NCBI RefSeq assembly: GCF_031180885.1
Contig: NZ_JAPSLK010000035.1
Location: 1 to 64,000, forward strand
DNA: 64,000 bases
Source: Saccharothrix sp.
Lineage (GTDB): Bacteria; Actinomycetota; Actinomycetes; Mycobacteriales; Pseudonocardiaceae
Reading direction: 5' to 3'
The notes under the pieces: generated by a model
The model's database searches: none
What the model was told of the DNA's origin: nothing
What the model saw: the letters and a program-made list of their open reading frames with translations, nothing else
Part shown: one piece after another, positions 1 to 64,000 of the stretch
Position numbering within the stretch: the stretch's first letter is position 1
Layout: every line of letters starts with the position of its first letter
Program-made: the position numbers and the translations under genes

Positions 1-1758
<1,758 letters not shown>

Positions 1759-1766
1759 CGCCGACC

Positions 1767-1805
1767 GATCATGTGGCCGGGTACCCCCTTCCCGGCCACA
1801 TGATC
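1767..1805. terminator. Bidirectional rho-independent-like terminator
   Basis: GATCATGTGGCCGGG at 1767-1781 pairs perfectly with CCCGGCCACATGATC at 1791-1805 around a 9 nt loop. It lies between the convergent genes ending at 1758 and 1830. It lacks a long T tail, which is common in actinomycetes. Confidence 0.85.
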
Positions 1806-1829
1806 ACTGTCGCGCGTACCGGCGGGTCG

Positions 1830-2360
1830 TCAGGCGAGGAACTCCCGGAGCTGCTCTTCCGTGGCGCCCGCGTCGCGCAGCCATCCCAAGGTCTCCTTGC
1901 GGAGGTAGGCGATCAGGTTTCGCTGCCACTCGACCACCACGTCCGGCGGTGCGTTCCTGGTGCAGACCGTGATCGGCAGGCTCGTGCCCCTGTTGATGGC
2001 CTTCGTCCCGGTGTGGTGCTTCGAAGCCTTGCTCTCGGCGGTGGCCTTCTCGTACGTGCCGTCGCGGCGGGTGGTCGGGGGGTCGACGGTCTTGGTGCTG
2101 ATGTCGACGTCGGTGTCCTGGTCGATGAGGTGCAGGTGCTCCCTGTCCCGGAAGTGGTCGGCACCCTTGCCCACGACCTCGTGGGACTTGTACCACACGT
2201 AGAGGTGGCGTTCGGACTCGCCCTTCGCGTAGGCCAAGTCCTCTTCCTCGTTGTCGGCCTTCTTCTTGATCGTCCGTAACAGCCATTGCGCGAAGGGCAG
2301 GCTGATGGCGTCGTCGTCGTCGGACGGGAAGAACGGGATCGTGCCGGTGACCGCACCCAT
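1830..2360 (-). CDS. Unknown 176-residue cytoplasmic protein
   Basis: No family recognised. The start at 2360 gives MGAVTGTIPFFPSDDDDAIS and is chosen because AGGAG lies 5 nt upstream; an in-frame ATG at 2408 is the alternative and adds 16 residues. There is no signal peptide or membrane segment. The middle is rich in charged residues (KKKADNEEEDLAYAKGESERHLYVWYKSHEVVG), followed by a DHFRDREHLHLIDQDTDVDISTK stretch and a hydrophobic VVVEWQRNLIAYLRKETLGWL helix near the C-terminus. The alternating beta-like pattern and a polar helix-ending tail could suit a small oligomeric protein such as an Hcp-like tube or carrier, but this is only a guess. It is convergent with the lectin gene and downstream of the LacI regulator in the same direction, after 75 nt. 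Confidence 0.6.
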   Translation of the reverse strand: MGAVTGTIPFFPSDDDDAISLPFAQWLLRTIKKKADNEEEDLAYAKGESERHLYVWYKSHEVVGKGADHFRDREHLHLIDQDTDVDISTKTVDPPTTRRDGTYEKATAESKASKHHTGTKAINRGTSLPITVCTRNAPPDVVVEWQRNLIAYLRKETLGWLRDAGATEEQLREFLA

Positions 2361-2435
2361 GGGATCTCCTGACGTAGTCGGGTTACCGGCGTATCGGCCT
2401 GCCGCCACGGGCGTTACGTAGTTCGACGATGTACG

Positions 2436-3473
2436 TCAGCGCGCCGGCGGTGCGGTGCTGGCGCGGACGACGAGGTCGGTGGCCAGGACCAGGCGGCTCT
2501 GCCGCGGGGGTTCGTCGCGGGACAGGGCCAGGACGGCTTCGGTGGCGGCGGCGGCCATGTCGCGCAAGGGTTGGCGGACCGTGGTGAGCGGCGGGATCAT
2601 CTCGCGGCTCGACGGGATGTCGTCGAAGCCGACCACGCTGAGATCCGTCGGTATGCGCAGCCCCGCTTCGTGGGCCGCCTGGTACACGCCCAACGCGGTG
2701 CCGTCGTTGCACGCCACGATCGCGGTCGGCGGGTCGGGCAGGCGCAGCAGGTCGCGGGTGTGCTCGCGGCCGTCGGCGATCTGGAAGTCGCCCTCCCGGA
2801 TCAGGGCCGGGTCGACCTTGACGCCCGCGTTGTCCAGCGCGGCCCGGTAGCCGTCCAGGCGCGCTCGGCCGGACAGCGTGCGGAACGGGCCGGTGATGGT
2901 GGCGATGCGGCGGTGGCCCAGCTCAAGTAGGTGCCGGGTCGCGGACAGGCCGCCGCTCCAGTTGCTGGTGCCTACCGACCACACCCCGCGGTCCGGCTCG
3001 TCGGTCGGGTCGACCAGCACGATCGGGATGCCCCTACTGTGCAGCCGCTCCTGCTGGGACGGGGTGGGTCCGGAGAACACCGCGACGACGCCCGCCGGGC
3101 GGCGGGCCAGGACGCCCTCGATCCAGTCCCGGTCGGGGGTGTGCCGGCCGTGCAGTTCGGAGACGACGACGGCCAGGCCGTGCGCCGCCGCGACCTGCGC
3201 GGCGCCGTTGAGGATCTCGGTGGCGTAGTCGCCCGTGATCGCGTGCAGGACGACCTCGACCAGCTGGGACCGGGTGGCGCGGCGCTTGCGGCGGTAGCCG
3301 TGCGCGCGGATGACGCCCTCGACCGTCGCCCTGGTCTCGGGCGCCACGTCGGGGTGGCCGTTGACCACCTTGGAGATCGTCGCGACCGACACGCCGGCCA
3401 GTTCGGCGAGCTGGCTGATCGTCGCGCCGGCCTGGTCGTTCGGTTCCGCTGCGGGTCGGCGCGCCGGGCTCAT
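2436..3473 (-). CDS. LacI-family transcriptional regulator (xylan/xylooligosaccharide, BxlR-like)
   Basis: A 345-residue regulator with an N-terminal LacI helix-turn-helix (about residues 18-40, ATISQLAELAGVSVATISKVVNG) and hinge. The periplasmic-binding-like effector domain follows, with VVSELHGRHT and DLSVVGFDDIPSSREMIPPLTTVRQP near the C-terminus. It is divergent from the ABC importer at 3614-6655 and the GH43 gene. The shared gap contains CGAAACGTTTCG at 3491-3502 and CGAATATTTCG at 3578-3588, so self- and operon-repression relieved by a xylo-oligosaccharide is the likely circuit. The same half-sites precede the xylanase at the left edge and the GH62 at 51282. The ligand is inferred from neighbours only. 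Confidence 0.88.
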   Translation of the reverse strand: MSPARRPAAEPNDQAGATISQLAELAGVSVATISKVVNGHPDVAPETRATVEGVIRAHGYRRKRRATRSQLVEVVLHAITGDYATEILNGAAQVAAAHGLAVVVSELHGRHTPDRDWIEGVLARRPAGVVAVFSGPTPSQQERLHSRGIPIVLVDPTDEPDRGVWSVGTSNWSGGLSATRHLLELGHRRIATITGPFRTLSGRARLDGYRAALDNAGVKVDPALIREGDFQIADGREHTRDLLRLPDPPTAIVACNDGTALGVYQAAHEAGLRIPTDLSVVGFDDIPSSREMIPPLTTVRQPLRDMAAAATEAVLALSRDEPPRQSRLVLATDLVVRASTAPPAR

Positions 3474-3490
3474 GCGGCGAGTGTAACCGT

Positions 3491-3588
3491 CGAAACGTTT
3501 CGGTCTGCTTGCGCAAACCCTTGACGGTCAGTGGATCTGCGGCCTACTTTCGCTGCCGAAAGATTCCGGCGATCCGCCGAATATTTCG
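3491..3588. promoter_or_regulatory. Operator region: CGAAACGTTTCG, CCGAAAGATTCCGG, CGAATATTTCG
   Basis: Three CGAAA/TTTCG-type inverted repeats lie in the divergent promoter between the LacI regulator and the sugar-binding lipoprotein: a perfect one at 3491-3502, an imperfect one near 3556, and one at 3578-3588. The arrangement suits repression of both genes by the adjacent LacI protein. Confidence 0.7.
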
Positions 3589-3613
3589 AACCGCCACGGT
3601 CTGGAGGCAACAC

Positions 3614-4870
3614 ATGAAACTCCGCGCCATCGTCGCCGCGGTGCTACTGGTCACCGCCGCGTGCTCACCGGGCAGCGGCGAGGGTGGCGGTGGGGACGGC
3701 AAGTCCTTCGAGTTCTGGTCGTTCAGCGGGATCAACCAGAAGGCCGCCGTCGAGGAGTACAAGAAGAAGCGCCCCGAGGTCGAGGTCAAGCTCACCGAGG
3801 TCGGCAACGCCCAGGAGACCGCGCAGTCGCTGACCACCGCGCTGGCCGGCGGCAAGGTGCCGGACCTGGTGCTGATCCAGGGCGACGACCTGCCCAAGTT
3901 CGTCGAGCAGCCGCAGAACTTCGTGGACCTCAAGACGCTCGGCGCGGACGAGATCAAGGGCGACTACCTGGACTGGGTGATGGCGCAGAGCGTCGCCAAG
4001 GACGGCCAGATCCTCGGCATCCCCACCGACGTCGGCGGCATGGCGATGGCCTACCGCACCGACCTGTTCGCCGCCGCCGGCCTGCCCACCGACCGCGAGT
4101 CGGTCGGCAAGCTGTGGCCGGACTGGAACGCGTTCATCGAGACCGGCAAGCGCTACACCGAGAAGACCGGCCAGCCGTTCGTGGACAACGCCGCCACGAG
4201 CGTCTTCTACCAGGCGGTCAACCAGGGCAGCCAGAAGTACTACGACGACAAGCGCGAGCTGGTCTACTCGACCAACCCGCAGGTGAAGAGCGCCTTCGAC
4301 CTGGGCATCAAGGCCGCGCAGGCGGGCATCACGGCCAAGCTGGCCTCCTTCGCCGAGGGCTGGAGCGCCGGCATGGCGCAGGGCAGGTTCGCCGTGGTCG
4401 CCGCGCCGTCGTGGATGCTCAACGCCATCCGCAGCAACGCCCCCGACACGGCCGGCAAGTGGGACCTCGCCACGGTCCCCGGCAAGTCCGGCAACTGGGG
4501 CGGCAGCTACCTGGCCATCCCGAAGCGCGCGAAGAACCCGAAGGCCGCGTGGGAGTACATCCGCACCATGCAGTCGCCGCAGGGCCAGTTGGAGCACTTC
4601 GTGAAGTCCGGCGCCCTGCCCACCACCCCGTCGGTCTACCAGGACCCGCAGCTGACCGCGCGCAGCGAGCCGTTCTTCTCCGGCGCCCCGATCGGCACCA
4701 TCTACACGCAGTCCCTGCTGGGCCTCAAGCCGTTCTACATCGGACCGGACAGCACGACCATCGGCACCGAGTTCCTCAACGCCATCACCAACGTCGAGGA
4801 GAACGGCGGCAACGCGGCCACGGCGTGGGACGACGCCGTCCGCAACATCAAGACCGCCATCGGCAAGTGA
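3614..4870 (+). CDS. ABC-importer sugar-binding lipoprotein (CUT1 family)
   Basis: A 418-residue extracellular solute-binding protein of the oligosaccharide (CUT1) type. The start at 3614 gives MKLRAIVAAVLLVTAACSPG, a lipoprotein signal with lipobox TAAC. GGAGG lies 7 nt upstream. Typical CUT1 features follow: FEFWSFSGIN after the linker, GGKVPDLVLIQGDD, the GIPTDVGGMAMAYRTDLFAAAG segment, and a C-terminal GTEFLNAITNVEENGG. It is the first gene of an operon with two permeases and a GH43 enzyme and has no ATPase gene. Like many actinomycete systems, it probably borrows a shared MsiK-type ATPase. The substrate is inferred to be xylo- or arabinoxylo-oligosaccharide. Confidence 0.92.
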   Translation: MKLRAIVAAVLLVTAACSPGSGEGGGGDGKSFEFWSFSGINQKAAVEEYKKKRPEVEVKLTEVGNAQETAQSLTTALAGGKVPDLVLIQGDDLPKFVEQPQNFVDLKTLGADEIKGDYLDWVMAQSVAKDGQILGIPTDVGGMAMAYRTDLFAAAGLPTDRESVGKLWPDWNAFIETGKRYTEKTGQPFVDNAATSVFYQAVNQGSQKYYDDKRELVYSTNPQVKSAFDLGIKAAQAGITAKLASFAEGWSAGMAQGRFAVVAAPSWMLNAIRSNAPDTAGKWDLATVPGKSGNWGGSYLAIPKRAKNPKAAWEYIRTMQSPQGQLEHFVKSGALPTTPSVYQDPQLTARSEPFFSGAPIGTIYTQSLLGLKPFYIGPDSTTIGTEFLNAITNVEENGGNAATAWDDAVRNIKTAIGK

Positions 4871-4877
4871 GCCGCCC

Positions 4878-5828
4878 GTGAGCACCACGCTGGCGCCCGT
4901 CCCGGTCGCTCCCGCAGAGCCGCCCGCCCCTCGGGTCGGCACCCCGCTGCGGGAGCGGCTGGCGCCCTACGCCTACATCGCGCCGTTCTTCGTGCTGTTC
5001 GCCGTGTTCGGGCTGTTCCCGTTCCTGTTCACGTTCTACGTGGCGCTGTTCGACTGGAACCCGATCGGCGACCAGACGTTCATCGGCCTGGACAACTTCA
5101 CCCGGATGCTGGACGACCCCAGGTTCTGGAACGCCACCCGCAACACGGTGAGCATCTGGTTCCTGTCCACGGTGCCGCAGCTGTTCATCGCGCTGCTGCT
5201 GGCCCACCTGCTCAACCACGCCCGGCTGCGGGCCGCGCTGTTCTTCCGGATGTCCGTGCTCGTCCCGTACGTGACGTCGGTGGCCGCCACCGCGATCGTG
5301 TTCGCGCAGCTGTTCGACCGCGACTTCGGCCTGCTCAACTGGCTGCTCGGCCTGGTCGGCGTGGACCCGGTGGACTTCGTCGGGTCCACGTGGGGCAGCC
5401 ACGTCGTCATCGCGGCCATGGTCACGTGGCGGTGGTTCGGCTACACCACGCTGCTCTACCTGGCCTCGCTCCAAGCGGTGCCGCGCGACGTCTACGAGTC
5501 CGCCGCCATCGACGGCGCGGGCGGGTGGCAGCGGTTCCGGCACATCACCGTCCCGGCGCTGCGCCCGGTGATCATCTTCACCGTGATCACCTCCACCATC
5601 GGCGGTCTGCAGATCTTCACCGAACCGCTGCTGGTGTCCCCGGGCTCGTCGCTGACCTGCGGTTCGGTCCGGCAGTGCCAGACGCTCACGCTCATGCTGT
5701 ACGAACAGGGCTTCGGCCGCTACGAGTTCGGCTACGGGTCGGCGATCGGCGTCGCGCTGTTCCTCATGGTGGTGTTCGTCGCCGCGGTGAACTACCTGCT
5801 GTCCAGTCGCATCAAGGCGGATCGATGA
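4878..5828 (+). CDS. ABC sugar permease, MalF/CUT1 type
   Basis: A 316-residue inner-membrane permease starting at a GTG 7 nt after the binding-protein stop. The N-terminal tail is proline-rich (VPVAPAEPPAPRVG) and is followed by six predicted membrane segments, the first being YIAPFFVLFAVFGLFPFLFTFYVALF. The EAA loop that docks to the ATPase reads YESAAIDGAGGWQRFRHITVPAL. It pairs with the next gene, whose ATG overlaps its stop codon, to form the channel of the importer. Confidence 0.93.
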   Translation: MSTTLAPVPVAPAEPPAPRVGTPLRERLAPYAYIAPFFVLFAVFGLFPFLFTFYVALFDWNPIGDQTFIGLDNFTRMLDDPRFWNATRNTVSIWFLSTVPQLFIALLLAHLLNHARLRAALFFRMSVLVPYVTSVAATAIVFAQLFDRDFGLLNWLLGLVGVDPVDFVGSTWGSHVVIAAMVTWRWFGYTTLLYLASLQAVPRDVYESAAIDGAGGWQRFRHITVPALRPVIIFTVITSTIGGLQIFTEPLLVSPGSSLTCGSVRQCQTLTLMLYEQGFGRYEFGYGSAIGVALFLMVVFVAAVNYLLSSRIKADR

Positions 5829-6655
5829 GCGCGCGCCACAACAACGTCCGCTGGTGGCAGTACGGGGTCCTGGCCGTCGCGTCGGCGGTGTCGCTGTTCC
5901 CGCTGTACTGGATGTTCGTGGTGGCCACCACCGACACCGCGGCGGCCACGCAGATGCCGCCGGAGATCGTGCCGGGCGGCAACTTCTTCCACCTGGCCGG
6001 GCTCGTGTTCACCACGGTCCCGTTCCTGCAGTCCATCGTGAACAGCGTCGTGGTGGCCACCGCGATCGGCGTGGGCCAGGCCCTGCTGTGCGCGCTGGCC
6101 GGGTTCGCGTTCGCCAAGCTCCGGTTCCCGGGGCGCGGCGTGCTGTTCCTGGTGGTGCTGCTGACGATGACGGTGCCGACGCAGCTGGCCGTGATCCCGC
6201 AGTACCTGATCATGTCCGAGCTGGGCTGGGTGGACACGTTGCAGGCCCTGGTCGTGCCGGGGCTGGCGAGCGCGTTCGGGATCTTCTGGATGCGGCAGCA
6301 CATCGTGGCCACGATCAACGACGAGCTGATGCAGGCGGCCTACCTGGACGGCGCTTCGACGTGGCAGGTGTTCTGGCGCATCGTGTTCCCGATCGTGCGG
6401 CCGGCGGCGTTCGTGCTGGGCCTGTTCGGGTTCGTGACCGCGTGGAACGACTTCCTGTGGCCGTTCATCGTGCTCAAGTCGCCGGAGCGGTTCACCGCGC
6501 AGATCGCCATCAAGGCGTTGCAGAACAACTACGACATCGACCTCGGGCTGGCCATGTCCGGCTCGTTCCTCGCGACCGTGCCCGTGCTTTTCGTGTTCGT
6601 CCTCGTGGGCAGGCGGATGGTCGCGGGCATCCTCGAAGGTGCGTTCAAGGGCTGA
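5825..6655 (+). CDS. ABC sugar permease, MalG/CUT1 type
   Basis: A 276-residue partner permease, translationally coupled to the previous gene through an ATGA overlap. Membrane segments start at YGVLAVASAVSLFPLYWMFVVATT. The EAA loop is MQAAYLDGASTWQVFWRIVFPIV, and the C-terminus LVGRRMVAGILEGAFKG is the standard MalG-like ending. Together with the upstream lipoprotein and MalF-type permease it imports an oligosaccharide, probably derived from xylan. Confidence 0.93.
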   Translation: MSARHNNVRWWQYGVLAVASAVSLFPLYWMFVVATTDTAAATQMPPEIVPGGNFFHLAGLVFTTVPFLQSIVNSVVVATAIGVGQALLCALAGFAFAKLRFPGRGVLFLVVLLTMTVPTQLAVIPQYLIMSELGWVDTLQALVVPGLASAFGIFWMRQHIVATINDELMQAAYLDGASTWQVFWRIVFPIVRPAAFVLGLFGFVTAWNDFLWPFIVLKSPERFTAQIAIKALQNNYDIDLGLAMSGSFLATVPVLFVFVLVGRRMVAGILEGAFKG

Positions 6656-6670
6656 CCCGGAAGGCGGAAC

Positions 6671-8149
6671 ATGACGCGGAGCTTCGACAACCCGGTGGTC
6701 CCGGGGTTCTTCCCGGACCCCAGCGTCTGCCGGGTCGGCGACGACTACTACCTGGTGTGCTCCAGTTTCGAGTACTTCCCGGGCGTGCCGATCCTGCACA
6801 GCCGGGACCTGGTGCACTGGCGGCAGATCGGCAACGTCCTGGACCGGCCGTCCCAACTGCCGATGCCGGCCGAGGCGCTGGCCTCGCGCGGCATCTACGC
6901 GCCGACGATCCGGTACCACGACGGCCTGTTCTACATGATCACCACCAACGTCTCGGAGGGCGGCAACTTCGTCGTCACCGCGGAGGACCCGGCCGGCCCG
7001 TGGTCGGACCCGGTGTGGATCGACCTGCCCGGCATCGACCCGAGCCTGGTCTGGGACGAGGACGGCAACTGCTGGTGCACCGTGCACGGCGTCCAGCTCG
7101 CGCGGGTGGACCCGTTGGCGGGCAAGGTGTTGGAGGGTCCGTGGCCGATCTGGTCGGGCACCGGTCTGCAATGGCCGGAGGCGCCGCACCTGTACCAGAT
7201 CGGCGACTGGTGGTACCTGATGATCGCCGAGGGCGGCACCGAACGCGGCCACACCGTGGCCATGGCCCGCGCCCGCCACCCGCGCGGCCCCTACGAACCC
7301 GCGCCCGGCAACCCGATCCTCACCCACCGCGGCACCGACCGTCCCATCCAGAGCACCGGTCACGCGGACCTGGTGTCCACTCCGGACGGTGAGTGGTGGA
7401 TGGTCCTCCTGGCCACCCGCCCGCGTGGCTTCACCCCGAACTACCACCCGCTGGGCCGGGAAACGTTCCTCACCCCGGTCGAGTGGGTCGACGGCTGGCC
7501 CCGGGTCGGCCCGGTCGAACTCACCGAGCGCGCCCCGAACGCGTGGCACCCGTTCGACCCGCCACCCGTCCGCGACGACTTCACCGGGCCGGCGCTCGGC
7601 TTCGAGTGGATCTCCCCGCGCGTCCGCCCCGACGAGTCGTGGTCGCTGACCGAACGCCCGGGCTGGCTCACCCTGCACGCCACCGGCCCGACCCTCGACG
7701 AACCCGGCCACACCTTCATCGGCCGCCGCCAGCAGCACCAGGAGTCGCACTCGGAAGTGTTGCTGGACCCCGGTTCGGCGCGGGCAGGCCTGTCGGTGCG
7801 CTTGGACGAGGCCCACCACTACGACCTCGAAGTGGCCGGAGGCCGCGCCGAGGTCATCGCCCGCATCGGCCCGCTGCGCCACACCGTGGCGGCGACAGAG
7901 GTGCCCGACGGCCCGGTGACCCTGACCGTCACGACCCGCCTGCCCACGCAAGAGGACGAAGCGACAAGTGGTGGCAAGGCTTTGGGACCGGACCTGGTCG
8001 GGTTCCACGTCAACGGCACGCTCCTGACCGAACTGGACGGTCGCTACCTGTCCACCGAGGTGGCCTCCGGCTTCACCGGCCGCGTGATCGGCATGTACGT
8101 CACCGAGGGCACAGCGTCCTTCGACTGGTTCGACTACCGCCAACGCTAG
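6671..8149 (+). CDS. GH43 beta-xylosidase/alpha-L-arabinofuranosidase, cytoplasmic
   Basis: A 492-residue GH43 enzyme without a signal peptide, beginning MTRSFDNPVVPGFFPDPSVC. The five-bladed propeller motifs are clear: PDPSV (catalytic base Asp), IDPSLVWDEDG (pKa-tuning Asp), and WPEAPHLY (acid Glu). The C-terminal half from about residue 300 (VRDDFTGPALGFEWISPR) is the beta-sandwich accessory domain of the GH43 subfamily 11/12 beta-xylosidases. It ends the importer operon 15 nt after the permease, so it most likely hydrolyses imported xylo- or arabinoxylo-oligosaccharides to monosaccharides. Xylosidase versus arabinofuranosidase cannot be decided from sequence alone. Confidence 0.9.
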   Translation: MTRSFDNPVVPGFFPDPSVCRVGDDYYLVCSSFEYFPGVPILHSRDLVHWRQIGNVLDRPSQLPMPAEALASRGIYAPTIRYHDGLFYMITTNVSEGGNFVVTAEDPAGPWSDPVWIDLPGIDPSLVWDEDGNCWCTVHGVQLARVDPLAGKVLEGPWPIWSGTGLQWPEAPHLYQIGDWWYLMIAEGGTERGHTVAMARARHPRGPYEPAPGNPILTHRGTDRPIQSTGHADLVSTPDGEWWMVLLATRPRGFTPNYHPLGRETFLTPVEWVDGWPRVGPVELTERAPNAWHPFDPPPVRDDFTGPALGFEWISPRVRPDESWSLTERPGWLTLHATGPTLDEPGHTFIGRRQQHQESHSEVLLDPGSARAGLSVRLDEAHHYDLEVAGGRAEVIARIGPLRHTVAATEVPDGPVTLTVTTRLPTQEDEATSGGKALGPDLVGFHVNGTLLTELDGRYLSTEVASGFTGRVIGMYVTEGTASFDWFDYRQR

Positions 8150-8247
8150 CTCGCATTCCAAAGGTGAGGTGACCACCCGTTTTCCGCCGCGCAGCGGCGC
8201 TCTTCCGCCGCCTCCGCGCGGCGGGCCGGGCTCCCAGCCACAGGTGG

Positions 8248-8402
8248 GGCTTCGGTTCCCCCACCGTATGGCCTGCCCGAAGGGCTACCACAGATTTCCC
8301 GGGTGCAGCCAAAAAGTTTTGCGAGGAACGAGCAAAAGTTTTCAGCGGCACCCGGGAAATCTGTGGTTGGCTTTGCCAGGCCATGCGGTGGGAACCGACG
8401 CC
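8248..8402. repeat. Hairpin element A (155 bp inverted repeat)
   Basis: The outer arms GTATGGCCTG and CAGGCCATGC (with matching CGGTTCCC flanks) and the inner arms CCACAGATTTCCCGGGTG and CACCCGGGAAATCTGTGG enclose a core containing TTTTGCGAGGAACGAGCAAAA. Each arm also contains its own small hairpin: GCCCGAAGGGC at 8275-8285 and TGGCTTTGCCA at 8368-8378. The fold is therefore a four-way junction with a long apical stem. The function is unknown. Confidence 0.85.
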
Positions 8403-8639
8403 CTTCCCTCCCCCATTGGCGGCCTCCAGGCCGCTTTTCGCTTGAGAGCGCGCAGCGCGTCGAGCTTGCGAGCGCGTCAGCGCGTTCAAGAGCGCGAAGC
8501 GCGTTCCTCCTCCAGTAGCGCGGAGCGCGTTGCGTCTACACGCGCGCAGCGTGGGCTTGAGCGCGTAAGCCAATTTCAAAGATTAAAAGCGCCTCGCCGG
8601 CGGGCGAGCCGCCAAGGATGGCACAACTACAACTGCGGG

Positions 8640-8806
8640 GGCTTCTTGCTTGTGTCATCCCCGCATGACCCGGCAAAGCCGACCACATTTTTGGTCGGAT
8701 GCCGCTAAAAATTTTGCTCGTTCCTCACAAAATTTTCGGCTGCGCCCGACCAAAAATGTGGTAGCCCTTCGGGCGGGCCATACGGGGATGACACAAGCAA
8801 GAAGCC
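8640..8806. repeat. Hairpin element B (167 bp inverted repeat)
   Basis: It has the same architecture as element A but a different stem sequence. The outer arms are GGCTTCTTGCTTGTGTCATC and its complement; the inner arms are CCACATTTTTGGTCGG and CCGACCAAAAATGTGG. The core CTCGTTCCTC is in the opposite orientation to element A. The side hairpins GGCAAAGCC and GCCCTTCGGGC are kept. Confidence 0.85.
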
Positions 8807-8889
8807 CAGGTTGAGGTGTGTCCGCTCGGGCGGACTGCCCGCCCGGCAAGGCGGACTGCCTCGCTTGGTTGCGGAGGAGACTCGGTTGT

Positions 8890-8969
8890 TCGAATTGGTT
8901 CGAAGGCCGGCATCGCTAGTTATTCGACGGTGTCGCGCGTAGGCTGACTGCCTGATCGAACCGGTTCGA
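8890..8969. promoter_or_regulatory. Two LacI-type operators TCGAATTGGTTCGA and TCGAACCGGTTCGA
   Basis: TCGAATTGGTTCGA at 8890-8903 and the perfect palindrome TCGAACCGGTTCGA at 8956-8969 precede the CE1-CBM13 esterase gene. The same box flanks the GH54 gene, the LacI regulator/ABC operon at 31783/31937 and the glycosidase at 33451. They are probable binding sites of the LacI protein at 31937-32947. Confidence 0.75.
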
Positions 8970-9036
8970 CAACCAGCGTCCGATCCGCCGCGGATGCCGC
9001 GATCCGGTCCCCTCACAGGAGAATCGGAGCACATCC

Positions 9037-10356
9037 ATGCGACACACCGGCCGCCTCCGCCGATGGCGGGGGCTGACCACGGCCTTGGCCGCGTTGGCCC
9101 TCATCGGTGCGGGCGTCAACGGCCCGGCGTACGCCGCCCCCGGCGACGCCGCCCCGGCGGGAGGCACCACGCTCGCCGCCACACCCGGCTGCGGCAAGGC
9201 CCCCGGACTGGCCAGCGGCACGCACAACATCCAGAGCAGCGGCAAGAACCGCAGCTTCATCCTCAGCGTCCCGGCCAACTACGACCCCAACCGCCAGTAC
9301 CGGCTGATCTTCGGCTTCCACTGGTGGGGCGGCACCGCCAACGACGTCGCCTCCGGTGGCTCCGACGGTGACGTCTACGCCTACTACGGCCTGCGCCGCC
9401 TCGCCGACAACAGCGCCATCTTCGTCGCGCCGCAAGGGATCGGCAACGGTTGGGCGAACTCCGGCGGCGAGGACGTCACCTTCACCGACGACATGATCCG
9501 GCGGATCGGCGACGCCCTGTGCGTGGACACCGCCCAGGTCTTCTCCCTCGGCTTCAGCTACGGCGGCGCGATGAGCTACTCGCTCGCGTGCTCCCGCCCG
9601 ACCGTGTTCCGCGCCGTCGCGGCCATCGCCGCCCCGGGCGAGATCAGCGGCTGCAACGGCGGCACGCAACCGGTGGCGTACATGGGCATCCACGGCATCT
9701 CCGACAACATCGGCGCGGGCCGCGGGATGCGGGACCGGTTCGTCCGCAACAACGGCTGCACGCCGCAGAACGCGCCCGAACCGGCCCGCGGCAGCCTGAC
9801 CCACATCTCCACCACCTACTCCGGCTGCCGGGCCGGCTACCCGGTGGTCTGGGCGGCCTTCGACGGCGGCCACCAGCAGGGCCCGGTGGACGGGTGCTCG
9901 GGTTGCGAGTCCGGCGCGCGCAGCTGGGTCAAGGGCGAGGTGTGGAAGTTCTTCACCGGTGAGACCCCGCCGGCCCCGACCACGTTCCGCCTGCGCGGCG
10001 AGGCTTCCGGTCGGTGCATGGACGTCGAGGGCGCGAACTCGGCCACCGGCAGCCCGATGATCATCTGGGACTGCCACGCCAACGCCAACCAGCAGTTCTC
10101 CCAGAACGGCCAGACGCTCCGGGTGCTGGGCAAGTGCCTGGACGTCCCGGAGAACGCGACCGCCGGCACCCGTGCCCGGATCTGGGACTGCACCGGCGGC
10201 ACCAACCAGAACTGGACGTTCAACACCAACGGCACGATCAGCAACGTCCGCACCGGGCTGTGCCTGGACGTCAACGGCGCGGCGACCGCCAACGGCTCGA
10301 CCGTGATCGTGTGGACCTGCCACACCGGCGCCAACCAGCGCTGGGCCAAGGCCTAG
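9037..10356 (+). CDS. Secreted CE1 (feruloyl-esterase/PHB-depolymerase-like) esterase with CBM13
   Basis: A 439-residue secreted esterase. After the signal peptide (to about residue 32, AYA-AP) the alpha/beta-hydrolase domain runs from CGKAPGLASGTHN to about residue 308. The nucleophile elbow is GFSYGG, the oxyanion segment FGFHWWGG, and the probable catalytic His lies in FDGGHQQGP. A three-lobed ricin-type domain follows (GRCMDVEG, GKCLDVPE, GLCLDVNG with QxW motifs), which binds xylan or galactosyl sugars. The likely substrates are feruloyl or acetyl esters of arabinoxylan. It is the first of two esterase genes, with a terminator between them, and is preceded by two TCGAA-type operators. 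Confidence 0.9.
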   Translation: MRHTGRLRRWRGLTTALAALALIGAGVNGPAYAAPGDAAPAGGTTLAATPGCGKAPGLASGTHNIQSSGKNRSFILSVPANYDPNRQYRLIFGFHWWGGTANDVASGGSDGDVYAYYGLRRLADNSAIFVAPQGIGNGWANSGGEDVTFTDDMIRRIGDALCVDTAQVFSLGFSYGGAMSYSLACSRPTVFRAVAAIAAPGEISGCNGGTQPVAYMGIHGISDNIGAGRGMRDRFVRNNGCTPQNAPEPARGSLTHISTTYSGCRAGYPVVWAAFDGGHQQGPVDGCSGCESGARSWVKGEVWKFFTGETPPAPTTFRLRGEASGRCMDVEGANSATGSPMIIWDCHANANQQFSQNGQTLRVLGKCLDVPENATAGTRARIWDCTGGTNQNWTFNTNGTISNVRTGLCLDVNGAATANGSTVIVWTCHTGANQRWAKA

Positions 10357-10369
10357 GCGTCAGCAGCAC

Positions 10370-10406
10370 GACGGCGGCCGGGCACCTGCCCGGCCGCCGT
10401 CTTTCT
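10370..10406 (+). terminator. Rho-independent-like terminator between the two esterase genes
   Basis: GACGGCGGCCGGGCA at 10370-10384 and its exact complement at 10387-10401 form a 15 bp stem with a 2 nt spacer, followed by TTTCTT. Partial read-through into the next esterase is possible because that gene has no obvious separate promoter. Confidence 0.8.
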
Positions 10407-10420
10407 TCGAGGAGCCACTG

Positions 10421-11737
10421 ATGAGACGACTGCTCTCGACCGCGCTGGCCCTGGCCCTGCTGGCGGCCACGCTGATCACGTCCGGCACGGCGTCCGCGGC
10501 GACCCTGACCCGCGTGACGAACTTCGGCACGAACCCCACCAACCTCAACATGTACGTCTACGCGCCCGACACCGTCGCCGCGCAACCCGCCCTGCTCGTC
10601 CTGGTCCACTACTGCGGCGGCTCGGCGAGCGCGATCTTCAACGGCAACGGCCGCGACTTCGCGACCGCGGCGGACCGGTACGGGTACGTCGTGGTGGTCC
10701 CGGAGGCCACCCGCGAGGGCCGCTGCTTCGACGTGTCCACCCAGGCCGGGCTGACCCGCAACGGCGGCAGCGACTCCACCGGCATCATGGCGATGGTCAC
10801 CTGGGCGCGGCAGCGCTACAACGTCGACCCGGCCCGCATCGTGGTCAGCGGCTTCTCCTCCGGGGCCATGATGACCAACGTCCTGGCCGCCCAGTACCCG
10901 GACGTCTTCGCGGCCGGCGCGGCGTTCTCCGGCGTCCCGGCGGGCTGCTTCGCCACCACCAACGGGTCTTTGTGGAACAGCCAGTGCGCCGGCGGCAACA
11001 TCACCCGGACTCCGCAGGAGTGGGGCAACACGGCCCGCAACATGTTCCCCGGCTACACCGGCCGCTACCCGAGGATGCAGTTCTGGCACGGCGACCAGGA
11101 CACCACCCTGGCGTACCGGAACTTCGGCGAGGAGATCAAGCAGTGGACCAACCTCCACGGCTTGAGCCAAACCCCGTCCTTCACCGACCGCCCGCAGTCG
11201 AGCTGGACCCGCACCCGCTACGGCGACACGACCACCAAGGCCACGGTCGAGGGCATCAGCATCACCGGCACCGGCCACACCCTCCCGCAGGCGGGCATGC
11301 TCGCGTACGCGATCTCCTTCCTCGGCTTGGACAACGGCGGTGGCAGCGCACCGGTGGCCGCTCCCTTGCGTTCGGCCAGCGGCAACAAGTGCCTGGACGT
11401 GGCCGGACAATCCACCTCGCCCGGCACGCGGGTCCAGCTCTGGGACTGCCACGGCGGCGCGAACCAGCAGTGGACCGCCACGGCGGCCGGCGAACTCACC
11501 GTCTACACCGGAGACTCCCGCCGCTGCCTCGACGCGGAGGCCGGCGGCACGACCGCGGGCACCCCGGTGATCATCTGGACGTGCCACGGCGGCGCCAACC
11601 AGAAGTGGCGCGTGAACACCGACGGCACGATCACCGGCCAGTCGCTGTGCCTGGAACCCGCCGGCACCGCCAACGGCAGCCAGGTCCGCCTGGCGACCTG
11701 CACCGGCCAGCAGAACCAGCGCTGGACCCGCACCTGA
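10421..11737 (+). CDS. Secreted CE1 acetylxylan-esterase-like PHB-depolymerase-family protein with CBM13
   Basis: A 438-residue protein with a signal peptide ending TASA-AT. The CE1/PHB-depolymerase domain begins LTRVTNFGTNPTNLNMYVY. Its nucleophile elbow is SGFSSGAMM, its acid region HGDQDTTLAYRNF, and its His motif GTGHTLPQAGM. A C-terminal ricin-type domain from about residue 312 repeats GNKCLDVAG, RRCLDAEAG and SLCLEPAG with QQW/QKW/QRW. Relatives deacetylate xylan. It shares about its whole catalytic fold with the CBM2-linked paralogue at 43190-44530. GAGGAG lies just upstream of the ATG. Confidence 0.9.
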   Translation: MRRLLSTALALALLAATLITSGTASAATLTRVTNFGTNPTNLNMYVYAPDTVAAQPALLVLVHYCGGSASAIFNGNGRDFATAADRYGYVVVVPEATREGRCFDVSTQAGLTRNGGSDSTGIMAMVTWARQRYNVDPARIVVSGFSSGAMMTNVLAAQYPDVFAAGAAFSGVPAGCFATTNGSLWNSQCAGGNITRTPQEWGNTARNMFPGYTGRYPRMQFWHGDQDTTLAYRNFGEEIKQWTNLHGLSQTPSFTDRPQSSWTRTRYGDTTTKATVEGISITGTGHTLPQAGMLAYAISFLGLDNGGGSAPVAAPLRSASGNKCLDVAGQSTSPGTRVQLWDCHGGANQQWTATAAGELTVYTGDSRRCLDAEAGGTTAGTPVIIWTCHGGANQKWRVNTDGTITGQSLCLEPAGTANGSQVRLATCTGQQNQRWTRT

Positions 11738-11746
11738 GGTGAAGAC

Positions 11747-11788
11747 GCCGCCGGCGCCGGGGGTGTGGACCCGGCGCCGGCGGCTTTC
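11747..11788. terminator. Bidirectional terminator between convergent genes
   Basis: GCCGCCGGCGCCGGG at 11747-11761 pairs exactly with the segment at 11770-11784, followed by TTTCCC. It lies between the esterase ending at 11737 and the ThuA/PQQ fusion gene ending at 11816 on the other strand. Confidence 0.8.
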
Positions 11789-11815
11789 CCAGTGCTTGAC
11801 TACCTCCAGGGCCCG

Positions 11816-14800
11816 CTACCTGAGGGTCCACCTCTGGTTCGTGCCGCCGTTGCACGACCAGATGATCAGTTGCGTGCCGTCCGCCGAGCTGGCGCCGTAG
11901 GCGTCGAGGCACTTGGTGCCGTTGCGGATGGTGCCGTCGGCCTGCACCGACCAGTTCTGCCCGGGCGCCCCGCTGCACGACCACAGCTGCACCAGCGCGC
12001 CGTCGGTCTGGCTGCTGTTCGCCACGGTCAGGCACTTGCCCAGCGACTGGAAGGTGGACCCGACCTGCGTCCACTTCTGGTTGTCACCGGTGCCGCACGT
12101 CCACAGCTGGACCTTCGTGCCGTCCGTCGTGGCCGAGCCGTTGACGTCGACGCACTTGCTGCCGATGCCGACGATCTGCTTCGCCGTGGTGCCACCGCCG
12201 CCGGACCCGATGCCCGCCCCGACGTAGGTGATGGAGTCGAGGTCGAAGCTGTTGTTGGCCGACGACTTGAACACCACGAACAACTCGACCGTCCCCGAAG
12301 GCCGGGTCACGTTCACCGCGGGCAGGCTCACGTAGTTGTCCCAGCCACCGGTGGAGGTCACCGGCGCGGACGCGATCAGAGTGCCGGTGGGCGAACCCGC
12401 CCGCAGCTCGATCGTGCCGCCACCCGAGGGCGAGGACACCCGGAAGGACACCTGGTCGATCCCGGTGAAGTTGACCGGCTTGAACGAGATCCAGTCGTTG
12501 TTGGAGATGTCGCCCACGCGCCCGCCGGACTCGGCCCCGGACTGGGCCACCACCCGCACGCCCGACGAGCCGTTGTAGTGCTCGGCCTGCTTGCGCTTGG
12601 GTTGCAGCACCACCGACGCGCTGCCGGTCAGCGCCGGCAGTCCGTTGCCGCCGTTGTCGGTGTACTCGGCGGAGCCGATGATGTGCGCGTTGCCGTTCTG
12701 GTGCTCGGCGTCCGCTTCGGCCCGGAACGAGCCCGAGCACCCGGTGATCGGGCTGCCCAGCGGGTGCTTGTGCGAGTCGTGGCCGATGTTGGGCTGGGTG
12801 ACCACCCGTGCGCAGTTGATCGTGCCGTCCTCGGCGTCGGTGACGGACAACGCGTAGGGGATGGTGTCGCCCCACCCGAACATGCCGCCGTCGACCGGTC
12901 CGGTGAACCGCACCGTGGGCGCGGTGTTGCCGGAGGTCACCGTGAGGTTCGCGGTGCCGGTCTTGCCGGTCGGGTCGGTCACGGTCAACTGCACGTTGAA
13001 CGTGCCCGAGGTGGTGTAGGTGTGCGAGGGGTTGGCCTGGGTCGACGTCCCGCCGTCGCCGAAGGTCCAGCGGTAGGTCAGCGCGCCGCCCTCGGGGTCT
13101 CGCGAACCCGCGCTGGAGAACGCCACCGTCAACGGCGTCCCACCTGAGGACGGAGTAGCGGACGCCTGCGCGATCGGGCTGCGTTCACCGGCGTTGTAGT
13201 CGATGCGCCACAGGCCCGCGCCCGGCAGGTGGACGTTGTCGTCCCAGCCCGTGCCCCACGTCAGCAGGTACATCGAGCCGTCCGGGCCGAACTTCATGTC
13301 CATGGGCGAGGCGAAGGACATGTTCGGCAGGAAGCTGTTGATCTTCAGCAGGTTCCCGTTCGAATCGGTGCGGAACTCCCACATCCGGTTGCGCGACCAG
13401 TCGCCCAGGAACGGGACGTTGTCGTAGTAGGCCGGGAACTTCGTGGGTGACGGGTTGTTGGCGTTGTACTGGTAGATCGGGAAGCCCATCGGCCCCTCGC
13501 CGCCGGTCCCCATCTCCGGGAACTTGTTGCCCTCGGTGGCGCTGTTGCCGTACCAGACGTCCGCGGCGCGTGCGGCCGGGAGGGTGGTGAGGCCGGTGTT
13601 GTTGGGCGAGTTGTTGGTCGGTGCCGAGCAGTTGAACTTCGAACCCGACCGGTTCGTGGCGAAGTCGTAGTCGTTGTAGGGGGTGTTGTTGCCGACGCAG
13701 TACGGCCAGCCGTAGTTGCCCGGCGACTTCACGATGTTCCACTCCACCAGGCCACCCGGTCCGCGGTTGGCGTTGTCCGCGCCCGCGTCCGGACCGTAGT
13801 CGGCCACGTACAGCACGCCGGTCGTCGGGTGCACGCTGAACCGGAACGGGTTGCGGAAGCCCATGGCGTAGATCTCGGGCCGCGTGCGCGCCGTGCCGGG
13901 GGCGAACAGGTTGCCCGACGGGACGGTGTAGGTGCCGTCCGCTTCGGGGTGGATGCGCAGGACCTTGCCGCGCAGGTCGTTGGTGTTGGCGGCGGTGCCC
14001 TGGGCGTCCCACCACTTGCGGCCGGCGCGCTCGTCGATCGGCGAGTAGCCGTCGGAGGCGAACGGGTTGATGTCGTCGCCGACGCCGATGTAGAGGTTCT
14101 TGCCGGGGCCGAACGCGAGGTAGCCGCCGGTGTGGCCGGGTTCGTTCTCGCGCCAGGCGGGGATGGTGAGCAGGACCTTCTCGGTGGACCGGTCGAGGGT
14201 GTCGCCGTTCATGGTGAACCGGGACACCCGGGCGATCTGCTCGCTGGTGTCACCGGGGGAGTAGTTGAGGTAGACCCACCGGTTGGTGGCGAAGTCCGGG
14301 TCCAGGGCCAGGCCGGTGAGGCCGTCCTCGGAGTTCTGGCCGCTGCCGTAGACGTTGAAGGTCGCGGCGGTCACCGTGGTGCGGGTGTTCGGCTTGAAGA
14401 TCTTGAGCTTGCCGCCGTACTCGGTGAAGAACACCCGGCCGTCCGGGGCCACGTCCACCGCGCCGGGCGCGATCGTGGTCTCGTCCAGCGCGACCTTCTC
14501 GAAGCTGCCCCACACGGTCGGCCCGCAGTCCGCCGGCACGTGCCCGCCCGCCGACTCCACGCCGCCCGCGACGTGGGCCTTGAACAGCGGTTCGGAGTAG
14601 GCCGAGGCCTGGTGGCCCATCGCGGTGGCCCAGAGCCTTCCGCCCTCGAAGTTGCGGCACCAGGAGATCGGGTGGTCGAAGCCCATCGCGTTCGAGCCGG
14701 GGTTGTAGGTGGTCTCGTCGGCCGTGACCAGGACGTGGGCGTTGCCCCGGACGTTGCGGTCGAAGTTGTACCACTCCTCGGTGCGCACCCACCGGTCCGG

Positions 14801-15319
14801 CAGACCCGCGCCGGAGGGGTGCTTCTTGTCCGCGACCTTGGCGGTGCCCTGGACGATCGCCGAGTGCTGGGTCATGGTCATGCCGAGGAACTGGTCCCAC
14901 CACGGGAACTGCGCCTCGATGTTCATGTCCGTGGCGTTGTGGATCGCCACCACACCACCGCCGTTGCGCACGAAGGTCTGCATGGCGGAGCGTTGGGCGT
15001 CGGTGTCCCAGACCATGCCGGAGGTCTGGAGCATGACGATGACGTCGTAGGTGGCCAGGTTGGCGTTGTTGAAGACCGAGGAGTCCTCGCTCTTGGTCAT
15101 CTCCCACTGGCGCTCGGCGGCGAGCTGCTCGAACATCGCGATGCCGGCGGGGATGGAGTCGTGGCGGTACGCCCCGGCTGCGGTCTTGCTGAACAACAGG
15201 ACGTGCAGGCCCTCCGGATGTGCCGAGGCCACCGGAGCCGTCAGTCCCAACACCAGCGCTGCGGCCCCGATGAGCGAGGCCGCGCGCCGCAATCTGTGTC
15301 GCACCACTTTGGGGCGCAT
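11816..15319 (-). CDS. Secreted fusion: ThuA domain, PQQ glucose/sorbosone dehydrogenase, PKD, CBM6-like, CBM13
   Basis: A 1167-residue secreted multidomain protein. In order: signal peptide (ending VASA-HP); ThuA-like domain, about residues 35-255 (LHVLLFSKTAAGAYRHDSI, GGVVAIHNATD, DHPISWCRNFEGGRLWATAMGH); PQQ-type glucose/sorbosone dehydrogenase propeller, about 265-700 ([51 protein letters not shown]); PKD domain, about 715-795; carbohydrate-binding jelly roll, about 885-1020 (QAEHYNGSSGV); and C-terminal ricin domain. The start at 15319 is chosen over an upstream ATG because it opens a clean signal peptide, MRPKVVRHRLRRAASLIGAA. It probably oxidises oligosaccharides at the cell surface. 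The same parts occur as two separate genes at 36850-41381. It lies 99 nt downstream of the GH54 gene and is likely co-transcribed. Confidence 0.88.
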   Translation of the reverse strand: MRPKVVRHRLRRAASLIGAAALVLGLTAPVASAHPEGLHVLLFSKTAAGAYRHDSIPAGIAMFEQLAAERQWEMTKSEDSSVFNNANLATYDVIVMLQTSGMVWDTDAQRSAMQTFVRNGGGVVAIHNATDMNIEAQFPWWDQFLGMTMTQHSAIVQGTAKVADKKHPSGAGLPDRWVRTEEWYNFDRNVRGNAHVLVTADETTYNPGSNAMGFDHPISWCRNFEGGRLWATAMGHQASAYSEPLFKAHVAGGVESAGGHVPADCGPTVWGSFEKVALDETTIAPGAVDVAPDGRVFFTEYGGKLKIFKPNTRTTVTAATFNVYGSGQNSEDGLTGLALDPDFATNRWVYLNYSPGDTSEQIARVSRFTMNGDTLDRSTEKVLLTIPAWRENEPGHTGGYLAFGPGKNLYIGVGDDINPFASDGYSPIDERAGRKWWDAQGTAANTNDLRGKVLRIHPEADGTYTVPSGNLFAPGTARTRPEIYAMGFRNPFRFSVHPTTGVLYVADYGPDAGADNANRGPGGLVEWNIVKSPGNYGWPYCVGNNTPYNDYDFATNRSGSKFNCSAPTNNSPNNTGLTTLPAARAADVWYGNSATEGNKFPEMGTGGEGPMGFPIYQYNANNPSPTKFPAYYDNVPFLGDWSRNRMWEFRTDSNGNLLKINSFLPNMSFASPMDMKFGPDGSMYLLTWGTGWDDNVHLPGAGLWRIDYNAGERSPIAQASATPSSGGTPLTVAFSSAGSRDPEGGALTYRWTFGDGGTSTQANPSHTYTTSGTFNVQLTVTDPTGKTGTANLTVTSGNTAPTVRFTGPVDGGMFGWGDTIPYALSVTDAEDGTINCARVVTQPNIGHDSHKHPLGSPITGCSGSFRAEADAEHQNGNAHIIGSAEYTDNGGNGLPALTGSASVVLQPKRKQAEHYNGSSGVRVVAQSGAESGGRVGDISNNDWISFKPVNFTGIDQVSFRVSSPSGGGTIELRAGSPTGTLIASAPVTSTGGWDNYVSLPAVNVTRPSGTVELFVVFKSSANNSFDLDSITYVGAGIGSGGGGTTAKQIVGIGSKCVDVNGSATTDGTKVQLWTCGTGDNQKWTQVGSTFQSLGKCLTVANSSQTDGALVQLWSCSGAPGQNWSVQADGTIRNGTKCLDAYGASSADGTQLIIWSCNGGTNQRWTLR

Positions 15320-15418
15320 CACCACTCCCTTCACAGGCTCCCCACGCTGGAAGCCCACATCTCCCCGGCGCGGCCCGCGACCGCCGCGCCGGTCAAGCCC
15401 CCGATCGCCGCGCGGCGC

Positions 15419-16939
15419 TCAGCTCACGCTCCAGCGCTGGTTGGCGCCGCCGTGGCAGGTCCACAGGTGCACCGCCGCGCCGTTGGCGGTCGACGCGTTG
15501 GCCACGTCCAGGCACAGCCCCGACTGGACGCCGCGGATCGTGCCGTCCGCGTTGACGGTCCAGCGCTGGTTGGCCTGCCCGTTGCACGACCACGTCACCA
15601 CCCGGGTCCCGGCGGACGTGCCCGCGCCGTAGGCGTCCAGGCACCGCAGGGTCCCGCCGCTGAACACGGTCAGCTCGCCCGACGCCGTCCGCGCCCACGT
15701 CTGGCCCGGCGTGCCCTGGCAGTCCCAGATCTGCACCGCGGCCCCGAGCGCCGTGCTGCCGCCCGCCACGTCCAGGCACTTGCCGGCGCCCACCGCGCGC
15801 ACCGCCCCACCCGGAGCCGGAGCCTCGGGGGCGTAGCCGGCCGCCACGATGTTGGCCTGCACGGCGTTCTCGGTGGCGTCGGACGGGTAACCCGCGACCA
15901 TCGCGCCCTCGTAGAACGTGCCCGCGCTGAGGTTCGCGCCGCCGCCGGGCTTGCAGCAGTCGCCGCCGCTGCCCAGGATGATCGCGCCCTGCTTCTTCAT
16001 CGGGCTGTAGCCGTTGGGCAGCGCGCCGTCCCACAGCGTGGTCAGGGTGCCGGCCTGGGCGTCGCTGCCCTTGAGCGCGAACCGCGTGGTCCCGTTGTTC
16101 TTCAGCATGGCCGTGACGAACCTGTTCGGGAACGCGCGCTGGTTGGGGTTCCACTGCTGGCTGCCGCCCGGGAACAGGCCCCACTCGAGGTCGGCCTGCA
16201 CCCACGGGCCGGTGCCCTGGCACCCGCCGAACCAGCACTGCGTGCTGAAGTTGATCGCGTCCATCGCCCCGGCGGCGTCGGCGGACCGGGTCGTCTCGCT
16301 GTTGCCGTAGTCGAAGCAGCAGCCGCTGTTGACGTGCGTGCCGCTGGTCACCATGTACATGCCCTCGGGCTGCGCGCCGGTCGGGACGCCGGTCAGGTGG
16401 CCGTCGCGCCAGTAGCTGTTGCCGGGGTTGATGTAGAGCGACCACGCCTTGTTGCCGCCGACCTTCAGCGACTCGCTGGTCGCGATCGCCGGGCGGCTCT
16501 GGCTGGAGCCGGGCACGACGGTGGAACCCTGGTACCACAGGTCGTTGCCCCGGCCGGACTGGTCGTAGACCACGGTGATCACGCACGTGGTCGCGGCGCA
16601 GAAGGTGTCCTGGAGCGAGGCGTCGGCGGTGCCGCCGGCGGTCAGGACGGTGACGTCGCGGGTGGTGTTGTCCGACGAACGCCGGACTTGGTACAGCTTC
16701 CCGGCGTACGACCCGTATAACGCCCGGGTCGTGCTGTGCGCGGCGATGCACGGTGTGCCGCCGGCGGCGTAGATGTCGCACGGCCCGGTGGTGGCGGCGG
16801 AGACCGGTGCGGTCCACGTCGTCGCGTCGAACGACAGGGCGGCGGCGCACAGCACGGCGACGGCGAACACCGCGCGCAACCGGGCCACCGCATGTGAACG
16901 CCAACGTCGAGGTGCAATGGGAACGGGTGAAGGCTGCAT
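15419..16939 (-). CDS. Secreted GH54-like alpha-L-arabinofuranosidase B with CBM13
   Basis: A 506-residue protein with a signal peptide (MQPSPVPIAPRRWRSHAVAR to about VSA-AT). The catalytic domain matches the arabinofuranosidase-B (GH54) family: GPCDIYAAGGTPCIAAHSTTRALYG at the start, VYDQSGRGNDL, HVNSGCCFDYGNSETT, LEWGLFPGG, and GGDCCKPGGGANLSAGTFYEGAM with vicinal cysteines. It releases terminal arabinose from arabinoxylan or arabinan. A ricin domain (from about residue 383, GKCLDVAGG) replaces the fungal CBM42. The start at 16939 is preferred over far-upstream in-frame starts because it opens the signal peptide. TCGAACCGGTTCGA lies 41 nt upstream. The ThuA/PQQ gene follows in the same direction. 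Confidence 0.88.
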   Translation of the reverse strand: MQPSPVPIAPRRWRSHAVARLRAVFAVAVLCAAALSFDATTWTAPVSAATTGPCDIYAAGGTPCIAAHSTTRALYGSYAGKLYQVRRSSDNTTRDVTVLTAGGTADASLQDTFCAATTCVITVVYDQSGRGNDLWYQGSTVVPGSSQSRPAIATSESLKVGGNKAWSLYINPGNSYWRDGHLTGVPTGAQPEGMYMVTSGTHVNSGCCFDYGNSETTRSADAAGAMDAINFSTQCWFGGCQGTGPWVQADLEWGLFPGGSQQWNPNQRAFPNRFVTAMLKNNGTTRFALKGSDAQAGTLTTLWDGALPNGYSPMKKQGAIILGSGGDCCKPGGGANLSAGTFYEGAMVAGYPSDATENAVQANIVAAGYAPEAPAPGGAVRAVGAGKCLDVAGGSTALGAAVQIWDCQGTPGQTWARTASGELTVFSGGTLRCLDAYGAGTSAGTRVVTWSCNGQANQRWTVNADGTIRGVQSGLCLDVANASTANGAAVHLWTCHGGANQRWSVS

Positions 16940-16979
16940 CGCGCGACTCCCTCGTGTCCGACCGCAGTGTTGCGCAACA

Positions 16980-16993
16980 TCGAACCGGTTCGA
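16980..16993. promoter_or_regulatory. LacI-type operator TCGAACCGGTTCGA before GH54
   Basis: A perfect 14 bp palindrome upstream of the GH54 start, identical to the sites at 8956 and 31802. It is a probable target of LacI 31937-32947. Confidence 0.75.
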
Positions 16994-17121
16994 CCGCCTT
17001 CGGACGCTACGCGTCAATACATCAGCGATGCAACGAATTGGGAGAGCGAATCGCTTCACTGGCGAAAACTCGCCATTCGCTGTCACCGCGCCTGGCTCCG
17101 CGCTAGTCTCGCGTGCCTGTG

Positions 17122-17150
17122 TGTTAGCGCTCACACTGGGAGCGCTGCCA
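17122..17150. promoter_or_regulatory. Tandem operators TGTTAGCGCTCACA and TGGGAGCGCTGCCA before the ribose-type importer
   Basis: TGTTAGCGCTCACA (17122-17135) and TGGGAGCGCTGCCA (17137-17150) sit 35-63 bp before the ATPase start. The second differs by one base from the TGGGAGCGCTCCCA CebR box of actinomycete cellulase genes. The first recurs near 51157 and, in variant form, at 63815. Confidence 0.7.
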
Positions 17151-17184
17151 CAACCCCGCCGATGAACCACCGGGAGTGCCGCCG

Positions 17185-18696
17185 ATGACGTCCAGCCCGC
17201 CGCCCCTGCTGTCCGTCCGCGGCCTGGTCAAGCGGTTCCCCGGCGTCACCGCCCTGGCCGGCGTGGACTTCGACGTGCGCGCGGGCGAGGTGCACTGCCT
17301 CCTGGGCCAGAACGGCGCGGGCAAGTCCACGCTGATCAAGGTGCTCTCCGGGGCGCACCGCCCGGACGAGGGCGAGATCCGCAGCAACGGCGAGGTCGTC
17401 TCGTTCGCCAACCCGACCGCCGCGATGCGCGCCGGCGTGGCCACCCTCTACCAGGAACTGGACCTCGTGCCCGGACTCTCGGTGGCGGACAACGTCTTCC
17501 TGGGCCACGAGCTGTCCGCCGGCGGGTTCACCCGCCGCGCCGAGACCCGCCGCCGCACCCGCGCCCTGCTGGAGCGGTTGGGCCACTCGGACATCCCGCC
17601 CGACCGCGACGTGGGCCGGTTGACCGCCGCGCAGCAGCAGGTGGTCAGCATGGCCCGCGCCCTGTCCCGGGACGCCCGCCTGCTGATCATGGACGAACCC
17701 TCGGCCGTGCTCGACCAGGACGAGGTCCGCACGCTGTTCCGGGTCATCCGCGAGCTGACCGCCCAAGGCGTCGCCGTCATCCACATCTCCCACCGGCTGG
17801 AGGAGATCCGCGAGATCGGCGACCGCGTCACCGTGCTCAAGGACGGCCGCACGGTCGCCGCGGGCCTGGACGTCTCCGCCGTGAGCACCGCGGAGCTGAT
17901 CAAGCTGATGACCGGCCGCGAGGCCCGCAACGTCTACCCGCCGCGCCGCCCGGTCCCGCCGGACGCCGCCGAGGCGCTGGTGGTGCGCGGCCTTGCGGTC
18001 GGCCGCCGCGCCGGGGTGGACTTCACCGTCCGCGCGGGCGAGGTGGTCGGACTCGCCGGCCTGGTCGGCGCGGGCCGTTCGGAGATCCTGGAAGCCGTTT
18101 ACGGCGCCCGGAAACCCACCGAGGGCGAGGTCGTGGTCGACGGCCGGCGGCTCAAGCCCGGCAACGTCGGCGCGGCCGTGCGGGCCGGTGTCGGCCTGTG
18201 CCCGGAGGAGCGCAAGAGCCAGGGCCTGCTGCTGGATCAGGCCGTCTACCGCAACATCACCGTCTCCTCGCTGCCGCTGTTCGCCCGCATGGGTTTCCTC
18301 GACGAGAACGCCGAACGCACCCGCTCGGCCGACCTGACCGCCTCGCTGGACGTCCGACCGTCCGATGTGGACCGGATCGTGCGCACGCTGTCCGGCGGCA
18401 ACCAGCAGAAGGTCGTGCTCGCCCGCTGGCTGCTGCGCGGCTGCCGGGTGCTGCTGCTGGACGAGCCGACCCGGGGCGTGGACGTCGGGGCGCGCGGCGA
18501 GATCTACCGGCTGGTGCGCGACCTGGCCGACCGGGGTGTCGCCGTGGTGGTCGTGTCCAGCGACATCGACGAGGTCCTGGGCCTGGCCGATCGCGTGCTC
18601 GTGGTGCGCGAAGGCCGTGTCGTGCACGAGGGACCGGCCGACGAGATCGACGAAGCCCGGGTCCTCGACCTGGTCATGGAGGGAACCGCCGCATGA
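17185..18696 (+). CDS. Sugar ABC importer ATPase, RbsA/XylG type (two ATP-binding domains)
   Basis: A 503-residue double-domain ATPase of the CUT2 (ribose/xylose/inositol) class. Domain 1 has Walker A GQNGAGKST and Walker B LLIMDEPSAVLD. Its signature is degenerate (LTAAQQQ instead of LSGGQQQ). Domain 2 has the expected degenerate Walker A GLVGAGRSEI, signature LSGGNQQK and Walker B LLLDEPTRGVD. The ATG at 17185 is favoured over GTG at 17176, because GGGAG then lies 8 nt upstream. It is the first gene of an importer plus sugar-modifying operon through 24088. Confidence 0.92.
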   Translation: MTSSPPPLLSVRGLVKRFPGVTALAGVDFDVRAGEVHCLLGQNGAGKSTLIKVLSGAHRPDEGEIRSNGEVVSFANPTAAMRAGVATLYQELDLVPGLSVADNVFLGHELSAGGFTRRAETRRRTRALLERLGHSDIPPDRDVGRLTAAQQQVVSMARALSRDARLLIMDEPSAVLDQDEVRTLFRVIRELTAQGVAVIHISHRLEEIREIGDRVTVLKDGRTVAAGLDVSAVSTAELIKLMTGREARNVYPPRRPVPPDAAEALVVRGLAVGRRAGVDFTVRAGEVVGLAGLVGAGRSEILEAVYGARKPTEGEVVVDGRRLKPGNVGAAVRAGVGLCPEERKSQGLLLDQAVYRNITVSSLPLFARMGFLDENAERTRSADLTASLDVRPSDVDRIVRTLSGGNQQKVVLARWLLRGCRVLLLDEPTRGVDVGARGEIYRLVRDLADRGVAVVVVSSDIDEVLGLADRVLVVREGRVVHEGPADEIDEARVLDLVMEGTAA

Positions 18697-19697
18697 GCGA
18701 AGACACCGCCACCCGCGCCGCGCCGCGCACCAACGGCACGTCGTTCCTGGCCTCCGCGCCCGGCCGCAACACCGGCCTGGTGGTGGCCCTGGTGCTGCTG
18801 TGCCTGGTGGGCGTGGTGACGGCGGGGGACCGGTTCGCCGACCTGGACAACGTCCTGACGATCCTGCGCCTGGCGTCGGTGATCGGCGTGGTCAGCGTCG
18901 GCATGACGTTCGTGATCACCGGCGGCGGCATCGACCTGTCCGTCGGCGCGATCGTCGCGCTGGCCTCGGTGTGGGCGACCACCCTGGCCACGCAGAGCAT
19001 GGCGACCAACACGCACTGGCTGATCATGGTGTTCACGGCGCTGGCCGTGGGCGCCGGGTGCGGCGTGATCAACGGGGCCCTCATCGCCTACGGGCGGATC
19101 GTGGCGTTCATCGCGACCCTGGCGATGCTCGCCGCCGCCCGCGGGCTCGCCGAGATCATCTCCAACCGCCGCACGCAGATCGTGAACGTCCAGGGGTTCA
19201 CCGCGTTCTTCGACGCCTCCGTGCTCGGCGTGCCCGTGCTGGTGGTGGTGTTCGCCCTGGTCGCCGCCAGCGGCTGGGTGCTGCTCAACCGCACCACGTT
19301 CGGCCGCCGGACCTTCGCCGTGGGCGGCAACCCCGAGGCGGCGCGGCTGGCCGGCATCGACGTGCGGCGGCACACCGTCATGCTCTACACCCTGCTCGGC
19401 GTGTGCTGCGGCATCGCGGCGGTCATGCTCGTCGCCCGCACCACCACCGGCAGCTCCACGCACGGCCTGCTCTACGAACTCGACGCCATCGCGGCCGTGG
19501 TCATCGGCGGCACCCTGCTGTCCGGCGGTCGCGGCACCATCGCGGGCACCGTGTTCGGCGTCCTGATCTTCACCACGCTGTCGAACGTGTTCACCCTCAA
19601 CAACCTGTCCATCTCCGCCCAGGCCGTCGCGAAGGGCGCGATCATCGTGGTCGCCGTGCTCCTCCAGCAGCGGCTGGCCCGCAGAAGCACCGCCTGA
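18693..19697 (+). CDS. Sugar ABC importer permease, RbsC type
   Basis: A 334-residue CUT2-class permease, coupled to the ATPase by an ATGA overlap. The polar N-terminal 25 residues are followed by eight to ten hydrophobic segments. Family hallmarks are TGGGIDLSVGAIVALASV (the conserved GGIDLSVG motif) and GGTLLSGGRGTIAGTVFGV. It transports a monosaccharide or polyol with the ATPase upstream and the lipoprotein downstream. Confidence 0.93.
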   Translation: MSEDTATRAAPRTNGTSFLASAPGRNTGLVVALVLLCLVGVVTAGDRFADLDNVLTILRLASVIGVVSVGMTFVITGGGIDLSVGAIVALASVWATTLATQSMATNTHWLIMVFTALAVGAGCGVINGALIAYGRIVAFIATLAMLAAARGLAEIISNRRTQIVNVQGFTAFFDASVLGVPVLVVVFALVAASGWVLLNRTTFGRRTFAVGGNPEAARLAGIDVRRHTVMLYTLLGVCCGIAAVMLVARTTTGSSTHGLLYELDAIAAVVIGGTLLSGGRGTIAGTVFGVLIFTTLSNVFTLNNLSISAQAVAKGAIIVVAVLLQQRLARRSTA

Positions 19698-19724
19698 CCA
19701 CCGCCGCACACAGGAGCGAAAACC

Positions 19725-20750
19725 ATGTCACGCAAGGCGATAACCGGTCTCGTCGCGGCGATGGCCGTCGCGCTCACCGCCTGCACGGGCAACACCGCGC
19801 AACCCCCGGCCGGCAGCGGCCAGGGCGGCGCCAAGGTGGCCAACGACGAGCCCGGCGAGAAGGTCGTCATCGGCTTCTCCGCGCCCGCCGCCGACCACGG
19901 CTGGATGGCCGCGATCACCAACGCGGCCAAGGCCGAGGCGGGCAAGTACTCCGACGTCGAGCTGCGGGTGGTGGAGGGGACCAACGACGTCAACCTCCAG
20001 ATCAGCCAGGTGGAGACGTTCATCAACGACAAGGTCGACGCCATCGTGCTGCTGCCGTTCGACGGCGCGGCGCTGACCCCGGTGGCGCTCAAGGCGATGA
20101 AGGCCGGCATCCCGGTGATCAACGTCGACCGCGAGTTCGACAGCCCGTTCGCCGCGCGCTCCACCGTGCTGGGCGACAACTACGGCATGGGCGTCTCGGC
20201 CGGCACCTACATCTGCGAGAAGCTGAAGGGCAAGACCGGTGCGGTCGTGGCGGAGATCGCCGGCATCGACTCGCTGCCGCTGACCCAGGACCGCAGCAAG
20301 GGCTTCGCCGACGCGCTGAGCGAGTGCGGGCTGAAGGTGAACAACCGGGTGGCCGCCGAGTTCACCGTGGAGAGCGGCGAGAAGGCCGCCGCGAACCTGT
20401 TGCAGGCCGCGCCGAAGCTGGACGCGGTGTGGAACCACGACGACGACCAGGGCGTCGGCGTGTCCGCGGCGATCAAGAACGCCGGGCGCAGCGAGTTCTT
20501 CCTGGTCGGCGGCGCCGGGTCGGCCAACGTGATGCGGGAGATCAAGGCGGACAACGGCCTGCACAAGGCGACCGTGGTGTACCCGTCGACCCAGGGCGCG
20601 GACGGCATCCGGCTGGCGCGGCTCGCGGTGCAGGGCAAGGCCCTGGGCGACCTGGTAGAGGTGGAGATCCCGCGGGAAATCCAGCTGTACGCCCCGGTCG
20701 TCACCAAGGACAACGTCGACCGCTACCTGCCCGCGGCCTTCGAGTCCTGA
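19725..20750 (+). CDS. Sugar/polyol-binding lipoprotein of the RbsB family
   Basis: A 341-residue type I periplasmic-binding protein with lipoprotein signal MSRKAITGLVAAMAVALTAC (lipobox LTAC). Family motifs are VVIGFSAPAADHGWMAAITNAAK, VETFINDKVDAIVLLPFDG, IPVINVDREF, DRSKGFADAL and VWNHDDDQGVG. The sequence pattern resembles binding proteins for ribose, xylose or inositol. AGGAG lies before the ATG. The substrate is probably what the downstream oxidoreductase, isomerase and Ino1-like genes act on, but it is not determinable here. Confidence 0.92.
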   Translation: MSRKAITGLVAAMAVALTACTGNTAQPPAGSGQGGAKVANDEPGEKVVIGFSAPAADHGWMAAITNAAKAEAGKYSDVELRVVEGTNDVNLQISQVETFINDKVDAIVLLPFDGAALTPVALKAMKAGIPVINVDREFDSPFAARSTVLGDNYGMGVSAGTYICEKLKGKTGAVVAEIAGIDSLPLTQDRSKGFADALSECGLKVNNRVAAEFTVESGEKAAANLLQAAPKLDAVWNHDDDQGVGVSAAIKNAGRSEFFLVGGAGSANVMREIKADNGLHKATVVYPSTQGADGIRLARLAVQGKALGDLVEVEIPREIQLYAPVVTKDNVDRYLPAAFES

Positions 20751-20761
20751 GGAGCGCTCAC

Positions 20762-21922
20762 GTGACGGAACTGCGCATCGCGATGATCGGCCACGAGTTC
20801 ATGGGATCGGCCCACTCCCAGGCGTGGCGCGTGGCACCCCGCTTCTTCGACCTGCCGGTGCGGCCGGTGATGGCCGTGCTGTGCGGCCGCAACCCCGAGC
20901 GCACCCGGGCGGCGGCTGCCCGCCTGGGCTGGGAGGAAGCGGTCACCGACTGGAAGACCCTGCTCGACCGGGACGACGTCGATGTCATCGACATCTGCTC
21001 GCCCGGCGACACGCACGCCGAGATCGCCGTGGCCGCACTGGACGCCGGCAAGCACGTGATGTGCGAGAAGCCGTTGGCCAACACCGTCGCCGAGGCCGAG
21101 GCGATGGCCGCGGCGGCGGAACGGGCCGCCGCGAAGGGCGTGCGGGCGATGGTGGGCTTCAGCTACCGGCGGGTGCCGGCGCTGAGCCTGGCCCGGGACC
21201 TGGTGGCGCAAGGCCGATTGGGCCGCATCCACCACGTGCGCGCCCAGTACCTCCAGGACTGGATCGTCGACCCGGCCGCGCCGCTGTCGTGGCGGTTGCA
21301 GAAGGACAAGGCGGGCTCCGGCTCGCTGGGCGACATCGGGGCGCACATCGTGGACGCGGCGCAGTTCATCCTGGGCGACACGATCAGCGAGGTCTGCGGC
21401 ACGCTGGAGACCTTCGTGACCGAACGCCCCCTCGCCGCCGCCCACTCGGGCCTGTCGGGCACCGCCGTGTCCGACGAGACCGGCCCGGTGACGGTCGACG
21501 ACGCCGCCCTGTTCCTGGCCCGGTTCACCGGGGGCGCGCTGGGGTCGTTCGAGGCCACCCGGTTCGCCAGCGGCCGCAAGAACGCCCTGCGGATCGAGGT
21601 CAACGGCTCGACGGGCAGCGTGGCGTTCGACTTCGAGGACATGAACGTCCTGCACTACTTCGACGGCGGCGAGGACTCCGCCACGGCCGGCTTCCGGCGC
21701 ATCGTGGTGACCGAGCCCGACCACCCGTACGTGGGCGCGTGGTGGCCCGCCGGGCACGTCCTGGGCTACGAGCACTCGTTCACCCACCAGGCCGTGGACT
21801 TCGTCCGCGCCGTCGCCGAAGGCACCGACCCGAGCCCGTCGTTCGCCGACGGCCTGCGGCTGCAGCGCGTGCTGGCGGCCGTCGAGGCGAGCGCGGCCTC
21901 CCGCACCTGGCACACCGTCTGA
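20762..21922 (+). CDS. Gfo/Idh/MocA-family NAD(P)-dependent sugar or inositol dehydrogenase
   Basis: A 386-residue cytoplasmic oxidoreductase. The Rossmann start is [19 protein letters not shown], followed by [37 protein letters not shown], the EKP motif that includes the catalytic Lys. The substrate-binding domain includes [18 protein letters not shown], where the GDxGxHxxD pattern carries the catalytic His and Asp. It is likely to oxidise a sugar or cyclitol to a keto form. It starts at a GTG 11 nt after the binding-protein gene and is followed 16 nt later by an isomerase-like gene. Confidence 0.9.
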
Positions 21923-21938
21923 GAAGGGGAACCCCGAG

Positions 21939-22955
21939 ATGGCACGTCCGATCACCCTGTTCACCGGCCAGTGGGCGGACCTCCCGTTCGAGGAGGTCGC
22001 CCGCCTGGCCGCCGGGTGGGGCTACGACGGCCTGGAGATCGCCTGCTGGGGCGACCACCTCGACCCGTGGCGGGCCGCCGAGGACGACGACTACGTGGCC
22101 GACCGGCTCGCGATCCTCGCCAAGCACGACCTGAAGGTGTGGACGATCTCCAACCACCTCACCGGCCAGGCGGTCTGCGACGACCCGATCGACGAGCGCC
22201 ACAAGGGCATCCTGTCCCCGCGCATCTGGGGCGACGGCGACCCCGAGGGCGTGCGGCAGCGCGCGGCCGAGGAGATGAAGGTGACCGCCCGCGCCGCCGC
22301 CCGCCTGGGCGCGGACACCGTGGTCGGCTTCACCGGCTCGTCGATCTGGAAGACGGTCGCGATGTTCCCGCCGGTGCCCGCCTCGATGGTCGACGCGGGT
22401 TACCAGGACTTCGCCGACCGCTGGAACCCGATCCTCGACGTGTTCGACGAGGTCGGGGTCCGGTTCGCGCACGAGGTGCACCCGTCCGAGATCGCCTACG
22501 ACTACTGGACGACGACCCGGACCCTGGAGGCCATCGGCCACCGCCCGGCGTTCGGCCTCAACTGGGACCCGTCCCACTTCGTGTGGCAGGACCTGGACCC
22601 GGTGGGCTTCCTGTGGGACTTCCGCGACCGGATCTACCACGTGGATTGCAAGGACGCCCGCCGGCAGGTCGGCGACGGCCGCAACGGCCGGATGGGCTCG
22701 CACCTGGCGTGGGGCGACCCGCGCCGGGGCTGGGACTTCGTGTCGACGGGTCGTGGTGACGTGCCGTGGGAGCGGGCGTTCCGGATGCTCAACAGCATCG
22801 GCTACCAGGGTCCGATCAGCGTCGAGTGGGAGGACGCCGGCATGGACCGCCTGATCGGTGCCCCTGAGGCGCTGGAGTTCGTCCGCCACAACGCGTTCGA
22901 CCCGCCCGCCGCGTCGTTCGACGCGGCGTTCTCCACCAGCCAGGACCCCGCGTGA
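21939..22955 (+). CDS. Sugar phosphate isomerase/epimerase-like TIM barrel (xylose-isomerase-like)
   Basis: A 338-residue AP-endonuclease-2/xylose-isomerase-like TIM barrel. It starts [20 protein letters not shown] and has [15 protein letters not shown], a metal-site Glu in [25 protein letters not shown] (Asp-Pro-Ser-His metal ligand), [10 protein letters not shown] and [12 protein letters not shown]. Such enzymes act next to Gfo/Idh partners as IolE-like dehydratases or keto-sugar epimerases. The pairing here suggests processing of a keto-sugar or inosose. Confidence 0.88.
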
Positions 22956-24088
22956 CGTCCGAACGCGTCGGCCTGTGGCTCAACGGCGGTCGTGGCTCTG
23001 TGGCCACGACCGCCGTCACAGGCCTCCTGGCACTCCGCGCCGGCCTGACCCCTCCCACCGGCTGCGTCACCGAGCTGCTGGACGCACCCCTCCCTCCGTG
23101 GGACGCCTTCACCGTCGGCGGCCACGACATCGCCACCACCCCTCTGCTCAAGCGCGCCGAATCCCTGACCCGGGACGGCGTCCTCCCGCCAGGCCTGGTC
23201 GAATCCGTGGCCGACGAGTTGGCGGCGGTAGACGCCGAGATCGTCCCCGGCTATCACCCGGGCGCCTTCACGGGCAGCCAACAGGACGCCGCCACCCGCC
23301 TGACCGGCGACATCACCGCTTTCCAGGAGCGGCACGGCCTGGCTCGCGTAGTGGTCGTGAACGTGGCCTCCACCGAACCACCGGCCACCGTCACCCACAC
23401 CACGCTGGAGTCCCTGGAGGAAGCCCTCCGCACACCCGGCCCAGTCCTGCCGCCCAGCTCACTGGTGGCCTACGCCGCGTTCCAGGCCGGCTGCGCCTTC
23501 GTCGACTTCACCCCGTCGACCGGCGTAGCCCTACCGGCGTTGGACGAGTTGGCCCGAAGCAAGTCCCTGCCCTACGCCGGAAGGGACGGCAAGACCGGCG
23601 AAACCCTCCTCCGCGCCGCCCTGGCCCCGATGTTCACCTCCCGCGCCCTGAAGGTCTTGTCCTGGACCGGGACCAACCTCCTCGGCGGTGGTGACGGCGC
23701 GACCTTGTCGAACCCGGAACACGCCAGCAGCAAGTCCATCTCCAAGGCACGTGGCCTGGCAGCGCTCCTGGGTGAGGACGTCACAGCACCACTGCACATC
23801 GACTACGTCCCGGACCTGGGTGAGCGCAAGACTTCCTGGGACCACGTGTCCTTCGAAGGCTTTCTGGGCGCACGGATGTCCTTGCAACTGACGTGGAACG
23901 GCCTCGACTCCTCCCTGGCCGCACCCCTGGTGCTGGACCTGGCCAGGCTCCTGGCCGCAGCCCACGCCGCCGGCAGGTCAGGCCCCCAGACCGACCTGGC
24001 GTTCTTCTTCAAGGACCCGCTCGGCAGCACCGAACACCGCCTGGCCGAACAAGCCCAAGCCCTCCACCGCTGGGCGCGCACCCTGTGA
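22952..24088 (+). CDS. Divergent myo-inositol-1-phosphate-synthase-like protein
   Basis: A 378-residue member of the Ino1 family. The diagnostic elements are the Rossmann start [41 protein letters not shown] (the GxDxKTGxT motif), [18 protein letters not shown] (the SxNxxGNxDG-equivalent loop), and KSKSIS-like [11 protein letters not shown]. The NAD loop is unusual (NGGRGSVAT), so it may be specialised. Authentic enzymes convert glucose-6-phosphate to inositol-1-phosphate; a related NAD-dependent cyclisation or a reverse reaction on an imported substrate is possible. It is coupled to the isomerase gene by a GTGA overlap and ends the operon at a strong terminator. Confidence 0.8.
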
Positions 24089-24129
24089 GGTTTCCAGGCC
24101 CGCTTCTGGTCAAAGCGGGCCTGGAAACC
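24089..24129. terminator. Bidirectional terminator
   Basis: GGTTTCCAGGCCCGCTT at 24089-24105 pairs perfectly (17 bp) with AAGCGGGCCTGGAAACC at 24113-24129 around a 7 nt loop. It lies between the convergent Ino1-like and GH95 genes. Confidence 0.9.
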
Positions 24130-24134
24130 CGCGA

Positions 24135-26969
24135 TCACACCCGTTGCAGCTGGAAGCGCTGGTTGTTCGCGCCCGTCACGTTCCACTGCGAAATCCGCGC
24201 GCCGTCGGCGGTCGAGGCGCTCCAGACGTCCAGCGCCAGGTTGCTGGCCCGGTTGACCAGGCTGATCACACCGCCACCGTGGTCGACCACCCGCCATTGC
24301 TGGGCCGCCGAGTTCGCGTCCGGCTGCTGGACGATGTCCGCCCCCGTCGACGTCCCGGTCGCCTGCAACACCAGGCCGCTGTGCCGCGCCCGGACCCGGT
24401 AGTAGCCCTCACCCGAGGACAGGAAGTCGAACTGCTGGTTGAGGCCGCTGCCGGCCGTCCACTGGATCAGCAACGCCCCCGCCGCCGTGGACGCGCCGTT
24501 GATGTCCGCCGCCTTCCCGCTGTGCACCGCCACCAACCGGTAGTTCACCCCGGGCTCGACCACCGACCCCGAACTCGTCACGGTCACGCGGTAGGTGTGT
24601 CCGGCCTGGCCGGGGAAGGTGATGACATCGGTCTCCGGGCGCTGTGGGGTCACCACGGTCCCTGTCGTCGCGTCGGTCAGTTCGAACGTGCCCGTGAACG
24701 CCCGCCCCCGAACCTTGACCGTCCCGTCGCGGTCGGCCGCGATCGTGATCTCCGTGGCCCTGCCGGCGCTCCACTTCGCGCCCACCGTGTAACCACCGCG
24801 TCCCCGCAGGCCCGTGACGCTCCCCGCCGGCCACGCGGGCGGCAGCGCGGGCAGGATGTGCAATTCGCCGGTGTGGCTGTGCAGCAGCATCTCCGCGATG
24901 CCCGAGGTGGCCCCGAAGTTGCCGTCGATCTGGAAGGGCGGGTGCAGGTCGAACATGTTGGGCGCCAACCGGTCCGTCCTGATCAACGCCCTGATCAGCT
25001 CGTGCGCCCGCGCCCCCTCCTCCAACCGCGCCCAGTAGTTGATCTTCCACGCCAGCGACCACCCGGTCCCGGCATCGCCGCGTATTTGGAGGGTCCGCCG
25101 GGCCGCGTCGAACAGGGCCGGGGTGCCGCGCTTGGTGATCTGGTTGCTCGGGTGCAGCCCGTACAGGTGGGACACGTGCCGGTGGTTGGTCTCCGGCTCC
25201 ACCCAGTCGTACAGCCACTCCATGATGTTGCCGCGCGACCCGACCTTCATCGGGGCCAATCTCGACGCGGTCGCCCGCACCTGGCTGCGGAAGTCCGCGT
25301 CGACCCCGAGCACCTCGCTCGCCCGTGCGCAGCCTTCGAACAGGTCCCGCAGGATCTGCATGTCCATGGTCGGCCCGGCGCACACCGACGCGTTGGTGTG
25401 GTGGAGGAGTTCGGGCGAGTTGGACGGGTTGGTGACCAGCACCCGCAGCCTCGGCTCCTCGACCAGCGTGTCCAGGAAGAACCGGGCGGCGCCCTTCATC
25501 GCCGGGTAGCGGGCGCGCAGGAAGTTCACGTCCCCGGTGAACAGGTAGTGGTCCCAGATCATGGTGGCCAGCCACGCGCCGCCGGTCTGCCACATGCCCC
25601 AGAGCGCCGCGTCGACCACGGACGCGCCGCGCCAGCCGTCGGTGTTGTGGTGCGTGACCCAGCCTCCCGCGCCGTACTGGGCGGAGGCGACCCGGGCGCC
25701 GGTCACGGTCAGGTCGTCGATCATCTCGAAGACCGGGTCGTGGCACTCGGAGAGGTTGGTCGTGTTGGCGGGCCAGTAGTTCATCGGCAGGTTGGCGTTG
25801 ATCGTGTACTTGCTCTCCCACGACGGGGCCATCTGGTCGTTCCAGATGCCCTGGAGGTTCGCGGGCTGGGTGCCCGGCCGGGAGGAGGAGATCAGCAGGT
25901 AACGGCCGTACTGGAACAGCAGCGCGGACAACTGCGGGTCGTTCGAGGTGGCGTGCTGGGCGATGCGGGTGTCGGTGGTCAGGTCGGCGGCGGCCGTGCG
26001 GCCCAGGTCGATGGTGACCCGGCCGAACAGGCGCTGGTAGTCGGCCACGTGGCGGGAGCGCAGGGTGTCCCAGGCGACGGGCTGGGCGGCGTCGAGGTGC
26101 CGGCGCGCGATGCCCTGGTGGTCGCCGTTCACCGTCCGGTAGTCGACGTAGCTGGTGCCGATCGACACCAGCAGGGTCACGCTGTCGGCGTTGGTCACGC
26201 GCAGCGAGCCGCTGGTGCTGCTCGTGCTGCCACCGGTCGTCACCGCGCGGACCATGACCGTGAACCGGACCGAGCCCGGGATGCCCCGGTGGTCGCCGGA
26301 GACCCCGGTCAACATGATCGTCGTGCCGTCCGGGCTGGACGCGGAGGTGCGCTGGGGCGAGGTGAACGACGCGGTGAACGACACCGAGCCGGCCCGGTCG
26401 GCGGTCAGCCGGACCGCGATCACCTGGTCGGGCGCGGAGGCGAACACCTCGCGGCGGTGGCGGACCCCGTTGGCGACGTAGGTGGTGACCGTGGTGGCCG
26501 TGTTCAGGTCGAGCCAGCGCTGGTAGCCGGAGACCGTGCCCGGCGCGGGGAAGGCCAGCCGCAGGTCGCCGACGGGCTGGTAGGCGAGTTGGCCGGCCGG
26601 GTTGCCCAGCATGGTCCGGTTGATCAGGTCCTGCGCCTGGGTCCACTGGTCGGCGAACACCAGCCGGCGGATCTCGGCCAGCGCGCCCGCGCCCTGCGGG
26701 TTGGTGTAGTCGTGCGGCCCGCCCGCCCACAGGGTGTCCTCGTTGAGCTGCAGGCGTTCGGCGTCGGTGCCGCCGAACACCATCGCGCCCAGCCGGCCGT
26801 TGCCGATCGGCAGCGCCCGCAGCCAGTCGGTGCCGGCGGGCTCGTCGTACCACAGCGACATGTCGCCGGCCGGGGACGCCGCCTGCGCCGTCGAGGAAAG
26901 ACCGACGGAGGTCAGGGCGGCGCTGGCCGCGCCGAGCACTATCGCTTGCCTTCGGGAGAGTTCCGTCAT
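24135..26969 (-). CDS. Secreted GH95 alpha-L-fucosidase/alpha-L-galactosidase with CBM13
   Basis: A 944-residue protein with a Tat-type signal (MTELSRRQAIVLGAASAALT). The GH95 body shows MSLWYDEPAGTDWLRALPIGNGRLGAMVFG, LQLNEDTLWAGGPHDYTNP, NANLPMNYWPANTTNLSE (the catalytic Asn pair), GWRGASVVDAALWGMW and GDAGTGWSLAWKINYWARL (catalytic Asp region). It removes alpha-L-fucose or alpha-L-galactose from xyloglucan or pectin side chains. The C-terminal ricin module (last ~130 residues) is nearly identical at DNA level to that of the GH10 at 35373-36818. The start at 26969 is preferred to an upstream ATG at 27008, because GGAG is correctly spaced and the Tat signal begins there. It is the last gene of the operon from 31783. 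Confidence 0.92.
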   Translation of the reverse strand: MTELSRRQAIVLGAASAALTSVGLSSTAQAASPAGDMSLWYDEPAGTDWLRALPIGNGRLGAMVFGGTDAERLQLNEDTLWAGGPHDYTNPQGAGALAEIRRLVFADQWTQAQDLINRTMLGNPAGQLAYQPVGDLRLAFPAPGTVSGYQRWLDLNTATTVTTYVANGVRHRREVFASAPDQVIAVRLTADRAGSVSFTASFTSPQRTSASSPDGTTIMLTGVSGDHRGIPGSVRFTVMVRAVTTGGSTSSTSGSLRVTNADSVTLLVSIGTSYVDYRTVNGDHQGIARRHLDAAQPVAWDTLRSRHVADYQRLFGRVTIDLGRTAAADLTTDTRIAQHATSNDPQLSALLFQYGRYLLISSSRPGTQPANLQGIWNDQMAPSWESKYTINANLPMNYWPANTTNLSECHDPVFEMIDDLTVTGARVASAQYGAGGWVTHHNTDGWRGASVVDAALWGMWQTGGAWLATMIWDHYLFTGDVNFLRARYPAMKGAARFFLDTLVEEPRLRVLVTNPSNSPELLHHTNASVCAGPTMDMQILRDLFEGCARASEVLGVDADFRSQVRATASRLAPMKVGSRGNIMEWLYDWVEPETNHRHVSHLYGLHPSNQITKRGTPALFDAARRTLQIRGDAGTGWSLAWKINYWARLEEGARAHELIRALIRTDRLAPNMFDLHPPFQIDGNFGATSGIAEMLLHSHTGELHILPALPPAWPAGSVTGLRGRGGYTVGAKWSAGRATEITIAADRDGTVKVRGRAFTGTFELTDATTGTVVTPQRPETDVITFPGQAGHTYRVTVTSSGSVVEPGVNYRLVAVHSGKAADINGASTAAGALLIQWTAGSGLNQQFDFLSSGEGYYRVRARHSGLVLQATGTSTGADIVQQPDANSAAQQWRVVDHGGGVISLVNRASNLALDVWSASTADGARISQWNVTGANNQRFQLQRV
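24197..24525. repeat. CBM13-encoding segment, inverted near-identical copy of about 36432-36760
   Basis: Read on the complement, this roughly 330 bp stretch differs from the GH10-linked copy at only about two visible positions, including at third codon positions. The enzymes outside the module are unrelated. This indicates a recent module transfer or gene conversion. Confidence 0.85.
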
Positions 26970-27004
26970 TGGATGCTCCACAGTGGATGGTGGGGGAGAG
27001 AGGG

Positions 27005-28702
27005 TCACCTCCGTGCTTCGGCGTCACCCGCCAGCAGGAGGTAGGCGGCGGCGGTCCAGGTGTAGGCCCGGTCGCGCAGGCCCTGGCCGGTGAGGGCGTC
27101 GAAGTTCTCGGCGAACCCGGACTTCTCGCACAGCGCTCGGAACCGGGCGCTGACCTCGTCGGCCAGCTCGACCGCCCCGCCCCGGCGCAGGCCGTCCTCG
27201 ACCAGCACGGTCGACGGCGCCCACACCGGGCCGCGCCAGTAGCCGTCCGCCTCGTACGTGGGGGAGTCGGGCAGTTCGGTGGACAACCCGACCGGGGTCA
27301 GGTGCCGGGCGACGCCGGCCGCGACCGTGGCGCGGACCTCGGAGGGCAACTGGTCGCCCAGGACGACCGGCATCAGGTCCAGCAGGCTCGACGTCGAGCG
27401 GGGCGCGCCGTCCACCGGTCGGCTGGTGAACGCCGAGCCGTTCCACAGCCGCCGCATCAGCTCGTTCTGCAGCGTGGCGGCCTCGCGGGTCCACCGGGTC
27501 GCGGCGGCCGCGTCACCGCCCTCCCACGCCAGCCGCGCCAGCTCGCGCATCTGGAGCACCAGGAAGGCGGACAGGTCGGCGGACTGCACCGCACCCTGCT
27601 GGTGGAACACGGTGGCGTTGTCCCAGCCGCTGTCGTTGCCGTGCTCGTAGTGCGGCAGCGGTTCGCCCGGCGCGCGGCGGTGGTCCAGCCAGAACCGGGT
27701 CCACGCGGACAGCCGGTGGTAGAGGGCGGCGAGTTCGGCCTGCGGCAGCCCGCCGGGCAGGCGCTCGCGCAGCCGGGCCACCGCCCACCCGTGGACGGGC
27801 GGTTTGACAAAGTTGTAGAGGACCTCGGCGTGGGTGATCGAGTCGGGCAGTGCGCCCTCGGCGGTCTGGTGGTCGAACACCACCTGGAGCTGGTCCCAGG
27901 CCAGCCGCGGGTCGCCGGCGGCCAGCGCGAGGGCGGTGAAGCAGTGGTCCCAGCTCCACACCTTGTCCATCCAGTGCTTGGACATCAGCACCGCCGGCCG
28001 GCCGATGAACCCCGACGGGTCCACCACCGCCGACCACAGCACGTAGCAGGCCAGTTCGGCGGCGGGGGTGCGGTCGCTGCGCCAGGGCGCGATCGCGTCG
28101 GTGAAGGCCGCCACCGACCGCCGGGTCGCCGCCACGACGTCGGCGAAGGGCGGGCGGGCCGACACCGCTTCGCGGGCGGTCGTCAGCTCCTCCAGCACCA
28201 GTTCCCACGTCCCACCGTCCTCGCCGATCACGATCTCGCGGTCGGCCGTGCCCAGCGCCCACGCGCCGGACCGGTGCGCCTGCCCGGACAGGACGCTGAC
28301 CCGGTAGCGGTGGCCGGTCTCGTAGGAGGTGAACACGTGCGCGGTGGAGACGGGGTCGAAGAACATGTAGGTCCCGGTGAACGGGGTCAGCGTGGGCTCG
28401 GCCGCCGCGATGCACAGCCCCAGCCCTTCACCCCGGATGCGCAGGGCGGACGGCGTCTCGAACGCGGCCTCGACCTTGCCTCCGTCCGCCGACCAGGTCA
28501 GCACCGCCGGGTTGGCGGTCACCTCGGCCGGCACCCGGCCGTCGCCGCGCACCGGGACCAGGCGCAGCACCGCGTGCATCCCGTTGCGGTGCGACACCAG
28601 GTGCAGGTCGTCGGCGTAGGTGGCGAGCCCGACCACCGGTGACAGGTCCAACCACGAACCCCGGTGGCTGAACGGGATCTCCCGCACCGAGAAGTCGTCC
28701 AC
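27005..28702 (-). CDS. Cytoplasmic (alpha/alpha)6-barrel glycosidase, GH63/MGH1-like
   Basis: A 565-residue protein without a signal peptide (VDDFSVREIPFSHRGSWLDL). The N-terminal beta-sandwich (to about residue 190) is followed by an (alpha/alpha)6 barrel with VWSWDHCFTALALA, HGNDSGWDNATVFH (catalytic Asp region) and YWRGPVWAPSTVLVEDGL, motifs shared by GH63 and GH37-type inverting glucosidases and the MGH1 Pfam family. It probably trims an imported oligosaccharide; the substrate is unknown. GTG start with AAGGGGG upstream, 10 nt after the permease gene. It is upstream of secreted GH95 in the same operon, a cytosolic/secreted pairing. Confidence 0.82.
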   Translation of the reverse strand: MDDFSVREIPFSHRGSWLDLSPVVGLATYADDLHLVSHRNGMHAVLRLVPVRGDGRVPAEVTANPAVLTWSADGGKVEAAFETPSALRIRGEGLGLCIAAAEPTLTPFTGTYMFFDPVSTAHVFTSYETGHRYRVSVLSGQAHRSGAWALGTADREIVIGEDGGTWELVLEELTTAREAVSARPPFADVVAATRRSVAAFTDAIAPWRSDRTPAAELACYVLWSAVVDPSGFIGRPAVLMSKHWMDKVWSWDHCFTALALAAGDPRLAWDQLQVVFDHQTAEGALPDSITHAEVLYNFVKPPVHGWAVARLRERLPGGLPQAELAALYHRLSAWTRFWLDHRRAPGEPLPHYEHGNDSGWDNATVFHQQGAVQSADLSAFLVLQMRELARLAWEGGDAAAATRWTREAATLQNELMRRLWNGSAFTSRPVDGAPRSTSSLLDLMPVVLGDQLPSEVRATVAAGVARHLTPVGLSTELPDSPTYEADGYWRGPVWAPSTVLVEDGLRRGGAVELADEVSARFRALCEKSGFAENFDALTGQGLRDRAYTWTAAAYLLLAGDAEARR

Positions 28703-28712
28703 CGCGCCCCCT

Positions 28713-29645
28713 TCAGTCCTTGACCGCGCCCGCCGTCACGCCCGCCGCGACGAACCGCTGGGCGAGCACGAGCAGGACGGCGGCCGGCACGGAAGCGACC
28801 ACGGCGGTCGCCATGATCGCGTTCCACTCCTGGTTGTTGTTGCCGATGTAGCGGTATATCCCCAGCGTCAGCGGCTTGAGCGCGCCGCCGCCGTCGAGCG
28901 TCGCGGCGAACAGGAAGTCCGACCACGCCCACAGGAACGCGAACAGCGCCACCGTGACGACCCCGTTGCGGCTCGCCGGCAGCACGACCGACCAGAACGC
29001 GCGCACCGGCCCGGCCCCGTCGATCCGGGCCGCTTGCAGCAGTTCGTCGGGCACCGACGACATGAACGCGGTCAGCACCAGCACGGCGAACGGGACCGCG
29101 ATCGTGGAGTCGGCGAGGATCAAGCCCCACACGGTGTTGGTGATGCCCAGCCGGACGTACACGCTGTAGAAGCCCAGCGCCATGATGATGCCCGGGATCA
29201 TCTGGGCGACCAGCAGTATGAACGTGAGTGGCGCGCGCCCCGGTGGCCGCAGCTTCGCCAGCGCGTACCCGGCGGGCGCGGCCAGGACCAGCGTCACCGC
29301 GACCACGCCCAGCCCGACCAGCAGGCTGGTGCCGAAGTACGGCAGTTGCTCGCGCAGCACGCGGGCGTAGCCGTCGAAGGTGGGCGTGAGCGGGATGAGG
29401 TCCGGGGGCGACTTGCGCATCCGGTCGGCCGGGGTGAGGGAGACGGCGACCATCCAGTAGACCGGGAACAGCATCACGGCGGTGAGCAGCAGCCCCACCG
29501 CTGTGCGCCACCCTTTGACCGGGCGCCACCCTTTGACCGGGCGCCACCCTTTGACCGGGCGCCACCCTTTGACCGGGCGCCATCCTTTGACCGGGCGCCA
29601 TCCTTTGACCGGGCGCCATCCTTTGACCGGGTGCCACGACTTCAT
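28713..29645 (-). CDS. ABC sugar permease (MalG type) with N-terminal hexapeptide repeat tract
   Basis: A 310-residue CUT1 permease. The membrane part starts AVGLLLTAVMLFPVYWMVAV and carries the EAA loop LLQAARIDGAGPVRAFWSVVLPAS and the C-terminal QRFVAAGVTAGAVKD. Before the first membrane helix, the cytosolic tail is seven head-to-tail PVKGWR-type hexapeptides (MKSWHPVKGWRPVK and so on), encoded by an 18 bp tandem repeat. Such a tail is not part of the family. The ATG overlaps the stop of the upstream permease (ATGA). Partners are the lipoprotein and permease encoded at 29642-31783. Confidence 0.9.
   Translation of the reverse strand: MKSWHPVKGWRPVKGWRPVKGWRPVKGWRPVKGWRPVKGWRPVKGWRTAVGLLLTAVMLFPVYWMVAVSLTPADRMRKSPPDLIPLTPTFDGYARVLREQLPYFGTSLLVGLGVVAVTLVLAAPAGYALAKLRPPGRAPLTFILLVAQMIPGIIMALGFYSVYVRLGITNTVWGLILADSTIAVPFAVLVLTAFMSSVPDELLQAARIDGAGPVRAFWSVVLPASRNGVVTVALFAFLWAWSDFLFAATLDGGGALKPLTLGIYRYIGNNNQEWNAIMATAVVASVPAAVLLVLAQRFVAAGVTAGAVKD
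29509..29634 (-). repeat. In-frame 18 bp tandem repeat (about 7 copies) within permease N-terminus
   Basis: The unit GGGCGCCACCCTTTGACC (plus strand) is repeated about seven times. The three copies nearest the start codon read CCATCC instead of CCACCC. Each unit encodes one PVKGWR hexapeptide, so copy-number change would lengthen or shorten the cytosolic tail without breaking the frame. Confidence 0.92.
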
Positions 29646-30529
29646 GCCGCGGCCTCCTGGTGGCGTTGCAGCCGCACGTAGAGCAGGCCGGCGGCCACGG
29701 CGAGCAGGACGAGCACGTTGCCCACGGCGGCGCTGGGACCGAAGCGGGGCAGGGCGTTGCCGAAGCCCAGTTCGTAGGACCAGGTGGCGAACGTCGTCGA
29801 CGAGCCGCTGGGGCCGCCGCGGGTCATGATCCAGATGACGTCGAACACCTTGAGCGTGTAGACCAGCCCCAGCAGCAGCGTCACCGCGGACACCGGCCGC
29901 AGCAGCGGGAAGGTGACGTGCCGGAACTTCTGCCACTCGCTCGCGCCGTCCAACGAGGCCGCCTCGTAGACGTGCGGCGGGATGTTCTTCAGGCCGCTGT
30001 GCAGCATCACCAGGTTGAACGGGACGCCGATCCAGATGTTGGCCGCGGTCACCGCCACCAGCGACCACTCCGGCGAGGTCAGCCAGGCGATTTTGTCGAT
30101 CCCGACGACACCCAGGGCCGCGTTGACGATGCCCGCCTCGCTGTTGAGCAGCCACGCCCAGGTGGAGGCGGACACGATCAGCGGCATCAGCCACGGCACC
30201 AGGAACAGCGCGCGCAGCGTCGCCGACAACCGGAAGCGGCGGGCGAAGAAGACGGCCAGGGCCAGGCCGATCACGTACTGGAACACCAGTGAGCCGGCGG
30301 TGAACAGCACCGTGTTGACCAGCGCGGTGCGGAAGGTCGGATCGGTGAAGACCTGTACGTGGTTGCGCAGTCCTACTAGAGGCGCGCCACCGTGCACAAA
30401 GGATCGGACGGTGTGGTCGCGCACGCTCAGGTCGACGTTGGTGAGCAACGGGTAGGCGTAGCAGAGCACGAGGTAGGCCACGAGCGGGAGCAGGAACGCC
30501 CAGCCGGCGAGCCGGCGCGAGTGCCGCAC
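29642..30529 (-). CDS. ABC sugar permease, MalF type
   Basis: A 295-residue CUT1 permease, GTG start (VRHSRRLAGWAFLLPLVAYLVL) 3 nt after the binding-protein stop. The EAA loop is YEAASLDGASEWQKFRHVTFPLL, and the segment TYTLKVFDVIWIMTRGGPSGSSTTFATWSYELGF is typical of MalF/UgpA-like permeases. It is coupled to the second permease by an ATGA overlap. Confidence 0.93.
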   Translation of the reverse strand: MRHSRRLAGWAFLLPLVAYLVLCYAYPLLTNVDLSVRDHTVRSFVHGGAPLVGLRNHVQVFTDPTFRTALVNTVLFTAGSLVFQYVIGLALAVFFARRFRLSATLRALFLVPWLMPLIVSASTWAWLLNSEAGIVNAALGVVGIDKIAWLTSPEWSLVAVTAANIWIGVPFNLVMLHSGLKNIPPHVYEAASLDGASEWQKFRHVTFPLLRPVSAVTLLLGLVYTLKVFDVIWIMTRGGPSGSSTTFATWSYELGFGNALPRFGPSAAVGNVLVLLAVAAGLLYVRLQRHQEAAA

Positions 30530-30532
30530 GGG

Positions 30533-31783
30533 TCACTTCGCCGCGGTGGCCGCGGCCTCCGCCAGCGCCTCGCGCGGCGACTTCGCGCCGGTCAGCGCCG
30601 CTTGGACGGCCGTCCAGAGGGGTTGGGAGATGCGCGGGTACCTGGTGCCCAGGCCGTCGCCGGTACGGCCCTTGGCGGCCTGCACCGCGTCCACCCAGAC
30701 GCGCAGGCCGGGGTTTTGGGCGACCTGCTTGTCCCGGACGGAGGGGACGGCGGAGACGTAGGTCAGGGCGGTGTCGGTGGCCAGCAGGTTGTCCGGGCTG
30801 ATCAGGCAGGAGGCGACCTTGGTGGCCGTGGCCGTGTCGCCTTCGCGCTGGGTGGGGACGGTGACGAACTCGCCGCCGGTCGGGGCGGGCGCGACCCCGC
30901 CGCGGCGGCCCGGGATCGCCAGCACGCCGACCTCGAAGCCGGTCTTGGCGGCGTTGGCCATGTTCCAGGTGCCGTTCTCGGCGAAGGCGTACTCGCCGGT
31001 GGCGAACTCCTGCCAGCTGACGACCTGGGTGTTGTTGATGGCGGTGTTGGGTGCGTAACCCTTGTCCAGCCACGACTTCCACAGGCTCAGGGCGGCTTCG
31101 GCCTCGGGCGAGGCGAGGTTGGTCAGGTTGGCGCCGGCGCCCCAGAACCAGGGCAGGAACTGGAAGGTGCCCTCCTCGGTGCCGATCGCGGCGAACGTGA
31201 TGCCCTTGCGGCCGGCGGCGGTGACCTTGGCCAGGGCGGCGTCCAGGGAGTCCCAGTCGGTGATCGACGCCGGGTCCACGCCGGCGGAGGTCAGGACGGA
31301 CTTGTTGTAGTACAGGCCCAAGGTGTTCGCGCCGAGCGGCACGCCGTAGGTCTGCCCACCGGTCTGGGCCGCCGCGACCAGGTTCGGGGCGGCGGCGGAC
31401 GCGTCCAGCCCGCTGTCCTGATTGGACTTGAGCACGCCCGCCTCGGCCAGCGTGGACACCACCGGGTTGTCCACCACCAGGACCTCCGGCGCCGCGCCCT
31501 GCTGGGCCGCGAGCAGCACCTTCCCGGTGAGGTCGCTGGTGTCGTACGACTGCCGCACGACCTTCACGCCGGCCTGCTCACCGCACCGGTCGATCACCTT
31601 GGCCCACTCCGAACTCGCGTCGAAGTGCGGGTAGGGGTCCCACAGCTCGAACGTCCCGGCGTCCCCGGACGGCCCGGAACACCCGGCCACGACGAGCCCC
31701 GCCGCGGCCAGCGCCACGGCCAGCCGGGTGGTCGGCTTGGCCGTCGGCCTGATGGTCGGCGGGGCGGTGGGTGTGCGGTGCAT
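30533..31783 (-). CDS. ABC-importer sugar-binding lipoprotein (CUT1)
   Basis: A 416-residue extracellular binding protein. The N-terminus is MHRTPTAPPTIRPTAKPTTR followed by [18 protein letters not shown], a lipobox VAGC. Family segments: FELWDPYPHFDASSEWAKVI, GAAPEVLVVDNPVVSTLAEAG, YGVPLGANTLGLYYNKSVL, and FLPWFWGAGANLTNL. First gene of the operon that continues through two permeases, the GH63-like glycosidase and GH95. TCGAACCGGTTCGA lies 19 bp upstream of the start, at the promoter. The likely cargo is an oligosaccharide from a fucosylated or galactosylated hemicellulose. Confidence 0.92.
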   Translation of the reverse strand: MHRTPTAPPTIRPTAKPTTRLAVALAAAGLVVAGCSGPSGDAGTFELWDPYPHFDASSEWAKVIDRCGEQAGVKVVRQSYDTSDLTGKVLLAAQQGAAPEVLVVDNPVVSTLAEAGVLKSNQDSGLDASAAAPNLVAAAQTGGQTYGVPLGANTLGLYYNKSVLTSAGVDPASITDWDSLDAALAKVTAAGRKGITFAAIGTEEGTFQFLPWFWGAGANLTNLASPEAEAALSLWKSWLDKGYAPNTAINNTQVVSWQEFATGEYAFAENGTWNMANAAKTGFEVGVLAIPGRRGGVAPAPTGGEFVTVPTQREGDTATATKVASCLISPDNLLATDTALTYVSAVPSVRDKQVAQNPGLRVWVDAVQAAKGRTGDGLGTRYPRISQPLWTAVQAALTGAKSPREALAEAAATAAK

Positions 31784-31801
31784 TGCGGAGTCCCCTTCCG
31801 G

Positions 31802-31926
31802 TCGAACCGGTTCGATCCGCGCGGTGTTACGCCAACGTAATGATGGGCGAGTCGGCACGCAAGCCCCAGGAAGCCGTATCATCGGCCGCAGTCGAATGCG
31901 TCGAACAGCGGGTCGAATCGGTTGGA
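31802..31926. promoter_or_regulatory. Divergent operator region: TCGAACCGGTTCGA and TCGAATCGGTTGGA
   Basis: A perfect TCGAACCGGTTCGA at 31802-31815 faces the ABC operon. A degenerate copy, TCGAATCGGTTGGA at 31913-31926, lies just before the LacI gene start. The pair fits LacI-type repression of the operon and autoregulation. Confidence 0.75.
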
Positions 31927-31936
31927 TGGTGAGCGC

Positions 31937-32947
31937 ATGAACATCGGCGAGATCGCCAAGCGTGCGGGCGTGTCGCGCAGCACGGTGTCCTACGCGCTGA
32001 GCGGGAAGCGCCCGGTCGCGGAGGCGACCGCCAAGCGCATCAACGACGTGATCACCGAACTCGGCTACCGCCCGAACGCCAGCGCCCGAGCCCTCGCCGA
32101 AGGCCGGACCCGGACCCTCGGTCTGGTCATACCACCCGCCGGCGCCCGCCTGACCGGAGCCCAGCTGGGTTTCGTCGCGGGCGTGGTCGAAGCCGCTGCC
32201 GCGCACGACTTGGACGTGCTCGTCTCGCCCAGCGGTGGGGGGCACGACCGTTCCTTCGAGCGGATCGTGAGCGGGCGGAGGGTCGACGGGGTGATCCTGA
32301 TGGAGATCCTGCTGGACGACCCGAGGGTGAGCCGCTTGGAGGAGAGCGGCCTGCCGTTCGTGACGATCGGGCACGTCGAACACCCCGGCGCTTCGTGGTG
32401 GGTGGACGTCGACTACGCGGCGCTGATCAGGCGGTGCGTGCACCACCTGGCCGATCTGGGCCACGAGGAGGTGGTGCTGATCAATCGTTCTCCCGAACTG
32501 GTCGCCTCGGGCTACGGTCCCGCCGCGCGGTCGACGGCGGGGTTCCTGGAGGCGGCGGAGCAGCGGGGCGTGCGGGCGCACGTGGTGACGTGTCCCGACG
32601 AGCCCGGGGCGGGGTTTGCTTGTTTTGAGGACATCCGCACGCGGTTGCCGGGGGTCACCGGGTTGGTGACGATCAACGAGGCGGCTTTGCCGGGGTTGCA
32701 ACGGGCGTTGCACCGGGCGGAGTTGGAGGTGCCGCGGGACTTCTCGATTACCGGGGTGATCGCGGATCACCTGGCCGAGGACTTCCACCCGCCGTTGACG
32801 GCTGCCGATGTGCCGGCGGGGGAGATGGCTCGGTTGGCGTTGGAGTTGTTGCTGGAGCAGATCGGGAACCCGGGGGCTACGCCCAGGCACGCTTTGCTGA
32901 TGCCCGCGGTGACGTTGCGGTCGAGCACGGGCGCTCGACGGCGGTAA
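31937..32947 (+). CDS. LacI-family repressor, candidate regulator of the TCGAAYCGGTTCGA regulon
   Basis: A 336-residue LacI protein. The HTH is IGEIAKRAGVSRSTVSYALSGKRPVAEATAKRINDVI at residues 2-38, followed by LGYRPNASARALAEGRTRTLGLVIPP. The effector domain has RVDGVILMEILLDDPRVSRL, IGHVEHPGASWWVDVDY and a C-terminal EMARLALELLLEQIG. The ATG at 31937 is favoured over a TTG at 31922 because it starts the canonical N-terminus. It diverges from the ABC/GH63/GH95 operon. Boxes like those beside it also precede 9037, 16939 and 33451, so it may coordinate all these units. The inducer is unknown. Confidence 0.88.
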   Translation: MNIGEIAKRAGVSRSTVSYALSGKRPVAEATAKRINDVITELGYRPNASARALAEGRTRTLGLVIPPAGARLTGAQLGFVAGVVEAAAAHDLDVLVSPSGGGHDRSFERIVSGRRVDGVILMEILLDDPRVSRLEESGLPFVTIGHVEHPGASWWVDVDYAALIRRCVHHLADLGHEEVVLINRSPELVASGYGPAARSTAGFLEAAEQRGVRAHVVTCPDEPGAGFACFEDIRTRLPGVTGLVTINEAALPGLQRALHRAELEVPRDFSITGVIADHLAEDFHPPLTAADVPAGEMARLALELLLEQIGNPGATPRHALLMPAVTLRSSTGARRR

Positions 32948-33450
32948 GCCCGGTAGCTCGCTTTGCCTGCGCGCGCCAGTACGTCCGTTCGTGAGCGCGA
33001 AGCGCGTTCCTCCTCCAGCAGGGCGGAGTGCGTCCTGTCGTGACCCGCGAAGCGTGGACTCGGGGGTGACGCGGACCGGTCTAAAGATCAAAAGCGCCTC
33101 ACTGGCGGCGAACCACCAGAGATGGGCACAACTACAACAGCCGGGCTCGAGTTGTGCCCCCCTCGGCGGCGCTGCCCGCCCGGCGCTGCCGCCGAAGAAC
33201 AGCCGGGTTGACGGTGCCGGTTGCCGGTGGTGGTGGATGGTTTTGCGTAGCGTTTCGATTGGGTGAGGCCTTGTGCGGGCTGGGGGTTCGCGCGTACGGT
33301 GGCGCAGCGATCGAATCGGTTCGACCCCCGTTCGGCCGATTCGTCGGTAGTCCTCATGGTTCAACGGCGAACTAACGGCGAACACCGAACTCCGCGCCCG
33401 CCGGGGAGCCGTGGCAGCACCACGACCCGTCCCTGCACCGGGAGACTGAT
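32948..33450. repeat. Repeat-family intergenic region, locus 2, plus operator
   Basis: No gene is supported. The segment 32990-33120 carries the same GCGAAGCGCGTTCCTCCTCC-type and AAAGCGCCTC modules as locus 1. A shorter unrelated hairpin GGGCACAACT...AGTTGTGCCC follows at 33124-33159, in place of the long hairpin element. TCGAATCGGTTCGA at 33311-33324 lies upstream of the following glycosidase gene. Confidence 0.7.
33311..33324. promoter_or_regulatory. LacI-type operator TCGAATCGGTTCGA
   Basis: Matches the TCGAAYCGGTTCGA consensus and lies 127 bp before the GH-A glycosidase start. It is a probable site for LacI 31937-32947. Confidence 0.7.
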
Positions 33451-42709
<9,259 letters not shown>

Positions 42710-42730
42710 TCCCAGCTCTGCTCTTTGATC

Positions 42731-42766
42731 AGCCCGGCGCTCCTTTTGGGGCGCCGGGCTTTTCTT
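42731..42766 (+). terminator. Rho-independent terminator after the GH10 operon
   Basis: AGCCCGGCGC at 42731-42740 pairs with GCGCCGGGCT at 42751-42760, extended by TCC/GGG pairing into the loop, followed by TTTCTTT. It is the clearest T-tailed terminator in the window. Confidence 0.9.
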
Positions 42767-42769
42767 TGG

Positions 42770-43120
42770 GTCTTGGGCTCGCTTCGCTTTGTGGACGCGC
42801 CGGCGCGCTCTCAAGATCAAAGCGCCTCGCCGGCGGGCAGGCCGCCAAGGATGGACACAAAAGCAACTGCGGGGGCTTGAGCTGTGACCTGGCGGAGGCC
42901 CTGCCTCGGCGCTGCGCGTCAGTCCACGACCTGCCGGCGCTGCGCGTCAGTCCACGACCTGCCGGCGCTGCGCGTCAGTCCACGACCTGCCGGCGTTGCG
43001 TGCCGATGCATCCGCTCGTTTGCGTGCATGGTTGGTGCTGTCAATAGCTTCAGTGTCACCCGAAAGTGTGAACCTGGGAGGTGGTGCGGTGGAGCGCTGC
43101 TGGGGTGAGTGGCTGGGTAG
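42770..43120. repeat. Repeat-family intergenic region, locus 3, with 28 bp tandem repeat
   Basis: The AAAGCGCCTCGCCGGCGGGC module at about 42818 is followed by a direct repeat: three full 28 bp copies starting CGGCGCTGCGCGTCAGTCCA at 42907, 42935 and 42963, and a diverged fourth from 42991. No long hairpin element and no gene are seen here. Confidence 0.78.
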
Positions 43121-43125
43121 TGAGC

Positions 43126-43163
43126 GGCCCGGACGGGCGGCGGTGAGGCCGCCCGTCCGGGCC
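43126..43163 (-). terminator. Terminator for the CE1-CBM2 gene
   Basis: GGCCCGGACGGGCGGC at 43126-43141 pairs exactly with GCCGCCCGTCCGGGCC at 43148-43163, 26 nt after the stop of the minus-strand esterase gene. Confidence 0.85.
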
Positions 43164-43189
43164 GGTGAGGGGGAGTGGTTACAGGTGGG

Positions 43190-44530
43190 TCAGGTGGTGG
43201 TGCAAGGGGTGTTGTTGAGGGTGAAGTTGGTCGGCTTCGAGGTGTTGCCGGTGTGGGTGGCTTGGAAGCCGATGGTGGTGGGCGTGTTCGGCGGGAGAGC
43301 GGCGTTGTAAGGGGCGTTCCTTGCCGTTACCTGGCCCGACGTCGGGCTGTAGGTGGCGTTCCAGCCGCTGGTGATGGTTTGCCCGCTCGGCAGGGTGAAG
43401 GTCAGGGTCCAGCCGTTGATGGTCGCGGGACCGGTGTTGGTGATGGTCAGGTTTTCCGTCAGGCCGGTGTTCCAGGCGTTGACGGTGGCGGTTACCTGGC
43501 AGGTGCCGGGGTTGGGCGTCGTCGTGGTGGTGGTCGTAGTAGTGGTGGTCGTAGTAGAAGTGGTCGTCGTCGTGGTTGTGGTGGTGGTGCCTGGGGTGGT
43601 CAGGCCGAAGAAGGTCAGGGCTTGGGCGGCCATGCCGGTGCTGGGGAGGGTGTGGCCGGCGCCCTGGATGCTGTACGCCTCCACCTGGACCCTGCCGTTG
43701 CTGTCGGCGTAGCGGCGGCGGTTCCAGTTGGGTTGGGGGGTGTCGGTGCTGGTGGGGGTTTGGGACAGGCCGAAGACGTTGGTCCACTGCTCGATGGATT
43801 CCTGGAGCAGGGCGTACGGGACGAGGGTGTCGTTGGTGCCGTGCCAGAGTTGGACCCTGGGGCGCGGACCGGTGTAACCCGGGTAGGCCTGGCGGACCGC
43901 GTCACCCCACTGTTGAGGTGTGCGGTTCGCGCCTCCGCTCCCGGTGCACTTGCTGGAGCCGGGTGGGTAGTCGGCGGCGTTCGCGAAGCAGTTGAACGGG
44001 ACGCCCATGAACGCCGCGCCCGCCTTGAAGACGTCCGGGTACAGGGCGAGCATGTGGTTGGTCATCATGCCGCCGGAGGAGGAACCGGTGGCGAAGACCT
44101 TGCCGGGGTCGGCGTTGTAGCGCTGCTTGACGTAGTTGATCATGGAGATGATCGAGCTGGGGTCGCTGCCGCCGCCCCGTCGTTTGGCGGCGTCGGACCA
44201 GGTGTCGAAGCAGTTGCCGAAACCCGCTTGTTGTTGGGCGCTGGGGTAGATGACGACGTATCCGTAGCGGTCGGCCAGCGGTGAGAACTCGCTGCTCTGG
44301 TGGAAGCCCGGGCCTGAGCCGCCGCAGCCGTGCATCGCGACGACTATGCCGGGAGCCGCGGGGCGGGTGTCGGGCACGTAGATGTGCATCCGCATGCCGC
44401 CGGGGTTGTCGCCGAAGTTGGTGACCTCGGTCAGGGTCGCCGCCGACGCCGGTTCCGGAGTGGCGGTGACCAGGGCTGTGGCGGTGAGAGCGGCCACCGC
44501 GGCGAACACCACGCTCGGTAAGACCTTCAT
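43190..44530 (-). CDS. Secreted CE1 acetylxylan-esterase-like protein with Thr-rich linker and CBM2
   Basis: A 446-residue secreted esterase. Signal peptide MKVLPSVVFAAVAALTATAL to about ASA-AT. The catalytic domain (about 32-305) has MHGCGGSGPGFHQSSEF, the elbow TGSSSGGMMTN, HGTNDTLVPY and GAGHTLPSTGM. A linker of some 25 residues, almost all Thr, leads to a family 2 binding module (about 345-446) with VNAWNTGLTENLTITNTG, WNATYSPTSGQVTARN and GFQATHTGNTSKPTNF, flanked by Cys. Its domain is paralogous to 10421-11737, which carries CBM13 instead. It likely deacetylates cellulose-associated xylan. Confidence 0.92.
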   Translation of the reverse strand: MKVLPSVVFAAVAALTATALVTATPEPASAATLTEVTNFGDNPGGMRMHIYVPDTRPAAPGIVVAMHGCGGSGPGFHQSSEFSPLADRYGYVVIYPSAQQQAGFGNCFDTWSDAAKRRGGGSDPSSIISMINYVKQRYNADPGKVFATGSSSGGMMTNHMLALYPDVFKAGAAFMGVPFNCFANAADYPPGSSKCTGSGGANRTPQQWGDAVRQAYPGYTGPRPRVQLWHGTNDTLVPYALLQESIEQWTNVFGLSQTPTSTDTPQPNWNRRRYADSNGRVQVEAYSIQGAGHTLPSTGMAAQALTFFGLTTPGTTTTTTTTTTSTTTTTTTTTTTTTPNPGTCQVTATVNAWNTGLTENLTITNTGPATINGWTLTFTLPSGQTITSGWNATYSPTSGQVTARNAPYNAALPPNTPTTIGFQATHTGNTSKPTNFTLNNTPCTTT

Positions 44531-44648
44531 GCGCTTGACCCCTTCGTTTCGCGCACGGTCGAGGAAGGTGGCGGTGTGACACTTAGCCTGGCGACAGGAC
44601 GGGGAACTGTCAAACGTGCGTCTCGATTGCGCCGGTTAGAGTCGGCCC

Positions 44649-45560
44649 GTGGCTGGGCCGTACGACATCGAGGAGATCTTCCCGGACGACGGGGTCCGGT
44701 TGCCGCGTACGCAGAACGGGGGATCGCCGCAAGGGTTGGCGGTCACCCTGTTGGCCGACTACACGTTGCGGGATCGGGCCTGGTTGCCGGCATCGGCGAT
44801 CGTGACCTTGCTCGGTGAGGCGGGGGTGAGCCATGCGAGTGCGCGGGCCACGATCAGTCGGTTGGCCCGGAGGGGCGTGCTGGAGGGCAGCAGGGAAGGG
44901 CGGACCAGTTCGTACCGGCTGACGGCGGGTGCGGCGGCCGTGTTGGCGGCGGGTGGTCGGGTGATCTTCGCGCCGGCGCCGGACTACGAGTGGGACCGGT
45001 GGTGGACGTTGATCGCCTTCTCCCTGCCCCAAGGGGATGTGGTGGGAAGGCGGGAGTTGCGGGGGAAGTTGCGGTGGCTGGGGTGTGCGCCGCTGTACGA
45101 CGGGTTGTGGATCTCGCCGCACGACCTGACCGGTGAGGCCCGGTCGCAGTTGGCCGGGCTCGCCTCCGGGGCGTTGACGGTGTTCCGGGCGCGTCACGTC
45201 GAGCTGGGGGAGTCGGTGGGCCGTGACCCGGTGGAGGCTTGGGACACGGCCGCCATCGCCGAGCGGTATGACGCGTTCATCCGGCGGTGGGAGCCGGTGC
45301 GGGGGCGGGTTGGTGGGATCACCGGGGCGGAGGCGGTTCGGACCCGGACGGAGGTGATGGACACCTATCGGCGGCTGCCTGTGCTGGACCCCGGGTTGCC
45401 CAGGGTGCTGCTGCCGGCGGACTGGCCGCGTGATCCCGCACGGGAGCTGTTCGCGGCGCTCTACGACGGGTTGGCGGCAGCGGCGGAGGACCACGTGCGG
45501 GAAGTGGCGGGGCCCGCGGTTCGGGCGCACACGGTGGCGGAGTTGGTGGCGGGGCTTTAG
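44649..45560 (+). CDS. PaaX-family transcriptional regulator
   Basis: A 303-residue cytoplasmic protein with a PaaX-like winged helix at about residues 30-85 (LAVTLLADYTLRDRAWLPASAIVTLLGEAGVSHASARATISRLARRGVL). The PaaX core follows (WDRWWTLIAFSLPQ, RRELRGKLRWLGCAPLYDGLWISP) and a C-terminal PaaX-C helical domain. PaaX represses phenylacetyl-CoA catabolism, but actinomycete relatives control other genes. Here the neighbours are an esterase and a dioxygenase pair. The start is a GTG with no strong ribosome site. Its target is unknown. Confidence 0.88.
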   Translation: MAGPYDIEEIFPDDGVRLPRTQNGGSPQGLAVTLLADYTLRDRAWLPASAIVTLLGEAGVSHASARATISRLARRGVLEGSREGRTSSYRLTAGAAAVLAAGGRVIFAPAPDYEWDRWWTLIAFSLPQGDVVGRRELRGKLRWLGCAPLYDGLWISPHDLTGEARSQLAGLASGALTVFRARHVELGESVGRDPVEAWDTAAIAERYDAFIRRWEPVRGRVGGITGAEAVRTRTEVMDTYRRLPVLDPGLPRVLLPADWPRDPARELFAALYDGLAAAAEDHVREVAGPAVRAHTVAELVAGL

Positions 45561-45561
45561 G

Positions 45562-45822
45562 TCATTCGAGCTTCTCGAACAGGAACTCGTGCTTCATGAA
45601 CGACGTGTCGTACTCGTGGCCGGGGTACGGCGGGATGAGCTGGGAGGCCTGGAAGAGGCGCCAGCCGTCGCGGAGGGCGTCGACACCGGTCGCGTACGGG
45701 GGTTCGTCGCTGTCGCCGGTGGTGGGGTGGGTGCGTCCGGTGCCGTCGTAGGACGACCAGCCGACCACGCGGTCGTCCAAGGCCGAGGAGTTCAGGTAGA
45801 GCACCAGCACTCGCTGCTTCAC
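45562..45822 (-). CDS. Small conserved-looking 86-residue protein coupled to PhyH dioxygenase
   Basis: No family recognised. The start GTG at 45822 overlaps the dioxygenase stop (GTGA) and has GGAGG 6 nt upstream. The protein reads VKQRVLVLYLNSSALDDRVV, then a WSSYDGTGRTHPTTGDSDEPPYATG stretch and ends DALRDGWRLFQASQLIPPYPGHEYDTSFMKHEFLFEKLE. The C-terminal pattern (GWRLFQASQLxPP...EYDTSFMKHEFLFEK) resembles the DUF4177-type cofactor-free small proteins. It is probably co-expressed with, and may act with, the dioxygenase. Confidence 0.72.
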   Translation of the reverse strand: MKQRVLVLYLNSSALDDRVVGWSSYDGTGRTHPTTGDSDEPPYATGVDALRDGWRLFQASQLIPPYPGHEYDTSFMKHEFLFEKLE

Positions 45823-46625
45823 GCGGTCCTCCCGGGGCGGTTGCTGACCCTGGTCGCCCAGTAGTCGACGTCGAAGGTGTTGTCGTCGGTGAGGGTTCGC
45901 CACAGGGCGATGCGGTTGTAGACCTCCAGGCGCCAGGTTGCGTGTTCGTACCAGGGGAAGTACGTCGACAGCTCGGCGCGGACCTCCGGGTCGTCGAGGT
46001 CGGTGGTGTCCCAGAGGCGGACCTGCGGGGTGGTCGGGTTGAACCTGATCTTGAACATGTACCGGCGTCGTGCGGAGTCGTTGCGCCGGCCGCCGTGCCA
46101 GATGCCGTGGTGCAGTAGGAGGATCGTGCCGGCGGGGCAGGTCAGGCGGATCTGGCCGCGCAGGTTCTGGTAGCGGCCGGTGTCGCTCTCGTTGGTCAGG
46201 CGGAGGTGGCTGCCGGGGACCAGGAGGGTGCCGCCCATGTCGGCGGTGACCTCGTGCGGGTAGTACATGAGCTGCACGTCGAACGCGTCGCGCCGGGTGT
46301 CGATGATGGCGTCGCCGTGCAGGGGCTGGGCCTGGCCCTCGTTCGGTTCGCGCACGTGGACGGCGATGTGGTCGACGGTGGGGTCCGGGCCCACGAGGCT
46401 GCGCAGCGCGCCGGCGACGGCCGGGAGGTTCACCAGGCGGTGGGCGAACGAGTCGTCGGGGAAGGCTTTGCCCAGCGGGATTCCGTAGGGCACGTCGGGC
46501 ACGCCGTCTCGCATGGCGGCCATCGCGGCGGTGTTGATGTCGTCGGGCACGACGGAGTCCAAGCGCAGGAATCCGTGCGACGCGAAGCGCGCCATCTGCA
46601 CCGAAGACAGCAAGGTGGTCTCCAT
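45819..46625 (-). CDS. PhyH-family Fe(II)/2-oxoglutarate-dependent dioxygenase
   Basis: A 268-residue cytoplasmic enzyme. The metal triad is visible as LHGDAIIDT (HxD, about residues 103-105) and WHGGRRNDSARRRYMF (distal His plus 2-oxoglutarate-binding Arg). FDVQLMYYPHEVTADMGGTLLVPGSHL is the family core strand. Relatives hydroxylate natural products or small acids. It diverges from the AraC regulator at 46696 across a 70 bp gap and is followed by a coupled 86-residue gene. The substrate is unknown; the AraC neighbour suggests it is the regulated gene. Confidence 0.88.
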   Translation of the reverse strand: METTLLSSVQMARFASHGFLRLDSVVPDDINTAAMAAMRDGVPDVPYGIPLGKAFPDDSFAHRLVNLPAVAGALRSLVGPDPTVDHIAVHVREPNEGQAQPLHGDAIIDTRRDAFDVQLMYYPHEVTADMGGTLLVPGSHLRLTNESDTGRYQNLRGQIRLTCPAGTILLLHHGIWHGGRRNDSARRRYMFKIRFNPTTPQVRLWDTTDLDDPEVRAELSTYFPWYEHATWRLEVYNRIALWRTLTDDNTFDVDYWATRVSNRPGRTA

Positions 46626-46654
46626 GCACCAAACCCTAGGAACGCGGTGCGGCG

Positions 46655-46695
46655 CTGTCGTGGGTTCAGATCACCATTACTGGTAAATTTTCACC
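46655..46695. promoter_or_regulatory. AT-rich divergent promoter between PhyH and AraC genes
   Basis: CACCATTACTGGTAAATTTTCACC is unusually AT-rich for this DNA and contains repeated CACCAT/TTCACC half-sites. It is a plausible AraC-type binding region for both genes. Confidence 0.45.
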
Positions 46696-47457
46696 ATGGA
46701 GCGCGTCTTGGTTCGTCTCGGCTCGCCGCCGGTCGTGGCGAACCTGGGCGTCGGCGTCCACGGCGTCGCGAGCCGGCGGGACGAGTTCCTGCTGCCCGAG
46801 CTGTGGCAGCTGCACGTCTACGGCTACACCGCCGAACTGACCGTGGACGGCACGACGCACCCCATCCGCCCGGGCCACGTGAGCCTCGTCCCGCCGGGCA
46901 CGCGGGTGTCCTACCGCTACCAGGGCCGCTCCGAGCACCTGTACGTGCACCTGCGCCTGTCGGACGACGGCGAGGCCCTGTCCGTGCCGGTCATGCAGCA
47001 CGCGGGAGCGGAAACACCGCTGTTCACCGGCTTGTTGCGGCACGCCATCACGGTCGCGCCCGCGCAGCCCGCGATGGCCGCCGCCGAGGTGTGGACCGTG
47101 CTGTGGCGGGTCGCCCAGCTCTCGACCTCCGGCGGCGCGCACGGCGCGGTGGCCGCGGCCGTCGCGCACGTCGAGGCGAACCTCGCCGGTCCGCTGACCG
47201 TGCCCGGGGTCGCCGCCGCGGCCGGGGTGTCGCACAACCACCTGACCAGGCTGTTCCGCGCGGAGACCGGGCTGACCGTGGTGGCCTGGATCCGCCGCCG
47301 GCGGCTGGAACGGGCCCGCCACCTGCTGCGCGCCTCGACGCTGCCCATCCCGGCGGTCGCCGCGGCGGTCGGGTTCGACGACCTCCAGGCGTTCAACAAG
47401 GCGTGCCGGCGCGAGCTGGGCGCGTCGCCGCGCGCGGTGCGGGCCGGGCGAAACTGA
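46696..47457 (+). CDS. AraC-family transcriptional regulator
   Basis: A 253-residue regulator. The N-terminal cupin-like sensing domain includes LWQLHVYGYTAELTVDGTTHPIRPGHVSLVPPGTRVSYRYQG (metal-free cupin motifs). Two C-terminal helix-turn-helices follow: VPGVAAAAGVSHNHLTRLFRAETG and IPAVAAAVGFDDLQAFNKACRRELG. It probably controls the divergent dioxygenase pair in response to a small effector. Confidence 0.9.
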   Translation: MERVLVRLGSPPVVANLGVGVHGVASRRDEFLLPELWQLHVYGYTAELTVDGTTHPIRPGHVSLVPPGTRVSYRYQGRSEHLYVHLRLSDDGEALSVPVMQHAGAETPLFTGLLRHAITVAPAQPAMAAAEVWTVLWRVAQLSTSGGAHGAVAAAVAHVEANLAGPLTVPGVAAAAGVSHNHLTRLFRAETGLTVVAWIRRRRLERARHLLRASTLPIPAVAAAVGFDDLQAFNKACRRELGASPRAVRAGRN

Positions 47458-47494
47458 GGTCTTCACGGTTCGGGACATCTCCGCTACCTTCTTG

Positions 47495-47508
47495 GAAGCG
47501 TTCCCGGG
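47495..47508. promoter_or_regulatory. Degenerate CebR-like box TGGAAGCGTTCCCG
   Basis: TGGAAGCGTTCCCG retains the symmetric GCGTTCCC core of the TGGGAGCGCTCCCA operator and lies about 120 bp before the CBM2-esterase gene. It is weaker than the site at 35328. Confidence 0.45.
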
Positions 47509-47625
47509 AGCTGCGCGGACGGCCGGTTCGGGCCACAGTGGACACATGACCGCGCGGCCGTCCAGTCGATCCCCCTTCCCCCGCGCGCGTTCCGCGCTGC
47601 GTCGACCATCCACGGAGGACACCCA

Positions 47626-49044
47626 GTGCACCGGTCCCGGGTGGCGGCCACCGCCGTCCTCACCGCCGCGTTGACCGCGGCCGGCATGATCACCAGCGCC
47701 CCGGCCCAGGCGGCCGAGGGGTGCCGGGTCGACTACAAGGTGACCAACCAGTGGCCGGGCGGGTTCACCGCCGACGTGCAGGTCACCAACCTCGGCGACG
47801 CCGTCAACGGCTGGCGGCTGACGTGGTCGTTCGGCGCCGGCCAGCAGGTCACCGCCTCGTGGGGCGCGACCGCGACCCAGTCCGGCGCGCAGGTCACCGC
47901 GGTCAACGCGAGCTGGAACGCGGCCCTGGGCACCGGCGCGTCCACGTCGTTCGGCTTCAACGCCAACGTGACCGGGTCGAACCCCGCGCCCGCCGCCTTC
48001 GCGCTCAACGGCACCGCGTGCACCGGCGCGCCCGCGCCCGCCGACCCGCTCGCCCGCGCGCACACCGCGGGCCGGGTCACCCAGGACGTCCGCTACTCCT
48101 GGCCCGGCATCTACTTCGAGGGCCGCGTCCGGGGCACCGGGGTCGGCATAGTGCTGGACGACGCGAACAACGACTACGACGTCCAGGTCGACGGCACGAC
48201 CGTCGCCACCCTGGTCACCCCCGGCAAGACCACCCACTGGGTGAACGGCCTGAGCAACACCGAGCACCGCGTCCGGCTGGTCAAGCGGACCGAGAGCACG
48301 TGGGCGGCCGGGCAGTTCGGCGGCTTCGTCGCCGCGCAGGGCGGGCAGGTCCTGGAGAAGCCCGCCGCGCGCACCCGGCAGATCGAGTTCATCGGCGACT
48401 CCCAGACCGTCGGCTACGGCAACATGTCCACCCAGCGCGACTGCTCGACCAACGGCGGGGTCAACCGCAACACCAACAGCGACCTGAGCTACGGCGCCCT
48501 GACCGCGCGCTCGCTCAACGCCGACTACCAGGTCAACGCGTTCTCCGGCCTGGGCATGGTGCGCAACTACAACGGCGGTTCCCCCAACGTCACCTACCGC
48601 ACCTACTACGACCGCGCGCTGCTGCACGTCGAGGGTGACGTGTGGCAGAACCCCGGCACGTGGAAGCCGCAGCTCGTCGTCATCGGCCTGGGCACCAACG
48701 ACTTCTCCACCGCCATCAACCCCGGTGAGCCGTGGACCCCGGAGAGCCTCGTCGCCGCCTACAAGTCCGCCTACCAGGGCTTCCTGGACAAGCTGCGCAC
48801 CCGCTACGGCGCCGGCACGACGATCCTGGTCAGCGCCCACGGCTCCGGCACCCTGCCCGACGCCGCCCGCCAGGTCGTGCGGGACCGCAACAACCAGGGC
48901 GACAGCCGGGTCCGCTTCTGGGGCTACGACGGCAGCGCCGCGCTGGACCTGCTCGGCTGCGACTGGCACTTCTCGGCGCGCGACCACCGGCTGCTCTCGG
49001 GTTCGCTCGCCGACTACATCGCCCGGCTCGGCCTGACGTGGTGA
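47626..49044 (+). CDS. Secreted CBM2 plus CE2-type SGNH carbohydrate acetylesterase
   Basis: A 472-residue secreted protein, GTG start, signal peptide ending AQA-AE. The CBM2 (about 32-130: CRVDYKVTNQWPGGFTADVQVTNLG, WNAALGTGASTSFGFNANVTGSNPAP) is followed by the CE2 jelly roll (about 145-245: GRVTQDVRYSWPGIYFEGRVRGTG). The SGNH domain shows IEFIGDSQTVGYGN (block I Ser), GLGTNDFST (block III) and DWHFSARDH (block V). CE2 enzymes deacetylate xylan and glucomannan. The alpha-galactosidase gene is coupled to it by a GTGA overlap, pairing acetyl and galactosyl removal as in galactoglucomannan. Confidence 0.9.
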   Translation: MHRSRVAATAVLTAALTAAGMITSAPAQAAEGCRVDYKVTNQWPGGFTADVQVTNLGDAVNGWRLTWSFGAGQQVTASWGATATQSGAQVTAVNASWNAALGTGASTSFGFNANVTGSNPAPAAFALNGTACTGAPAPADPLARAHTAGRVTQDVRYSWPGIYFEGRVRGTGVGIVLDDANNDYDVQVDGTTVATLVTPGKTTHWVNGLSNTEHRVRLVKRTESTWAAGQFGGFVAAQGGQVLEKPAARTRQIEFIGDSQTVGYGNMSTQRDCSTNGGVNRNTNSDLSYGALTARSLNADYQVNAFSGLGMVRNYNGGSPNVTYRTYYDRALLHVEGDVWQNPGTWKPQLVVIGLGTNDFSTAINPGEPWTPESLVAAYKSAYQGFLDKLRTRYGAGTTILVSAHGSGTLPDAARQVVRDRNNQGDSRVRFWGYDGSAALDLLGCDWHFSARDHRLLSGSLADYIARLGLTW

Positions 49045-51098
49045 CGCGCTTCCAGTGGGGCAACGACGACCTGGCCGCCGAGTTCGCCCTCACCGAGGAC
49101 GGCGTCCTCCGGCTGGAGCGGCTCGGCGCGCCCGGCGCGCAGCACCACCCCGGCGCGCCCGTGCCGCTGGTGGCGGTGTCCGCGACGGGCCACGGCCGGA
49201 CCTGGTCGGGCAACCGGTTCATCCACACCGCGATCGGCGAACGGTTGCGCCACAAGGAACACCGTTCGACGCACGAAGACGGCCTGCGGACGCTGACCGT
49301 CGAACTCCACGACCCGGCGACCGGCCTGACCGCCGAGGTGGTCTACCGCCTCGCGGACGGCATCCCCGTGCTGCGCTCGGAAGTCGTGCTGCGCAACGAC
49401 GGCCCGACCGCGCTGCACCTGGAAACCGTCAGCTCGCTCGCGGTCGGGTGCCTCACGGACGCCTTGGACGACGCCGACGTGATGTGGGCGGACAACGACT
49501 GGTTCGCCGAGTGCCGGTGGCGGCGCGAACCGCTGCGGCTGAGTTCGCCGGTGATCAGCGGACGGGTGCGGATGGGCTACGGCCGGGGCGCGTTCGTGCT
49601 GGCCGGCCAGGGCGCCTGGTCCAGTTGCGGCACCCTGCCGATGGGCGGCCTGACCGACCGCCGGACCGGCCGGACTCATCTGTGGCAGGTCGAGCACAAC
49701 GGGGGTGGCTGGCGCTGGGAGTGCGGAGAGCGCGAGGGTTCCGCCTACCTGGCGGCGTTCGGCCCGTGCGAAAGCCCGCACGGCTGGCGGCACACCCTCG
49801 AACCCGGCGCGGAGTTCCGCACCGTGCCGGTCGCCCTCGCCGTCAGTGATCAAGGCCCGGACCAGGCCTTCGCCGCGCTGACCCGACACCGCCGCGCGAC
49901 CCGCCGCCCGCACCCCGACCACGAGCACCTGCCCGTCATCTTCAACGACTACATGAACTGCCTGATGGGCGACCCCACCACCGCGAAACTCCTGCCACTG
50001 GTCGACGCGGCGGCCGAGGCGGGCGCGGAGTACTTCGTCATCGACGCCGGCTGGTACGCCGACGAGGCGGAGAACTGGTGGGACACCGTGGGCGCGTGGG
50101 AACCCTCGCGGACCCGCTTCCCCGGCGGCATCCACGAGGTCCTGGACCACATCCGGGACCGCGGCATGGTGCCCGGCCTGTGGCTGGAGCCGGAGGTGGT
50201 CGGGACGCGCAGCCCGGTCGCCGACGCCCTGCCCGAGGAGGCGTTCTTCCGCCGCGAGGGCCTGCGGGTCGTGGAGAGCGGCCGGTACCACCTCGACCTG
50301 CGCCACCCCGCGGCCCGCGCCCACCTCGACCGGGTCGTGGACCGCCTGGTCGGCGAGTGGGGCGTGGGCTACCTCAAGCTGGACCACAACGTCGACCACG
50401 GCCCGGGCACCAGCGACCACCCCGGCGAGAGCCCCGCCGACGGCATGCTCGGCCACCACCGGGCGCACCTTGACTGGCTGGATGGCGTCCTGGACCGCCA
50501 CCCGCACCTGGTGCTGGAGAACTGCGCGTCGGGCGGCATGCGCATGGACCACGCGCTGCTGTCCCGGATGCAGGTGCAGTCCACCAGCGACCAGCAGGAC
50601 CTGGCCCGGTACGCGTCCATCGCCGCCGCCGTGCCCACCGCGGTCACCCCGGAGCAGGCGGCGGTGTGGGCGTACCCGCAGCCGGAGGACTCGCTCGACG
50701 AGGTCGCGTTCACCATGACCTCGGCGCTGCTGGGCCGGGTGCACCTGTCGGGACGCATTCCCGAACTCACTCCCGAAGCGCGCGCGCTCGTGCACGAGGC
50801 CATGGCCGTGTACAAGGAGATCCGCGCCGACCTGCCGCACGCACTCCCGTCGTGGCCGCTGGGCCTGCCGTCCTGGGACGACCCGTGGCTGGCCTTGGCC
50901 CTCCACACGCCCACCACCACGTACCTGGCCGTGTGGCGTCGCGGCGGCGAGCCCACGCTGAACCTGAACAACCCGGCCGGCCGCGTGGACCTGCTCTACC
51001 CCAGCACGAGCCAGGCGGTCTGCGAACCGCACCCGAACGGACTCGTGCTCACCCTTCCCACGGCCCCGTCCGCCGTGTTGCTGCGCCTCGCGCGATAG
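49041..51098 (+). CDS. GH36 alpha-galactosidase, cytoplasmic
   Basis: A 685-residue protein without a signal peptide, GTG start overlapping the CE2 stop. It shows an N-terminal beta-sandwich (to about residue 290), then a TIM barrel with FNDYMNCLMGDPTTAKLLPLVDAAAEAGAEYFVIDAGWY and WLEPEVVG. The nucleophile strand is YLKLDHNVDHGPGTS and the acid/base region CASGGMRMDHALLSRMQVQSTSDQQD. It cleaves alpha-1,6-galactose from imported galacto-oligosaccharides. The SDQQD end replaces the usual SDDTD; catalytic Asp remains at the expected TSD position. Confidence 0.9.
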   Translation: MTRFQWGNDDLAAEFALTEDGVLRLERLGAPGAQHHPGAPVPLVAVSATGHGRTWSGNRFIHTAIGERLRHKEHRSTHEDGLRTLTVELHDPATGLTAEVVYRLADGIPVLRSEVVLRNDGPTALHLETVSSLAVGCLTDALDDADVMWADNDWFAECRWRREPLRLSSPVISGRVRMGYGRGAFVLAGQGAWSSCGTLPMGGLTDRRTGRTHLWQVEHNGGGWRWECGEREGSAYLAAFGPCESPHGWRHTLEPGAEFRTVPVALAVSDQGPDQAFAALTRHRRATRRPHPDHEHLPVIFNDYMNCLMGDPTTAKLLPLVDAAAEAGAEYFVIDAGWYADEAENWWDTVGAWEPSRTRFPGGIHEVLDHIRDRGMVPGLWLEPEVVGTRSPVADALPEEAFFRREGLRVVESGRYHLDLRHPAARAHLDRVVDRLVGEWGVGYLKLDHNVDHGPGTSDHPGESPADGMLGHHRAHLDWLDGVLDRHPHLVLENCASGGMRMDHALLSRMQVQSTSDQQDLARYASIAAAVPTAVTPEQAAVWAYPQPEDSLDEVAFTMTSALLGRVHLSGRIPELTPEARALVHEAMAVYKEIRADLPHALPSWPLGLPSWDDPWLALALHTPTTTYLAVWRRGGEPTLNLNNPAGRVDLLYPSTSQAVCEPHPNGLVLTLPTAPSAVLLRLAR

Positions 51099-51118
51099 TT
51101 TGTTCGCGTTAACAAGTA

Positions 51119-51156
51119 GCGCCCTGATCTGCGTATAGAGACGCAGATCAGGGCGC
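51119..51156 (+). terminator. Terminator after the GH36 gene
   Basis: GCGCCCTGATCTGCG at 51119-51133 pairs perfectly with CGCAGATCAGGGCGC at 51142-51156 around an 8 nt loop TATAGAGA. Confidence 0.9.
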
Positions 51157-51243
51157 GTGAGCGCTAACAACGAGCCGTTGACGTCCGGTGTCCGGCTCGT
51201 TACATTGGCCCGAAAGTTAACAGCTTCCCTGCCGAAAATTTCG
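51157..51243. promoter_or_regulatory. Operators before GH62: GTGAGCGCTAACA and CGAAAATTTCG
   Basis: GTGAGCGCTAACA at 51157-51169 is the reverse of the site at 17122. CGAAAATTTCG at 51233-51243 is a perfect BxlR/XlnR-type element, with half-site CGAAAGTT near 51211. GH62 may thus answer to two LacI-type regulators. Confidence 0.65.
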
Positions 51244-51281
51244 AAACTCCCGCCTGCCGACCGATCCAGGAAGGTCTGGTC

Positions 51282-52727
51282 ATGCTCTCGATACGACGCT
51301 TCTCGTCGCGGCGGGCCAAGGTGGCCGTCGCGGCGCTCGCGCCGGTCGCCGCCCTGTCCGTGCTGACGGCGGTCTCCGCGCCGGCCTCGGCCGCGCCGGG
51401 CTGCTCGGTCGCCTACACGTCCCCGTCCCAGTGGCAGGGCGGGTTCACCGCGAACGTGGTGATCACCAACGTCGGCGACGCGGTCGACGGGTGGACCCTC
51501 ACGTGGTCGTTCGCCGCCGGCCAGCGGGTGACGCAGGCGTGGAACGCCGACGTGACGCAGAGCGGCGCGCAGGTGACGGCGAAGAACGTGTCCTACAACA
51601 GGTCCATCCCCACCGGCGGCAAGGTCGAGTTCGGCTTCAACGGCTCGTGGACCGGCAGCAACCCCGCGCCGGAAGCCTTCAGCCTCAACGGAACCCCGTG
51701 CACCGGAGGGGTGATCCCCACGTCCACCACGACCACGACCACCACCACGGGCACCCCGCCGGTCGGCAGCCTGCCGTCGAGCTTCCGCTGGTCCTCCAGC
51801 GGCATCCTGATCAGCCCGAAGCCCGACGCCACGCACCCCAACGTGGCGGTCAAGGACCCGAGCGTGGTCTACCACAACGGCAAGTACCACGTGTTCGCCT
51901 CGACCTACACCAACGGCTACAACCTGATGTACACCAGCTTCACCGACTGGTCGCAGGCGTCCTCCGCCCCGCACTACTACCTGGACCGCACGGCCATCGG
52001 CAGCGGGTACAAGGCCGCGCCACAGGTGTTCTACTTCGCGCCGCAACGGTTGTGGTACCTGGTCTACCAGACCGGTGACAACGCCTCGTACTCCACCAAC
52101 ACCGACATCGCCAACCCGGCGACGTGGTCCGCGCCGCGCGGCTTCTACGCCAACGGGATGCCGCAGATCATCCGCGACAACATCGGCAACGGCTACTGGG
52201 TGGACTTCTGGACCGTCTGCGACAGCGCCAAGTGCTACCTGTTCTCCTCCGACGACAACGGCCACCTGTACCGGTCGGAGACGAGCCTGTCGCAGTTCCC
52301 CAACGGCTTCACCAACACCGTGATCGCGATGCAGGACGCCGACAAGAACCGGCTGTTCGAGGCGTCCAACGTCTACAAGATCGCGGGCAAGCAGCAGTAC
52401 CTGCTGGTGCACGAGGCCATCGGCACCGACGGCCGCCGCTACTTCCGCTCCTGGACCGCGCCGCAGATCACCGGACCGTGGACCGCGCTGGCCGACACCG
52501 AGGCCAACCCGTTCGCCCGCGCCAACAACGTGACGTTCCCGAGTGGACAGTGGACCCGGGACATCAGCCACGGCGAGGTGGTGCGCACCAACGTCGACCA
52601 GACGATGGAGATCAGCCCGTGCAAGCTGAGCTACCTGTACCAGGGGCTGGACCCCAACGCAGGCGGTGAGTACAACCGGCTGCCCTGGCGCCTGGGTCTG
52701 CTGACCCAGACCAACTCCACCTGCTGA
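51282..52727 (+). CDS. Secreted CBM2 plus GH62 alpha-L-arabinofuranosidase
   Basis: A 481-residue protein. Signal peptide to about residue 38 (ASA-AP), CBM2 ([56 protein letters not shown]), a short Thr linker, and the GH62 domain from [20 protein letters not shown] (about residue 165). The base Asp lies in [54 protein letters not shown] and [22 protein letters not shown] hold the remaining active-site residues. It removes arabinose from arabinoxylan on intact fibres. Both CBM2 and GH62 lengths are normal. Confidence 0.95.
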
Positions 52728-52822
52728 GGGCGCGCGGGTCCCGCCGTCCCTGCCCGGCGGCGCCCGCGCCCTCATCCGCCGCCGCACGCAACCCCTAGTA
52801 AACGGCAGAAAAGAGCTGCTCA

Positions 52823-54163
52823 ATGTCGAGGCACAGACTCTTCGGGCCGGCATCGGCCGCCGTGCTCCTGGTCGGGGCGCTGGTCGCCACGGCGGTCGTC
52901 GCCGGCGTCAGCCAGGCCACCTCGTCCACCTCGTCCACGTCGGTCGGCACGCTGGCGGCCAGCGCCGGCTGCGGCAAGGCGCCGACCCTGCGCAGCGGGA
53001 CGCACACGATCACCACCAGCGGCAAGAGCCGCCAGTTCGTGCTGCGCGTCCCCGACGGTTACGACAACACCCGGCAGTACCGGCTGATCTTCGGCTTCCA
53101 CTGGCGCGGCGGCAGCATGAACGACGTCGCCACGGGTGGCAGCAGCGGCGCGGCCTGGGCGTACTACGGGATGCAGGAGCAGTCGAACAACAGCGCGATC
53201 CTCGTGTCGCCACAGGGCTTCAACGCCGGCTGGGCGAACTCGGGCGGCGAGGACGTCACGTTCGTCGACGACATCATCCGGCGCGTCGAGAGCGACCTGT
53301 GCGTGGACACCAGGCTGCGGTTCGCGATGGGCTTCAGCTACGGCGGCGGCATGAGCTACGCGCTGGCGTGCGCGAGGGCGACGGTGTTCCGCGCGGTCGT
53401 GGTGTACGCGGGCGCGCAGCTGAGCGGGTGCGCCGGCGGGACCCAGCCGATCGCGTACTTCGGCATCCACGGCATCTCGGACAACGTCCTGAACATCTCC
53501 CTGGGCCGTGGCCTGCGCGACACGTTCGTCCGCAACAACGGCTGCGCCGCGCAGAGCCCCCGCGAACCCGGCGTGGGCAGCCGGACGCACATCACCACGA
53601 CGTACTCGTGCCGGGCGGGCTACCCGGTCCAGTGGGCGGCCTTCGACGGTGGCCACGCCCCGGCCCCGGTGGAGGGCTGCGGCTGCGACGACGGCGCCCG
53701 GACGTGGACCAAGACCGAGGCGTGGCGGTTCATCTCCCAGTTCCAGGGCGACACCCCGCCCACGAGCACCACCACGACCTCCACCACGACCACGACGACG
53801 ACCTCCACCACGACCACCACGACGACGACCGGCAACCCGCCCGGTGAGACCTGCCGGGTGACCGACACCGTCAACGCCTGGAACACCGGCCTGACGTCGG
53901 AGATCGTCATCACCAACACCGGCAGCACGCCGATCAGCGGCTGGTCCCTGGTCTTCACCCTGCCGGGCGGCCAGACGATCACCAGCGGCTGGAACGCGAC
54001 CTACTCGCCCAACTCCGGCCAGGTGACGGCGCGGAACGTCGGGTACAACGCCGACATCGCACCGAACGCGTCGGTGAGCATCGGCTTCCAGGCAACCCAC
54101 ACCGGCAACACAGCCGAGCCGACCACGTTTACCCTCAACGGCGCCAACTGCACAGTGGCCTGA
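52823..54163 (+). CDS. Secreted CE1 feruloyl-esterase-like protein with Thr linker and CBM2
   Basis: A 446-residue secreted protein, signal anchor MSRHRLFGPASAAVLLVGAL. The esterase domain starts CGKAPTLRSGTHT. It has FGFHWRGGSMND, GMQEQSNNSAILVSPQGFNAGWANSGGEDVTF, elbow GFSYGGGMS and His motif FDGGHAPAPVEGC. A Thr-rich linker of about 25 residues and a CBM2 (CRVTDTVNAWNTGLTSEIVITNTG) follow. It shares its catalytic domain with 41378-42709 and its CBM2 design with 43190-44530. It lies 95 nt after GH62 and may be co-transcribed. Confidence 0.92.
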   Translation: MSRHRLFGPASAAVLLVGALVATAVVAGVSQATSSTSSTSVGTLAASAGCGKAPTLRSGTHTITTSGKSRQFVLRVPDGYDNTRQYRLIFGFHWRGGSMNDVATGGSSGAAWAYYGMQEQSNNSAILVSPQGFNAGWANSGGEDVTFVDDIIRRVESDLCVDTRLRFAMGFSYGGGMSYALACARATVFRAVVVYAGAQLSGCAGGTQPIAYFGIHGISDNVLNISLGRGLRDTFVRNNGCAAQSPREPGVGSRTHITTTYSCRAGYPVQWAAFDGGHAPAPVEGCGCDDGARTWTKTEAWRFISQFQGDTPPTSTTTTSTTTTTTTSTTTTTTTTGNPPGETCRVTDTVNAWNTGLTSEIVITNTGSTPISGWSLVFTLPGGQTITSGWNATYSPNSGQVTARNVGYNADIAPNASVSIGFQATHTGNTAEPTTFTLNGANCTVA

Positions 54164-54320
54164 CCAGGACGCTTCGCGCGAGGGGTGGCGGACGCCGCCC
54201 TTCGCGCGAAGCGCTGCTCGTCGCTTTCGGCGCGCAGCGCGTGCTTCAGGCGCGCAGCGCCCTTGTTCTTCGGCGCGCAGCGCCGTCGGGCAGTGCCGCC
54301 GGGGCACACACCTCAACCCG

Positions 54321-54725
54321 GGCTTCTTGCTTGTGTCATCCCCGTATGGCCCGCCCGAAGGGCTACCACAGATTTCCCGGGTGCAGCCGAAAAGTTTTGC
54401 GAGGAACGAGCAAAAGTTTTTAGCGGCACCCGGGAAATCTGTGGTCGGCTTTGCCGGGTCATGCGGCAATGCCGCTAACTTAAGGTTTCGGCTGGTCAGA
54501 GCCCGCTTCTTGGGTGCTCCGGGCCCTGTGCGGGCCCGTAGCAGTGTCCACTTAGGACGCATGGGGGCCACGCTGGCGCAAAGTCCCTGGTCGAGTCTCG
54601 CGCCGACTGGCATCACCCTCAGGAAGTTGATCAATCTGAACTTGATCTGAATCAGCGCTGACGTGCGAAGATCATCCTTAAGTTAGCGGCATTGGGTCAT
54701 GCGGGGATGACACAAGCAAGAAGCC
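54321..54725. repeat. Hairpin element C, split by a 228 bp insertion
   Basis: Left part 54321-54466 and right part 54695-54725 rejoin into a 167 bp element when the insertion and one 10 bp duplication are removed, exactly the length of element B. The outer arms match B (GGCTTCTTGCTTGTGTCATC); the inner arms match A (CCACAGATTTCCCGGGTG). The core TTTTGCGAGGAACGAGCAAAA is present. Confidence 0.88.
54467..54694. mobile_element. MITE-like non-autonomous insertion with 19 bp perfect ends and 10 bp target duplication
   Basis: The left end CAATGCCGCTAACTTAAGG (54467-54485) is the exact complement of the right end (54676-54694). The host sequence GGTCATGCGG occurs immediately on both sides (54457-54466 and 54695-54704). 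The 190 bp interior encodes no transposase. The end sequence and a 10 bp target duplication suit mobilisation by an IS4-family transposase encoded elsewhere. Confidence 0.92.
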
Positions 54726-54994
54726 CCCGCAGTTGTAGTTGTGTCATCCTTGGCGGCTCGCCCGCCGGCGAGGCTCTTTCAATCTTTAGACCGGCGCTTC
54801 GCTGCTCAAATCCACGCTTCGCGCGTGGTCACGCAACGCGCTCCGCGCTGCTGGAGGAGGAACGCGCTTCGCGCTCTCGAACGCGCTGACGCGCTCTCGG
54901 GACGTACGCGCTGGCGCGCTCTCAAGATCAAAAGCTTGAAGGATCAAAAGCTACAAGCGGCGCTCGCCGCGCGGCAGGCCCCCGGGGGTGGACG

Positions 54995-55131
54995 GGCGTC
55001 GGTTCGTCCCCCGTACGACCTGCCGGAGGCAACCACCCTTTGGTCTTCTCCGCAACCGGAAAAGCTGGTTGCGGAGAAGACCAAAGCGCGGTTGGGCTGC
55101 GCCCAGGCCGTACGGGGGACGAACCGAGGCC
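54995..55131. repeat. Hairpin element E (137 bp inverted repeat, different core)
   Basis: Its outer arms GGCGTCGGTTCGTCCCCCGT and the matching ACGGGGGACGAACCGAGGCC resemble those of elements A and D. The apical stem is CTTTGGTCTTCTCCGCAACC paired with its exact complement around GGAAAAGCT, lacking the TTTTGCGAGGAACG core. Confidence 0.82.
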
Positions 55132-55360
55132 CTTCCTGTGGCTTGGCAAGCCCGACCAAAAGCAGCGCCAGCGGCGCAAAAGCAGCGGCTTCGCCGCAAT
55201 GGAGTCGGCTTTGCCGTAGAGGAGTCGGCTTCGCCGTAAAAGCGCGCGGCCGGTTGCGTTGGTGGTGCGGTGTGCCTGCGGGTGGCGGCCAGTGATGGGA
55301 GGGGTGGTGTGGGCGGCTGGTGATCGAGGCGGGTGTGGGTGGTCGGGGAGTGGTGGGTGG

Positions 55361-56137
55361 TCAGGGGTCGGGGGTGGCGGGTCGGTCCAAGCGGGTCGGG
55401 TCGCCGGAGTTGTCCCGCCGAACCAGCCAGGCCTCGGTGATGTGCGTGAACATGGCCTCGGCTGCCCCCGTCGGGTCCTGGGCCGCGATCCGCTCGTACA
55501 CCGCCCGGTGCCCCATGTTGGACGCCACGCACAGCGCGCGTTCACTCCGACCGGTGTACCGGGCCGTGTTGATCACCTGACCCTCCAACGCCCGCACCAC
55601 ACCACGCGCGATCCGGTTCCCCGACGCCTGCATGACCGTGTCGTGGAACGCCCGGTCCTGCTCCCGGTAAGCCACCGGGTCGTCCACCAGCTCGTCCATG
55701 CGCTCCACCAACATCCGCAGCCGCTCGACGGTCTCCTCGTCCGCGGTGCGAGCGGCCACGGCGGCCATGTCGGACTCCAACAGCCGCCTCGTCACCACGA
55801 CGTCGTCCAGCACCGCCAGGCTGTCGTCCTGCGCGATGGTGGCGGCCAGGACGAGTTCGTCGAGCAGGTTCCACAACGCCGGCGGTGTCACCGTGGTGCC
55901 GGACCCCTGGCGGACCTGCACCAAGCCCTTCTCCTGCAACACCTTCACCGACTCGCGGACCACCGTCCGGCTCACCGAGAACGTCTCGCACAGCACCGGT
56001 TCCGGCGGCAGCGCGGTCCCGGAGGGGTAGACGCCGCGCACGATGCGCTCCACGAGTTCGGCCGTGACGGCCTTGGCCAGGCTGGCCGGGCGGCGAGCCC
56101 AACTCGGGGCGCTCGGGGCGTCGTCGGTCGCCGTCAT
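55361..56137 (-). CDS. FadR/GntR-family transcriptional regulator
   Basis: A 258-residue regulator. The GntR winged helix lies at about residues 20-85 (AVTAELVERIVRGVYPSGTALPPEPVLCETFSVSRTVVRESVKVLQEKGLVQVRQGSGTTV). The FCD/FadR-C effector domain follows with metal-ligand-like positions in EQDRAFHDTVMQASGN and RAVYERIAAQDP. Start at 56137; upstream in-frame codons lie within the operator region. It diverges from an ABC importer, and the shared promoter carries an ACGTAAGACGTCATACG site. Such regulators often sense sugar acids. Confidence 0.88.
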   Translation of the reverse strand: MTATDDAPSAPSWARRPASLAKAVTAELVERIVRGVYPSGTALPPEPVLCETFSVSRTVVRESVKVLQEKGLVQVRQGSGTTVTPPALWNLLDELVLAATIAQDDSLAVLDDVVVTRRLLESDMAAVAARTADEETVERLRMLVERMDELVDDPVAYREQDRAFHDTVMQASGNRIARGVVRALEGQVINTARYTGRSERALCVASNMGHRAVYERIAAQDPTGAAEAMFTHITEAWLVRRDNSGDPTRLDRPATPDP

Positions 56138-56190
56138 CGTTCGTGCCTCCGGTTTGCCAAGGGTCCGGACAGTATACGTAGGACCATTGA

Positions 56191-56206
56191 CGTAAGACGT
56201 CATACG
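56191..56206. promoter_or_regulatory. FadR/GntR-type operator CGTAAGACGTCATACG
   Basis: A near-palindrome 60 bp before the importer lipoprotein gene. Its reverse, CGTATGACGTCTTACG, shares its first ten bases with the site before the dehydratase gene at 63420. It is a probable site for the adjacent FadR-type regulator. Confidence 0.68.
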
Positions 56207-56265
56207 AGTTATGTTCGCGTGCGATCTTCGCCCGATCGGTCGATCATTTCCGGGAGCGAGCAGCG

Positions 56266-57528
56266 ATGAAGCAGCGCGCACTGTGGTCCGTCGTCCTTGC
56301 CGCGGCGGTGCTGGTCGCCGGGTGCGGCAGTGCCTCCAAGTCCTCGTCGGGGGGTGGGGACGGGAAGCTCGTCGTCTGGGACTGGAAGTCCGGTGACGGC
56401 GACGTCGCCGGGTACGTCGAGAAGGCCAAGGCCGACTTCGCCGCCAAGCACCCCGGTGTCGAGGTCGAGTTCGTGGCCCAGCCGTTCGACCAGTACTACA
56501 CGCTGCTCGGCGCGGCGATCCAGGCCGGGAAGGGGCCCGACGTCATCCTCTTCAACGGCGGCGGCCAACTCCGCGACCGGGCGGACGCCCTGCTGCCGTT
56601 GGACGAGCACGTCGCCGCCGACCGCTCGCGGCTGGCCGGGTGGGACGCGTTCACCAAGGACGGCAAGACCTACGCCGCCCCGGTGACCCTGCAAGGCCAC
56701 CCGCTGTACTTCAACAAGGCGCTCTACAACAAGGCCGGGCTCGACCCGAACGCCCCCGCCAAGACCTGGACCGAGTTCGTCGAGGACTGCCGGGTCATCA
56801 CCGAGAAGACCGGCGCGAGGTGCTTCGCCCAGGGCAACAAGGAGGGCATCGGCATCCAGTTCTTCCTGTCCGCGATGGGCTCGGCCGTGCTGACCCCGCA
56901 GGAGTACGACAGCTGGATCGCCGGCAAGCGGAACTGGTCCTCGCCGGACGTGAAGCGGGTCTTCGAGCTGTGGAAGGAGGCCGGGGACAGCGGGTTGAAC
57001 AACGACGGCGCCAACTCCACCGCGATGTTCAACGACGCGTTCGCCGTCTTCCAGTCCGCCAAGGCCGCGCACGTCATCGGTCTGGTGTCGGACGTGGGGC
57101 ACTGGAAGGACTTCGGCGAGTTCATCGACCCGGCGGACCTGGGCGTCATGCCCGCGCCCGTGGTCAACCCCGCCGCCACGCCGAGCCTGCCCTACGACGG
57201 CGGCATCGGGTACGGCGTCGCCAAGTGGACCAAGGACCCGAAGCGCGCCGCCGACCTGGTCCGGTCGCTGACCTCGGCCGACGCGCTGAAGGCCTTCCAC
57301 ACCGGGGCCGGGGCGATCGCGTCCGACCCGGGCATCGACGTGTCCTCCGCGGGTCCGGCGGCGACCGCGATCGTCTCGGCGATCAAGACCGGCAAGCCCG
57401 CGCTCCACGTCGCGCTGCCGGTCAAGACCGTCGACCTGATGGGCCGGCTGTCCCAGCAGCTGCTCAGCGGCTCGACCACGGTGGACGACGTGGTGGCGCA
57501 ACTGGCCGCCTCCGACACGACGGGCTGA
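56266..57528 (+). CDS. ABC-importer sugar-binding lipoprotein (CUT1)
   Basis: A 420-residue binding protein with lipoprotein signal MKQRALWSVVLAAAVLVAGC (lipobox VAGC). Family segments: LVVWDWKSGDGDVAGYVEKAKADFAAKHPGVEVEF, GKGPDVILFNGG, VTLQGHPLYFNKALYNKAGLDP, and PYDGGIGYGVAKWTKDPKRAAD. It is the first gene of a lipoprotein and two-permease importer under the FadR-type promoter. The cargo may be a pectic or uronic-acid-containing sugar, as inferred from the dehydratase sharing the operator. Confidence 0.92.
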   Translation: MKQRALWSVVLAAAVLVAGCGSASKSSSGGGDGKLVVWDWKSGDGDVAGYVEKAKADFAAKHPGVEVEFVAQPFDQYYTLLGAAIQAGKGPDVILFNGGGQLRDRADALLPLDEHVAADRSRLAGWDAFTKDGKTYAAPVTLQGHPLYFNKALYNKAGLDPNAPAKTWTEFVEDCRVITEKTGARCFAQGNKEGIGIQFFLSAMGSAVLTPQEYDSWIAGKRNWSSPDVKRVFELWKEAGDSGLNNDGANSTAMFNDAFAVFQSAKAAHVIGLVSDVGHWKDFGEFIDPADLGVMPAPVVNPAATPSLPYDGGIGYGVAKWTKDPKRAADLVRSLTSADALKAFHTGAGAIASDPGIDVSSAGPAATAIVSAIKTGKPALHVALPVKTVDLMGRLSQQLLSGSTTVDDVVAQLAASDTTG

Positions 57529-57533
57529 CCGGG

Positions 57534-57623
57534 GTGCCGAGCCGACAGGCCGGGCCGGCTGGCGTGCCGAGCCGACGCGACGGGCGGCCCGGTGTGCCGA
57601 GCCGGCAGGCGGGGCCGATCGGA
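57534..57623 (+). repeat. Three 30 bp tandem repeats at the permease start, each with an in-frame GTG
   Basis: Copies begin GTGCCGAGCCG at 57534, 57564 and 57594. They lie at the gene junction 6 nt after the previous stop codon and extend the reading frame in phase. Confidence 0.88.
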
Positions 57624-58526
57624 CGGGTCCGGCGGGCCAAGCGGGCGGGGCGGGCCAGGCGGGCGGGGCGGGTCGACCGCCTCGCCCCGTTCGTCCTGGT
57701 GGCCCCGGCCGTGCTGGTCGTCGTGCTGCTCCGGTTGTGGCCGCTGGTGCTCGGGATCAACTTCTCCTTCACGGGAGATGGCGAACTCAATGGCACGGCG
57801 GTGGGCCTGGACAACTACCTGGCTCTCCTGGACGACCCGCTGTTCCGCACCTCTCTGCGCAACGTCGGCCTCCTGGTGCTGCTGCTGCCGATCGCGGTGG
57901 CGATCCCGGGCCTGCTGGCGACCTTCATCCACCTCAAAGTCCCCGGACACCGGGTGTACCGCGGGGTCTACTTCTTCCCCGCCGTCCTGTCCCCGGTGAT
58001 CGTCGGCGCGATCTTCACCCTCCTGCTGTCCTTCGACGGTCCGCTGAACGCGGCGCTCGGCGGGCTCGGCCTGCCCCCGGTGGACTGGCTCGGCGACCCG
58101 GACGTGGCGATCTTCGCGGTGGTCGGCGTGCACGTCTGGGCCACGTTCGGCATGGCGCTGGTGGTGTTCCTGGCCGGGTTCTCCACCCTCGACCCGTCCC
58201 TGCTCGACGCGGCCAAGGTGGACGGCGCGTCGTTCGTCCAGACCCTGCGGCACGTGATCGTGCCCGGCCTGACCCGCACCATCCAGTTCGTCTTCGTCAC
58301 CACCATGATCGGCATGCTGACCTCGATGTTCGGCCTGCTCTACGTGATGACCGGCGGCGGCCCGGAGGGCTCGACCTACCTGCCCGAGTACTACATCTGG
58401 ATGCAGCAGGGCCGGTTCGACCGCCCGGCGCTGGCCTCCGCCGCGTCCACCGCGCTGTTCGTGGCGATGCTCGTGGTCGGGCTGGCCCAGGTCGCCGTCC
58501 TGCGCCGCACCGGGAAGGAGGACTGA
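57534..58526 (+). CDS. ABC sugar permease (MalF type) with repeated basic N-terminal extension
   Basis: About 330 residues. The CUT1 permease part begins LAPFVLVAPAVLVVVLLRLWPLVLG and has EAA loop LLDAAKVDGASFVQTLRHVIVPGL. It is preceded by a 40-50 residue Arg/Gly-rich tail that starts with three 10-residue repeats (VPSRQAGPAG, VPSRRDGRPG, VPSRQAGPIG) encoded by a 30 bp tandem repeat. Each repeat begins with an in-frame GTG (57534, 57564, 57594), so the true start is ambiguous and may vary. A further basic RRAKRAGRARRAGR stretch adjoins the membrane. Confidence 0.88.
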   Translation: MPSRQAGPAGVPSRRDGRPGVPSRQAGPIGRVRRAKRAGRARRAGRVDRLAPFVLVAPAVLVVVLLRLWPLVLGINFSFTGDGELNGTAVGLDNYLALLDDPLFRTSLRNVGLLVLLLPIAVAIPGLLATFIHLKVPGHRVYRGVYFFPAVLSPVIVGAIFTLLLSFDGPLNAALGGLGLPPVDWLGDPDVAIFAVVGVHVWATFGMALVVFLAGFSTLDPSLLDAAKVDGASFVQTLRHVIVPGLTRTIQFVFVTTMIGMLTSMFGLLYVMTGGGPEGSTYLPEYYIWMQQGRFDRPALASAASTALFVAMLVVGLAQVAVLRRTGKED

Positions 58527-58527
58527 C

Positions 58528-59349
58528 GTGGTCCGCTCGGCCAGGTGGGTCGCCGCGGTGCCGATGGCCGCGCTCGCGGTGGCCACCGTGTACCCGTTGG
58601 TGTTCACCACGAACGTCGCGATGAAGACCCGGCGCGAGTACGTCCTGGACCGGTTCGCGCCGGCGGACGCGTTGCGGTGGGACAACTTCACGTCGGCGTG
58701 GACGAACGTCGGGACGTCCCGGTACTTCCTCAACTCGGTGATCGTCGTGGCGTGCTCGGTGGCGCTGCTGCTCCTGCTCGGGTCGATGGCGGGCTTCGCG
58801 TTGGGCCGGCTGAAGTTCCGCGGGTCGTCGACGCTGTTCCTGGGGTGCCTGGCGGCGCTGTTCGTGCCGTTCCAGGTGATCATGGTGCCGTTGGCGCGGG
58901 TCATGTCCGACGCCGGTCTCGTCGACACCTACCCCGGGCTGATACTCGCGTACGTGGCGCAGTTCCTGCCGTTCACGATCTTCCTGATGGCCGGCCACTA
59001 CGCGACCGTGCCTTCGGAGATCGTGGACGCGGCGCGCATCGACGGGAACTCGCTCTACGGGGTGTACTGGCGGATCATGCTGCCGATCGGCGCGCCGGCG
59101 CTGGTGTCGGTCGGTGTGCTCAACGCCTTGTTCTGCTGGAACGACGTGCTGATCTCGCTGCTGATGATGCCGTCCGCGGAGAACCGGACGTTGATGGTCG
59201 GCGTGACTTCCTTGCGGGGCCAGTACTCCGACGACATCCCGGTGTTCGCGGCCGGTGTGCTCATCGCGGCGCTGCCGGTCCTGGTGGTCTACCTGTTCCT
59301 GCAACGCCGGATCGCCGAGGGCGTCACCGCGGGGGCGACCAAGGGCTGA
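58528..59349 (+). CDS. ABC sugar permease, MalG type
   Basis: A 273-residue CUT1 permease, GTG start 2 nt after the previous stop. Hydrophobic segments start WVAAVPMAALAVATVYPLVF. The EAA loop is VDAARIDGNSLYGVYWRIMLPIG, and the C-terminus is QRRIAEGVTAGATKG. It completes the importer; no ATPase gene is nearby, so a shared ATPase is expected. Confidence 0.93.
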   Translation: MVRSARWVAAVPMAALAVATVYPLVFTTNVAMKTRREYVLDRFAPADALRWDNFTSAWTNVGTSRYFLNSVIVVACSVALLLLLGSMAGFALGRLKFRGSSTLFLGCLAALFVPFQVIMVPLARVMSDAGLVDTYPGLILAYVAQFLPFTIFLMAGHYATVPSEIVDAARIDGNSLYGVYWRIMLPIGAPALVSVGVLNALFCWNDVLISLLMMPSAENRTLMVGVTSLRGQYSDDIPVFAAGVLIAALPVLVVYLFLQRRIAEGVTAGATKG

Positions 59350-59803
59350 CCGGCGCTTCGCGCTGCTGGAGGAGGAACGCGCTTCGCGCTCTTCAAACGC
59401 GCTGCGCGCTCTCAAGATCAAACGCGCTGCGCGCTTTCAAGATCACAAGCGCCTCGCCGGCGGGCAGACCACCGATGGGGGAGGGAAGGGCGTCGGTTCC
59501 CCCACCGCATGGCCTGGCAAAGCCAACCACGGATTCCCCGGGTGCCCCTAAAAACTTTTGCTCGTTCCTCGCAAAACTTTTGGCTGCACCCGGGGAATCC
59601 GTGGTAGCCCTTTCGGGCAGGCCATACGGTGGGGGAACCGAAGCCCCGCCGTGGCTGGGAGCCGGCCCGCCGCGCGGAGCGCGGCGAAAGCGCCGGCCGG
59701 TGGGTGGTGGGCGTTGGCCGATGGGGGTGGTGGGCGTTGGCCGTCGCGGTGGACAAAGGGAAGCGGTGCGGAGGCAGGGGGAGGGCCTCCGCACCGCGGG
59801 TCG
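59350..59803. repeat. Repeat-rich intergenic region, locus 5, with hairpin element D
   Basis: Between convergent genes. GAGGAGGAACGCGCTTCGCGCTC-type palindromes (59363-59440) and the AAGCGCCTCGCCGGCGGGC module (about 59448) precede hairpin element D (59489-59645). G-rich GGTGGGCGTTGG direct repeats follow at about 59700-59750. No gene is supported. Confidence 0.8.
59489..59645. repeat. Hairpin element D (157 bp inverted repeat)
   Basis: The outer arms resemble element A; the inner arms are CCACGGATTCCCCGGGTG and CACCCGGGGAATCCGTGG, differing from A by matched changes on both sides. The core CTCGTTCCTCGCAAAA is in the orientation opposite to A and C. The side hairpins TGGCAAAGCCA and GCCCTTTCGGGC are kept. 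Confidence 0.86.
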
Positions 59804-62161
59804 TCACTGGCGCAGGGTCCACTGCTGGTTGCTGCCGCCGTGGCAGGTCCACAGCTGGATCAGGGTGCCGTTCGCGGTCGCGTTGCCGCTGGCGTCCAGG
59901 CACAGGCCCGACTGGGCGCTGGTGATGGTGCCGTTGGCGTTGACGTTCCACTGCTGGTTCGTCCCGCCGTGGCAGTCCCAGATGATCGCGGCCGTGCCGT
60001 TGGTGGTGCCCGCCCCGGAGGCGTCCAGGCACCTGCCGTGGATCATCAGCTGCCGGCCGGACTGGGTCCACCGCTGGTTGGTGCCGCCGTTGCAGTCCCA
60101 CAGCCGGGCCTGGGTGCCGTTGCTGGAACTCGGCACCTCGATGCAGCGGCTCGACTGGCCGCCCACGATCGTCGTGCCCGGCGTGGGGGTGGTGCCGCCC
60201 GGACCGGCGTTGGCCATCACGGTCTGCGCGCCGGAGGGCCAGTTGCCGTTGGTGACGGTGATGTTGCCGGACACCACGTTGCCGCGGTCGCCGTTGGTGA
60301 TGTTGCTGCTGCCGTTGGTGGACCAGTTGTCCCGCAGCGTCCAGTTGCCCATGTTCTCGCCGCCCCAGTAGTTGGCGGTGGCCCAGGTGCCGGTCGCGGA
60401 GAACACGTTGTTGACCGCGCTGTAGTAGCGCGAACCTTCGTCGAAGTAGAGGCCGTAGTAGCCGTTGGTGCGCAGGCAGTAGTTCTGGTTGATCTGCGCG
60501 CCCGGGTTCCACGCGAGGGTGTAGATGCAGCCGCCGTCGTTCATCTGCTGCATGACGTCGTGGATGTAGTTGCCGATGAGCCGGTTGTTCGACGCGGTCG
60601 TGGGGGTGCTGTACCGGGGCTGGTAGTTGTAGAGGCCGCGGTTGGCGTAGTGGTTGCTGCCGCCCGCGTCGTTGCTGCCCCAGCCGTAGCCGATGGACAT
60701 GCCGCTGTAGGGCATGTTGTAGACCTCGTTGTACGACACGGTCGCCGTGCTGACGTAGGTGTTGAGGACCGAGACGTTGCCCCGGTACTCGATGCCCAGG
60801 TCGTGGATGCGGTTCTGGCTGATCGTGATGTCCTTGTTGACCATCCGCTGGTCGCTCGGGTGGTGCGCGTCCGCGCGCACGCCGCCGACGATGACGCCGC
60901 CGGCCGAGCTGTGCGCGATCTCCGACCGGGTCACGGTGATGTTCGCCGCGCCGAGGCCGACGCCGGAGCCGTGCGCGTTGGCGTCGTTGCCGATGCCGAT
61001 CGCGGTCTGGCCCAGGTTGAGGAACCGGGAGTCGGTGAAGGTGACGTTGTTCGCGGCCGAGACCTGCACGGCGGCGGGCATCTGCGCCCAGTGCGGACGG
61101 GTCGCCTCGAACTGGGTGCAGCCGTTCTGGCACGAGGTGAGCCGGTCGGCGGGCCAGTTCCAGTTGCCCGTCATGTACGCGCCGGTCTGCTGGTCGACGA
61201 AGCCCTGGTCGCTGCTGGGGCCGAGCCAGCTGGTGCCGGTGAACGTGATGCCGCTGAACGTGATGTGGTGTGCCGGGGCGTCGTAGGTGCCGCCGACCTG
61301 GACCAGGGACTGGAGCGTCGGGAGTTCCACCTTGGCGGCGTTGACGTCCTGGCCGGCGCGCGGGATGTAGAACAGGTGGCCGGCGGAGGGGCGGACGTAC
61401 CACTCGCCCGGGGAGTCCAGGAACTCGTAGGCGTTGGCCAGGTAGAACGGTCCCGCGCGGTGCGGGCTGGTCAGGGTGTCGTAGCCGAACGTGTTGTTGT
61501 TCCACGCGGGCTGCTTCATGGTGAGGAAGTTCCCGCTGATGCTCTGCACGGGGGAGTAGCGGTCGGTGAAGGAGTTGACGCTCTCCACCTCGACGCGGCC
61601 CTGGTCGGCCAGGTTGTTGAGGTAGTTGAGGGCGGTGTTGGAGAACCGCATCCCGTTGGTGGCGAAGGAGAAGTCGGACCGGTTGACCTGGGTGCGGGCG
61701 CGGGTGGCGATCGTGCCGTCCACGTAGAGCTGGCGCGAGTCGAGCCCGGTCGGGACGGACGCCCGCCAGATGTTGCGGCCGGCGTCGACCTGCGTCCACC
61801 CGGTGACCGCCCGGGCGCCGCTGAGAACCGGCCGGGCGGAAGGTGCGGCCTGCCACACGACGCGGTAGCCGTTGCGGCCGGAGTCCGCGTCGGTCAGCCG
61901 GAGCGGTTGGGAGAGCCGGTACACACCGTCGGCCAGCTGGACCACGATGTCACCGGACATGGTCGGGGCCTGCGAACGAACAGCGGCCTGGGCGGCGGAC
62001 AGCGAACAGGGCTGCGTTTGTGAGCAGCTCGTGCCGGTGCCGGTGGGGGAGGCGTAGAGCGTCGTGGTGGCCGCGGAGGCGGTGGGCGGCGACGTCACCA
62101 GCCCGGCGGCCAACGCCGCCAGCACGACGACCGCCCTTCGGATCGGGGTGGATGGGGACAA
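59804..62161 (-). CDS. Secreted right-handed parallel beta-helix protein with CBM13
   Basis: A 785-residue secreted protein. TTG at 62161 is proposed as start, with GAGGAGGG 4-6 nt upstream, giving LSPSTPIRRAVVVLAALAAG as signal peptide. The catalytic-type region (about 35-650) starts TTTLYASPTGTGTSCSQTQPCSL and includes GVYRLSQPLRLTDADSGRNGYRVVW. It then has many PbH1 coils (IAHSSAGGVIVGG, DITISQNRIHDLGIEYRGN, NEVYNMPYSGMSIGYGWG, NGYYGLYFDEGSRYYSAVNNVF). The sequence is like the parallel-helix glycosidases or lyases acting on xylan or pectin (GH141-type among candidates). A ricin domain (RCIEVPSSS, RCLDASGAG, GLCLDASGN) ends it. The exact activity is not assigned. Confidence 0.85.
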   Translation of the reverse strand: MSPSTPIRRAVVVLAALAAGLVTSPPTASAATTTLYASPTGTGTSCSQTQPCSLSAAQAAVRSQAPTMSGDIVVQLADGVYRLSQPLRLTDADSGRNGYRVVWQAAPSARPVLSGARAVTGWTQVDAGRNIWRASVPTGLDSRQLYVDGTIATRARTQVNRSDFSFATNGMRFSNTALNYLNNLADQGRVEVESVNSFTDRYSPVQSISGNFLTMKQPAWNNNTFGYDTLTSPHRAGPFYLANAYEFLDSPGEWYVRPSAGHLFYIPRAGQDVNAAKVELPTLQSLVQVGGTYDAPAHHITFSGITFTGTSWLGPSSDQGFVDQQTGAYMTGNWNWPADRLTSCQNGCTQFEATRPHWAQMPAAVQVSAANNVTFTDSRFLNLGQTAIGIGNDANAHGSGVGLGAANITVTRSEIAHSSAGGVIVGGVRADAHHPSDQRMVNKDITISQNRIHDLGIEYRGNVSVLNTYVSTATVSYNEVYNMPYSGMSIGYGWGSNDAGGSNHYANRGLYNYQPRYSTPTTASNNRLIGNYIHDVMQQMNDGGCIYTLAWNPGAQINQNYCLRTNGYYGLYFDEGSRYYSAVNNVFSATGTWATANYWGGENMGNWTLRDNWSTNGSSNITNGDRGNVVSGNITVTNGNWPSGAQTVMANAGPGGTTPTPGTTIVGGQSSRCIEVPSSSNGTQARLWDCNGGTNQRWTQSGRQLMIHGRCLDASGAGTTNGTAAIIWDCHGGTNQQWNVNANGTITSAQSGLCLDASGNATANGTLIQLWTCHGGSNQQWTLRQ

Positions 62162-62244
62162 GGGACCCTCCTCGAGTTGGCGTTGGTCGCGACCCGAGGC
62201 CTTCGGGGTTGGCGGAGGTCCCGTCCTCGTTCGCGGGTGGTTGT

Positions 62245-63363
62245 TCAGCGCGGCGCCGGCAGCCGCCGACCCGCGTCGTCCGGGCGGATGTGCGGACCCC
62301 CGACAGCCGCCGGACCGGGCGCGACGACCGCTTCCTCGTCCACGCGCAGGCCCAGTCCCGGCCGGTCGCCGAGGATGAACGCGCCCCCTTCGACGTGGTG
62401 GTCGATCGACACGCCGTGTGGTGGGCTGAGGTCCTGCAATTCGCTGACCAGGTGGTTGGGGACGGCGGTCGCGGCGTGCAGCAGGCCGACCGGCGTGGAC
62501 CCGATGGGGCTGATCGGCAGGTCGTGGGCGTGGGCGAGTGCGGCGACCCGGAGGAAGTGCGTGATCCCCCAGACCGCCGCGGTTTGCACCACGTCCACCG
62601 CGCCGGCCCCGATCAGCGCGCGGTGCTGTTCGAGCCCGGTCAGGTTCTCGCCGGTGGCGACCGCGGCGCGGACCCCGCGTCCGACAACCGCGTGTCCCTC
62701 TACGTCCCAGCGTCGTACTGGCTCTTCGACCCAGGTCAGGTCGAGGGTTCGTTCGAGTTCGGCCACGTGCCGGACGGCTTGCTTGCGCGACCAGGTCTCG
62801 TTGGCGTCGAGCATCAGGCCGGGGCGGTCGCCGAGCACGTCGCGGATGAGGGTCAGCCTGTGCAGGTCTCGTTCTACGTCCAGGCCGCCCTTGAGCTTGG
62901 CCATCCGGAGACCGTGGTCGGCGTAGGTGCGGTAGAGGTTGGTGAGTTGTTCGTCGTCGAGTGCGATGTCCAAACCGGACGCGTACGCGGGGACCCGGCG
63001 GTCGCGGCCGCCCAGCAGGCGCCACAGGGGTTCGTCGGCGGCTTGCGCTTTGATGTCCCAGAGGGCGGTGTCGATCGCGCCGATGGCTCCGAAGACCGCG
63101 CCCGCGTGGCCGGCTTTGAAGGTGTGGCGCAGCATCCGGTCGTAGAGGGCTGTGACGGCGCGGGGGTCTTCGCCCACTACGGCGCTGAACACGGTGTCGA
63201 GTCCGATGTGCGCGCCGAGGCCCACGCCGGTGATGCCTTCGTCGGTGTCGACGAGGAGGAGGGGCACGGGGACGAGGCCGTCGTCGAAGGTGCCGTTGGC
63301 GTCGCCGATGGGCCGTCCCCAGTCGTGGACGGTGGTGAGCGTCCGGTACCCGGTGATCTTCAC
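62245..63363 (-). CDS. Enolase-superfamily sugar-acid dehydratase (mandelate racemase/muconate lactonising type)
   Basis: A 372-residue cytoplasmic enzyme. GTG at 63363 has AGGAG 8 nt upstream; an in-frame ATG at 63393 would be further out and without such a site. The capping domain begins VKITGYRTLTTVHDWGRPIGD. The barrel has YADHGLRMAKLKGGLDVERD (KxK), GLMLDANETWS and LTWVEEPVRRWDV plus AVATGENLTG (metal ligands Asp, Glu, Glu), and AAVWGITHFLRVAALAH with a candidate catalytic His. Such enzymes dehydrate galactonate, gluconate, glucarate or related acids. The promoter shares a CGTATGACGT box with the FadR/importer pair at 56191. Confidence 0.87.
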   Translation of the reverse strand: MKITGYRTLTTVHDWGRPIGDANGTFDDGLVPVPLLLVDTDEGITGVGLGAHIGLDTVFSAVVGEDPRAVTALYDRMLRHTFKAGHAGAVFGAIGAIDTALWDIKAQAADEPLWRLLGGRDRRVPAYASGLDIALDDEQLTNLYRTYADHGLRMAKLKGGLDVERDLHRLTLIRDVLGDRPGLMLDANETWSRKQAVRHVAELERTLDLTWVEEPVRRWDVEGHAVVGRGVRAAVATGENLTGLEQHRALIGAGAVDVVQTAAVWGITHFLRVAALAHAHDLPISPIGSTPVGLLHAATAVPNHLVSELQDLSPPHGVSIDHHVEGGAFILGDRPGLGLRVDEEAVVAPGPAAVGGPHIRPDDAGRRLPAPR

Positions 63364-63857
63364 GTCGCCCACTCCTGCCGGTGCGGCGGCCACTCCGCCG
63401 TCGTGACGGAAACGTAACTCGTATGACGTATGCCGTCAACGCCTTCCCGAACCCGCGCCACCCCGGACCGCCGCGCCGAGCCCGCGCCACGTCGAGCCGT
63501 GCCGCGGCGTGCCATGCCGCGTCGAGCTGCGCCGAGCGTGAGCCGCGCCGTGCCGCGCCGGGGCTGCGCCTGCGCGGGGCCGAGCCTGCGCCGGCCCGAG
63601 CCTGCGCCGCGCCCGCCGAACTCGCGCCGCCTCACTGCCCGCGTGGCCGGCCTCGCCCGCGTGGCCGGCTCGGCTTGGCGCGCGGTTGGCTCGGCTTGGT
63701 GTGGGTTGGCGGGGCACGGGGTTCGGCATGGCGTGGGTGTGCCGCTATTCGTCCTTGCGCGTGATCGTCTCAAGTGGTCGATTGCTTGACACCGCGTCTC
63801 CGCCTCCAGTCCACTGTTAGCGTTAACATCGCCGCCTCGACGATGAGGGAGAACCCG
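63364..63857. promoter_or_regulatory. Divergent gap: FadR-type site, low-complexity GCC-rich tract, and TGTTAGCGTTAACA
   Basis: CGTATGACGTATGCCG at 63420-63435 faces the dehydratase gene. From about 63450 to 63720 the sequence is a degenerate array of GCCGAGC, GCGCC and CCGGC words with no gene support. TGTTAGCGTTAACA at 63815-63828 is a perfect palindrome 30 bp before the esterase gene and matches the TGTTAGCGCTCACA operator family. Confidence 0.65.
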
Positions 63858-64000
63858 ATGCGCGCACGGTTGAGGCGGTTGTCCGCCTTCGCTGCCGCCC
63901 TGGTCGCCGCCGCACTGCTGCCCACCGCCCCCACCCCCGCCCACGCCGAGTCCAACGGCGGCACCCGGGTCATGCCGCTGGGCGACTCGATCACCGAAGG
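63858..64000 (+). CDS. Secreted SGNH/GDSL esterase, N-terminal fragment (cut by window edge)
   Basis: The first 47 codons: MRARLRRLSAFAAALVAAAL signal peptide ending AHA-ES, then RVMPLGDSITEG, the SGNH block I with the nucleophile Ser. GAGGGAGAA lies a few bases upstream. Likely a CE3-type carbohydrate acetylesterase. The remainder is outside the window. Confidence 0.85.
   Translation, partial: MRARLRRLSAFAAALVAAALLPTAPTPAHAESNGGTRVMPLGDSITE

What the first reader, a model, noticed from the sequence alone, without database searches (positions are those of the whole stretch)
8248..8402. Hairpin elements A-E: arms vary between copies while staying perfectly paired
Five 137-167 bp elements (8248, 8640, 54321, 54995, 59489) share a layout: outer arms, two small side hairpins (GCCCGAAGGGC and GGCAAAGCC), an inner stem of 16-20 bp, and in four of five a core TTTTGCGAGGAACGAGCAAAA. 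The inner stems have different sequences (CCACAGATTTCCCGGGTG, CCACATTTTTGGTCGG, CCACGGATTCCCCGGGTG, CTTTGGTCTTCTCCGCAACC), yet each pairs perfectly with its own other arm. Matched changes on both sides imply selection on structure, or copying by hairpin correction. The four-way-junction shape suits a structured RNA, a folded single-stranded DNA intermediate, or a nucleoid/terminator element. I know of no described family with this design.
Basis: partly seen in the sequence, partly recalled or inferred. Interest (0 to 1): 0.78.

Follow-up and report, generated by a model that had tools for sequence, protein, structure and literature searches.

The report
Mobile hairpins behind actinomycete genes
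The window holds five copies of a large repeated hairpin that has spread to the ends of many genes in one group of actinomycete bacteria; it resembles known small bacterial repeats but is bigger, lacks their usual mobilising enzyme, and swaps whole stem sequences while both arms stay matched.

Summary
A to E are near-perfect 141-172 nt palindromes. They belong to a family of about 85 places in this genome and to related elements in 14 of 118 other genomes searched. Inner stems differ between subfamilies but stay paired: in 11 clusters, 66 column classes keep pairing through changes on both sides, 2 break it. None lies inside a called gene; most sit behind a stop codon with a preferred, not fixed, orientation to that gene (44 of 62 in this genome), among small hairpins followed by T runs on the gene's sense strand. 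One-sided changes on that strand make G.U rather than A.C pairs (62 v 25). At two conserved junctions 2 of 18 genomes have elements, so the family has spread. Best reading: a new REP/BIME-like mobile family acting in RNA at gene 3' ends, with arms perhaps also matched by template switching. No Y1/RAYT transposase is found in this genome, so it is not a classical RAYT-driven REP. Unexpectedly, the 21-nt core recurs in Bacteroidota (including Flavo-1 RNA), Clostridia, Gracilibacteria and one archaeal contig.

The parts
8248..8404 (+). Element A: type II outer arms, inner stem CCACAGATTTCCCGGGTG, core on + strand; 98 nt behind the stop of the GH43-type gene 6671-8149
8637..8808 (-). Element B: type I outer arms, inner stem CCACATTTTTGGTCGG, core variant TTTTGTGAGG on - strand
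54319..54466 (+). Element C, first part: type I outer arm, inner stem CCACAGATTTCCCGGGTG, core on + strand; behind the CBM2 gene 52862-54163
54467..54694 (.). 228-bp MITE-like insertion inside element C, with 19-bp inverted ends (CAATGCCGCTAACTTAAGG) and 10-bp target duplication GGTCATGCGG (54457-54466 and 54695-54704)
54695..54726 (+). Element C, last part: duplicated target and 3' outer arm
54992..55132 (-). Element D: other subfamily, no core, inner stem CTTTGGTCTTCTCCGCAACC; read here on the - strand because the nearby gene 55361-56137 (GntR/FCD type) is on - and the G.U asymmetry of its cluster fits that strand
59489..59645 (-). Element E: type II outer arms, inner stem CCACGGATTCCCCGGGTG, core on - strand; behind the ricin-lectin gene 59804-62125 (-)
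8150..8247 (+). Stretch between stop codon and element A with small hairpins and one T4 run; genome-wide such stretches carry T4 runs on the sense strand only (64 v 0 in 51)
8405..8636 (.). Spacer between the opposed elements A and B, full of short GCGC-type repeats

Best explanation
A REP/BIME-like family of non-autonomous mobile palindromes that lives behind genes. SHOWN: many copies at unrelated intergenic places; at two conserved junctions present in two close genomes and absent in 16 others; preferred orientation to the upstream gene; in the two core-bearing genomes, hairpin-plus-T-run repeats around it on the sense strand; arms kept paired through two-sided changes; one-sided changes biased to G.U on the sense strand. 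INFERRED: the element is transcribed with its gene and works as RNA, most likely as part of a terminator island or as a 3'-end barrier that stabilises the message; where both genes of a convergent pair have a copy, the pair would also separate the two transcripts. INFERRED, weaker: a stem changed on both arms comes from replacement by another copy or from template switching inside the hairpin, with selection removing broken arms. UNKNOWN: the enzyme that spreads it.
For: Copies: 143 CM matches on either strand, about 85 places, in 9.46 Mb. Spread: anchor motif behind sdhB in 2 of 18 and behind ilvE in 2 of 18 genus genomes, the same two, G000 and G016 (sequences). At ilvE the inner block differs between the two genomes on both arms (ATTTTTGGTCGGGTGC v ATTTTCCAGGGGTTGC), each pairing with its own partner. 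Context: no element inside a called gene; of elements with a called upstream gene, that gene is in sense for 44 of 62 (G000; 34 of these within 200 nt), 24 of 29 (G016), 9 of 13 (G010), 8 of 13 (G006), 28 of 43 (G015, some counted twice); D elements of G000 the other way round, 12 of 13. T runs: 64 T4 v 0 A4 runs in 51 stop-to-element stretches of G000; hairpin+T units 29 sense, 0 antisense, 0.3 in shuffles; G016 13 v 1. Terminator-like hairpins in 28 of 113 stretches v mean 5.45, maximum 12, in 20 shuffles. Pairing. Strand asymmetry (150 elements in 11 clusters, D of G000 reversed): C>T 32 v G>A 13, A>G 30 v T>C 12, G.U-making 62 v A.C-making 25, p 9e-5; without the D cluster 51 v 22, p 0.0009. 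In unpaired columns A>G is rarer than T>C (11 v 27, not corrected for base content), so the A>G excess goes with pairing.
Against: At sdhB an ordinary-looking terminator lies between stop codon and element in both carriers (read by eye), so the element may sit behind the point where transcription ends. No small hairpin+T units in front of elements of G015 (26 stretches) or G006 (8). Three in ten M elements have an antisense gene upstream (48 of 162 over six genomes). D elements of G021 do not show the reversed context of G000's. In unpaired columns C>T also exceeds G>A (33 v 7), so part of the asymmetry could be mutational; and I reversed D after seeing its asymmetry, although gene context says so independently. 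One-sided changes that break pairs by transversion are as frequent as G.U ones (68 v 54 column classes). No RNA data were available.
Confidence: 0.55

Rival explanations
1. Selfish palindromes without RNA function. Arms stay matched because replication copies one arm from the other (template switching / quasipalindrome correction); the place behind genes reflects target preference for, or tolerance at, terminators.
For: Whole blocks of stem differ on both arms at one orthologous site and between subfamilies; template switching can make multi-base compensatory changes (PMC8794818, abstract and one section read). Core flipped relative to the arms in L024, as spacer inversion would give. Terminator upstream of the element at sdhB.
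Against: One-sided states favour G.U on the sense strand 62 v 25, including A>G 30 v T>C 12, which plain correction does not predict. Orientation to the gene is biased.
Confidence: 0.27
2. A DNA-level site: cruciform or folded single strand bound by a nucleoid protein, gyrase or a recombinase, with transcription irrelevant.
For: Long perfect arms could extrude; E. coli REPs are reported gyrase targets (PMC3733652, discussion part 1 read). Several contigs of this draft genome end in or near an element.
Against: Orientation bias and G.U asymmetry; no Y1 transposase found in this genome. Contig ends at repeats are most simply an assembly effect.
Confidence: 0.08
3. A trans-acting or regulatory structured RNA like Flavo-1, with the apical core as the recognised part.
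For: Exact core shared with Flavo-1 RNAs; core (one wobble allowed) at 66 places of this genome.
Against: Relatives outside G000 and G016 whose elements were read have no such core; about 85 copies behind unrelated genes look like a repeat, not an RNA gene.
Confidence: 0.07

Closest known systems
REP / BIME / REPIN repeats (GTAG-tagged superfamily, RAYT-associated)
   Same: High-copy intergenic palindromes, mostly behind genes and between convergent or unidirectional genes, frequent opposed pairs, G-T pairs in stems taken as a sign of RNA function (PMC3733652: abstract, results parts 1-3 of 4, discussion part 1 read); here GTAG precedes the left side hairpin, read outward, in 117 of 154 M elements.
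   Different: Published REPs are 20-40 bp; GTAG ones were listed in Proteobacteria, Cyanobacteria, Chloroflexi and the PVC group. Here 141-172 nt in Actinomycetota, right tag GTAG in only 15 of 154, and no PF01797 in G000 or in carriers G006, G009, G010, G015, G016, G017, G074; carriers G018, G019, G021, G023, G026, G034, G050 were not searched for it.
CGTC-tagged REPs
   Same: Found in several phyla; no dedicated transposase known (PMC3733652). 11 of the 12 printed Oscillospiraceae copies of the shared core have CGTC next to the hairpin on the other strand.
   Different: No CGTC beside the core in this genome's printed elements.
Flavo-1 RNA (RF01705)
   Same: Its matches in L071 and L074 contain the same TTTTGYGAGGAACGAGCAAAA hairpin.
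   Different: Outside this genome the core is mostly single-copy (19 of 25 genomes); no match of elements A/B to Flavo-1 up to E 10.
Intrinsic terminators and hairpin clusters
   Same: Hairpins in groups close behind stop codons; clusters reported to end transcription (PMC8355165, abstract and section titles read).
   Different: A 60-70 bp stem is far longer than a terminator needs (recalled) and belongs to one dispersed repeat family.
MITEs
   Same: Short, non-coding, dispersed, inverted ends.
   Different: No target duplication or exact border was worked out for the hairpin element itself; the 228-bp insert inside element C does look like a MITE.

Membership tests
GTAG-REP / REPtron | unpaired GTAG tag at one end of the hairpin | tested here: inconclusive
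   left side hairpin GTAG 117 of 154, GTTG 24, GTCG 12, none read 1; right side GTTG 49, GTCG 46, GTGG 43, GTAG 15, none read 1; both GTAG 15 (M elements only)
GTAG-REP / REPtron | cognate RAYT (Y1/HuH) transposase in the genome | tested here: not met
   PF01797: 0 matches in G000 while 6 of 14 control genomes ring; 0 in carriers G006, G009, G010, G015, G016, G017, G074; the 4 of 30 genomes that match are not among the 15 carriers
GTAG-REP / REPtron | 20-40 bp palindrome | tested here: not met
   141-172 nt elements; the side hairpins are smaller than a REP
REP-like repeats in the wide sense (BIME, ERIC, REPIN) | high-copy, intergenic, 3' of genes, convergent and unidirectional gaps | tested here: met
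   about 85 places, none inside a called gene, mostly a sense gene upstream, convergent 26, codirectional 22, divergent 6, unclassed 5 of 59 sites listed, one convergent site listed twice
Flavo-1 RNA RF01705 | match to the covariance model | tested here: not met
   not listed for the window at gathering score nor for 8150-8900 up to E 10
Intrinsic terminator | GC hairpin followed by U tract on the sense strand | tested here: inconclusive
   small hairpins around the element meet it in G000 (29 v 0 before, 39 v 1 behind) and G016, not before elements of G006 and G015; the large hairpin's own 3' arm is not followed by a strong U tract in types I and II (read by eye)
Intrinsic terminator | transcript ends mapped at the hairpin | not testable with these tools
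   no RNA data
MITE | target duplication at the insertion | not tested
   carrier and empty junctions were compared, but flanks are too diverged to read a border by eye

The most novel reading that the evidence does not exclude
TTTTGYGAGGAACGAGCAAAA is a portable hairpin cap recognised by a factor common to many bacteria and some archaea. It has been taken up independently at the apex of unrelated repeat RNAs: Flavo-1 and another flavobacterial element, Oscillospiraceae repeats, Gracilibacteria and Pacearchaeota repeats, virus-derived contigs and, among the Actinomycetota seen here, only this genome and its close relative G016. In this host the capped hairpins form a family whose whole stems are rewritten on both arms by template switching, which would make it a natural test bed for that mechanism.
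Probability: 0.2. Interest if true: 0.78.

Novelty: new variant of a known kind. Interest (0 to 1): 0.56.

Why it matters
The best-studied REPs (GTAG type) are tied to RAYT transposases and are commonest in Proteobacteria. A large, fast-evolving family in actinomycetes with no such enzyme found points to another way of spreading, and its many copies with swapped but matched stems allow a direct test of whether selection on RNA or copying inside the hairpin keeps stems paired. The core shared with Flavo-1 gives that orphan RNA a multi-copy relative to work with.

Tried and rejected
RAYT mobilisation: rejected for the present genome. Mobilising gene beside single-copy elements: the called neighbours in G017, G018, G019, G034 and G026 showed none obviously a transposase (read by eye). 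Rfam identity: none. Plasmid and phage carriage: window 8210-8440 had no match in PLSDB or INPHARED. A first strand count (G.U 622, A.C 273 cells) pointed the same way but was spoiled by misaligned side hairpins and is not used; replace it. Clustering the 72 foreign cores by flanks chained 69 into one group and is not used; in the same call the core hairpin was in the MFE of only 40 of those 69 when folded with 50 nt on each side. That the foreign cores are of several kinds rests on reading. Papers: six 11-13-base strings of the core gave 13 papers, 12 listed, none relevant by title; 0 for the phrase Flavo-1 RNA; nothing on actinomycete REP-like families seen in the listings (8; 10 of 42; 4). 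PMC2817692 and PMC2864571: passages only. PMC8266576: abstract only.

Counting caveats: the gene caller is my own codon scorer. The element finder is a motif search; some G015 elements were found twice with starts 5 bases apart, so G015 counts are inflated. Searches dropped elements under 103 nt (among them those of G021 and G019), and searches also dropped clusters under 4 (150 of 171 kept). A1 was chosen by the core, so its constancy there is no evidence. The number of places is my count of distinct coordinates. The two junctions were chosen because G000 has elements there. Of 17 G016 loci picked without regard to G000, one (L196) was orthologous to a held G000 site.

Full report
WHAT IS THERE. 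The five elements are real and beyond chance: fold energies lie 12.8 to 20 standard deviations below letter shuffles, and the window has 64 pairs of 14-base inverted repeats (12 regions, five of them these elements) where triplet shuffles give 0-5. The exact core is in A, C and E; B has one change; D has none. Element C is split by a 228-bp insert with a 10-bp duplication.

FAMILY IN THIS GENOME. A covariance model of 31 copies (A1, R1) finds 143 matches on either strand, by my count about 85 places, in the 9.46-Mb genome; 150 of 5244 first-look candidates were scored, so this may be a lower bound. The core with one wobble occurs 66 times and the reversed pattern 0 times in this genome. Outer arms come in at least three types and inner stems in many. 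L015 joins a type I left arm to a type II right arm. Opposed pairs a few hundred bases apart recur.

RELATIVES. Of 119 genomes including the own one, 15 match: 11 of the genus, 3 of other genera of the family (G026 only at E 9e-4), 1 of another family of the order. Their inner stems differ widely yet are nearly perfectly paired in the 27 loci folded, and those outside G016 have another apex instead of the core. None of 295 other genomes drawn from the phylum has the core (one reversed-pattern hit in that draw).

PAIRING. In A1 99.3% of cells pair, nine pairs change on both sides, and no shuffle of 500 reaches this. In 11 clusters of 4 or more copies (150 elements), 66 column classes show two-sided changes that keep Watson-Crick pairing, 1 makes G.U and 2 break it; one-sided classes were 54 G.U, 33 A.C and 68 other. 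Matched change is common, but one-sided states exist.

WHICH STRAND, WHICH LEVEL. Oriented by a fixed anchor, most M elements lie behind a stop codon of a gene on the same strand (114 of 162 with a called upstream gene, over six genomes, G015 inflated); the D elements of G000 lie the opposite way (12 of 13), those of G021 do not. Read on the gene's strand, changes that give G.U outnumber those that give A.C, 62 to 25, by both routes (C>T v G>A 32:13; A>G v T>C 30:12). In unpaired columns C>T also exceeds G>A (33:7) but A>G is rarer than T>C (11:27). I take this as evidence for pairing in RNA of that strand, with the caution that the C>T part may be mutation bias.

SURROUNDINGS. Between stop codon and element in G000 lie small hairpins followed by T runs: 64 T4 against 0 A4 runs in 51 stretches, 29 hairpin+T units in sense, 0 antisense, 0.3 in shuffles; behind the element 39 against 1. 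G016: 13 v 1 and 10 v 0. G006 and G015 have none in front of the element. Gaps are convergent 26, codirectional 22, divergent 6 among 54 classed of 59 listed sites (one convergent site listed twice), against 7, 29 and 7 junctions in the window itself.

SPREAD. Behind sdhB and ilvE the anchor motif is found in G000 and G016 and in none of the other 16 genus genomes; several of those 16 have other inverted repeats there. At ilvE the outer arms are alike in the two genomes, whereas the inner block differs on both arms; at sdhB even the outer arm type differs. Replacement by another copy, repeated insertion and template switching are all possible.

WHAT IT WORKS LIKE, AND WHAT IT IS. It works like the REP/BIME class: palindromes behind genes, probably transcribed, often paired (PMC3733652). 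It is not shown to be a member of the GTAG-REP/RAYT family: size and transposase tests fail, the tag test is mixed. I file it as a REP-like family of a new variety.

THE SHARED CORE. Two of 18 such loci tested reach the Flavo-1 cutoff. In 25 such genomes held, the core is present (by choice) at 1-9 copies, single in 19, and the reversed pattern is absent. Its place near genes in those loci shows no clear orientation. Five IMG/VR stretches hold it; two with identical flanks have it at the tip of a perfect GGGCGTGCC/GGCACGCCC stem. Why an AT-rich cap of such lineages tops a GC-rich actinomycete hairpin is unexplained.

Noticed in passing
window 54467-54694; L011 near 450: A 228-bp MITE-like insert with 19-bp inverted ends sits inside element C with a 10-bp duplication; a sequence with a similar end (CAATGCCGCTAAGTTAGG) begins at the same position of the element in L011, so the hairpin may be its preferred target.
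   Followed up: partly
L261-L268 and L280-L288, behind sdhB and ilvE of other genus members: Several genomes without this family carry other repeats at the same junctions: arrays of GCGAGAGTCCTACGTTC with an inverted AACGCTCAG...CTGAGCGTT part, and a palindrome with GATTTGACATGGG. The gap behind genes seems to host several unrelated repeat families.
   Followed up: no
L306, L307 (IMG/VR): The same core sits at the tip of a perfect GC-rich stem in two virus-derived contigs with identical flanks.
   Followed up: no
L072, L080, L087, L089, L095, L126, L130, L133: Oscillospiraceae genomes carry several copies of a GGTGGA-core-GACGGxTGAGG repeat, with CGTC beside the hairpin on the other strand as in CGTC-REPs.
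   Followed up: partly
L107 and L096, L105, L113, L127: Gracilibacteria and a Pacearchaeota contig share a layout around the core (stem with different arm sequences, e.g. GCTTCTATGAG/CTCATAGAAGC and GGCATTAACAG/CTGTTAATGCC).
   Followed up: no
3' tails of elements, e.g. L012, L013: The stretch behind the 3' outer arm of type I holds a partial third copy of the 5' outer arm (TTGTGTCATCC before TTGGCGGC), so the 3' arm could pair either way.
   Followed up: no
contig ends of the own genome (C4, C10, C26, C45, C73, C104, C118, C122): Contigs that end within a few hundred bases of an element, as expected if these repeats broke the assembly; copy number is probably underestimated.
   Followed up: no
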